Source of the DNA: Nitrospinaceae bacterium
Lineage (GTDB): Bacteria; Nitrospinota; Nitrospinia; Nitrospinales; VA-1
Assembly (NCBI GenBank): GCA_029261695.1
Contig: JAJDAV010000021.1
Span: 1 to 37,611, forward strand
Length of the DNA: 37,611 nt
Direction: 5' to 3'
Position 1 is the stretch's first letter, and every line of letters starts with the position of its first letter. The translations under genes were made by a program, and so were the position numbers. Positions 1-37,611 of the stretch are shown piece by piece. A model generated the notes under the pieces. That model did no database searches. It saw nothing but the letters and a program-made list of their open reading frames with translations, and had not been told where the DNA came from.

Positions 1-2
1 TC

Positions 3-203
3 GACGGGGATAGTCATGGGCAATCTGCTACTCAAAAAAAGGATTTTGAAAGGACCCAGTTTTTGAAATTGCAGGGGCTAACTGTTATTCGCTTTTCTAA
101 TTTGGAGGTTGAAACAAGTTTAGAGGCAATAATGGTAAAGACTGAAGCGTTTGTTGAAAAAGGCAAATCCCCCCAACCCCCTTCGATGAAGGGGGAGTTT
201 TAA
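3..203 (+). CDS. DUF559-type endonuclease domain protein, C-terminal part (5' end outside window)
   Basis: An open frame enters from the left edge and stops with TAA at 201-203. It reads about 66 codons. The segments ATQKDFERTQFLKLQGL and TVIRFSNLEVE match the end of the DUF559 / very-short-patch-repair-like nuclease fold, where a D/E-x-x-R helix is followed by a strand of the type 'vlRFwNnEV' and a closing helix. This is recognised from memory of the family. The N-terminal catalytic residues lie outside the window, so activity cannot be judged. The last 12 or so residues (KSPQPPSMKGEF) are encoded by the left arm of a palindromic repeat, so the natural end of the domain is probably just before it. 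Its cellular role (standalone nuclease or a cargo gene) is unknown. Confidence 0.7.
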   Translation, partial: DGDSHGQSATQKKDFERTQFLKLQGLTVIRFSNLEVETSLEAIMVKTEAFVEKGKSPQPPSMKGEF

Positions 204-239
204 TGAACCCCTCTTTTTCAAAGAGGGGCTGGGGTGATT
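166..239. repeat. Nested palindromic (REP/MITE-like) repeat
   Basis: Two perfect hairpins lie inside an outer inverted repeat. Hairpin A pairs 177-184 (CCCCCTTC) with 188-195 (GAAGGGGG). Hairpin B pairs 208-216 (CCCCTCTTT) with 220-228 (AAAGAGGGG). The outer arms are 166-175 and 230-239, matching at 9 of 10 positions. The folded form would be a cruciform or three-way junction. Such C/G-rich modules resemble dispersed intergenic palindromes seen in many bacterial genomes. I see no second copy in this window. It covers the DUF559 stop codon and could also serve as its terminator. Confidence 0.75.
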
Positions 240-321
240 ATCCTTTAAAGGCCAATTTACATCTGCGGCTAAAAATGGGGTAAAATAGGCCCGACTTTTT
301 ACTAGAACTCCTTAGGCGGGC

Positions 322-2550
322 ATGAAAAAAAACTGGTTAAATTCATTCACGGTTGCCATTGGCCTGACTCTGGCTTCGCTTTATATCTACACGCTCGATC
401 TTACCTTTTTCCACCTACTCGAACTCAAAAGTTACGATTTTAAAATCCGTTCTCGCGGTGAACGCCCGACAACGGGGCAGGTGGCTATTGTCGCTGTCGA
501 CGAAAAAAGCCTGAAAGAAAAAGGTCGCTGGCCGTGGCCTCGAACTTATATGGCTGATCTGGTGGATAAAATCAGCGGAGCGGGAGCGGCGGTGATTGGA
601 TTTGATATCTTGTTTCCCGAGCCTGACAGCTATGTTCCTTTTCAAGCGGTTCAAGAGGCGGTGAAGAAAAAGGATCTTACGAATATCGATTCTGAAAGTT
701 TAATGCAATGGATGCATGAGGTGGGGGATTCGGATCGGTTGTTCGCGGAATCTACCCTTAAATCGGAAAAGGTGGTTTTGGGTTATTTTGTTTATACGGA
801 GTCAGACCCGTTGGGAGACACGGCCGAAGCAATGTCAGCCAAGCAAATGGAGTTGTTGGATTTTTCTGAATACCCGATCGTACAACGTTTTGATAAACCA
901 GAGGACCGAGTTCCTTTTAGGGTGATGAAATCGGCAGGTCTCAGTCTGCCGAAGTTAGTCGATGCTGCGAACAGTGTGGGTTATGTTTCGTATTTGCCTG
1001 AGGTGGATGGGGTGGTGCGCTGGATTCCCATGGTCATGCAGTTGGGTGAAAATTTTTTTCCACCTTTCAGTTTGCAGATGCTCCGCGAAGCGACCCAGCT
1101 TAATCTGGCGGTTCGTATTGCTCCGTTCGGGATTGATGGTGTGAAGTTGGGGGAGAGTGTGTTTCCGACGTCTGAGAGTGGCGACTTTTTGATCAATTAT
1201 TATGGGCCGGCTTTCACTTTCACTCATTACACGGCATCGGAAGTGCTCGACGGAAAGATAGGAAAGAAGGAGTTGGAGAATAAGATCATTCTGGTGGGTG
1301 GCACGGCCGCTGGTATCCTTGATATTAAAACAACACCCTATGGCACGCTTTACCCGGGTGTGGAAGTGCATGCAAATGTTATCGAAAATCTAATTCAGCA
1401 GGACTTCATTGTTCAACCGACCTGGCTGAAAATTCTGGATTTTTTTATGATCTTTGTTTCTGGAATCCTTTTGGGCTTAATATCTATCTACTTTAAAGCC
1501 TATGCGATGGCGGGCATGGTGCTGTTAGGAGTATGTGGCTACCTGGGTGTAGATTATTATTTGTTTACAGAAAAAGGATTGTGGGTGAATACGGTCTATC
1601 CGATTTTCACGCAGATTTTTGTTTATTCGGGGATCACTTTATTTAAATTTGGATTTGAAGAAAGAGAAAAAAGATTTATCAGGGGAGCATTCAGTCAATA
1701 TCTGGCACCAGCGGTGGTCGATCAGTTGGTGGATAATCCCAATCTATTAAAACTGGGTGGTGAACGGAAAGAGCTGACCGCATTTTTTTCGGATGTCGCT
1801 GGGTTTTCCACCATATCTGAAAATTTGGAGCCGGAAGAACTGGTAGACCTATTGAATCATTATTTGACCGAGATGACGGACATCATAATGAAGTATGAAG
1901 GTACGGTGGATAAGTTCGAAGGCGATGCGATAATCGCTTTTTTTGGTGCACCTATTCCGCATGAGGATCATGCTCGGCGCACTTGCCTGGTAGCACTGGA
2001 AATGCAGCACCGGCTTGCCGAGCTTCGCGAAGGCTGGAAAAAGGAAGGCAAACACGAGTTGTTTATGCGTATTGGCATCAACACCGGCGCTATGGTTGTT
2101 GGGAATATGGGTTCGAAGAGTCGCATGGACTATACAATGATGGGCGATTCGGTAAATCTTGCGGCGCGTTTAGAAGGTGTAAATAAACAGTATCGAACTT
2201 ATACTATGATTAGTCAGTTTACTTATGAACAGGTTAAAGATGATATTGAAGTACGAGAACTCGACTTAATTCGGGTTGTTGGGAAAAATGAGCCGGTAAG
2301 AATTTTTGAGGTGTTGGCAGAGAAAGGTAAGTTAAGCGAGGAGTTTCAGAAAAAACTTCCTGTTTTTAATGAGGGACTCGATCACTATCGAAATCGAAGA
2401 TGGGAAGAGGGTATCCAATGTTTTGAAAAGGTTCTGGCTATGGATGAAGATGATGGCCCCTCGTTGACTTATTTTGAACGATGTATTACTTTTCAGGGCC
2501 AACCTCCTCCAGATGAATGGGATGGAGTTTTTGGCATGACTACTAAATAA
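322..2550 (+). CDS. CHASE2-domain adenylate cyclase (class IIIb type)
   Basis: Predicted membrane sensor making a cyclic nucleotide, most likely cAMP. Order: TM at about 8-28, extracytoplasmic CHASE2 sensor about 30-365, three TM segments about 370-443, a cyclase transducer element (ERREKRFIRG...), then the class III catalytic domain about 475-665. Metal-binding aspartates are D491 (FFSDVAGFS) and D535 (FEGD). The purine-specifying pair is K531 and T605 (YTMMGD), and the transition-state pair N612 and R616 is present. Lys/Thr is the class IIIb arrangement known from bicarbonate-responsive cyclases such as CyaB. The tail (about 675-715) looks like a TPR-type helical pair. An in-frame stop at 313-315 makes ATG 322 the first possible start. 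The next gene begins 12 nt downstream, suggesting an operon. Confidence 0.92.
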   Translation: MKKNWLNSFTVAIGLTLASLYIYTLDLTFFHLLELKSYDFKIRSRGERPTTGQVAIVAVDEKSLKEKGRWPWPRTYMADLVDKISGAGAAVIGFDILFPEPDSYVPFQAVQEAVKKKDLTNIDSESLMQWMHEVGDSDRLFAESTLKSEKVVLGYFVYTESDPLGDTAEAMSAKQMELLDFSEYPIVQRFDKPEDRVPFRVMKSAGLSLPKLVDAANSVGYVSYLPEVDGVVRWIPMVMQLGENFFPPFSLQMLREATQLNLAVRIAPFGIDGVKLGESVFPTSESGDFLINYYGPAFTFTHYTASEVLDGKIGKKELENKIILVGGTAAGILDIKTTPYGTLYPGVEVHANVIENLIQQDFIVQPTWLKILDFFMIFVSGILLGLISIYFKAYAMAGMVLLGVCGYLGVDYYLFTEKGLWVNTVYPIFTQIFVYSGITLFKFGFEEREKRFIRGAFSQYLAPAVVDQLVDNPNLLKLGGERKELTAFFSDVAGFSTISENLEPEELVDLLNHYLTEMTDIIMKYEGTVDKFEGDAIIAFFGAPIPHEDHARRTCLVALEMQHRLAELREGWKKEGKHELFMRIGINTGAMVVGNMGSKSRMDYTMMGDSVNLAARLEGVNKQYRTYTMISQFTYEQVKDDIEVRELDLIRVVGKNEPVRIFEVLAEKGKLSEEFQKKLPVFNEGLDHYRNRRWEEGIQCFEKVLAMDEDDGPSLTYFERCITFQGQPPPDEWDGVFGMTTK

Positions 2551-2562
2551 CGGAGAAGTGTT

Positions 2563-2928
2563 ATGTTGTTGGGGGAGTTTCTATTAGAGAAGGGGCTGGT
2601 AAAGGAAGAGGAACTAGTCGCTGCGTTGGATGATCAACAGCAGAATAAAATGCCTATGGGCCAAATGGCGGTTCAGAAAGGTTTTCTGGATTCTAAATCC
2701 TTATTTAAAGTTTTAACGGAACAAAGAAAAAAGTTGCGAGACGCTAACGATTTTGGTGCAATTGCTGTTGAGATGGGTTTACTTAATCCGAAGCAAATAG
2801 AAGAATTGGTTGAGTCTCAAAGTACCACGAATGAATTGCTGGGAAACCTTCTGGTTGGAAAGGGTATTTTACCGCGTGAAAAACTAGTAGAGGTTTTACG
2901 GGAATATAATTCAGTGAATGCCAAATAA
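2563..2928 (+). CDS. Small four-repeat MshEN-like protein
   Basis: A 121-residue protein built of four similar 24-residue units at 2-25, 31-54, 63-86 and 92-115. Each fits x-x-G-x-x-x-x-x-x-G/M-hydrophobic-hydrophobic-x4-hydrophobic-x3-hydrophobic-x-x-Q/Y. This is the half-motif of MshEN (T2SS ATPase N-terminal) domains, which bind cyclic-di-GMP in MshE. The leading Arg of the RLGxx consensus is absent in all four units (L, P, D, L). No signal peptide or TM is visible. It follows the adenylate cyclase by 12 nt and is probably co-transcribed. A nucleotide-responsive or adaptor role is inference; it could be a purely structural helical repeat. Confidence 0.72.
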   Translation: MLLGEFLLEKGLVKEEELVAALDDQQQNKMPMGQMAVQKGFLDSKSLFKVLTEQRKKLRDANDFGAIAVEMGLLNPKQIEELVESQSTTNELLGNLLVGKGILPREKLVEVLREYNSVNAK

Positions 2929-2975
2929 TTATGATTAATTAACTTCAGTTTCGCGCTGGAGAGAGGAGATTTATA

Positions 2976-3443
2976 GTGAAAAACAAGAAACAGGTGGGTA
3001 AGGCTTTAGGAAAGGTTGCCAGTGGGTTATACGTGGTAACGGCTAAATGCGAAGATAAAGAAGATGCTGTTTTAGCGAGTTGGGTCAATCAGTGTTCGTT
3101 TGATCCCCCTGCTGTGACGATTGCATTGGGTACTCTGCGAGCGGCACGACTTTTGGTTGAGGGATCGGATGCTTTCATCGTAAATATTCTCCCCCAAGAT
3201 GATAACACTTTGCTCAAACATTTCAGTCGGCCTCCGGAAGATATTTTTAAAGGTGTTAAAACCCGTAAGGGTCTCGATGGTATCCGTATTTTAAGCGATG
3301 CGGTTGCTTATCTAGAATGTGAAGTTGCTCATTCCATGCAGTCGGGTGATCATGTTTTGTATGTGGGGGAAATTGTCGGGGGAAAAACTTTAAAAGGCGG
3401 CGACCCTTATATTCACGTCAGGGATAACGGATTTAATTATTGA
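2976..3443 (+). CDS. Flavin reductase-like FMN-binding domain protein
   Basis: A 155-residue protein of the flavin reductase / DIM6-NTAB split-barrel family. Recognisable parts are the opening KALGKVASGLYVVTA, the strand VLASWVNQCSFDPPAVTIAL that contacts FMN in this family, FIVNILPQ, and the late YVGEIVGG segment. It is expected to bind FMN and use NAD(P)H to reduce flavin or act as the reductase partner of an oxygenase, but no partner is adjacent. The start is GTG at 2976, preceded by AGAGGAG at 2962-2968. The 3' end overlaps the convergent small membrane protein gene by 7 nt. Confidence 0.85.
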   Translation: MKNKKQVGKALGKVASGLYVVTAKCEDKEDAVLASWVNQCSFDPPAVTIALGTLRAARLLVEGSDAFIVNILPQDDNTLLKHFSRPPEDIFKGVKTRKGLDGIRILSDAVAYLECEVAHSMQSGDHVLYVGEIVGGKTLKGGDPYIHVRDNGFNY

Positions 3444-3706
3444 TCGAGGCCGATCATTTTTAAAAAGTCGGTGCGGGTGATTGCCCAGTAGGCACCTGTG
3501 ACTACAAAAGCAACTGCTGATACGATGAAGACTCCCAATTTGACCATACGTTTGGGGTCATCTTCGTAGTATTCCTTTAGGTCACCGGCCATGCTTTCTA
3601 CAACACCTTCGTCAGCAGACTTCCTGAAGGTTTTGTCGATTGCATCGCGACCATAGATGATCCCGAAAATTACCGCGATAATAAGTATTTCAATTGCACC
3701 AATCAT
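3437..3706 (-). CDS. Small two-TM membrane protein with TatA-like N-terminus
   Basis: An 89-residue protein. Residues 1-18 form a short hydrophobic helix (MIGAIEILIIAVIFG) followed by a Gly and a charged amphipathic stretch, reminiscent of TatA/TatB. A second TM occupies about 56-76 (LGVFIVSAVAFVVTGAYWAI). The acidic middle (LKEYYEDDPKR) is unlike TatA, and TatA has only one TM, so I do not call it a Tat protein. It is convergent with the flavin reductase gene. No clear Shine-Dalgarno precedes ATG 3706. The similarity could be superficial; function unknown. Confidence 0.6.
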   Translation of the reverse strand: MIGAIEILIIAVIFGIIYGRDAIDKTFRKSADEGVVESMAGDLKEYYEDDPKRMVKLGVFIVSAVAFVVTGAYWAITRTDFLKMIGLDQ

Positions 3707-3737
3707 TATTCAATAGCTATTTTTTATGTTGTTTTGT

Positions 3738-6254
3738 TCAACCTGAAAATTCAGGAATCTCAAGGCGGGTTAATTTTTTAGGTCCGGCCTTTGGGGATGC
3801 GCTACGAGCGCAACGGAACCCATAGTCATCCATCCTACTGTTTGGGTTGCCGTTATTGCGAAATGAAGAGTAAATAAAACCTTTCAGATCGCGCCATGAT
3901 CCACCGCGGACGACCTTGAACTCTCCACCAATGGGCCCTTTCGGGTTTGCATATTCATCTATTTCCATATAATACTCGCGATCATACCAATCGTCTACCC
4001 ATTCTTTAACGTTTCCGGCCATATTGTGTAGTCCGTATGGGCTTTTTCCTTCCAGGAAGGAGTCGACTGGGGTTAGTACTTGGTGTTTCGTATCCTTGGT
4101 CCAGGTTTGGTGATAGCGAGCCAGTTTGGGGGAAGGTGGTTGATTGCCCCAGGGATAGTAGTAGGATTTTTCGCCTCGTGCAGCTTTTTCCCATTCTGCT
4201 TCAGAGGGTAGACGCTTGCCCTTCCATTTACAATATTCACTGGCACCTCTCCAGGAAACGTTGTTGATAGGGAAGTTTTCCAGGCCGGGACGGGGGTTAA
4301 ATTTCCCGGTGTAAACCAGAGTTCCGAATTTGTTGTCGAGGTAGTAACCTTTGGTATTGTTATTGATATTTAAAAATTCGGAAAACTCTTTTGCCGAGAT
4401 TTCATATTTATCAATGTAATAGGCATCCAGAAAAACACGATGCTCAGGCCTTTCATCATCCACACTATCATTCAACCCCATCTTGAAAAAACCGGAGGGA
4501 ACAAGAGCCATCTCAGAGGGGATACGTTCAGTGGTTGTGCCGGTTGATGCTTTTTTGAAGAAACTTGTTTTCTTCTTTTCAGCCATCTGTAAGATTGATT
4601 TAGCCTCTTCCGCAAACTCTCCATTTCTGTCGCTATTGAGATAAGCTTGCAAGTAACCTTTGGCTTTCTCAATTTGGTTTGTTTGGGAATAAATCCATCC
4701 AGAAAAAAACTTTAAATCGGCTCGCTCTGAATGCGTTGTAGATTGAATATCGGCAATCAAACTTTCTGCAACTTCAGGAGGGCTGACAGCCAATACTTTT
4801 TGGTACCAGTTTTTTGCATCGGCGTATTGTTTTTGCAATAAGGAATAGAACCCCAGGTTCATCATTGCCAGAGTGTTCAGGTTTCCTGGGTTTTTATTTT
4901 TGTTGAGTCCGCGCAGGGTCCAGGCTGAAGCCATTTCAACATCATTGGTTTTATAATATGTCCAGCCCAGTTGGATGTAGTTTTTCAAATCAGTGGGATT
5001 CTGATCAATGAGAAATCGGTATTGCTCTATAGCCTGGGTGAAATTATTCATTCGATAATAAGATTCTGCCAATCCAGCGTGGATTTTTTCATTGCCTGGA
5101 AACTGTTTTTGCATGCTTTTTAAGGTTTGAATGGCTAGAGCATGTTGTCCTAGTCGCCCGAATGCGTTAGCAACGTTAATTTTATTTTGAATACTTTCGG
5201 GTTGTAATTTTGCCAATGCCTTTAAGTGCAACAGGGAGGATATAATCCGATTTTTCTTTAGGAACAAGTTTGCGAGTCTTTGATGTGCGGGGGTAAACCC
5301 GTTGTTTATTTGAACAACCTGCATGAAGTTTTCAATTGCTGCTTTGAGGTTTCCGCTTTCCTCATGTACCAGCCCCAGATTGAAAAGTGTCGACAGATTT
5401 CCTGGAGAAGCTTTTAAAGCAAGATTGTAATGTTTGATTGATTCTTCATAATTTTTTAATTCAGAATAAATATTTGCCAGATTATTTTGCGCATCAATTG
5501 AATTGGGATTGATTTTAGTGGACAACTGCAAATAGAAAACCGCCCGGTCTAATTTTTTGTTTTGGTAATACACCATACCTACATTTGAAAAATAGGCCCC
5601 GAGAGTTTGTTTTGGGTTTAGGTTTTTTAAAAAGTAAGAATTTTTTTCCTCGGAGAGGTAGCGCTGCTGGTAGAAACTATCGGGAAACGATGTTCCCATT
5701 TCTGTTGCTTCGATATTAATTCTGGCGGTCTCTTTTTCATAGCGAACAAAAAAGTGATTGGGGAGTGGAACTCCAAAAAGAGGTAAGTTTAATTTCTGTC
5801 CTAGAATCAAATAGAGCAGGGACAGGTTCATGCAATACCCTCTTTTAGTTTTGAGCATCCCATGTAGAAAGAGTTCCTCGTCATTTATAGGAATTCCCCG
5901 CTCATCGACTTGCTCGGTATATCGGTAGCCCGCTTGCTGGTGAATTATTTTGCGCAGTGAATTGACTACCCTCTTAGCTTCTGTGGAACCTTTTAAATCC
6001 TTTTTTACTTTTGAAACTAGATGGGTAATATTTCCCTTCAATGGCCGAGTATCCAGAGATGGATCCCAGTGTTTAGAGATGAGGAGCAGTGTTTCTAAAA
6101 GATCAATTTTAGGGGCAGGAATTTCTGCAATGCGGCTAAGCTCTTTTTCCACCGGTGCTTCCCCATTCAAGCTCGTGCTATGCGCAAGGGTAGGGTAGCA
6201 ATAGAAAAACAGGATAAGATAAGCTGATATCAAGCGGAAACGTGATAAAATCAT
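3738..6254 (-). CDS. Exported transglutaminase-like / TPR / FGE-sulfatase-like fusion protein
   Basis: 838 residues. A signal peptide or anchor at 1-25 precedes a SirB1-type transglutaminase-like segment (about 55-215) with candidate catalytic residues C141 (KRGYCMNLS) and H167 (PNHFFVRY). Some ten TPR-like units follow (about 220-560; for example AQNNLANIYSELKNYEESIKHY). The last part (about 580-830) is an FGE-sulfatase/SUMF1-like fold: PSGFFKMG, SEAEWEKAARG, PWGNQ, GNVKEWVDDWYD, VVRGGSWRD, YGFRCARS. The two active-site cysteines of true formylglycine-generating enzyme, located after the GGS motif, are not present; that stretch reads GGSWRD and IYSSFRNN. The module is therefore probably a binding or structural domain. 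The gene is divergent from the CheB-like gene, with an inverted repeat between them. Confidence 0.85.
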   Translation of the reverse strand: MILSRFRLISAYLILFFYCYPTLAHSTSLNGEAPVEKELSRIAEIPAPKIDLLETLLLISKHWDPSLDTRPLKGNITHLVSKVKKDLKGSTEAKRVVNSLRKIIHQQAGYRYTEQVDERGIPINDEELFLHGMLKTKRGYCMNLSLLYLILGQKLNLPLFGVPLPNHFFVRYEKETARINIEATEMGTSFPDSFYQQRYLSEEKNSYFLKNLNPKQTLGAYFSNVGMVYYQNKKLDRAVFYLQLSTKINPNSIDAQNNLANIYSELKNYEESIKHYNLALKASPGNLSTLFNLGLVHEESGNLKAAIENFMQVVQINNGFTPAHQRLANLFLKKNRIISSLLHLKALAKLQPESIQNKINVANAFGRLGQHALAIQTLKSMQKQFPGNEKIHAGLAESYYRMNNFTQAIEQYRFLIDQNPTDLKNYIQLGWTYYKTNDVEMASAWTLRGLNKNKNPGNLNTLAMMNLGFYSLLQKQYADAKNWYQKVLAVSPPEVAESLIADIQSTTHSERADLKFFSGWIYSQTNQIEKAKGYLQAYLNSDRNGEFAEEAKSILQMAEKKKTSFFKKASTGTTTERIPSEMALVPSGFFKMGLNDSVDDERPEHRVFLDAYYIDKYEISAKEFSEFLNINNNTKGYYLDNKFGTLVYTGKFNPRPGLENFPINNVSWRGASEYCKWKGKRLPSEAEWEKAARGEKSYYYPWGNQPPSPKLARYHQTWTKDTKHQVLTPVDSFLEGKSPYGLHNMAGNVKEWVDDWYDREYYMEIDEYANPKGPIGGEFKVVRGGSWRDLKGFIYSSFRNNGNPNSRMDDYGFRCARSASPKAGPKKLTRLEIPEFSG

Positions 6255-6273
6255 TTTGTGCAGGTTCAGTTCT

Positions 6274-6301
6274 TTCTGATATTTCTATTATTATATCAGA
6301 A
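6274..6301. promoter_or_regulatory. Inverted repeat overlapping a -10-like box
   Basis: A perfect 9-bp inverted repeat, TTCTGATAT (6274-6282) and ATATCAGAA (6293-6301), with a 10-nt spacer, lies between two divergent genes. On the minus strand the right arm contains TATAAT (6295-6290), a perfect -10 sequence about 36 nt upstream of ATG 6254. No good -35 was seen. The layout fits an operator over the promoter of the TPR/FGE-like gene; a hairpin in the 5' leader is the alternative. Confidence 0.45.
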
Positions 6302-6364
6302 GTGATCCTGAGAGGTAGAAAAGAAAAAGCAGTGTTTTTTGAATACATATTCTGGAAATCCTAA

Positions 6365-7390
6365 ATGAAAATTCTGGTGGCAGAGGACGATCTTGATAAT
6401 GCCCGTCTTTTAGAAAATATTTTAAGGAAAAATGATCATTCTGTTGAGGTTGTTCCTGATGGTGCCAAAGCACTGCAACGTTTGCAGACTGAGAAGTTCG
6501 ATGCGCTATTGACAGATTGGATGATGCCAGAAATGGATGGAATAACCTTGATACAACGAGTACGTGCTGAGGTTAAATCCGCTCCTCTGATTTTGATGAT
6601 TACAGCAATAAGTGATGATGATGCCCGACAGCAGGTGTTGCAGGCAGGTGCCGATGATTTTTTGATCAAGCCTTACCGGTCTACGGATGTGGTAAGGGTA
6701 TTGTCGGATGGGCTTGCCAGATTGAATCAACCCCTCCCAGAACCGGATGACAGGGTAGTCACACCGGTTCGGGTCAATGGCCTTCCCCCTTTTGTGAGCA
6801 TTGTAGTGGCCGCAGGAACAGGGGGACCATCGGATATTCATCAGTTTTTTCAATCTATTGAAGAAAATTGCCCGGCAGCATTTTTTGTTGTTCAACATGG
6901 TCCAGATTGGATGATGACCCTGTTGGCCCGTCAATTAAAGCAGGAATCAAGATTCCCGTGTATGGTGGCCTATCAAGATTTGCAGCCAGCACGAGGTCAT
7001 ATTTATCTTGCACCTGGTAATCATCACTTGGCTTTTTCTCCGCCCCCGGTTGCTTTGGAATTGAATCAAGATTCTAAGGAAAATTATTTGAGACCCTCAG
7101 CGGACTATTTGTTTCGGAACGCTGCAACGGTTTTTGGTGAATTTTGTATTGCCGTGATTCTTTCGGGAATGGGTAGAGACGGCTCGCAAGGAGCAAGAAA
7201 TATTAAAGCTTCGGGAGGAGTGGTTTTCGTGGAAGACCCTAAAGCCGCTGCGGCCTCTTCCATGCCTCAGACCGCGCTGGACTCTAAAGTAGCTGATGCA
7301 GTTCTACCTTTAAGTATTCTTGGAGAGGCAGTGTTGGACCAAGCACAACGATTGAATGAAGAATTGGAACGTAGAAAAAAAGAAGAATAA
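6365..7390 (+). CDS. Response regulator-CheB-like protein with Ser-to-Gly at the catalytic position
   Basis: 341 residues. A receiver domain (1-120) has acidic DD near residues 8-9, phospho-acceptor D51 (TDWMMPEMDG) and K102 (IKPY). A CheB methylesterase-like domain (about 143-330) follows. In CheB the triad is Ser-His-Asp. Here H178 (VVQHGPD) and D272 (SGMGRDGS) are retained, but the serine of the usual GASTGG motif is Gly151 (AAGTGG; codon GGA at 6815-6817). A conventional methylesterase reaction is therefore unlikely. No cheA, cheR, cheW or receptor gene is nearby, so this is an orphan. It may be a phosphorylation-controlled binding protein, but that is inference. Confidence 0.88.
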   Translation: MKILVAEDDLDNARLLENILRKNDHSVEVVPDGAKALQRLQTEKFDALLTDWMMPEMDGITLIQRVRAEVKSAPLILMITAISDDDARQQVLQAGADDFLIKPYRSTDVVRVLSDGLARLNQPLPEPDDRVVTPVRVNGLPPFVSIVVAAGTGGPSDIHQFFQSIEENCPAAFFVVQHGPDWMMTLLARQLKQESRFPCMVAYQDLQPARGHIYLAPGNHHLAFSPPPVALELNQDSKENYLRPSADYLFRNAATVFGEFCIAVILSGMGRDGSQGARNIKASGGVVFVEDPKAAAASSMPQTALDSKVADAVLPLSILGEAVLDQAQRLNEELERRKKEE

Positions 7391-7438
7391 TAGTTTCATA
7401 CGAAAAGATTTTCCGGTCCTTAAATTTGGTTATTTGTT

Positions 7439-9553
7439 TTATTCCCTCCTGATCATCCAACCTTCCAAAAGCAGAATCCCAGCAACAAGAAGAAGCAAAG
7501 GTGTTGCCAATAACATTCCTTCTGTAGAAGCAGCCTTATAGGCACTGGGTTCCGGTTTGTTTATGGTGATTTTAATATCTGGTAGAAGGGTATTAATGTC
7601 TTCTTCGGATATTTTTCTAGGTGACGATTCTTTTGTGTCGACATTTATAGTGAAAGTTCCTATAGGTTGAGACCCCATTGGCAATTTGTTGAGAGTTTCC
7701 TGCGTGCTTTCGTGGGGAAGCTCAAATAGCGTGTAAATACCCGGTAGTTGAGTTTTATTGAATTTTATCATTCCCTTTTCTTCTAGTGCTAAATGGATAT
7801 TGCCTCCGGGTGTTTGGACAGCCCAATTTGCATCAGGTCGATCTATGTTTTGCTGAAAAGTTTCACCGACTAATAGATCTTGGTGAGAAACGTTTTCAAG
7901 TCCGCGAGTGGCATACTGTGTCCATCTTTGTATCCATGGAAGAAACGTAGGCTGAATTGGGAAGTCATTCCATTGTCGATCTAAAGAACTAAGAAATAAA
8001 ATGATTTTTCCTTTTCCAGAGTCAGTTTCTATAACTGCGGGGTTTTCATTTGTAAACCAATTTGCCACTTTAAATTTCTTTTTATCTCTTGCTTGAATAG
8101 TGAAAAATGAATGGAAGGGGATCTCCTTCATTTCTTCAATAGCTTTGGCAGAAAATGCTCGCATTACAGGATGCTCGGTGCTTTTGAATAAAAGGTGGGT
8201 TTTATCAAAATTTTTTACGGCTTCAAAAGTAACCGGCAAAAGGTTGCCCAATTTCTCATTGTAATATTTTGGGTTGACCTGATCGCCCATGCCAAATATT
8301 AAAGCTCCACCTCTTAAAACATAATTTTCCAGTTCCAGCTCATAATCAATGGGAAATTCTCTGACATTCGCGAGAATGACAACTGAAAAATCTGAAAGCT
8401 GCCTTAGTGGTAGCTCAGCCAGGGTTGAGACAGTGGGGTCAATATGTGAAACAGAAACTGAAAATGGATTGAGAGCGCGCTCCAGATAAAAGGACTCACT
8501 CTGATGTGAAATGGTCCCAGGGTCTCCATCTACAACAAGAACTTTGATGTTTTGATTAGGAAGATGTGAGAAAAAACGTCTGTCGTCTATTGGTAATACA
8601 TCGTTACCAGCTTTTATTTCACCAAGGATAGTATCTTCATTGCGTAAAGGAATGGAAAATTCTTTGGAGATGGTTTGCCCACCTTGAATATCTACAAGAG
8701 TTTCTTTTTTTGTTTTTTTATCAAGAATCAATGAGACGGGTACGCGTTGCCTCGCTTGGGAATGATTGGTGACTTTTGTTGTGATTTTTAAAATTCTACT
8801 TCGTGCTAGAAACTCCTGTTGGGATTGAACGCTTTCTACAGAGATCAGGTTGTTTTTTACAGAGAGTGTAGAGAAATCAAAAACTTTCAATGGAACAGTT
8901 GGTAAATTGTCGATTTCCGAAAAAACTTCCTTATCCCATCCATTTTTATCTAGATCAGTCAGAACGATGAGATTCTTTTCTTTGTTGCTTGAAGATTTTA
9001 AAAGAGTGGCTGCTTTTTCCAGGGCACGGCCCATATCCGTTGTTTGAAAAGAAGGTTGTAAACTTTGAGTTAATTTTACAAAACTCCCCTTTTGTGCCAT
9101 CCAGTCTTGATCGATGCGCGCAGGGTTGGAGGCAAGGACTAAACTGAACTCACTTCCTTCAGGGATTTGGGTTAGGAGTTTTGACAAAAACTGTGTTGCA
9201 GATTCAAAAAGCGTTTTTTCTTCTACCTGGCTTCTCATGCTAAAGGAATCATCTAAAATGAAAACATAAGAAGCAGGTGAGTCGTTACGAAAGGCTTCTG
9301 AGTCTCCCAAAGAAAAAAACGGGTTAGCTAATGCGAGACTGAATAAAGCTATACCCAGGCAACGTAGGAAAAGCAATAGAAGTCGATTGGGGTTAGATTT
9401 TTTTATGGATCGTTTTTGCGATTGAAATAATAAGTAAACTGCTGAAAAGCGTATATGCTTTTGTTGTCTGCGTGTTAATAAATGGATCAAAATAGGAATG
9501 GATATTCCTAATAGTCCAAAAAGAAAAAAAGGTGAGGTAAAATTTAAATTCAT
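7439..9553 (-). CDS. BatA-type membrane protein with von Willebrand factor A domain
   Basis: 704 residues. The N-terminus (1-80) is the double-TM BatA/aerotolerance-type region: SPFFLFGLLGISIPILIHLL, then RLLLLFLRCLGIALFSLALANPFF. A vWA domain follows with a MIDAS-type DDSFSMRS. The middle contains a glutamine-amidotransferase-like or ThuA-like segment (VLVVDGDPG, ...GGALIFGMGD) as often seen in these proteins. A final TM (about 678-697) precedes WMIRRE. It probably works in the inner membrane with the DUF58 protein, because the two genes overlap by ATGA (9550-9553). The MoxR-type ATPase that usually accompanies this pair is not in the window. Confidence 0.85.
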   Translation of the reverse strand: MNLNFTSPFFLFGLLGISIPILIHLLTRRQQKHIRFSAVYLLFQSQKRSIKKSNPNRLLLLFLRCLGIALFSLALANPFFSLGDSEAFRNDSPASYVFILDDSFSMRSQVEEKTLFESATQFLSKLLTQIPEGSEFSLVLASNPARIDQDWMAQKGSFVKLTQSLQPSFQTTDMGRALEKAATLLKSSSNKEKNLIVLTDLDKNGWDKEVFSEIDNLPTVPLKVFDFSTLSVKNNLISVESVQSQQEFLARSRILKITTKVTNHSQARQRVPVSLILDKKTKKETLVDIQGGQTISKEFSIPLRNEDTILGEIKAGNDVLPIDDRRFFSHLPNQNIKVLVVDGDPGTISHQSESFYLERALNPFSVSVSHIDPTVSTLAELPLRQLSDFSVVILANVREFPIDYELELENYVLRGGALIFGMGDQVNPKYYNEKLGNLLPVTFEAVKNFDKTHLLFKSTEHPVMRAFSAKAIEEMKEIPFHSFFTIQARDKKKFKVANWFTNENPAVIETDSGKGKIILFLSSLDRQWNDFPIQPTFLPWIQRWTQYATRGLENVSHQDLLVGETFQQNIDRPDANWAVQTPGGNIHLALEEKGMIKFNKTQLPGIYTLFELPHESTQETLNKLPMGSQPIGTFTINVDTKESSPRKISEEDINTLLPDIKITINKPEPSAYKAASTEGMLLATPLLLLVAGILLLEGWMIRRE

Positions 9554-10458
9554 ACTTTTATAAAGCTTTTTCTCTTTAGCAGATAATAGCTCAAGGCTTG
9601 TTGAAGAGGAGTAGAGGTATCCATTAACACGTAATCAACGCCGAGTCCGTTGCTGATTTTTTTCATATGTTCGATTTGTTCTTGTATGGCTTTTTGGTAT
9701 TCCTCGCGAATATCCATTGGGTCCAACCCTACCATCGGATCATCTTCAAGAGATTCAAATACTGTATCTCCTTCGAACGGTAGGTTCAATTCATCTGGAT
9801 GGAGAACATGGAAAAGAATAACTTCCAGCCCTCTGGAGCGAAGTAGTTTTAAACTTTTGTGGATGTCTTGATCCCGGGTTAAAAAGTCAGAAATTAAGAT
9901 CAACATGCTGCGACCCTGCAAACGTTCAGTCAATCCCCCAAGCACATTTTCTATCTGGGTTTCGCCTTTTGGAGTAAGGGTCGAAAGTCCATGCAGGATA
10001 TGTTGCAAATGCGAAGCTTTAGATCGTGGGGGTATGTGCTCAACTACATGATCGTTAAATAAGGTCAACCCCACGGCGTCGAATTGTTTTAAAAATAGAT
10101 AAGATAAAGCCGCAACAAGATTGCAGGCGTAATCCATTTTTGACTCGCTTTTTTCGAAAGGAGATTGATAGGCCATAGATCCGCTGGCGTCAAGAAGGAT
10201 TGTGCATTTTAGATTGGTGGATTGTTCAAATTGTTTGACATGATACTTGTCCGTTTTTCCTGCCACTTTCCAATCAATGTGCCTAATCTCATCACCTGGG
10301 GAATAGTCTTTGTATTCGGCAAACTCAACACTTGATCCCTTATGGCGACTCCGATGCTGGCCTGTGAGTAACCCATCGACTAAATTCATAGCCGTAACCT
10401 TTAGTGAAGAAATTCGGGCAAGAACCTGCGGATCGTAATTTTTTGATGTGTTTTCCAT
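9550..10458 (-). CDS. DUF58 family protein (vWA-like, MoxR-associated type)
   Basis: About 302 residues from the ATG at 10458. The frame extends to a TTG at 10485, but ATG leads directly into the standard family start (ARISSLKVTAMNLVDGLLTGQHRS). Signature segments are SVEFAEYKDYSPGDEIRHIDWKV, KQFEQSTNL and the metal-site-like LLDASGSMAY, followed by a vWA-like fold (LILISDFL, LEVILFHVLHPDE). Soluble; no TM. DUF58 proteins usually cooperate with MoxR AAA ATPases in envelope-protein or metal-cofactor maturation. Here it is translationally coupled to the BatA-like gene, and no moxR is visible. No strong Shine-Dalgarno is seen at either start. Confidence 0.87.
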   Translation of the reverse strand: MENTSKNYDPQVLARISSLKVTAMNLVDGLLTGQHRSRHKGSSVEFAEYKDYSPGDEIRHIDWKVAGKTDKYHVKQFEQSTNLKCTILLDASGSMAYQSPFEKSESKMDYACNLVAALSYLFLKQFDAVGLTLFNDHVVEHIPPRSKASHLQHILHGLSTLTPKGETQIENVLGGLTERLQGRSMLILISDFLTRDQDIHKSLKLLRSRGLEVILFHVLHPDELNLPFEGDTVFESLEDDPMVGLDPMDIREEYQKAIQEQIEHMKKISNGLGVDYVLMDTSTPLQQALSYYLLKRKSFIKV

Positions 10459-10583
10459 AAACCGATAAGAAACAAGGGAAATCAATTTGGTTCATTGTCT
10501 CATAAAACCTTAAGAGGGCAAAAACCAATAACCGCAGGTTGCCGGCAAATCAGGAATACTGCAATAGGGGGTTCTGTTTTCCT

Positions 10584-10633
10584 CAAGGCGTAGCCTTGTA
10601 GAGGCTTGACATTATGAGGGAGGCTTATAGAAT
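10584..10633 (+). promoter_or_regulatory. Strong sigma-70-type promoter with upstream inverted repeat
   Basis: TTGACA (10606-10611, 6 of 6 to consensus), a 16-nt spacer and TAGAAT (10628-10633, 5 of 6) form a promoter facing the M1 aminopeptidase gene, with an expected start near 10640. Directly upstream is a perfect 6-bp inverted repeat, CAAGGC/GCCTTG (10584-10589 and 10593-10598), which could bind a regulator. Confidence 0.65.
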
Positions 10634-10669
10634 GACTCTTTCTATTTAGATCGAGGGTTGGCCAAAAAG

Positions 10670-13273
10670 ATGAGAACGACAAGATATTGCAAGTGTCATT
10701 TTGTTAATGGCGAGTCGGAGCACTGGGGAATCCTGGACCGAACCACCTTTGCTCAAAAGGGGGCGAAGGCCCATTTTGCGCCTGATACACCAATAATTCC
10801 AAAGCATTTATTGTTGGAACTAAATTTTGACTGGGAACAGGAGAAAGTTTGGGGCAGCACGACTTACGAACTGTTGGCGAACGTAAATAATATTTGCGAA
10901 ATCGAACTGGATGCGGCGAATCTGGATATTGATCGGGTGCAAATAGGTAGCAGGGGGGTATCTTTTGAAAACACCGGTGAGAAGGTAATTGTTTTTCTGG
11001 CGAAACCTCTTAAAGAGGGTTCCGCTATTAAATTAAAGTTGCATCACTCCGTTACCCGACCCGCAGCCGGTATCTATTTTACTAAACCTGACAAGGAATA
11101 TCCTAACCGATTTAAAACCGTTTGGACTCAGGGGCAAGATGAAGATTCAAAATACTATTTTCCCTGCTTCGATCAACCCAATTTCAAGCAAACAACCGAG
11201 GTAAAGCTTCATCTCCCAAAAGGAATGTTTGGCCTTTCTAATGGTCGACTGCTGAAAAAAACAAACTCAAGAACAAAGAGTTTTTATCATTACAAACTGG
11301 AAATTCCTTACTCGACTTATTTGCTTTCTATTGTTGCAGGAGATTTTGTTGAACATAAAAGTAAAGCTGGGAATATTGATGTAAAGTGGTATGTGCAAAA
11401 GGGTAGAGAAAAAGAAGGTCGAAACTCATTTAAAGATACCGGAAAGATCATGCAGTATTTTTCAAAATACACGGGTTATTCTTATCCGTACAAACATTAT
11501 ACGCAAATCGCTGTTCCAGAATTTGTTTTTGGAGGAATGGAGAATTTTACAGTTACCACGCAAACAGATCTCACTTTACATGATGATCGCGCCCGACTGG
11601 ATTTAGATTCGAATGGGCTTGTTGCTCATGAAGCGGCGCATATGTGGTTTGGGGATATTGTTACTGCAAAGGATTGGTCGCATGCTTGGTTGCATGAATC
11701 TTTCGCTACATATTTCGATGCTCTATACACTCGAGAGTCCAAGGGTGAAGAAGAGTTTCGTTATCAGTTGTTGGAAGATGCGGAAACCTATTTTAGTGAA
11801 GATACCCGCTATCGCCGTCCTATAGTTACTAATATTTTCAAGGAGCCTATAGATCTTTTCGATGCGCATCTTTATCCCGGTGGGGCTGTACGGTTACATT
11901 ATTTGAAAAACCTGATAGGTGAGGATAAATTTCGTAAGGCGCTGAAAATATTTTTAAAACGCCATGAAAAAGGATTGGTCGAAACCGTTGACCTAAGTCG
12001 ATGTTTGCAGGAAGTTAGTGGGAAAAACTTTGATGAATGGATGAGTCAGTGGATCTATCGGGGAGGCTATCCCAGTTTAGAAGTGAGTTACTCATGGAAT
12101 AAAGAAATTGCTGAGGTAACGATCAAGCAAACTCAAAAAGCAGAAAAGAAGGGTGACAATCTTCTTTTTAAGTTGCCTCTCAAGTTGGAATTCTATTTCT
12201 CGCGAGGATCAGAGAAATTTCCTATCGAGATAAAGAATAAGGAGGAAAAGTTTTGCTTCAAGTTAAAACGAAAACCACTTTATTTCAGGCTTGATCCGGA
12301 CTACGAATGTCCTGTTAAAAAAGTTAAGTTGGATATTTCAGGAGCCATGCTGCAAGAACAGATAAAGAGAGACCTTGATCCGATAGGCCGAATTGAAGCC
12401 GCCCAGGCGTTGGCAACAAAACCTTCAAATGTTAAGATCCTCGGTCAGAGCCTGAAGAGCGAAACAGAGTGGGGAGTGGCTCATCGAATTGCGGGAGCAT
12501 TGGGGAAAATTGGCGGGGAAGCTGCTCGTGATTCTTTAATCAGAGCATTAAATCACCATAGCCATGCGAAAATCAGATGGGGCATAATTCAGGCTTTGGC
12601 TGTGTTTACTCAGGATGAAAAGGTAGCGCGTTGCTTGAAAAAGATCGCCATGGGGGACCCTTCCTATCGCGTTGAAGCGGCAGCTCTGGGGGCTTTGGGC
12701 AGGATAAAGGCCAAAGATTGTCGAGAGTTTTTGGAGGGATTTCTTAATCGTCCCTCACATAATGATATTGGCAGAGCTGCGATATTTAGAGCTCTAGCGA
12801 ACCTTGAAGATAAAGACTCCTGGCAAACTATTTTACAAGGTGCTGAATATGGTGCTCCTCAAGGCAGCCGACCCGCAGCGATTCAGGGGTTGGCAAAACT
12901 GGCAAAGAGATTTGAACAATTAAAGCCAGAGGCGGTTGAGGTTTTTAAGAGAATTGCAGAAGAAACTAGAGGTACCCCCGCAGCAACATTTCGCGGTAAA
13001 CTGGCAGCAATTCAATCCATGGGCGTTCTGGAAGAGTTGGCGGCGATTCCTATTTTGAGAAAACTGGCTGCTCGGGAAACCGATGGCCGACTAAAAAGAA
13101 GAGCCGAAGACACTATTCGCGACCTGATGGAATCTGCAAAGAAGCCAAAAGAAATGTTATTGTTACGATCGGATCTTGATGATCTGATCAAAGAAAATAA
13201 ATCTCTTCGCGATCGATTTGATTTAATGGAAAACCGAGAAGAAGCGAAATCTAAAAAGAAAAAAAGGACTTAA
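10670..13273 (+). CDS. M1-family zinc aminopeptidase with C-terminal HEAT-like repeats
   Basis: The frame opens at TTG 10658; ATG 10670 is the likelier start. Numbered from 10658, the exopeptidase motif GGMEN is at 292-296 and the zinc motif HEAAH is at 324-328, with the third ligand E347 exactly 18 residues later (HExxH-x18-E). The enzyme should remove N-terminal residues from peptides. No signal peptide is visible, so it is probably cytoplasmic. After the catalytic part (to about 560), HEAT/PBS-lyase-like helical repeats follow (for example GAAQALATKPS-type units, HRIAGALGKIGGEAARDSL, EAAALGALGRIKAKDCREFL). A lysine-rich coiled-coil tail ends the protein. The LRR gene follows after 4 nt, implying co-expression. 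Confidence 0.93.
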   Translation: MRTTRYCKCHFVNGESEHWGILDRTTFAQKGAKAHFAPDTPIIPKHLLLELNFDWEQEKVWGSTTYELLANVNNICEIELDAANLDIDRVQIGSRGVSFENTGEKVIVFLAKPLKEGSAIKLKLHHSVTRPAAGIYFTKPDKEYPNRFKTVWTQGQDEDSKYYFPCFDQPNFKQTTEVKLHLPKGMFGLSNGRLLKKTNSRTKSFYHYKLEIPYSTYLLSIVAGDFVEHKSKAGNIDVKWYVQKGREKEGRNSFKDTGKIMQYFSKYTGYSYPYKHYTQIAVPEFVFGGMENFTVTTQTDLTLHDDRARLDLDSNGLVAHEAAHMWFGDIVTAKDWSHAWLHESFATYFDALYTRESKGEEEFRYQLLEDAETYFSEDTRYRRPIVTNIFKEPIDLFDAHLYPGGAVRLHYLKNLIGEDKFRKALKIFLKRHEKGLVETVDLSRCLQEVSGKNFDEWMSQWIYRGGYPSLEVSYSWNKEIAEVTIKQTQKAEKKGDNLLFKLPLKLEFYFSRGSEKFPIEIKNKEEKFCFKLKRKPLYFRLDPDYECPVKKVKLDISGAMLQEQIKRDLDPIGRIEAAQALATKPSNVKILGQSLKSETEWGVAHRIAGALGKIGGEAARDSLIRALNHHSHAKIRWGIIQALAVFTQDEKVARCLKKIAMGDPSYRVEAAALGALGRIKAKDCREFLEGFLNRPSHNDIGRAAIFRALANLEDKDSWQTILQGAEYGAPQGSRPAAIQGLAKLAKRFEQLKPEAVEVFKRIAEETRGTPAATFRGKLAAIQSMGVLEELAAIPILRKLAARETDGRLKRRAEDTIRDLMESAKKPKEMLLLRSDLDDLIKENKSLRDRFDLMENREEAKSKKKKRT

Positions 13274-13277
13274 CAGA

Positions 13278-13850
13278 ATGAATAAACCATTTAATGATGA
13301 GCCGATAGATGTGCTGGTAAAAAAATACATGGCAAAAAATGGAACCGAGCTCGATTTACGTATAAAGTACATCGGTGATGAAGGGGTCGATTTTCTGGCT
13401 AAATGCCCAGACTTGGTTGACCTTGAAGTGCTGAATCTTGAGCGTAACGAAATCACCGATAAAGGAATTCAATCTCTCGCCAATTCTACTATTATCACCA
13501 ACCTAAAAGAATTGCATTTAGAGCGAAATGATGTGGGCGATGCGGGTGCTGTTGCAATTGCCAACTCTTCAAACTTTTCCTACTTGAGTTTTGTGAATTT
13601 TTGGAAAAACAAGGTTGGCGCTGAAGGCGCTCAAGCCATTGCTTCTTCCACAAACTTAGTTAACTTGAGAAACCTTGATCTGGCACAAAATCAGATCGGT
13701 GATGAAGGTGCTAAAGCATTGGCAGCAAGCACCACCCTGGCGGGGCTTGAATACCTTGAAGTTTTCGGAAGTGGTCTTACCGAAGAAGGTAAAAAGCAAT
13801 TAAAAGAGTGCAACACCTTTCCCAAGCTTCAACATCTTGTCCTTGAATAG
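13278..13850 (+). CDS. Leucine-rich-repeat protein, ribonuclease-inhibitor type
   Basis: 190 residues, with about five LRR units of roughly 27 residues following the pattern L-x-x-L-x-L-x-x-N-x-I-x-D-x-G-x-x-A-L/I-A-x-S (for example LRNLDLAQNQIGDEGAKALA). This is the RNI-like/GALA class of LRR, a protein-binding solenoid. There is no signal peptide or TM, so it is probably cytoplasmic. It begins 4 nt after the aminopeptidase stop with AAGGA at 13264-13268 as ribosome binding site. It is related in pattern to two other LRR genes in this window (near 29.9 and 30.5 kb). Its partner is unknown; the aminopeptidase is the obvious candidate. Confidence 0.88.
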   Translation: MNKPFNDEPIDVLVKKYMAKNGTELDLRIKYIGDEGVDFLAKCPDLVDLEVLNLERNEITDKGIQSLANSTIITNLKELHLERNDVGDAGAVAIANSSNFSYLSFVNFWKNKVGAEGAQAIASSTNLVNLRNLDLAQNQIGDEGAKALAASTTLAGLEYLEVFGSGLTEEGKKQLKECNTFPKLQHLVLE

Positions 13851-13889
13851 CGGTTACCTCGCGTGTGTTAAATCTCTTCTTTAATATTA

Positions 13890-13904
13890 TGCCCCTTAGG
13901 GGCA
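13890..13904. terminator. Short GC hairpin, possible terminator
   Basis: TGCCCC (13890-13895) pairs with GGGGCA (13899-13904) across a TTA loop, in the gap between two convergent genes. No clear T-tract follows on either strand, so termination is only a suggestion. Confidence 0.3.
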
Positions 13905-13971
13905 GGGCTAATTTGTTGGTACCTATTTAAGGCAGAGCTGATTGTGTTATGACCAGCTAAAAACCTCCTTG

Positions 13972-14391
13972 TCAGGGATAGGCCGCGATTTTTAAATTGG
14001 ATTCCACCCCAAGAATTTTCTGTGTTTTATGAATGATTGCGTTTGCGGTCGACTTGTCTTTTAGGAAAAGCCCTTCCCGCGCATTGATCGTCATTTTGGT
14101 TGTTTTAGGAGTAATAGATTTCAGGTTAATAAATATACTTAAATTTTTAGTTGTGGCTTCAATAAATCTTCCCTCTTCATTTCCTCGATTTTCAACTACC
14201 TTTATTGCCATTTTTTCCGAAGCATCCATTATGGCCCAGACTACTTTATCAAGAGGGTGGTTGACCGTCTTTTGCGCAACGTTCGTGAAGGAATAACCCA
14301 ATCCCAGACTGCCACCGGTAATAGCCACCGCTGCACAACCGGATAAAATTGAAAGGCAAAATATTGTCACCCCTAACTTTAAAAAACTCAT
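13972..14391 (-). CDS. Predicted lipoprotein, DUF3568-like
   Basis: The start at ATG 14391 is set by a strong Shine-Dalgarno (GGGAGGA, minus strand, around 14396-14401) and by the signal sequence that follows: MSFLKLGVTIFCLSILSGCAAV, with the lipobox LSGC. An upstream extension of the frame to 14448 lacks such support. The mature part has a Gly-rich opening (ITGGSLGLGYSF), then TVNHPLDKVVWAIMDASEKMAIKV and alternating beta segments ending in LKIAAYP. This matches my memory of the DUF3568 family of small lipoproteins, whose function is unknown. It would be anchored in a membrane facing the periplasm. Confidence 0.8.
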   Translation of the reverse strand: MSFLKLGVTIFCLSILSGCAAVAITGGSLGLGYSFTNVAQKTVNHPLDKVVWAIMDASEKMAIKVVENRGNEEGRFIEATTKNLSIFINLKSITPKTTKMTINAREGLFLKDKSTANAIIHKTQKILGVESNLKIAAYP

Positions 14392-14570
14392 TATTCCTCC
14401 CATACTTGCAATTAAAAAAACTCCAGACAGACACGCAATCTTCCCCATTTGTGAAGCCTGTTAGGTGTGGATGCGTATGTAAAGAGCAATTTACGTGCCG
14501 AATGAAAGCGATTGTTTTACCGCAATATTCCCGAGGCACTGAATTTCACGAATTAAAGACTGTATATTTT

Positions 14571-14596
14571 TGTTCACTTTTGATTAAAAGTGAGCA
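14571..14596. repeat. AT-rich inverted repeat
   Basis: TGTTCACTTTT (14571-14581) and AAAAGTGAGCA (14586-14596) pair over 11 positions with one G-T wobble around a GATT loop. It lies between the end of recG and the lipoprotein gene, both on the minus strand. Neither side has a proper T-tract, so it may be an operator or a processing hairpin. The rest of 14392-14640 shows nothing else recognisable. Confidence 0.45.
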
Positions 14597-14640
14597 CATT
14601 TATTAGGGGTAAATCTAAAAAAAATTTATTGAGAGGGGTG

Positions 14641-16767
14641 CTAAATAATATCCATAAGGGGTAGGTGTTTACCTAATAGCCGGTGGACAGCATTCTTGAG
14701 AGGTTGGTTCTCTGGGGCTTCGAGGTTTGGGTCGCGGTCAATCAATGCGAAAGCTTCTTTTCGAGCCACATCTAGAATTTTGATATCTCGAATCAAATTG
14801 GCAATCTTTAGGACAGGTAACCCCGATTGCCGGGTCCCCATAAAATCACCTGGACCTCGAATTTTTAAATCCTCTTCTGCAATTTCGAATCCATCTCGGG
14901 AGTTCTGCATTGCTTTCATTCTTGCTTTGCCTTCTTCAGAGATTGGAAAGTAGGCGGCTAGTAAACAATGCGATGCATGCTTACCTCGACCTACTCGCCC
15001 TCGAAGTTGGTGCAGTTGTGCAAGTCCAAATCGTTCAGCATGCTCGATGATCATCACTGTTGCGTTGGGAATGTCGATGCCGACTTCGATTACCGTAGTG
15101 GCAACAAGTACTTGAACTTCATTTCTTAGAAATCGAGACATGATTTCCTGACGTTCTTCTTTCTTTAATTTTCCGTGAATGAGACAGGCGGCTAAATGTG
15201 GGAACCGTTCTTGAATGGATTCAAAAACGGTGACGGCTGCTTTCAAGTCCATCACTTCAGATTCTTCGATGAGTGGGCAAACTACAAAAGCCTGTCTTCC
15301 CATTTTTAATTCAGATTCCATTAGTGCATAGGCTTTGTCTTGCTGTTTCTCGTAAAACACCCGGGTGGTAATGGGCTGTCTTCCTGGAGGAAACTCGTCA
15401 AGAAATGAAACATCCATATCGCCATAAATGGTCAATGCTAGAGATCGGGGGATCGGCGTTGCAGTCATTATTAAGAGGTGAGGATGGTTTCCTTTTTTGC
15501 CTATTGCTTCTCTTTGTAATACCCCGAAACGATGTTGCTCGTCCACTACAGCCAGTCCTAATTGTTTAAATTGAATTTCCTTTTGCACCAAAGAATGGGT
15601 TCCGACGATGATGCGAGTTTTTCCCGTTTCGATATCCTGATAGATGGCTTTTCTTTCTTTTCCCTTTAAGGTCCCTGTGACCAGAGCCAATTCGATTCCC
15701 AGCGCATCACAATACGGACGGATATTTAGATAATGCTGCTCGGCAAGAATTTCTGTTGGAACCATCAAGGCGGCTTGGGATTCATTGTCTACCGCTGTTA
15801 GAAGGGCGGTGAGGGCTACGATTGTTTTTCCGCTACCGACATCTCCCTGAATAAGGCGATTCATGGGTTTTTCTTTTTCCAGGTCGGCCATTATTTCTGC
15901 GAGCACTCTTTTTTGTGCCTCTGTCAATTGAAACGGTAGAAGTTTGATGAATTTTTTGATCAGATCGCCTCGGGTTTTAAATGCCATTCCTGTTTTGATT
16001 TCTCCTGCGTGTTTTTTTCTATAGGCTAATCCGGTTTGAATAAGAAACAACTCTTCGAAGATCAATCTTTTTTGTGCCGGAGTTTTAAACGTATCTAGGT
16101 CTTTTGCTATGAAATCCGCCGACGGTGGAAAATGTGCTTTTTGAAATGCTTCGCTACGAGTAAGAAGCTTGTGCCTGCGTATAATTTCTTCAGGGAGGAC
16201 CTCATCCACCAAAGGTAAATATTTCTCGAGAACATTGCTTAGAATACTTCGCATGGACTTTTGGTGCAGCCCATCAGTGGTATGGTAGACAGGAACTATT
16301 TTTCCTCCTTCCAGTGAGATCGTTGTTTCATCCGTTACACGTTCTGTATCGGGGTGGACGATTTCCACGCCGCTTCTTTTGTTGACTGTGGGTTTTCCTG
16401 AGACAATGAGTTTGGCTCCGGTTTTGAATTTTTCCAGCATATAGGTTTCGTTGAAACGAAACCATCTTGCGCGGGTGGTTCCTGTTTCATCCTGAAAGAT
16501 AACTTCAAAGACCCTTTTGCGCCGGCCCATATAGATGACACCGGCATTGAGTACTTCAGCCGTAAAGGTTGAAAATTCGCCGGGAATGAGTGTAGATATT
16601 GTTTTTAGCTGACTCCTGTCTTCATAGCGAAATGGAAGGAAGTACAGAAAATCTTCAATAGCTGTGAGTTGTAGCTTTTGCAGCAGGAGAGCTTTTTTTG
16701 GGCCGACCCCTTTGATAAATTGGATGGGGTCATCCAATGATACTTTTTTCCATTCAGTCGAATTCAT
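14641..16767 (-). CDS. recG: ATP-dependent DNA helicase RecG
   Basis: 708 residues, close to the usual RecG length. RecG is a superfamily 2 helicase that regresses stalled replication forks and branch-migrates Holliday junctions. The N-terminal wedge/OB part (about 1-230) has IKGVGPKKALLLQKLQL and FLPFRYEDRS. Walker A is GDVGSGKT (308-315), the Walker B box is DEQH (409-412), and the TATPIP and QLRGRVGRG motifs are present. The C-terminal RecG-specific region includes GPGDFMGTRQSG. The gene is divergent from rel; the 162-nt gap between them carries a promoter for rel. Confidence 0.97.
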   Translation of the reverse strand: MNSTEWKKVSLDDPIQFIKGVGPKKALLLQKLQLTAIEDFLYFLPFRYEDRSQLKTISTLIPGEFSTFTAEVLNAGVIYMGRRKRVFEVIFQDETGTTRARWFRFNETYMLEKFKTGAKLIVSGKPTVNKRSGVEIVHPDTERVTDETTISLEGGKIVPVYHTTDGLHQKSMRSILSNVLEKYLPLVDEVLPEEIIRRHKLLTRSEAFQKAHFPPSADFIAKDLDTFKTPAQKRLIFEELFLIQTGLAYRKKHAGEIKTGMAFKTRGDLIKKFIKLLPFQLTEAQKRVLAEIMADLEKEKPMNRLIQGDVGSGKTIVALTALLTAVDNESQAALMVPTEILAEQHYLNIRPYCDALGIELALVTGTLKGKERKAIYQDIETGKTRIIVGTHSLVQKEIQFKQLGLAVVDEQHRFGVLQREAIGKKGNHPHLLIMTATPIPRSLALTIYGDMDVSFLDEFPPGRQPITTRVFYEKQQDKAYALMESELKMGRQAFVVCPLIEESEVMDLKAAVTVFESIQERFPHLAACLIHGKLKKEERQEIMSRFLRNEVQVLVATTVIEVGIDIPNATVMIIEHAERFGLAQLHQLRGRVGRGKHASHCLLAAYFPISEEGKARMKAMQNSRDGFEIAEEDLKIRGPGDFMGTRQSGLPVLKIANLIRDIKILDVARKEAFALIDRDPNLEAPENQPLKNAVHRLLGKHLPLMDII

Positions 16768-16817
16768 GGCCCAATAGTAGCCTCCCCGGCAGATAGGGGC
16801 AAGGCTTTGATTGTGGA

Positions 16818-16846
16818 TTGACAGAAAAAAATTGTAGAAGTATGCT
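16818..16846 (+). promoter_or_regulatory. Sigma-70-type promoter for rel
   Basis: TTGACA (16818-16823, perfect) is followed by a 17-nt spacer and TATGCT (16841-16846, 4 of 6). The expected start near 16853 gives a leader of about 77 nt before ATG 16930. AAGGGA at 16915-16920 is a suitable ribosome binding site. Confidence 0.65.
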
Positions 16847-16929
16847 TAAAGTAAGGAGTTATGCGCTAGCAATTCCATAAAATGGAAAAATAATTTTGTT
16901 GGATTGCCTTTTCTAAGGGATTTTCAATT

Positions 16930-19164
16930 ATGAGGGTTCAAGAGCTTACTGAAGAGCTTTTAAAATATTTGCCTGATGCCGATATTGGTATTGTTCGAAA
17001 GGCTTACGACTATTCTGCCAAAGCCCATCTTGGGCAGAACCGAAGGTCAGGCGAGGCCTATATTTCCCATCCTATCGAAGTAGCTCACAATCTCGTTAAA
17101 CTGAAAATGGATGAGAATACTCTGGCAGCCGCTTTATTGCACGATACCCTTGAGGACACCCTGTCCACTCCCGAAGAAATTCAAGAACTGTTTGGCGACG
17201 AAATATTTCAGCTGGTGGATGGAGTTACAAAGATCAGCAAGATGAATTTTTCGAGCCGTGAAGAAAACCAGGCAGAGAACTATCGAAAGATGATTTTTGC
17301 TATGGCGAAAGACATTCGAGTTGTTCTAATCAAACTAGCCGACCGCGCACATAATGTAGCAACCTTGGAATCGCTTTCAGAAGAACGGCAAAGGCGTATC
17401 GCAAGGGAAACTCTAGATATCTATGCTCCCATTGCCAACCGGCTTGGAATCGGTTGGCTCAAGACGGATCTGGAAAACAACTCCTTCCGCTATCTATACC
17501 CTGAGGAATACCGAGCTATTGAAGAAAAAGTGGCCAAGGGGCAAGAGTATCGTGAGAAGTATGTAGAAAAATCTATTTCGAGATTGGAAAAGGAATTAAA
17601 GTCAGTCGATATCAAGGGAAAAGTTGCGGGAAGACCGAAAAACTATTTCAGCATTTATAAAAAAATGATGGATCAGAATATCGGTTTTGAAGATGTTTAT
17701 GATCTGGTGGGATTAAGAGTGTTGACGGATTCATTACAGAATTGTTATTCCGTTCTGGGTCTGGTGCATTCGCTTTGGAAACCGATACCCGGTAAATTTA
17801 AAGATTATATTGCGATGCCCAAACCAAATAGATACCAGTCTCTCCATACAACAGTGATTGGGCCGCGAGGGGAAAGGGTAGAGGTTCAGATTCGTTCTGA
17901 TGAAATGCATAAGACTTGTGAGGATGGAATTGCTGCTCATTGGCGATACAAGGAGAGTGATAGCCAAGATGAAAAGGGTATAAATAACCAGCTCCTATGG
18001 GTTCGCCATCTGCTTGAAAATCAGAAGGATTTGATGAACCCAAAAGAGTTTCTAAATGCGTTTAAAGTTAACCTTTTTCCTCACGAAGTTTTTGTTTTCA
18101 CCCCTGAGGGAGAGGTTATTGAACTGCCTTACGATGCGACTCCCATAGACTTTGCATTTCAGGTTCATACCGATGTCGGTTATCACTGTCAGTCCGTCAA
18201 AGTAAATGGCAAGACCGTGCCGTTACGTTATAAATTAAGGAATGGGGATCAAGTTGAGGTTTTGACTTCTGAGGATGCTTCTCCCAGCCGAGACTGGCTT
18301 TCTTTTGTAAAAACTTCAAAGGCGCGAAATCGGATATCAAGTTTTATAAATAATGAAGAGAGGGCTTACAGCCTTGAATTTGGCAAAGAGTTATTAGAAA
18401 AAGAAATTCGTGAATACGGTTTTGATCCTTTTCAGGTGTTGAGTAATGAAGGGTTGGAAGAGGCTGCGCAAGCTTGTGGCTTCAAATCACCCGAAAGCTT
18501 GTTTGTTGGGCTTGGGATTGGAAAGTTATCAACCCATCATGTTCTTGAAAAGTTACTGCCAAAAGAGGATCTGGAAGGAATAAAACCAAAAGAAGAGACG
18601 CTGATTAAGCTCAAGGAAAATAAACCAGCAAATGCCATTAAGGTGCAGTGCTTAAATGAAAATATTATGATTCGTATTGGTAAATGTTGCCACCCTCTAC
18701 CGGGAGAACCCATTGTAGGCTACATGACACGCGGCCGAGGTGTAACGGTTCATCATATTGACTGCCCCAGTGTGAGCCGAGTGATTGATGATTCAGAACG
18801 ATTGCTGGGTGTGGAATGGGACACGGGAAACAAAACAATCTACCAAGCTCATATTGCAATTGTTGCTGAAGATAACCCAGGGTTGTTTGCAAGTATTGGT
18901 CAGGCGTTTGCAGAAGGAGGAATTAATTTAACGCGTGCAAATGTTCAACAGGGGGCGCACAAAAGAGCCTATTTTGATCTCTCAATCGAAATTCATGATG
19001 TGGAGCATCTAAATCAGACTCTGGATAAAATCAGGCAGGTCGAAGGCGTAATTTATTTAGAGCGGATGAAAGAGTTTAATAAAAATTCGCCTGTCAAAAA
19101 TAGATTGGAAGCAATGGGGGGAGACTTGAAACCAAAAAGCGAGAGTAAACTGATTGTAAACTAA
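16930..19164 (+). CDS. rel: Bifunctional (p)ppGpp synthetase/hydrolase, RelA/SpoT family
   Basis: 744 residues, the standard length for a long RSH protein controlling the stringent response. The hydrolase HD domain is intact: [10 protein letters not shown] and HD at 71-72 (LLHDTLEDT). The synthetase domain has YDLVGLRV and [21 protein letters not shown] from residue 288. Its K-F-K-D form is the one found in bifunctional enzymes, whereas monofunctional RelA has an acidic version. A TGS domain (about 385-447), a zinc-finger-like region with [12 protein letters not shown], and an ACT domain (about 640-715) follow. Both activities should be present. The stop codon overlaps the stop of the convergent rpmB. 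Confidence 0.96.
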
Positions 19165-19352
19165 ATTGCTTTTGTAACTTTTCCTGACTTAAGGCATCGA
19201 GTGCAAACCTTCACGGTTTTAATAGATCCCTTCATTACTACGCGTAGCTTTTTCAGGTTGGGTTTCCAGACTCTGCGAGTTTTGTTGTTCGCATGACTGA
19301 CATTATTACCAGATTGGGGTTTTTTATCACAAACTTCACATTGCTGGGACAT
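19161..19352 (-). CDS. rpmB: 50S ribosomal protein bL28
   Basis: 63 residues with the bL28 hallmarks: C5/C8 near the start ([20 protein letters not shown]), [12 protein letters not shown], and the pair C50/C53 ([10 protein letters not shown]). The four cysteines make this a zinc-binding (C+) form. Its last three bases overlap the rel stop region (CTA at 19161-19163 is the TAG stop on the minus strand; the rel TAA is 19162-19164), so the two genes converge tail to tail without a spacer. Confidence 0.96.
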
Positions 19353-19426
19353 CTAAAGCACTCCGAAAAATATTGTCTTAAAGAAACGTAGATGCTAGCA
19401 TAACCTAGTATTGGGAGCAAGACTAA

Positions 19427-19672
19427 TTGATCGATAAAGCTATGATAATCAACAAAAACTCCACAATAAATGAAATTCTCAGTGCCTACCCGGACTCCAA
19501 AAGGTTTTTTAATGAACGGGATATGGCATGCAGCAGTTGTTTTGCCGTCAATTTCGACACTTTAGAAAAAGGTGCCCTCATGCATGGCTTGGAGGTCAAC
19601 GTATTGATTGAGCAACTCGAAGATTTTCTGAAAACGCTTCCCACGCCTATTGCTTCTCAACAGCATAAATAG
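19427..19672 (+). CDS. DUF1858 / hybrid-cluster-associated redox disulfide domain protein
   Basis: 81 residues. The core INKNSTINEILSAYPDSKRFFNERDMACSSCFAVNFDTLEKGALMHGLE fits DUF1858, a small domain often encoded near or fused to hybrid-cluster proteins, with a CxxC motif (ACSSC) that may form a redox disulfide. The TTG at 19427 is preferred because GGGAG lies about 9 nt upstream. ATG at 19442, five codons later, has no ribosome binding site. No hybrid-cluster protein gene is adjacent. The physiological partner is unknown. Confidence 0.82.
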   Translation: MIDKAMIINKNSTINEILSAYPDSKRFFNERDMACSSCFAVNFDTLEKGALMHGLEVNVLIEQLEDFLKTLPTPIASQQHK

Positions 19673-19749
19673 ATATAGCCAAGAGGGAAATCACATCCTG
19701 ATTTTTGTAAGGGATTTTATTGCAAAGATAGGGCGATCTTCCGCCGCCG

Positions 19750-19773
19750 AATTGAACCCGGACGGGTTCAATT
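19750..19773. terminator. Inverted repeat between convergent genes, possible bidirectional terminator
   Basis: AATTGAACCC (19750-19759) pairs perfectly with GGGTTCAATT (19764-19773) around a GGAC loop. It lies between the DUF1858 gene (plus) and flgM (minus). The T-tract is poor on both sides, so a protein-binding site is an alternative. Confidence 0.45.
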
Positions 19774-19819
19774 TAATACTAAAAGGATTCCGATAGTCGT
19801 TTGCTTAGATCAGATACTA

Positions 19820-20119
19820 CTAAGATTCTTGCAGTATGTTTCTTAAAATGCCTTCTGCAATATCTCGGCTATCAACATTATACCCGTTTTCAATCGCCGC
19901 TTTGACTCGTGCGACTTCGCTTGCGCGGACGTTAGGGGTTGTGTTGATGACTTCATTCGCTAATTGCACATCTCTAGCGCGTGAAGAAATTTTGATCTGT
20001 TCGCCGCCGCCGGCAGATGCTGCACCCTCGCTTTTTGATACGGGTGCTTTGTCGCCAACCTTGACTCGGTCCTGAATGGTTTTGTTTTTGATTCGAAAAT
20101 CGTTGCCTGGGATTTCCAT
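19820..20119 (-). CDS. flgM: Anti-sigma-28 factor FlgM
   Basis: 99 residues from the ATG at 20119, chosen because AAAGG lies 8 nt upstream and the length is typical. The frame could extend to a TTG at 20188 without matching the family. The C-terminal half carries the sigma-28-binding signature: EQIKISSRARDVQLANEVI, then VRASEVARVKAAIENGYNVDSRDIAEGILRNIL. FlgM holds FliA (sigma-28) until the hook-basal body is complete and is then exported. The N-terminal half is low-complexity and likely disordered. This is the only flagellar structural-cascade gene in the window. Its own sigma-28-type promoter is visible upstream. Confidence 0.93.
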   Translation of the reverse strand: MEIPGNDFRIKNKTIQDRVKVGDKAPVSKSEGAASAGGGEQIKISSRARDVQLANEVINTTPNVRASEVARVKAAIENGYNVDSRDIAEGILRNILQES

Positions 20120-20212
20120 TTTGCTAACCTTTTCTCTTTTTTTGGTAAATAAGATGGATTCTAAAAACCCGTTCTTTAGCTCCTCCAAGAGTGAACTAGG
20201 TCTTCAAAGAAT

Positions 20213-20239
20213 TTATCGGTATTGGGCTCAGATACTTTA
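20213..20239 (-). promoter_or_regulatory. Sigma-28 (FliA) type promoter for flgM
   Basis: On the minus strand the sequence reads TAAAGTAT, 11 nt, ACCGATAA (20239 down to 20213). The classical sigma-28 consensus is TAAAGTTT-N11-GCCGATAA, so each box matches 7 of 8 with the exact spacing. The expected start lies near 20206, giving a leader of about 87 nt to ATG 20119. This closes the usual feedback in which FliA transcribes its own inhibitor. Confidence 0.8.
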
Positions 20240-20426
20240 GTCGAAATATTAAATAAATTATATTTTTTTATAGCTGTAACTCCTTTAAAATACCGGTTTA
20301 TCTCCAGAGTGTCAAGTTGGCTTGGGGATATTGAGGCTTTTTCAAAATGAGATTATTCAGCTAAATTTTGTCAGTAAAATTATATTTAACAATTTCTTAC
20401 AATGCATCCTCAATCCGATAAAATCT

Positions 20427-20855
20427 ATGGTGTTTAAGAATCCAGTTCCCACGGTAGACGTCATTATAGAAAATGGAGAAGGAATTGTGCTCATTGAGAG
20501 GGCAAATTTGCCTTTTGGCTGGGCGATTCCTGGGGGATTTGTGGATTATGGTGAATCTCTTGAAGATGCAGCTCGAAGGGAAGCACTTGAGGAAACAGGA
20601 CTAAAAATAGAGTTATTACAGCAATTTCATACGTATTCTGACCCATCCAGAGATGTCCGCCAGCATAATATTTCTACCGTTTTTATTGCCAGGGCAGAGG
20701 GTGTCCCCAAGGCAGATACCGATGCAAAACAGGCTGTAATTTATCCATTAAACGCTTTTCCTGAGCCTTTAGTGTTCGACCATGCAAAAATATTGGCTGA
20801 TTATGTTAAATGGCTGGATAGCGGCAGATCTGGAACAGTCCGGCTAAAACCCTGA
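20427..20855 (+). CDS. Nudix hydrolase (ADP-ribose pyrophosphatase-like)
   Basis: 142 residues from ATG 20427. The full Nudix box GX5EX7REUXEEXGU is present at residues 37-59 (G37, E43, R51, E52, E55, E56, G58). The opening [11 protein letters not shown] and the [15 protein letters not shown] segment are typical of a small subfamily acting on ADP-ribose-like or sugar-nucleotide substrates; the exact substrate cannot be read. The frame continues upstream to TTG 20322, but that extension ([16 protein letters not shown]) is not family-like. Neither start has a clear ribosome binding site. The M28-like gene follows after 16 nt. Confidence 0.88.
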
Positions 20856-20871
20856 AGATCAGAAAGAATAT

Positions 20872-21798
20872 ATGAGGAAGACAGTCACAAAATTAATATC
20901 GGTTTTTATTATTATCGCCTGCCTGATTCCATTAAAAACGGTAATGGCTGGTACGGTGGATAATGAAAAATATTCGAAAATTATCTGGAATTACTTGGAA
21001 ACGCTTTGTGCTTTCGGCCCCCGTAACCCAGGTAGCGAAGGTTATCGAGAAACTATTGAGCTCATCCGTCGAGTAGGAAAAAAATATGCCGACCAGGTTG
21101 TAGAGCATCCCTTCCAAGTCCAAATATCAGAACAGAAAAAGATTCGCATGGTCAATTTGGAGTTGCAATTTGCAGGCACAAAAGGGGGAGCGCCTATTTT
21201 AATCGGTTCCCATTTTGACACCCGTCCTTTTGCAGACCAGGAAACAGACCCTGAAAAGCAAATCCTGCCTATAATAGGTGCCAATGATGGTGGTTCATCT
21301 ACAGCCCTCTTGTTAGGCTTGGCGCATTATCTTTTTCAACACCCGCCTCCCAGACCAATTCATCTGGTGTTTTTTGATGGCGAGGATTACGGCACGAGCG
21401 CATCAGGACTCAATTTACTTGGGTCGACACATTATGCTCAAAGCCTTTTCAAGCAAGACCGAAAATCCTGGCCCTATTGGGTATTGGTCATAGATATGAT
21501 CGGAGATAAGGATCTGCAAATATATAAGGAGACTTATTCTTTGAAAAGCAGCGGACGTTTTCTTGATAAAATTTATTCCATCGCTGAAGAGAAAAAAATC
21601 ACATCTTTTATATCGAAATCAAAGTACACCATTTTTGATGATCATTATCCTTTTTATAAAATGGGTATTCCCGCGACAGTTCTGATCGATTTCGATTATC
21701 CTTATTGGCATACTCAGGAGGATACGCTGGATAAATGTTCTCCAGAAAGTATGATTTCTGTATTTTCTGTAGTAACTGAAGCGATTAAAAGTTTTTAG
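20872..21798 (+). CDS. Exported glutaminyl-cyclase/M28-like metalloprotein
   Basis: 308 residues with a signal peptide (about 1-26, ending VMAG). The fold is the M28/QC type: IGSHFDTRPF (112-120), ANDGGSS with D139, FFDGED with E171, DMIGD, and YWHTQEDT with H280. In glutaminyl-peptide cyclotransferases a single zinc is held by Asp, Glu and His in just these positions, and the segments DGGSSTALLLGLA and WHTQEDTLDKCS are very QC-like. It probably cyclises N-terminal Gln of exported proteins to pyroglutamate, or acts as an aminopeptidase. It is likely co-transcribed with the Nudix gene and converges on the protease gene 8 nt away. Confidence 0.87.
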   Translation: MRKTVTKLISVFIIIACLIPLKTVMAGTVDNEKYSKIIWNYLETLCAFGPRNPGSEGYRETIELIRRVGKKYADQVVEHPFQVQISEQKKIRMVNLELQFAGTKGGAPILIGSHFDTRPFADQETDPEKQILPIIGANDGGSSTALLLGLAHYLFQHPPPRPIHLVFFDGEDYGTSASGLNLLGSTHYAQSLFKQDRKSWPYWVLVIDMIGDKDLQIYKETYSLKSSGRFLDKIYSIAEEKKITSFISKSKYTIFDDHYPFYKMGIPATVLIDFDYPYWHTQEDTLDKCSPESMISVFSVVTEAIKSF

Positions 21799-21806
21799 GC
21801 AGGGGA

Positions 21807-23162
21807 TTAATGCACCGTTGGAAGTTCGGATAGTTTTTGCTTGGCTTCTTCACTGAGAGGGTCCATTTCCAAAATTGTTTGTAACTCTTCTTTAGCTTTT
21901 TTATAGGCTTTCTTGTTTAAGTGAATTTCGTATAGCTTCCAGCGCATGGAAAGAAAATCGAGACCCATTTTTGCAGAACGCTCATAAGATTTCTGTGCTT
22001 CATCAAAACGTTTCAGAGCAAATTGAGAGTTTCCAAGATTAAAACTGGTGATGGCAAATTCTGGATTCAGTGTCAGCGCCTTTTTTAAATAAGGGATGGC
22101 TTCTTCGGGTTTGCCAAGTTTATTTAACACAGCCCCCAGATTGGATAAGGCCTGTATGAAATTGGGGTATACCTCAATCGCTTTTTTAAACAGGTTCTTT
22201 GCTTCCTCAATTTTCCCTGAGCGAAAATAGTATCCACCCAGATTGGACAAAGCTTCGGGAAAGTTGGGTTGCAGTGCAATTGTTTTTTCATATTGCTCGA
22301 TGGCTTGATCTTCCATCCCAAGGTCGCGATAGGCAACTGCCAGGTCATAGTGAGCCAGAGTAAAACTTGGGTCCAGCTCAAGAATTTTTTCAAATTCATC
22401 TATTGCTTTATTAGGGTCTCCCAATCCGTACTGATAGAAATTCCCACGATAATACATGGCCTCTTTTGAGTTTTTGTCTTGTTGTAAAAGTTCTTGAAAG
22501 CTGAAGGTTCCTGTTTCATTTAAAAAAGGCTTAATATTTTGGATCGGAATTGCAAGGTTGATGGATCGACCTTCAATTGTGGCAATTCCTACAACTTTAT
22601 TAGATTTGTCAACCAAGGGGCCACCGCTGAAACCCTGACCAAACGCCGTGGTGGTATAGATGAATGGAATATTTGGAAAAGCTTGTGGATGCACGCCAAG
22701 AACAAAGCCGTAAGTTTGAGCTATTACGCCTTCTACCGTCCCATCATTTTCCTTTATGTTTTCAGATAAATACCCCAGTGCGCTGGTGTAATCGTATGAC
22801 TTGATGCTGGAAGAGTCGCCTAATTCCAAAGTTGAGTAAAAACCGTCGTCAAGTTTTAAAATTGCAAAATCCTTGGTGCGATCAATTTTATGAATTCCTT
22901 TTACATCCGCCTGAATGCCATTTGGGAAGTAGGCTTTGACCGAGTGGGCATCTACGAGCACATGGTAATTTGTTACCAAAGTGCCTTCGGGTTGAACCAC
23001 GAAGCCCGACCCAGTTCCCACAGTTTTACCTGCTTTGTCCTTTGCAATTAATAGAGCGACTGCATTTTTGTTTACTTCATGGGCACTTGCTGAACTCAGC
23101 AAACACAGTGAAAGTAACAGGGTGCTGAAAAAAGCAAAACATTTATGATGAGTGAGTTTCAT
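21807..23162 (-). CDS. Exported trypsin-like serine protease with TPR repeats
   Basis: 451 residues. The signal peptide spans 1-27 (ASAHE). An HtrA-like chymotrypsin-fold domain (about 32-215) has the complete triad H67 (TNYHVLVD), D98 (KDFAILKL) and S179 (GQGFSGGPLV). There is no PDZ domain. Instead, about six TPR units fill 220-445 (for example ALSNLGGYYFRSGKIEEAKNLFKKAI). It should be a periplasmic protease with a protein-binding scaffold in place of PDZ. A weak promoter is possible upstream on the minus strand: TTGACG (23203-23198), 17 nt, TAACTA (23180-23175). Confidence 0.9.
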   Translation of the reverse strand: MKLTHHKCFAFFSTLLLSLCLLSSASAHEVNKNAVALLIAKDKAGKTVGTGSGFVVQPEGTLVTNYHVLVDAHSVKAYFPNGIQADVKGIHKIDRTKDFAILKLDDGFYSTLELGDSSSIKSYDYTSALGYLSENIKENDGTVEGVIAQTYGFVLGVHPQAFPNIPFIYTTTAFGQGFSGGPLVDKSNKVVGIATIEGRSINLAIPIQNIKPFLNETGTFSFQELLQQDKNSKEAMYYRGNFYQYGLGDPNKAIDEFEKILELDPSFTLAHYDLAVAYRDLGMEDQAIEQYEKTIALQPNFPEALSNLGGYYFRSGKIEEAKNLFKKAIEVYPNFIQALSNLGAVLNKLGKPEEAIPYLKKALTLNPEFAITSFNLGNSQFALKRFDEAQKSYERSAKMGLDFLSMRWKLYEIHLNKKAYKKAKEELQTILEMDPLSEEAKQKLSELPTVH

Positions 23163-23321
23163 TATTGAAAACAGTAGTTATGGGAATTTTAGGAATCCGT
23201 CAAACTTAAGAACACATTTGTAAAAGCGGATTAATTTGGATTGATTAAATTATAACAGATTTTGGCATACAGAGGCTAATCGGTTAGGGAAAAGCTGAAG
23301 GAATTTTAGGTAGAGAAAACA

Positions 23322-23346
23322 CACGGCCCAGCATTGCCAGGCCGTG
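23322..23346 (-). terminator. Rho-independent terminator of the DUF4399 gene
   Basis: CACGGCC (23322-23328) pairs with GGCCGTG (23340-23346). Read on the minus strand the hairpin lies about 15 nt after the stop of the DUF4399 gene and is followed by TGTTTTCT, a modest T-tract. Confidence 0.6.
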
Positions 23347-23360
23347 AGTGAGAGTGCAAC

Positions 23361-24107
23361 CTATTTGACGTTAAAAGTTACTTCCGTGGTTAATGCGGGG
23401 TTATAAGGAACATGGTTCCCTTTTGCAAAAAGAGCACGGACGGTATGTTTCCCTGAGGATAATTTGATTTCTTTGCAGGTTGATCCATCGCCCATATGAA
23501 TGTGGTTGGCATCTTTGCCAATGGGCTTGCTCAAATCTCTCGGCAGGTCCACATCCACGAGAAGGTGATGATGCCCTTTACCTTCATTCACTCCCTTTTT
23601 CGCCGGTTCTACTTCTACTCCCGATGTTTCGAGGCAAACTTTAACTGGACCTGACACCATGGCACCTTTTGGGGGACTGGTGATGGTTACGTTTGCAAGA
23701 ACTTCGATAGAAACTTTTGCTGTAATGGCAGGGTTGTAGGGAATATGGTTCCCCTTAGCAAATAAAGCACGCAGGGTATGTTTGCCGGCAGCAAGGTTTA
23801 AGGTTTTGCATTTAGATCCATCGCCCATATGAACGTGGTTTGCGTCTTTGCCAATGGGATGGCTCAAATTTCCTGGCAGATCTACATCCACTAGAATATG
23901 GTGATGTCCTTTGCCTTCATGGACGCCTTTTTTAGCTGGCTCTACCATAACTCCTGTAGTCGCGAGGCAGACCTTAACGGGGCCCGAAACTTTAGCTCCA
24001 TCAGCCGGTTCGGTGATGGATACGGAATTGCTGGCAAATGCCGCTGTGCAGGAAATAGAATAAATTAGCGCTGAGATAAAAATATGCTTTGTACTGAAAA
24101 TTCTCAT
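23361..24107 (-). CDS. Exported protein with two tandem DUF4399 domains
   Basis: 248 residues with a signal peptide of about 25. Two copies of one domain follow (about 29-136 and 139-247). By hand alignment 80 of 108 positions are identical. Each copy holds VSGPVKVCL, EGKGHHH-I/L-LVDVDLP, PIGKDANH-V/I-HMGDGS, and HTxRALFAKGNH-x-PYNPA. The shared GHHH...H clusters and one cysteine pair per repeat suggest metal binding or a disulfide. DUF4399 is an uncharacterised exported domain, usually single. The high similarity points to a recent internal duplication. Confidence 0.88.
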   Translation of the reverse strand: MRIFSTKHIFISALIYSISCTAAFASNSVSITEPADGAKVSGPVKVCLATTGVMVEPAKKGVHEGKGHHHILVDVDLPGNLSHPIGKDANHVHMGDGSKCKTLNLAAGKHTLRALFAKGNHIPYNPAITAKVSIEVLANVTITSPPKGAMVSGPVKVCLETSGVEVEPAKKGVNEGKGHHHLLVDVDLPRDLSKPIGKDANHIHMGDGSTCKEIKLSSGKHTVRALFAKGNHVPYNPALTTEVTFNVK

Positions 24108-24275
24108 GTAGCAGGGCTCCTGATATATAATTGTTGTTGGTGTAAGGTCTAAAGGGATGCGATAGATTCTTGATGTTACTGTATTAGACTTTTGCTTTTA
24201 GATAATAAAATGAAGTGAAAGTTTCAAAAAAAGTTGAACAATGTCGCGGGAATTACTGAAATTGCCCTATTTCCC

Positions 24276-24304
24276 TTGACATCGAAATCAGAGTTACATA
24301 ACCT
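24276..24304 (+). promoter_or_regulatory. Possible promoter upstream of the Mrp/Nbp35 gene
   Basis: TTGACA (24276-24281) with a 17-nt spacer to TAACCT (24299-24304). The -35 is perfect and the -10 is weak (3 of 6). The rest of 24108-24390 holds no gene. AGGAGG at 24380-24385 is a strong ribosome binding site for ATG 24391. Confidence 0.4.
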
Positions 24305-24390
24305 CGGAGTTTAGGCCAATTTTATTCCAGGGTGTTTCCCCCATTTTTGTCTGTTCGAGGGAACCCCTATGATTTTTTTAGGAGGTTTAG

Positions 24391-25293
24391 ATGGTTGTCA
24401 CTGGAGAGTGTCGGTTGCTTCACACATGTGAAATGTGTGAGTTTAATAATGAAACCGATTGCAAAGCCGACAAAAATGAGCATAACCGCTGGCTTGTCAA
24501 TAAGAGGATGAATGATATTAAGCATAAGCTTATTATTGGCAGTAATAAGGGTGGTGTTGGTAAAAGTACTGTTACCACTAATCTTGCAATTGCATTGCAG
24601 GAAAGCGGTTATTCGGTAGGATTGGCAGACGCTGATTTACATGGACCTAATATTCCAAAACTATTGCAAGCTGAAAATGTACGCTTGAAGTCAACCGATG
24701 TAGGAATTGATCCTTATGAGACTAGTAACGGATTGAAAGTCGCTTCACTGGGTTTCTTAATTGAAGATCCGAATATGCATATTGCATGGCGCGATGCGGT
24801 TAAATATGATTTTATTATCGAGCTTCTGGGAAATATAAACTGGGGCAAGCTAGATTATTTACTTTTTGATTTACCACCGGGTACCGGTAACGAGCAGATT
24901 ACAATCATCGATTTCATTGGTGAAGTGGATGGCGCCGTGGTTGTTACCACACCTCAGGACTTGGCTATTCTCGACGCTCGTAAAATGATCTCTTTTTCCA
25001 GGGACAGTAATGTGCCGATTGTGGGTGTTATTGAAAATATGAGCACCATGTCATGTCCGCATTGTGAAAAAGATATTGATGTGTTCAAAAAAGGTGGCGG
25101 AAAGAAACTGGCAGAAGAGCTTGTTCTCCCTTATCTAGGAAGCATTCCCCTTGATGGTGAAATTGTTGCTAACTCTGATAGTGGTCAGCCAGTGGTACTT
25201 TCTTGTCCGGATTCACCTGCTGCAAAAGCATTTATGAAATTGGCAGAAAATTGTCATAAATTTTTAAATCCGGAAGAAGCTTTTAAAAAGTAA
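24391..25293 (+). CDS. Mrp/Nbp35-type iron-sulfur carrier P-loop ATPase
   Basis: 300 residues. The deviant Walker A KGGVGKST (GSNKGGVGKSTVTTNLAIAL) and ADADLHGPNIPKL are typical of the Mrp/ApbC/Nbp35 family, which carries [4Fe-4S] clusters to apoproteins. The C-terminal bridging CxxC is at C222/C225 (MSCPHCEKD). The N-terminus has four extra cysteines (C7, C13, C16, C24), like the ferredoxin-type cluster site of Nbp35 but with different spacing. Start support is excellent: AGGAGG, 5 nt, ATG. The gene ends at a strong terminator and so may be monocistronic. Confidence 0.93.
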   Translation: MVVTGECRLLHTCEMCEFNNETDCKADKNEHNRWLVNKRMNDIKHKLIIGSNKGGVGKSTVTTNLAIALQESGYSVGLADADLHGPNIPKLLQAENVRLKSTDVGIDPYETSNGLKVASLGFLIEDPNMHIAWRDAVKYDFIIELLGNINWGKLDYLLFDLPPGTGNEQITIIDFIGEVDGAVVVTTPQDLAILDARKMISFSRDSNVPIVGVIENMSTMSCPHCEKDIDVFKKGGGKKLAEELVLPYLGSIPLDGEIVANSDSGQPVVLSCPDSPAAKAFMKLAENCHKFLNPEEAFKK

Positions 25294-25296
25294 TTT

Positions 25297-25333
25297 TTCG
25301 GATTGCAAAATTCCGAATATTTTTGCAATTTTT
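25297..25333 (+). terminator. Strong rho-independent terminator with two alternative hairpins
   Basis: ATTGCAAAA (25302-25310) pairs with TTTTGCAAT (25321-25329), followed by a T-run. A second hairpin, TTCGGA (25297-25302) with TCCGAA (25312-25317), shares bases with the first, so only one can form at a time. It lies just after the Mrp/Nbp35 stop codon. Confidence 0.7.
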
Positions 25334-25526
25334 GGCAAACAAAAACTTTCAATTTATCCGCCCAATTGAGACTTAAAACGCTTCCTTTAATTTGAAACAA
25401 GGGATTGCGTTTTGGGTATTGATTGGGAGATAATAAAAGCATAAATAGAAATTAATTTTGAATCCGGGCTATTTTCTCAATGGCCTATCTTCGAATTTGA
25501 AGCTTCTCCTCTTTAAAAGGTCGGTC

Positions 25527-26597
25527 GTGGTAAAAAATTCCAAAATATACAAAACAGGTCTGGGAGTTCTTTTCTTTATTCTGATGCTTTGTCCAGGGTT
25601 TGCTCATTCTGACCCGCACGGACATGTTTATTATTCCAATAATCCTATTGTCGCGGAAGTGGATGGTGAACCTATTCATTTGGATGATTTAAAGCAGGTT
25701 CGCATTCAAGAAGCTTTAGTACAGCTTCATCACATGAAGACCCGCGCCTTAAAGGAAAAAGTGTTGGAAAAGCTTTCTAAAAAGCGCCCTGAGTTTGCTG
25801 TGGCGAGCACTCTCAAAATTTCTGATGAGGAAATCAAAAAGTTTTATGAAAATACTCCTGGGATTAAAGAGTTGGGAAATTTACAGCAGATGCGTGGTGA
25901 AATTCGAGACTATCTGCAAAATAGTTACCAGAATATATATATAGAAGATCAATTCCAACACGCGATCAAAGAGGGCTGGGCCAAAATATATCTTACGCCA
26001 CCCAATGATTTTCATTTGGTAGCAGGGATAGGAACAGCCATGTTATGGTCCGCTAAAAATAAGACAGCACGAGTATTTGTGCTGGAATATTCAGACTTTC
26101 AATGTCCTTTTTGCAAAAGAGTCCAGAAAACTTTGGAAAAGGTTAGAAAGAGATATCCTCACACAGTTCAATTTGGTTATCGACATTTCCCTTTGCCATT
26201 TCATGAAGAAGCTAAAAGCTTTGCTCAAGCAGTTGAGTGCGCCAGAGATCAAAATAAATTTTGGGAACTTCAAAGCTGGTTTTATGAAAATCTAACTCAA
26301 ACATCCAGCCAGGAGCTGGTTCTAAATGGAGCCAGAAAATCTGGCATCAAGAATATCGAAGAGTTTAAAACTTGTTGGCAAAGTGGAAAGTACGAAAAAA
26401 GAGTTGAAAAAGATATTCGAGATGGTGCAGATATAGGTATTCAAGGCACCCCAACTTTTCTGCTGGGTTCCTACGATCAGGAATCGGGGATGATATCTGG
26501 CGAAATGTTTTCGGGGGCTGTTCCGGAAGATAAATTTGTTAAGACAATAGAAAAATACCTCGCTTTGACGGGGACTGAGGCTAAACTCAAACCGTAG
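25527..26597 (+). CDS. Exported SurA-like N-domain / DsbA-like thioredoxin fusion
   Basis: 356 residues from GTG 25527, which has AAAGG 6 nt upstream and opens a good signal peptide (KTGLGVLFFILMLCPGFAHS). A TTG at 25458 would add 23 residues before it. The first part (about 35-160) begins PIVAEVDGEPIHLDDL, the standard opening of SurA/parvulin-type chaperone N-domains, and is helical. The second part (about 170-345) is a DsbA/Thioredoxin_4 fold with CPFC at 193-196 (FQCPFCKRV) and GIQGTPTFLLG containing the cis-proline. It is probably a periplasmic thiol oxidoreductase or isomerase joined to a substrate-holding domain. The DsbD-alpha-like gene follows after 29 nt. Confidence 0.9.
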   Translation: MVKNSKIYKTGLGVLFFILMLCPGFAHSDPHGHVYYSNNPIVAEVDGEPIHLDDLKQVRIQEALVQLHHMKTRALKEKVLEKLSKKRPEFAVASTLKISDEEIKKFYENTPGIKELGNLQQMRGEIRDYLQNSYQNIYIEDQFQHAIKEGWAKIYLTPPNDFHLVAGIGTAMLWSAKNKTARVFVLEYSDFQCPFCKRVQKTLEKVRKRYPHTVQFGYRHFPLPFHEEAKSFAQAVECARDQNKFWELQSWFYENLTQTSSQELVLNGARKSGIKNIEEFKTCWQSGKYEKRVEKDIRDGADIGIQGTPTFLLGSYDQESGMISGEMFSGAVPEDKFVKTIEKYLALTGTEAKLKP

Positions 26598-26626
26598 TTT
26601 ATCTGTCGCTCCTCCTCTGATCTGAT

Positions 26627-27142
26627 ATGAAGAAAGTTTTTATAATTTTTCTTTTTAGCTTTTTATTTCCCCTCACATTATTTGCCAATTCTCCATTTAA
26701 TGATGTTCAGAACACCAATACTTTTCTCCCCAAAATAAAAATTAGCGTTGTAATGGATAAATCCTCCGTGTTGCCCGGTGAGGAGCTTATGTTTCATGTG
26801 TCCCTGTTAATCGAAGAAGGTTGGCACGTATACTCGCTATATCCCGCAAAAGGTAGTGAATCGCTGGCTACGCAAATATTGATAGACGAGGACGTGATTC
26901 AAAGCCTGGGAGTCTGGCGGGAACCTAATCCAATTTTGATTAAAGATGGGGCCGTTGGGAAAATGGTCAAAGGACATAAAGGCAATGTAGCGTTTTCAAA
27001 ATCTTTTACTGTTCCTATAGGCGTGGCTTCTAAAAGTTACTTTATTAAAGGCAAGCTGATATACCGTGCTTGCGATAATCAAATCTGTACCCTTCCGCAG
27101 GAATACCCTTTTAAGACATCTGTTCACATAGGCCACAATTAG
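26627..27142 (+). CDS. Stand-alone DsbD N-terminal (alpha) domain protein, exported
   Basis: 171 residues with a signal peptide of about 20 (LFPLTLFANS). The rest matches the immunoglobulin-like alpha domain of DsbD: LPGEELMFHVSLLIEEGWHVYS, then KGKLIYRACDNQICTLPQEY with the cysteine pair C149 and C154, equivalent to the redox pair of DsbD-alpha. The transmembrane (beta) and thioredoxin (gamma) domains of DsbD are absent here. It may pass electrons to the DsbA-like protein encoded just upstream, receiving them from a membrane reductase elsewhere. That is inference from adjacency. Confidence 0.85.
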   Translation: MKKVFIIFLFSFLFPLTLFANSPFNDVQNTNTFLPKIKISVVMDKSSVLPGEELMFHVSLLIEEGWHVYSLYPAKGSESLATQILIDEDVIQSLGVWREPNPILIKDGAVGKMVKGHKGNVAFSKSFTVPIGVASKSYFIKGKLIYRACDNQICTLPQEYPFKTSVHIGHN

Positions 27143-27231
27143 AATACACATATCCCCGGAGATATTTCTCCAAGGTCTATAGAAGTTTTGGTGATATAGT
27201 TATTCGATCCCTTTAGAATAATTTTATATCA

Positions 27232-29847
27232 ATGCAGATAATTACTACACATTTGAATGCGGATTTTGATTGTATCGCCTCAATGGTGGCGGCGAAAAAG
27301 TTGTATCCCGACGCCTTACTTGTGCTTTCAGGAAGCTGCGAACAGCAGGTGAATGAATTTCTAAAGCAGGAGAAGTTACCGCTGGAGTTTACTCGTATCA
27401 AGGAGGTTTCTCTTGATGATGTTGAATTGCTGGTTGTGGTAGATACGCATGACCCTAAGCGGATCGGTATATTTGCCCCTTTGATAGCTGACCCAAAGGT
27501 TGAAGTTCATATTTATGACCACCATGAAAGCCCATCTCTGGAAAGTAAAATTGAAAAATTAGTTATTGAAAAAAGGGGAGCGTGTACATCTATTTTGGGA
27601 GAAATATTAGAAAAGAAGAATATTTCTTTAACCCGTGAAGAGTCTACCTTGATGGCATTGGGGATTTACCAGGATACCCATTCTCTTACTTCATCTTCTA
27701 CCACTCCCGAAGATTTCACGGCAGCTGGCAACTTAGTTAAAAAAGGCGCAGATCTGGATATTGTTTCGCAATATATGTCGCAAAACCTTAATTCAGATCA
27801 GTTGAGCGTTTTTAATGAGTTGGTGGGAAACCTTGACAGGCAAATTATTAATGGGGTTGAGTTAGCGGTGGCAACAGCCTCGGTAGAACATTATGTGAGT
27901 GATCTGGCTTATGTTGTTAGTCGAATGCTTGATTTGGAAAACCTGAATGCATTATTTGTTATTGCGCGGATGGATAAAAGAATTTACTTGATAGCTCGAA
28001 GCCGAGGTTCTGAGGTAAATGTTGCGCAGGTCGCTAAAGAGTTTGGAGGTGGGGGGCATAATAATGCCTCTTCTGCCAGCATTAAAGATATGACATTGGT
28101 ACAAACTCGGGAAAAACTGTTCAAGCTGCTTGTAGAAATTTTGCAGCCAGCGAGCCGGATAAAAGATGTCATGCATTTCCCTGTGGTTTCAGTTTCAATA
28201 GACGATTCGATTCAGTCTGTCGAGTCTACGCTAACTTTGTATAACTTGAATACTTTGCCCGTTATACAAAACGACCAGCCTGTTGGGTTGATAACTCGGC
28301 AAATTGTGGAAAAAGCAATACATCACAAGCTTCAAGACGATCGCGTCGAAGAATTTATGATTCGCCGATTTTCCGTTTCCGGCCCAGATGAGCCTTTTAA
28401 TAAAGTAATCCCCCTAATTGTTGAAGACAGGCAGAAGCTAATTCCAGTAGTAAACGAAAAAGACAAGCTGATTGGGGTTGTGAGTCGCGGAGATATCTTG
28501 CGTGAGCTACAGGCTAGTGAAGAGGAAAAAAATAGCAATTCACTTGGGACAGGCAATCAAAAAAATATTAAAAGTTTGTTCAAAGAAAGGTTGGGGGCAA
28601 ATTTGCTAGGCCTGTTGGAAAAAGTTTCTCTTGTCGCAGATAAATCCGGGGTTTCCGTTTTTGCAGTAGGTGGCTTTATCAGGGATCTACTATTAAACAT
28701 TCCCAATAAAGATATTGATGTGGTTGTCGAAGGTGATGGGATTTTATTTGCATCACGTCTTGCGGAAGAGTTTGGTGGAAGGGTTAAATCTCATGAGAAA
28801 TTTGGAACATCAGTAGTTATTTTTCCTGATGGATACAGAATGGATGTTGCCACAGCGCGACTGGAATACTATGAACACCCTGCTGCGTTGCCAACGGTTG
28901 AGGAAAGTTCGGTTAAGTCCGATTTGTACAGAAGAGATTTTACTGTCAATAGTATCGCCGTTAAATTAAATGGTGATGGGGCATTCTGTCTCATTGATTT
29001 TTTTAATGGTGAAAAGGATATTAAGAATAAAGAAATTCATGTTTTGCATAATTTAAGTTTTATTGAGGACCCATGTCGATTATTTAGGGCTATAAGATTT
29101 GAGCAACGTTTTGGCTTTAAAATAAGCAAACAAACGGAAGCTTTTATGAAGGTTGCTATTAAAAAGAGACTGGTTGAGTCTTTGAGTGGAACGCGTCTAT
29201 TAAACGAAGTAATTTTAATTCTCAAAGAGAATAACCCCTTAAGTTGTATTTTAAGACTGAAAGAACTTGATCTTTTGCAGTTCATTTCACCACAAATGTT
29301 GACAAGTTCCATTGACCATCAAGCTCTGGAGAAAATTGAAGGAGTATTTTCTTGGGCAGAAATTGTATCTCTTCCGGAGAAACCAGAAAGCTGGTACGTT
29401 TATTTTTTAGCTATGTTTTATTCGCTCGATGAAGGATCTTTGTTGCAGGCCGTGGAAAGGCTTCAAATGCAGGCGCGATTGAAAAAATCTTTGATTCGAG
29501 ATCGAAGTGTTTGTAGAGAAGGTTTGGAACTGCTTGCAAAGGATAAAAACTGGGAGCCGGAAACGATCTATAATCAGTTTTCTCAATTTTCTGTGGAAGC
29601 AATAATATTCTTCCTTGCAGTGGCAGCTTCAGAGAGAGCCAACCGGTATGTAAACATTTATTTCACTCAATATTATGGCCAGGCAGAACTATCACTGACG
29701 GGAGATGACCTTGTTGAAATGGGAATGAAACCCGGCCCCGTTTTTCAAGCTGTTTTTAAGGCGCTTAGAGAAGCCCATGTTAAGGGGATCATACAGACGC
29801 GGGAAGAAGAAGTGGCCTGGGTGAGAAAAGAGTTCTTGAAGCAGTAG
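27232..29847 (+). CDS. DHH-CBS-nucleotidyltransferase fusion (CCA-/A-adding or poly(A) polymerase type)
   Basis: 871 residues. The N-terminal DHH phosphoesterase domain has THLNADFDCIAS, VVVDTHDP and DHHES. A DHHA1 part carries FGGGGHNNASSASI. Two CBS domains (about 310-430) may bind adenine nucleotides. The class II nucleotidyltransferase head has GG at 480-481 and the catalytic pair D494/D496 (NKDIDVVVEGDG), then RRDFTVNSIAVKL and DPCRLFRAIRFEQRF. This long architecture is known from several deep-branching and delta-type bacteria, where related enzymes add A or CCA to tRNA 3' ends. Which reaction occurs here cannot be decided without searching for a second nucleotidyltransferase in the genome. 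No clear ribosome binding site is seen. Confidence 0.93.
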   Translation: MQIITTHLNADFDCIASMVAAKKLYPDALLVLSGSCEQQVNEFLKQEKLPLEFTRIKEVSLDDVELLVVVDTHDPKRIGIFAPLIADPKVEVHIYDHHESPSLESKIEKLVIEKRGACTSILGEILEKKNISLTREESTLMALGIYQDTHSLTSSSTTPEDFTAAGNLVKKGADLDIVSQYMSQNLNSDQLSVFNELVGNLDRQIINGVELAVATASVEHYVSDLAYVVSRMLDLENLNALFVIARMDKRIYLIARSRGSEVNVAQVAKEFGGGGHNNASSASIKDMTLVQTREKLFKLLVEILQPASRIKDVMHFPVVSVSIDDSIQSVESTLTLYNLNTLPVIQNDQPVGLITRQIVEKAIHHKLQDDRVEEFMIRRFSVSGPDEPFNKVIPLIVEDRQKLIPVVNEKDKLIGVVSRGDILRELQASEEEKNSNSLGTGNQKNIKSLFKERLGANLLGLLEKVSLVADKSGVSVFAVGGFIRDLLLNIPNKDIDVVVEGDGILFASRLAEEFGGRVKSHEKFGTSVVIFPDGYRMDVATARLEYYEHPAALPTVEESSVKSDLYRRDFTVNSIAVKLNGDGAFCLIDFFNGEKDIKNKEIHVLHNLSFIEDPCRLFRAIRFEQRFGFKISKQTEAFMKVAIKKRLVESLSGTRLLNEVILILKENNPLSCILRLKELDLLQFISPQMLTSSIDHQALEKIEGVFSWAEIVSLPEKPESWYVYFLAMFYSLDEGSLLQAVERLQMQARLKKSLIRDRSVCREGLELLAKDKNWEPETIYNQFSQFSVEAIIFFLAVAASERANRYVNIYFTQYYGQAELSLTGDDLVEMGMKPGPVFQAVFKALREAHVKGIIQTREEEVAWVRKEFLKQ

Positions 29848-29909
29848 AAAACGTTTTATTGTGATACAATCTGGATAAATCCTTTAAAAATTTAGAATGG
29901 TAATCTCCT

Positions 29910-30494
29910 GTGGCCAGTGTTGAATATCTTATAAAGCAATTTTTGACCCCAGATAAAAAGAATCTGGATTTGAGCAATCAGAACATTGGTGACAAGGGGG
30001 CAGTCACTCTTTCTAAATCAAAAAGCATAAAGCGCTTAAAAAAACTGATGCTTCCAAATAATAATATTAGTGATGAAGGTATCATTGCCATAGCTAATTC
30101 TGAAAATTTCAAGAACCTGACGGACTTAGATATCTATGGAAATGTGATCAGTGATGATGGGGTTAAAGCGATAGCCGAGTCACCCTACATGTCCAATTTG
30201 AAGAAGTTGAGTTTATATGGAAATCTTGTAGAAGATGAAGGTGCAAAGGCAATAGCAGAATCTCAGGTTCTTTCAAAACTCAAACATCTATTTATTACTT
30301 CAAACCGAATTCGCCGTGAAGGCATTGAAGCATTAAAAAATGCAAAATGCCGAACCCGTCTGTGTCACCTTCATGTTGATGACCTGAAGGATTTCTTCTA
30401 TGAAGAGGAACAGGATTATGACGATGCAGATTTAATAAACAGTTGGGAAGAATTGAAAGCGCGATCTGCAGCTAAAGAGGATGCCGAGGAATAA
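29910..30494 (+). CDS. Leucine-rich-repeat protein (RNI-like), cytoplasmic
   Basis: 194 residues from GTG 29910 (no clear ribosome binding site). About five LRR units occupy 18-130, for example LKKLSLYGNLVEDEGAKAIAES, the same 26-27-residue class as the LRR gene near 13.3 kb. The acidic tail (about 155-194) is rich in Glu and Asp. There is no signal peptide. The next gene, also LRR, starts 5 nt after this stop, so the pair is almost certainly one operon and probably arose by duplication. It should be a protein-binding solenoid; the partner is unknown. Confidence 0.86.
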   Translation: MASVEYLIKQFLTPDKKNLDLSNQNIGDKGAVTLSKSKSIKRLKKLMLPNNNISDEGIIAIANSENFKNLTDLDIYGNVISDDGVKAIAESPYMSNLKKLSLYGNLVEDEGAKAIAESQVLSKLKHLFITSNRIRREGIEALKNAKCRTRLCHLHVDDLKDFFYEEEQDYDDADLINSWEELKARSAAKEDAEE

Positions 30495-30499
30495 CCTTG

Positions 30500-31060
30500 A
30501 TGAAACTCGGGCCTAAGCTGTTAGCTGTTTTTACCCTGTTTTGTGCCTTTATTGCTGCCGGAAGTGTTTTGGCGCAGGTTGGCACATCAAAAGAAGACTA
30601 TGAAAAGTTGTTTAAAGAAAACCTTCGAAGAGGGGTTCTTAATCTTTCAGGGAAAAAAATTGGAGATAAAGGTATCTCCATTTTGCTTGAGCAAGAATTT
30701 TTAAGCGACCTGAAAAAGCTTGATCTGCGGTACAACGAAATCAGCTCTGCCGGTGCCAAAATCCTGGTGAGTGCAGCCCCATTCCCAAAACTTAAAACTT
30801 TAATATTAAAGCATAACTCTTTTTCAGATGAGGGTACGATTGCCTTTGCAAACTCTCATAGTTTTCCTAGATTGGAAAATTTGCAATTGGGATGGAATGA
30901 AATAAGGGATGCCGGAGCACTGGCCTTGGTGGCGTCTAAGAATTTACCCCAACTTGAAAAACTTGATTTGCGAGGGAACTTCCTGGCAGGCGAAACGAAG
31001 GAGACTCTCCGGTCTTCATTTTCTCACCTCAAGTCTTTGCGTATTTTTCATTCTGAGTGA
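30500..31060 (+). CDS. Leucine-rich-repeat protein (RNI-like), exported
   Basis: 186 residues from ATG 30500, with GAGGA at 30486-30490 as ribosome binding site; a TTG one codon earlier is less likely. The signal peptide spans about 1-26 (LLAVFTLFCAFIAAGSVLAQ). About five LRR units follow (for example LKKLDLRYNEISSAGAKILV, LENLQLGWNEIRDAGALALV). It differs from its upstream neighbour mainly in being exported and lacking the acidic tail. Its likely place is the periplasm or cell surface. Function unknown. Confidence 0.86.
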   Translation: MKLGPKLLAVFTLFCAFIAAGSVLAQVGTSKEDYEKLFKENLRRGVLNLSGKKIGDKGISILLEQEFLSDLKKLDLRYNEISSAGAKILVSAAPFPKLKTLILKHNSFSDEGTIAFANSHSFPRLENLQLGWNEIRDAGALALVASKNLPQLEKLDLRGNFLAGETKETLRSSFSHLKSLRIFHSE

Positions 31061-31101
31061 TTGGTGGGACCCGTTGATCTCTGGACAACCGCTACCCCTC
31101 T

Positions 31102-31344
31102 CTATACCTGTATGATCCCTGATTCTTCATCGTAGAAAAAAGTATCCCCGTCCGGGCCTCGGTAAGATATTTCCTTTACTTCCCAGATTTGTTTGGCTTT
31201 TACATCGGCCTCTGCTGCATGAAACCGCCCCTTTTCTTCCCGCTGTAATAGTAAAAACTTATTATTGTTATTTGAGACGATCTGCCAAAGAAAAAAATCG
31301 CTTTGGACCGTACCCTTTTCGTAGTCAATGTTGATAATGTTCAT
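31102..31344 (-). CDS. Hypothetical 80-residue protein
   Basis: A short soluble protein with no family I recognise. It is rich in aromatic and acidic residues (DYEKGTVQSDFFLWQIV, GPDGDTFFYDEESGIIQV) with alternating hydrophobic patterning that suggests a small beta fold. It starts 28 nt after the stop of the S41 peptidase gene, both on the minus strand. AAGGA sits directly against the ATG, too close for a normal ribosome binding site, so translation may depend on coupling. Coding is plausible from the orderly composition. Confidence 0.55.
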   Translation of the reverse strand: MNIINIDYEKGTVQSDFFLWQIVSNNNNKFLLLQREEKGRFHAAEADVKAKQIWEVKEISYRGPDGDTFFYDEESGIIQV

Positions 31345-31372
31345 TCCTTCAAACCTTATTTTTGTGTTGTTG

Positions 31373-32920
31373 TTAATAGTTTATGTTTGCTGCAATTTCA
31401 CGCGCTTTTTCCATCGATTTCTTTTTACTTGCCGTATGGGAGTTTTTCAAAATTCTACGGGAAAGCTCAACCGTAGCATCATGAGTGTTGGTTAGTTTTA
31501 CTCCCTGTTTTTCAAAGAATTTTTTCAAGCTGGAAACCTTCAGGCTAAGACTTGTTTTGGAGTTTTCCTTTTCTGAATCTGAAGTTTCGTCTTCTATTAC
31601 ATCATTTATTATATTTATTTCGGGGATGACGCCGTTCTTAGTAATATCGATTCCTGAAGGTGTGTAATATTTAGAAGTGGTTAATCGTACTCCAGAGCCG
31701 TCACTAATTCGAAAAATAGTCTGCACGGAACCTTTTCCGTAAGAATTCTCACCTATTAAAAGTGCGTTGCCTGAATCTCTCAAAGCCCCGGCGACTATTT
31801 CAGATGCGCTGGCACTGTACTGGTTGATAAGCACTACCACCGGCGTTTTATGGAGGCTTTTTTTGTATAGGCTTCGATATTCTCGATAATCGTCCTCGGA
31901 CCGGCCTTTGGTGTAGACAACCATGCGTCCTTTAAATAAAAAGTGGCTGGCAACTTTTACAGATTGATGTAGCAATCCTCCGGGATTTCCCCGTAAATCG
32001 AGAATGAAGCCTTTTGTTCCATCCTGTTTGGCTTGGGCCAGGTATTTTTTTAATTGTTTCTCAGTCAGTTTTGAAAAACTGTTTATTTTAATGTACCCAA
32101 TGTGGTTGTCCAACGGCTCGTATTCCACTGAGTTGACCAGAATGATTCTGCGCGTCAAGGTATGAGTATATTTTTTTTCTTCACTAGGCCGAAACATGGT
32201 GATCGTGACATTGGTCTCAGGGTAGCCTCTAAGCAGGTTCGCCAACTCTTGGATTTGCATGCTCTTAATTTCTTTTCCGTTTACTTCAAGGAAGGAATCG
32301 TCGGCAAGAATGCCCGCCTCTTTTGCGGGAGAATCTTCCATGGTTTTAACAACGTAAAGACGGTTGTCTTTCATGGTGATCACCATTCCCAGTCCACCAT
32401 ACTTTCCTTCTGTATCTCGAATTGATTTTTCGAAATCAGATTTATCAAGATATTGCGAATAGGTGTCCAGAGAACCCATTATTCCTTCAATCGCGGCAAC
32501 CTCCAGATCTTTTTTGGATAAGGAATCATTCGATTGGTCGTGCAGGAAATAATAAACCTTGTGCAGTTCGTCCATGTCATGACCCAAATCATAATTTAAA
32601 AAAAATCGCGATGTCTTATTATTGAAGGTAATCACACTCCCAGAAGGGTTGCTGGTTAAGATTGCATTTTCAGAATCTACAGTTTTAACCATTTTTTCTA
32701 TAGCAGCTGAAAAGAGCTTTTTATGGTCGGGAGAGTACACATATTTCTCTGAGACTAAATCGACGATTTCTTCAAATGTTTCCAGATCATTACTGAAGAA
32801 TCCAGCGTGGGCGGTTGAGCTTAGGTAAGACCAGTTGGTATTAGATGCTGGTAATGCCAACAGAAGTAATAATAGCCCTGATAGCAGAAAACACGCTTTG
32901 GTTGTCAATTTAGTTTTCAT
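31373..32920 (-). CDS. S41 family C-terminal processing peptidase, exported
   Basis: 515 residues. A signal peptide or anchor spans about 1-40 (LLSGLLLLLLALPAS ... STAHAG). A PDZ domain lies at about 165-245 (KYGGLGMVITMKDNRLYVVKTMEDSPAKEAGI). The peptidase core has the Ser/Lys dyad: S371 in YSASASEIVAGAL and K396 in SYGKGSVQTI, 25 residues apart as in E. coli Tsp. IKINSFSKLT and LDLRGNPGGLL are family motifs. It should trim C-termini of periplasmic proteins. The C-terminal 80 residues are lysine-rich and variable. The DsbA-like gene lies 40 nt upstream on the same strand. Confidence 0.93.
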   Translation of the reverse strand: MKTKLTTKACFLLSGLLLLLLALPASNTNWSYLSSTAHAGFFSNDLETFEEIVDLVSEKYVYSPDHKKLFSAAIEKMVKTVDSENAILTSNPSGSVITFNNKTSRFFLNYDLGHDMDELHKVYYFLHDQSNDSLSKKDLEVAAIEGIMGSLDTYSQYLDKSDFEKSIRDTEGKYGGLGMVITMKDNRLYVVKTMEDSPAKEAGILADDSFLEVNGKEIKSMQIQELANLLRGYPETNVTITMFRPSEEKKYTHTLTRRIILVNSVEYEPLDNHIGYIKINSFSKLTEKQLKKYLAQAKQDGTKGFILDLRGNPGGLLHQSVKVASHFLFKGRMVVYTKGRSEDDYREYRSLYKKSLHKTPVVVLINQYSASASEIVAGALRDSGNALLIGENSYGKGSVQTIFRISDGSGVRLTTSKYYTPSGIDITKNGVIPEINIINDVIEDETSDSEKENSKTSLSLKVSSLKKFFEKQGVKLTNTHDATVELSRRILKNSHTASKKKSMEKAREIAANINY

Positions 32921-32960
32921 GAATTATTGCTGGGTGCTGATAGATGATTTCTGGATTGAA

Positions 32961-33584
32961 TCACTGATTTTTTAGAATGTCTTCAAATATAACTTCCAAA
33001 TTAGCTGTCATATCATCTACATTTCCTTTAGTTATGCTGGGTGCTACTTTCAACACATCATTGATAATTATGGTAGGGGTTTCATTGGCATTAAACTTTT
33101 TTGCCAATGCCAGAGATTCATCGGTTTTAGCTTTAATCCCGGCTGACTGCATGCCTTCATGCATTTCTTTTTCAATTTTAAACTCTTTTGCCAGATACCG
33201 TATAACTTTTGGTTGGAATATATTGATGCTTAATTTGAAATTAGTATCGAATAATTCCTGCGTGAACTCTTCTTCCAATCCAAGATCATCGGCGATATAG
33301 AAAGCCATAGCAGGGTAGGCTGTTTGATTGCCCCAGTAAATTGGATATTTTTTATGGTGCAGCTTGTCTTTAAACTTGGAATGAAGTTTTTTCGAAGTTT
33401 CCAAAAACTTATAACAATGACCACAAGAGTAATTGAAGAACTCTAGCATTTTTATGGTTTTTGCACCTTTGAGTTTACTTACATCACCAATGACTTCATA
33501 TTTTCCACGGATTTTTTCATCGGCTGAAACCATGCCGGGTAGCAGAAAAAATATTGCCAATAGAATGGCTGCTGCCTGTTTCAT
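32961..33584 (-). CDS. DsbA-family periplasmic thiol:disulfide oxidoreductase
   Basis: 207 residues with a signal peptide (1-21, PGMVSAD). The thioredoxin fold has FFNYSCGHCYKF with C54 and C57 (CGHC), and the cis-proline loop NETPTIII. CGHC is a relatively oxidising active site, like the CPHC of E. coli DsbA. It presumably introduces disulfides in exported proteins, for instance those of the neighbouring cytochrome or other periplasmic genes. No dsbB-like gene is in the window. AAGGAGA precedes ATG 33584 (minus strand). Confidence 0.92.
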   Translation of the reverse strand: MKQAAAILLAIFFLLPGMVSADEKIRGKYEVIGDVSKLKGAKTIKMLEFFNYSCGHCYKFLETSKKLHSKFKDKLHHKKYPIYWGNQTAYPAMAFYIADDLGLEEEFTQELFDTNFKLSINIFQPKVIRYLAKEFKIEKEMHEGMQSAGIKAKTDESLALAKKFNANETPTIIINDVLKVAPSITKGNVDDMTANLEVIFEDILKNQ

Positions 33585-33611
33585 GAACTTCTCCTTAGTA
33601 GAATGCTTATA

Positions 33612-34931
33612 TTAGTGTTTAATTTTCGGCCAGTATTTAGTGAAGTTGAACTTCGGGCTATGGTTTTTTACATGGCATTTGCTACATGCCTTTTTGGCCT
33701 CTTTCCCAAAACCGGGTGTGGGTGCCGAAGCATGTTTTTTTCCTGGGCCGTGACAAACTTCGCATTGGACATTTTTTAAATTTGGGGTGTCTAGTTCACT
33801 AATAAAACCGCCCTGAGTATTATAGCCAACAACGTGGCAAACCAGACATTCTGGATCAAAAGCCTTGTTAATTTTTCTCAGTGTTTCGTAGGCTTTGCCA
33901 TGTCTGGAAGATGACCATATGTCGTGAGTAGCAGGGTGACAGGTCTTACACACTGAATCCCCAGCGTAAACCGAAGCCTTATCTTTATTGCGCTTAGCCG
34001 CGAGGCTTTCAAAGAACATGGCTTCAACTTTCTCATTATAACTTTCGTACAATTTTACCATTTCGGGGTCCATTTTAATACTCGAATCCAGCTTAACCAT
34101 GCGCTGCTCAAAGGATACTTTCCCGGTTTCATCGAATCTTACATGCATCTCTCCCATTTTCTGACCTCGCGGCGAGGCTTGGACAAAAATCTTTCCATCT
34201 TTATAAACCGGTTTCATGTCCACCGTATCTGTTTCACTATCAATATGCCCATTGATGACGATATCTACTCCGTCTTTATTGAGATATTTTAAAGCTTTTT
34301 CTTTTTCCATATGGGTGAGCAAAATGATGAGATCCGCTGAATTTGATTTGTTAATTTGCAGGATTTCTTGAGTAACAATTTGATCAGGGTTTGGGATGCT
34401 CAGTCCTGCATGGTTTTTTAAATAAAAAAGTTCAGGGTCAACGATTGAAAGGATGGCGACATTGAGTCCGTTTTCAAATTTCTTGATCCGAGATTTTGGG
34501 AGCGGAAGATTTTCTAACTCGATATTTCCTGCAATGAAGGGAATGGAATGACTTTGCAAAAATTGTGATCCATAAACAAGGTCTCGTTCCCCTAAAGCAA
34601 CGGCATCGTAATTCATTTCCTCCGTCGCTTTCATTAGTGTTTCAGCTTTTAATTTTCCCTGTCGTGTTGGTTCTTTGAAATGGTCCCCCGTATCAACGAG
34701 TAGAAGATTGGGGAAGGTTTTTCGTGTGTTATTCAGGTATTGCATGCGTCGTTCAATACCTCCTTGATCTTCTTCTTTCGCGCATCCGCAGGGTTTTAAT
34801 TCTGCTAGTACGTTTCCGGTATAAACTACCAAAAGCTCCCGAGTTTTCTCAGCACTTGAAGAGGGGAGAGGGGTAGGTGGGGAAAGGCACGCAGAAAGTA
34901 GCACCAAAAGAACTAAGAAAAGTTTATTCAT
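33612..34931 (-). CDS. Lipoprotein: nucleotidase-like metallophosphatase fused to tetrahaem cytochrome c
   Basis: 439 residues. The lipoprotein signal has LVLLSACLSPP with lipidation at the Cys. Residues about 30-280 resemble the UshA/5'-nucleotidase calcineurin-like fold (VVYTGNVLAELKPCGC, LVDTGDHF, ILLTHME, VINGHID), but usual metal motifs are altered: no D-x-H at the first strand and ALGERDL in place of GNHE. The C-terminal part carries four CxxCH haem sites starting at C328, C362, C390 and C416, in a cytochrome c554-like module. It is likely anchored in a membrane facing the periplasm and takes part in electron transfer. The phosphatase part may be inactive. Confidence 0.9.
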   Translation of the reverse strand: MNKLFLVLLVLLSACLSPPTPLPSSSAEKTRELLVVYTGNVLAELKPCGCAKEEDQGGIERRMQYLNNTRKTFPNLLLVDTGDHFKEPTRQGKLKAETLMKATEEMNYDAVALGERDLVYGSQFLQSHSIPFIAGNIELENLPLPKSRIKKFENGLNVAILSIVDPELFYLKNHAGLSIPNPDQIVTQEILQINKSNSADLIILLTHMEKEKALKYLNKDGVDIVINGHIDSETDTVDMKPVYKDGKIFVQASPRGQKMGEMHVRFDETGKVSFEQRMVKLDSSIKMDPEMVKLYESYNEKVEAMFFESLAAKRNKDKASVYAGDSVCKTCHPATHDIWSSSRHGKAYETLRKINKAFDPECLVCHVVGYNTQGGFISELDTPNLKNVQCEVCHGPGKKHASAPTPGFGKEAKKACSKCHVKNHSPKFNFTKYWPKIKH

Positions 34932-35087
34932 GTTTTCTAAAGTATCGAAATTAATCCTTTAAATCAACCAAGGTGTTTTATTTTGGGTAAATCCATTAGA
35001 TTTATGGGAAGATGCATATTATTGCAATTCCTTGTTGCCACTGGGAGCAGTGCCGGTTAAGATTGAGTCATCTTTCTGAGGTATTAC

Positions 35088-35972
35088 ATGCCCCATCGAA
35101 AATCTGAAATTCATATGCACTCCACGTTCTCTGATGGGGAGTTTCCACCCGCCCAATTGATTGATATCGCCCAGAAAAATGATGTGACTATTCTGTCACT
35201 AACTGATCATGATACTTTTGATGGAATTAAAGAGTTTTTGGGGGCAGCAGAGGGAACAGGTATCCAAGCGTTTCCCGGTATAGAAATCACCGTAAAATTC
35301 CACGACTTTAATATCCACCTGCTGGCCTATTTTAAAAATTACGAATCGATTGAGCCAGCACTTCTTAGTCGAGTGAAAGAAATGACCCAAACCCGTGAAA
35401 GACGCATGTTGGAATTAATCGAACGGGTTAATGGAGTCATCCCTGAAAAGTTTAAAGGAACCATTGAGTTTGAAAATGTTAAAAAAGCTGCTGAAGGTGT
35501 TCTGGCAAGACCTCACCTTGCACGTGAAATGGTGCGTTTGGGTATCGTCTCGAGCACCAACCAGGCTTTCGAACGATATTTAGTTAAATACAATGTGCAG
35601 CGCGAAAACCTCGATGCGGCCACCGCGATTTCTTTAATTCGAGAAAGTAATGGTGTCCCGGTTATGGCACACCCAGGGGAAAGATCCTACTCCCTGATCT
35701 GTCCAGAAAAAGGTCGAAAAAAAGAGAACGCCCCTGTATTGCTGGAAGAGCTTACGGAAATGGGACTCCTCGGTCTTGAATGCCATTACCCCTATCAGGA
35801 GAGAATGGGAACGGTGCAATACTTTATTGATCTCGCAAATAAATTCGAACTGATTGTTACCGGCAGTCGAGATTTTCATGGATTCTACAATCACCAGCAG
35901 GTCAACATATTTGGGACCACCAAAATGGAGCCGGTTTTTATAGATCAATTTCAGTCTGTCTGGAATAACTAG
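35088..35972 (+). CDS. PHP-domain phosphoesterase (RNase AM / YciV-like)
   Basis: 294 residues. The four PHP metal motifs are visible: H9, H11 and D16 (IHMHSTFSDG), D40/H41/D42 (SLTDHDTFDG), FPGIEIT, MAHPGE, and SRDFHG near the end. The length and layout match the stand-alone PHP family that includes E. coli YciV (RNase AM, 5'-3' exonuclease acting on 3',5'-nucleoside bisphosphates and RNA 5' ends). The exact substrate is inferred only from family likeness. Cytoplasmic. It converges on the AhpD-like gene with a 4-nt gap. Confidence 0.9.
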   Translation: MPHRKSEIHMHSTFSDGEFPPAQLIDIAQKNDVTILSLTDHDTFDGIKEFLGAAEGTGIQAFPGIEITVKFHDFNIHLLAYFKNYESIEPALLSRVKEMTQTRERRMLELIERVNGVIPEKFKGTIEFENVKKAAEGVLARPHLAREMVRLGIVSSTNQAFERYLVKYNVQRENLDAATAISLIRESNGVPVMAHPGERSYSLICPEKGRKKENAPVLLEELTEMGLLGLECHYPYQERMGTVQYFIDLANKFELIVTGSRDFHGFYNHQQVNIFGTTKMEPVFIDQFQSVWNN

Positions 35973-35976
35973 TAGG

Positions 35977-36522
35977 TCACTCCTCTTTCAAACTGGGTAC
36001 GGCAGGAAAATCGATGGCCGTTCCCGCTATATGGTTGAAGTAGTTGGCAAAGATGTTCTTGGCCACCAGCGCGATCATTTCAATAATTTCTTCTGCGCTA
36101 AACCCTGCATTTTGAACCGCTTTATAATCTTCATCTGATACCCAACCGTTATTGGAAACCACTTTTCGTACAAATTCTAATCCTGCCTGTGTTTTAGAGT
36201 TTGTAGATTCTCCCTTTCTATTAGACATAATCTCATTTTCGGTAAGACCCGTTCCTTTTCCCATGGCGGTATGGGCAGTGAGACAGTAATTGCAGTTATT
36301 AATTTCTGATACGCATAAGGCAATTTGTTCCTGAAACGATTCAGATAATGCTCCACCCGCCAATGTACCATGTAATTGAAGAAAACCTTCCAATGCTGCG
36401 GGTGAATGCGCCATTGTTTTAAATATATTTGGGGCCTTTCCGAATTTTGCCTGAACAGCTTCCAATAAATCTTTTGCTTTTCCCGTTGCTTCTTTTGGGT
36501 CGATAGGTTCTATGCGTTGCAT
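35977..36522 (-). CDS. AhpD/carboxymuconolactone-decarboxylase-like peroxidase-related protein
   Basis: 181 residues from ATG 36522, which has AAAAGGA about 6 nt upstream; the frame extends to 36579 without support. The AhpD motif CxxC-x3-H is present as C77, C80, H84 (NNCNYCLTAHTAMG), within the alkylhydroperoxidase core fold. KFGKAPNIFKTMAHSPAALEGFL is the common lead-in. Such proteins are often thiol-based peroxidases or reductants under redox-responsive repressors. It lies downstream of the tautomerase and TetR genes on the same strand. Confidence 0.9.
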   Translation of the reverse strand: MQRIEPIDPKEATGKAKDLLEAVQAKFGKAPNIFKTMAHSPAALEGFLQLHGTLAGGALSESFQEQIALCVSEINNCNYCLTAHTAMGKGTGLTENEIMSNRKGESTNSKTQAGLEFVRKVVSNNGWVSDEDYKAVQNAGFSAEEIIEMIALVAKNIFANYFNHIAGTAIDFPAVPSLKEE

Positions 36523-36635
36523 GGGTTTCCTTTTCTTATATGGGATTTTTGAATGAACTTTTTTGATGGTACTGGTCAATTAGTCCGAATTCTAAAATTT
36601 AACTTACAGTTAATAATGAATGAATGAGAGCAACT

Positions 36636-36659
36636 GCCAGCCCTTTAAAAAGGACTGGC
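36636..36659. repeat. Hairpin between tautomerase and AhpD-like genes
   Basis: GCCAGCCCTTT and AAAGGACTGGC pair over 11 bases with one mismatch and a two-base loop. On the minus strand it lies about 20 nt after the tautomerase stop. No T-tract follows; it may reduce read-through into, or stabilise, the downstream message. Confidence 0.5.
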
Positions 36660-36678
36660 CCTTGCTTCAAATTTACAT

Positions 36679-36915
36679 TCAACTGGTGCAAGCCGCAGCA
36701 GGATCAGCGAGCATTTTATTGAGACAATCTTTGGTAACTGGTTTTCCAGCAACAGCCCAATTACCTAATGGTATTTCTTCGAGCAATACCCAGGTGACCG
36801 GCCTCAAACCTTCCCCTTCCACCGAAACCACAGCATCGGTTACTTTCTCGATTAGCTCTTTCTTTTTCTCACTATTGAGTACTCCGCTGATTCCTTTGAT
36901 TTGAATTAATGGCAT
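36679..36915 (-). CDS. 4-oxalocrotonate tautomerase-like protein
   Basis: 78 residues starting MPLIQIKG, so processing would expose the catalytic Pro1 of the tautomerase superfamily. The segment GLRPVTWVLLEEIPLGNWAVAGKPV matches the typical second half, with an Arg in the expected area. The protein is small and cytoplasmic, acting on enol/keto substrates or as a promiscuous tautomerase; the natural substrate is unknown. AAGGGAA lies just upstream of the ATG. A perfect palindrome 28 nt upstream is a likely repressor site. Confidence 0.9.
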   Translation of the reverse strand: MPLIQIKGISGVLNSEKKKELIEKVTDAVVSVEGEGLRPVTWVLLEEIPLGNWAVAGKPVTKDCLNKMLADPAAACTS

Positions 36916-36943
36916 GATAATTCCCTTTCGTTAAAATTAAATA

Positions 36944-36959
36944 TAGAACGAATGTTCTA
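36944..36959. promoter_or_regulatory. TetR operator candidate upstream of the tautomerase gene
   Basis: TAGAAC (36944-36949), spacer GAAT, GTTCTA (36954-36959): a perfect 6+4+6 palindrome in the 61-nt gap between tetR and the tautomerase gene. Size and form fit a TetR dimer site. Confidence 0.65.
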
Positions 36960-36976
36960 AAATTAGGTAAAAAAAA

Positions 36977-37576
36977 CTATTTTTGTTTAAACTGCTTTAA
37001 ATATGTTCTAAGACTGCTCAAAACATCTTGGATTTCTGCTTTTGATCCACCTCCTTTCGCTGTAACCATAAGGCCTCGAATATTGTTAATAATGAATCGG
37101 GCAAGAACCTGTGTGTCTGCAGTTTTCACCAGTTCGCCTTCTTCGATGGCTCGATTAAGTACTTTTTCTATGTGAAGATTGGTCTCTTCACTTCTTTTTT
37201 TTAATAGTTTCTGAATTACGGGATCTTTATGTCCTATTTCCAGAGCGGTATTGGCAAACAAGCAACCGCGAAAATTTTTTGAATAAAGATAAGATTCAAT
37301 AAAATTTAAAAAACCATCTAAATTTTTCATAGGGGAAGAGGAGGCGTTAAGCATTTTGTCCCAGTTAGTGCATAATTGTTTGCTGTAATAATCGATCGCT
37401 TCCTTTAGCAAACCATGTTTATCACCAAAAGTGTTGTATAGGCTTTGCTTGCTGATTCCCATATGCTCCGTCAAAGCTTGCATCCCTGCAGCCTGATATC
37501 CCTGAGACCAGAAAAGCTCCATGGCCTTTGCCAGGGCTGCTTCCCGATTAAATTCCTGTGGTCGTCCGCGAGTCAT
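36977..37576 (-). CDS. TetR-family transcriptional repressor
   Basis: 199 residues from ATG 37576 (MTRGRPQEFN). An earlier ATG at 37597 lies inside an operator-like sequence and is less likely. The N-terminal HTH (about 10-60) reads EAALAKAMELFWSQGYQAAGMQAL, then MGISKQSLYNTFGDKHGLL, the usual TetR recognition helix. FRGCLFANTALEIG in the ligand domain contains a cysteine in the position seen in the YxaF/NemR-like TetR_C branch, several of which sense electrophiles or thiol stress. It probably represses itself and the tautomerase/AhpD genes. Confidence 0.92.
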   Translation of the reverse strand: MTRGRPQEFNREAALAKAMELFWSQGYQAAGMQALTEHMGISKQSLYNTFGDKHGLLKEAIDYYSKQLCTNWDKMLNASSSPMKNLDGFLNFIESYLYSKNFRGCLFANTALEIGHKDPVIQKLLKKRSEETNLHIEKVLNRAIEEGELVKTADTQVLARFIINNIRGLMVTAKGGGSKAEIQDVLSSLRTYLKQFKQK

Positions 37577-37585
37577 ACTTAATAT

Positions 37586-37601
37586 TAGACCGATCATTCT
37601 A
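37586..37601. promoter_or_regulatory. Second TetR operator-like site upstream of tetR
   Basis: TAGACCGATCATTCTA matches the perfect palindrome at 36944-36959 at 12 of 16 positions, keeping both outer TAGA/TCTA ends. It lies 10 nt upstream of the preferred tetR start, suggesting autoregulation. Confidence 0.5.
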
Positions 37602-37611
37602 TTAATGTCAA

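Follow-up and report, generated by a model that had tools for sequence, protein, structure and literature searches.

The CHASE2 cyclase and the small gene behind it

The window analysed here, 37,611 nucleotides in length, is the whole of one contig (C21) of a 3.07 Mb Nitrospinota assembly whose nearest named relatives are Nitrospina and metagenome-assembled genomes of the Nitrospinaceae. Close to its start lie a cyclase gene, a small gene that begins after a gap of 12 nucleotides from the cyclase stop codon, and a flavin reductase gene, with the following features:

322–2550, + strand: membrane adenylate cyclase of 742 aa, CHASE2 – transmembrane – class III cyclase – TPR-like tail (Pfam and solved-structure matches, conserved clade)
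382–1467, + strand: CHASE2 periplasmic sensor domain, residues 21–382 (PF05226, E 7.4e-62)
1768–2292, + strand: predicted class IIIb cyclase catalytic domain (PF00211, Guanylate_cyc, E 6.1e-24)
2365–2454, + strand: weak TPR repeat in the cyclase C-terminal tail (PF07719, E 0.001, below Pfam's cut-off)
2552–2558, + strand: ribosome-binding-like GGAGAAG in the intergenic gap (from the sequence)
2563–2928, + strand: tandem MshEN_N protein of 121 aa (NF053729 twice; AlphaFold2 pLDDT 87, eight helices; Foldseek match to MshE, 5htl)
2566–2637, + strand: MshEN unit 1, residues 2–25, LLG...Q (motif table)
2653–2724, + strand: MshEN unit 2, residues 31–54, PMG...Q (motif table)
2749–2820, + strand: MshEN unit 3, residues 63–86, DFG...Q (motif table)
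2836–2907, + strand: MshEN unit 4, residues 92–115, LLG...Y, an aromatic residue in place of Gln (motif table)
2976–3443, + strand: flavin reductase, third in the conserved series of genes and usually 3' of the MshEN gene in relatives (PF01613)

Our analysis of the cyclase bears out the preliminary description of this DNA, which had read the first gene as a membrane CHASE2 cyclase with the full class IIIb Lys/Thr catalytic set and had placed the second 12 nucleotides behind it (reading frames 322–2550 and 2563–2928). Both domains are matched by Pfam, the transmembrane segments being called by eye from the sequence, and Asp491, Lys531, Asp535, Thr605, Asn612 and Arg616 are invariant in nine cyclase orthologs. 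From general knowledge of class III cyclases, we take Asp491 and Asp535 to be the metal-binding aspartates, and likewise assume the roles of the Lys531/Thr605 and Asn612/Arg616 pairs. Judged by sequence, these six residues are the set expected for a class IIIb adenylate cyclase, and together with the CHASE2 domain they place the protein among the predicted CHASE2 class IIIb adenylate cyclases; its closest solved structures are CyaB and other bacterial adenylate cyclases, and its product would be cAMP. The weak TPR repeat in the tail is an addition to the earlier account. Upstream of the cyclase lie 203 bases whose translation, judged by eye, presumably represents the tail of a DUF559-like gene.

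A free-standing MshEN_N tandem with an eroded motif

The small protein consists of nothing but four 24-residue MshEN units, as had been noted, separated by spacers of 5, 8 and 5 residues; in each of the two pairs the motifs stand 5 residues apart, and the four units make up two complete MshEN_N domains in tandem. The NCBIfam model of the MshE-related c-di-GMP motif (NF053729) matches the protein with 82.8 bits against a cut-off of 38, and its halves pass that cut-off separately, with 52.7 and 39.1 bits. PF05157, the C-terminal subdomain of the full MshEN domain, had no match in the small protein at E ≤ 1; the protein is not among the PF05157 matches of the window genome, in whose pilus ATPase the model covers the stretch after the motifs. 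Weak Pfam matches to DUF4388 (25.4 against a cut-off of 25), FumaraseC_C and DSBA overlap the MshEN units and were set aside. When the gene is compared by the NG86 method with that of its closest congener, dN is 0.13 and dS about 1.0, other pairs having saturated dS, and this signature of purifying selection argues that the small reading frame is a real gene.

The structural comparison with the MshE N-domain that the preliminary description had proposed points the same way. An AlphaFold2 model built with 26 homologs (pLDDT 87) contains eight helices in the alternation of short and long that is the MshEN_N pattern, and Foldseek against the PDB returned the four-helix bundle of MshE (5htl_B, rmsd 1.4 Å over 60 columns, probability 0.96, but E 1.5), with PilF GSPII domains and Xanthomonas citri PilB also among the best matches. 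We attribute the weak E-values (about 1 to 5) to the shortness of the domain. The model thus has an MshEN-type fold, not that of some unrelated helical-repeat protein.

The units of MshE each recognise one GMP half of the dinucleotide through the motif RLGxx(L/V/I)(L/V/I)xxG(L/V/I)(L/V/I)xxxxLxxxLxxQ (PMC5013675). The Arg at position 1, whose absence from this protein had been pointed out before, is replaced by L, P, D and L in units 1–4 of the window protein and is nearly absent across its orthologs (0/18, 0/19, 3/19 and 0/19, or 3 of 75 unit positions). At position 3, Gly is present in 15, 19, 19 and 19 of 19 orthologs for units 1–4; four have lost it from unit 1, where the Nitrospina lineage has Ser. 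Gln occupies position 24 in all 19 orthologs for units 1–3 and in none for unit 4, which has Phe or Tyr throughout. The window protein itself retains Gly in all four units and Gln in units 1–3, with Tyr in unit 4, and its units 1 and 2 match 10 and about 8–9 of 11 motif positions, among them the two Gly, the two Gln and the Leu cluster.

What does the loss of the Arg imply for ligand binding? It is made less striking by the window genome's own PilB, which has Lys and Pro at the motif Arg positions, and the published evidence on the residue is conflicting: changes of Arg9 in MshE cost at most about fivefold, Gly11 being the essential residue (PMC5013675), whereas Ser in place of the motif-II Arg in PilF GSPII-A abolished measurable binding (PMC12002112). 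Nor can the invariant Gln be taken as proof of a live pocket, since two distant four-unit proteins (L164, L165) keep the Gly and Gln of unit 1 although unit 2 has lost its own. Canonical c-di-GMP reading is therefore unlikely as the common function of the family, as judged from these alignments, while the first MshEN pair of the window protein could still bind a dinucleotide weakly or in an altered fashion. The earlier suggestion of a dedicated nucleotide-reading partner is weakened by the family-wide loss of the Arg, the aromatic residue in unit 4 and the missing unit-1 Gly in Nitrospina.

Among known proteins, the MshEN c-di-GMP receptor domains of MshE and PilF GSPII-B/C are described with the same two 24-residue motifs, 5-residue spacer and four-helix bundle (PMC5013675, PMC12002112), and the small protein keeps their Gly positions and, in units 1–3, their Gln positions. 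It differs from them in being a free-standing MshEN_N tandem with neither MshEN_C nor ATPase, in lacking the Arg of every unit and in lacking the Gln of unit 4. The N-domains of PilF GSPII-A (PMC12002112), XpsE and X. citri PilB share its fold and an eroded c-di-GMP motif, and that of X. citri PilB docks a partner protein (PMC8389850); unlike the small protein, which keeps the Gly and three Gln, they retain the C-terminal subdomain and belong to ATPases. The preliminary description had considered its pairing with a cyclase a new arrangement, which is overstated: MshEN proteins with adenylate/guanylate cyclase or REC, and the tandem (MshEN_N)2, were listed in 2016 (PMC5013675), and the set of modules is that of those examples as described there, except that the MshEN tandem and a CHASE2 cyclase are here encoded by distinct genes of one operon. 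In the open-access papers searched we found no description of two separate conserved genes of this kind, of their restriction to one cyclase clade or of their placement beside two-partner-secretion (TPS) and curli genes. Four-unit MshEN modules also occur fused to receiver domains and histidine kinases (L162, L166, L167, L169, L170), among the 7 to 10 MshEN matches that each genome of one deep-branching Nitrospinota family has.

Conservation and surroundings of the pair in Nitrospinota

The small protein and the cyclase were each sought in 77 genomes of the phylum. By hand count, 19 of the 64 genomes of the order carry both, 2 the MshEN gene only, 3 the orthologous cyclase only (G046, G047, G035) and 40 neither (Fisher 3e-11, in a test that ignores shared ancestry). 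In a tree of 58 CHASE2 cyclases, 12 of the 24 rows of one clade (support 100/100) are MshEN-linked as against 0 of 34 outside it; the window cyclase, not itself a row, is 84% identical to row L062. The pair is spread over four families of the order within this one clade, and next to 63 cyclase relatives without a Nitrospinota label, some on contigs that end early, no MshEN gene was found. Conservation of the pair, which the preliminary description had wanted checked, is real in Nitrospinota.

Spacing and loss patterns bind the two genes further. The gap measures 10–17 nucleotides in all but one orthologous pair compared, suggesting translational coupling, and within genera the cyclase and MshEN genes appear and vanish together. 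In G002 the cyclase is reduced to its last 64 residues and the MshEN frame is broken, beside a flavin reductase intact at 93% identity, a pattern that reads as joint decay. G045 has an intact MshEN gene, with internal deletions in the cyclase and in TpsA. Both genomes are apparently draft assemblies (60 and 350 contigs), in which assembly error is possible. The internal cyclase deletions of two genomes, at L180:640-1400, where TpsA is also affected, and at L064:5377-6030, each with intact flanking genes, may be real decay or assembly error. At L086 a cyclase copy is followed directly by the flavin reductase. The small protein diverges much faster than the cyclase, being 31–33% identical to its Nitrospina orthologs where the cyclase reaches about 75%; searches of a collection of genome contigs that started from the small protein by itself, or from an alignment of it, gave no usable pattern or relative, unlike those with the cyclase alignment, which did recover relatives. 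We do not claim a foreign replacement of the MshEN gene in Nitrospina from the incongruence of the trees (rejection only without the G011 copy, p-AU 0.003, and not with it, p-AU 0.34).

In many relatives, a TpsA exoprotein gene (PF05860) lies directly upstream of the cyclase, preceded in order by genes for a TpsB outer-membrane transporter (PF03865) and a FecR protein (PF04773), making the cyclase part of a TPS locus there; in the window, the DUF559-like fragment takes this place and no TPS locus adjoins. In three genomes of one genus (g10), the MshEN ortholog (43–47% identical) closes a curli operon instead, after curlin-repeat proteins, CsgE, CsgF, CsgG and a barrel protein, with no cyclase adjoining, although all three genomes hold cyclases of the clade elsewhere. 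These operons (L177, L178, L179) are large, with several curlin-repeat proteins. The recurring context is thus surface-adhesin export and not the cyclase alone, and of the earlier proposal that the small protein is dedicated to the cyclase, the conserved pairing stands, while the curli-linked orthologs and the three genomes with a cyclase alone speak against exclusivity. CHASE2 cyclases of class III (CyaD1/CyaD2/CyaK) have been described in Sinorhizobium meliloti in association with the outer-membrane barrel NsrA (PMC13001267); the available text of that report mentions no MshEN partner, and in the Nitrospinota relatives the barrel is the TpsB transporter, encoded at the cyclase locus itself.

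A tentative model and its alternatives

In conjunction, these analyses lead us to propose, tentatively and with somewhat less than even confidence, that the small gene is a lineage-specific accessory of a cell-envelope cAMP module, and that its product, an adaptor with the MshEN fold, works from the cytosol within a cAMP/adhesin module. The periplasmic CHASE2 domain would sense an envelope or surface-adhesin signal, upon which the class IIIb domain would make cAMP. The translationally coupled tandem MshEN_N protein would dock in the cytosol, its target being the cyclase or an inner-membrane complex that the two share, and there tune or localise the output of the cyclase. It is conceivable that the degenerate second MshEN pair provides the docking surface, and that the first, with its Gly, Leu and Gln contacts but not the Arg, binds c-di-GMP weakly or not at all.

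The proposal starts from the two genes themselves, the MshEN-like fold under purifying selection, the conserved pairing with its short gaps, joint decay in G002 and confinement of every MshEN-linked cyclase of the tree to one clade, the co-occurrence across genomes, the family-wide erosion of the pocket and the TpsB–FecR–TpsA genes of relatives. Motif-less MshEN/GspE-type N domains are known to dock partners: PilB of X. citri has no c-di-GMP motif and binds PilZ (PMC8389850). Against it stand the g10 ortholog, whose role may lie in adhesin export and not with the cyclase, the intact MshEN gene beside the deleted cyclase of G045, the invariant Gln of units 1–3 as a possibly live ligand site, the faster divergence of the small protein and the absence of a TPS locus from the window. 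A single-chain read-through AlphaFold model of the cyclase catalytic part with the MshEN protein (pTM 0.60, disordered junction) was uninformative and was discarded as docking evidence. Of the two roles first offered for the small protein, adaptor or nucleotide reader, the former fits best and is the more likely, the latter being weakened by the eroded motif.

Could the first pair nevertheless bind c-di-GMP or a similar dinucleotide, for instance cGAMP, and gate the adjacent cyclase in trans, so that c-di-GMP talks to cAMP? We consider this rather unlikely, though deserving of attention. The predominantly matching motifs of units 1 and 2 favour it, as do the tolerance of MshE to Arg9 changes with Gly11 essential (PMC5013675) and the 10 GGDEF and 21 cNMP domains of the window genome, where two cNMP-PAS-GGDEF-EAL proteins enclose the second CHASE2 cyclase (L182:7456-14252, contig C20), so that the two messengers are already wired together; yet one Arg change sufficed to abolish binding in PilF GSPII-A (PMC12002112) and here both Arg of the pair are gone, Nitrospina has Ser for the essential unit-1 Gly, and L164 and L165 deprive the retained Gly and Gln of their value as proof. 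It is doubtful that a free-standing, Arg-less tandem MshEN protein senses such a dinucleotide and acts in trans as the switch of a CHASE2 adenylate cyclase; were this true, c-di-GMP status would feed into cAMP, opposite in direction to the cNMP-GGDEF-EAL arrangement at the second cyclase of the genome. Like cyclases adjoin a cNMP-PAS-GGDEF-EAL protein in six other Nitrospinota genomes (L049, L051, L053, L054, L188, L190), a cAMP-to-c-di-GMP wiring. At eight alphaproteobacterial loci (L099, L106, L108, L109, L123, L128, L129, L130; domains checked in three), a convergent cNMP-EAL gene lies just downstream of a CHASE2 cyclase, a candidate for a widespread cAMP-controlled c-di-GMP phosphodiesterase pair.

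An MshEN protein devoted to exporting or assembling surface adhesins, and linked to the cyclase only by co-transcription, seems unlikely to us. TPS and curli systems, to our knowledge, need no cytosolic ATPase and so offer no obvious MshEN target, the window genome has no adjacent TPS gene, and the curli-linked genomes all still carry the cyclase clade elsewhere; what commends this explanation is the ortholog that closes the curli operon of g10 with no cyclase beside it, the TPS genes ahead of the cyclase in many relatives and the regulation of pilus and secretion ATPases by MshEN domains in other systems (PMC5013675). A functionless adjacency, with the small gene as an operon passenger, would account for the three genomes with a cyclase alone and for the copy at L086, but is very improbable given how the genes come and go together within genera, their joint decay in G002 and their restriction to one cyclase clade. 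Hardly credible is a small protein that reads the cyclase's own product, cAMP or cGMP, an idea for which only adjacency speaks: MshEN pockets fit two guanine-ribose-phosphate halves, MshE failed to bind c-di-AMP (PMC5013675), and the genome has its 21 ordinary cNMP-binding domains for cAMP. These domain matches compare with only 3 class III cyclases in the window genome (G000), where contigs C40:1663-3024 and C74:36353-37839 hold runs of three and four small (about 130–176 aa), single-domain cNMP-binding proteins.

Returning to the adaptor that we favour, a small protein that modulates the cyclase would link cAMP to the c-di-GMP/MshEN world at an adhesin-secretion locus in relatives of marine nitrite oxidisers, and the pair would offer a compact two-gene system for learning how Arg-less MshEN domains work. 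More generally, MshEN half-domains can leave the pilus ATPases and serve as stand-alone components of operons.
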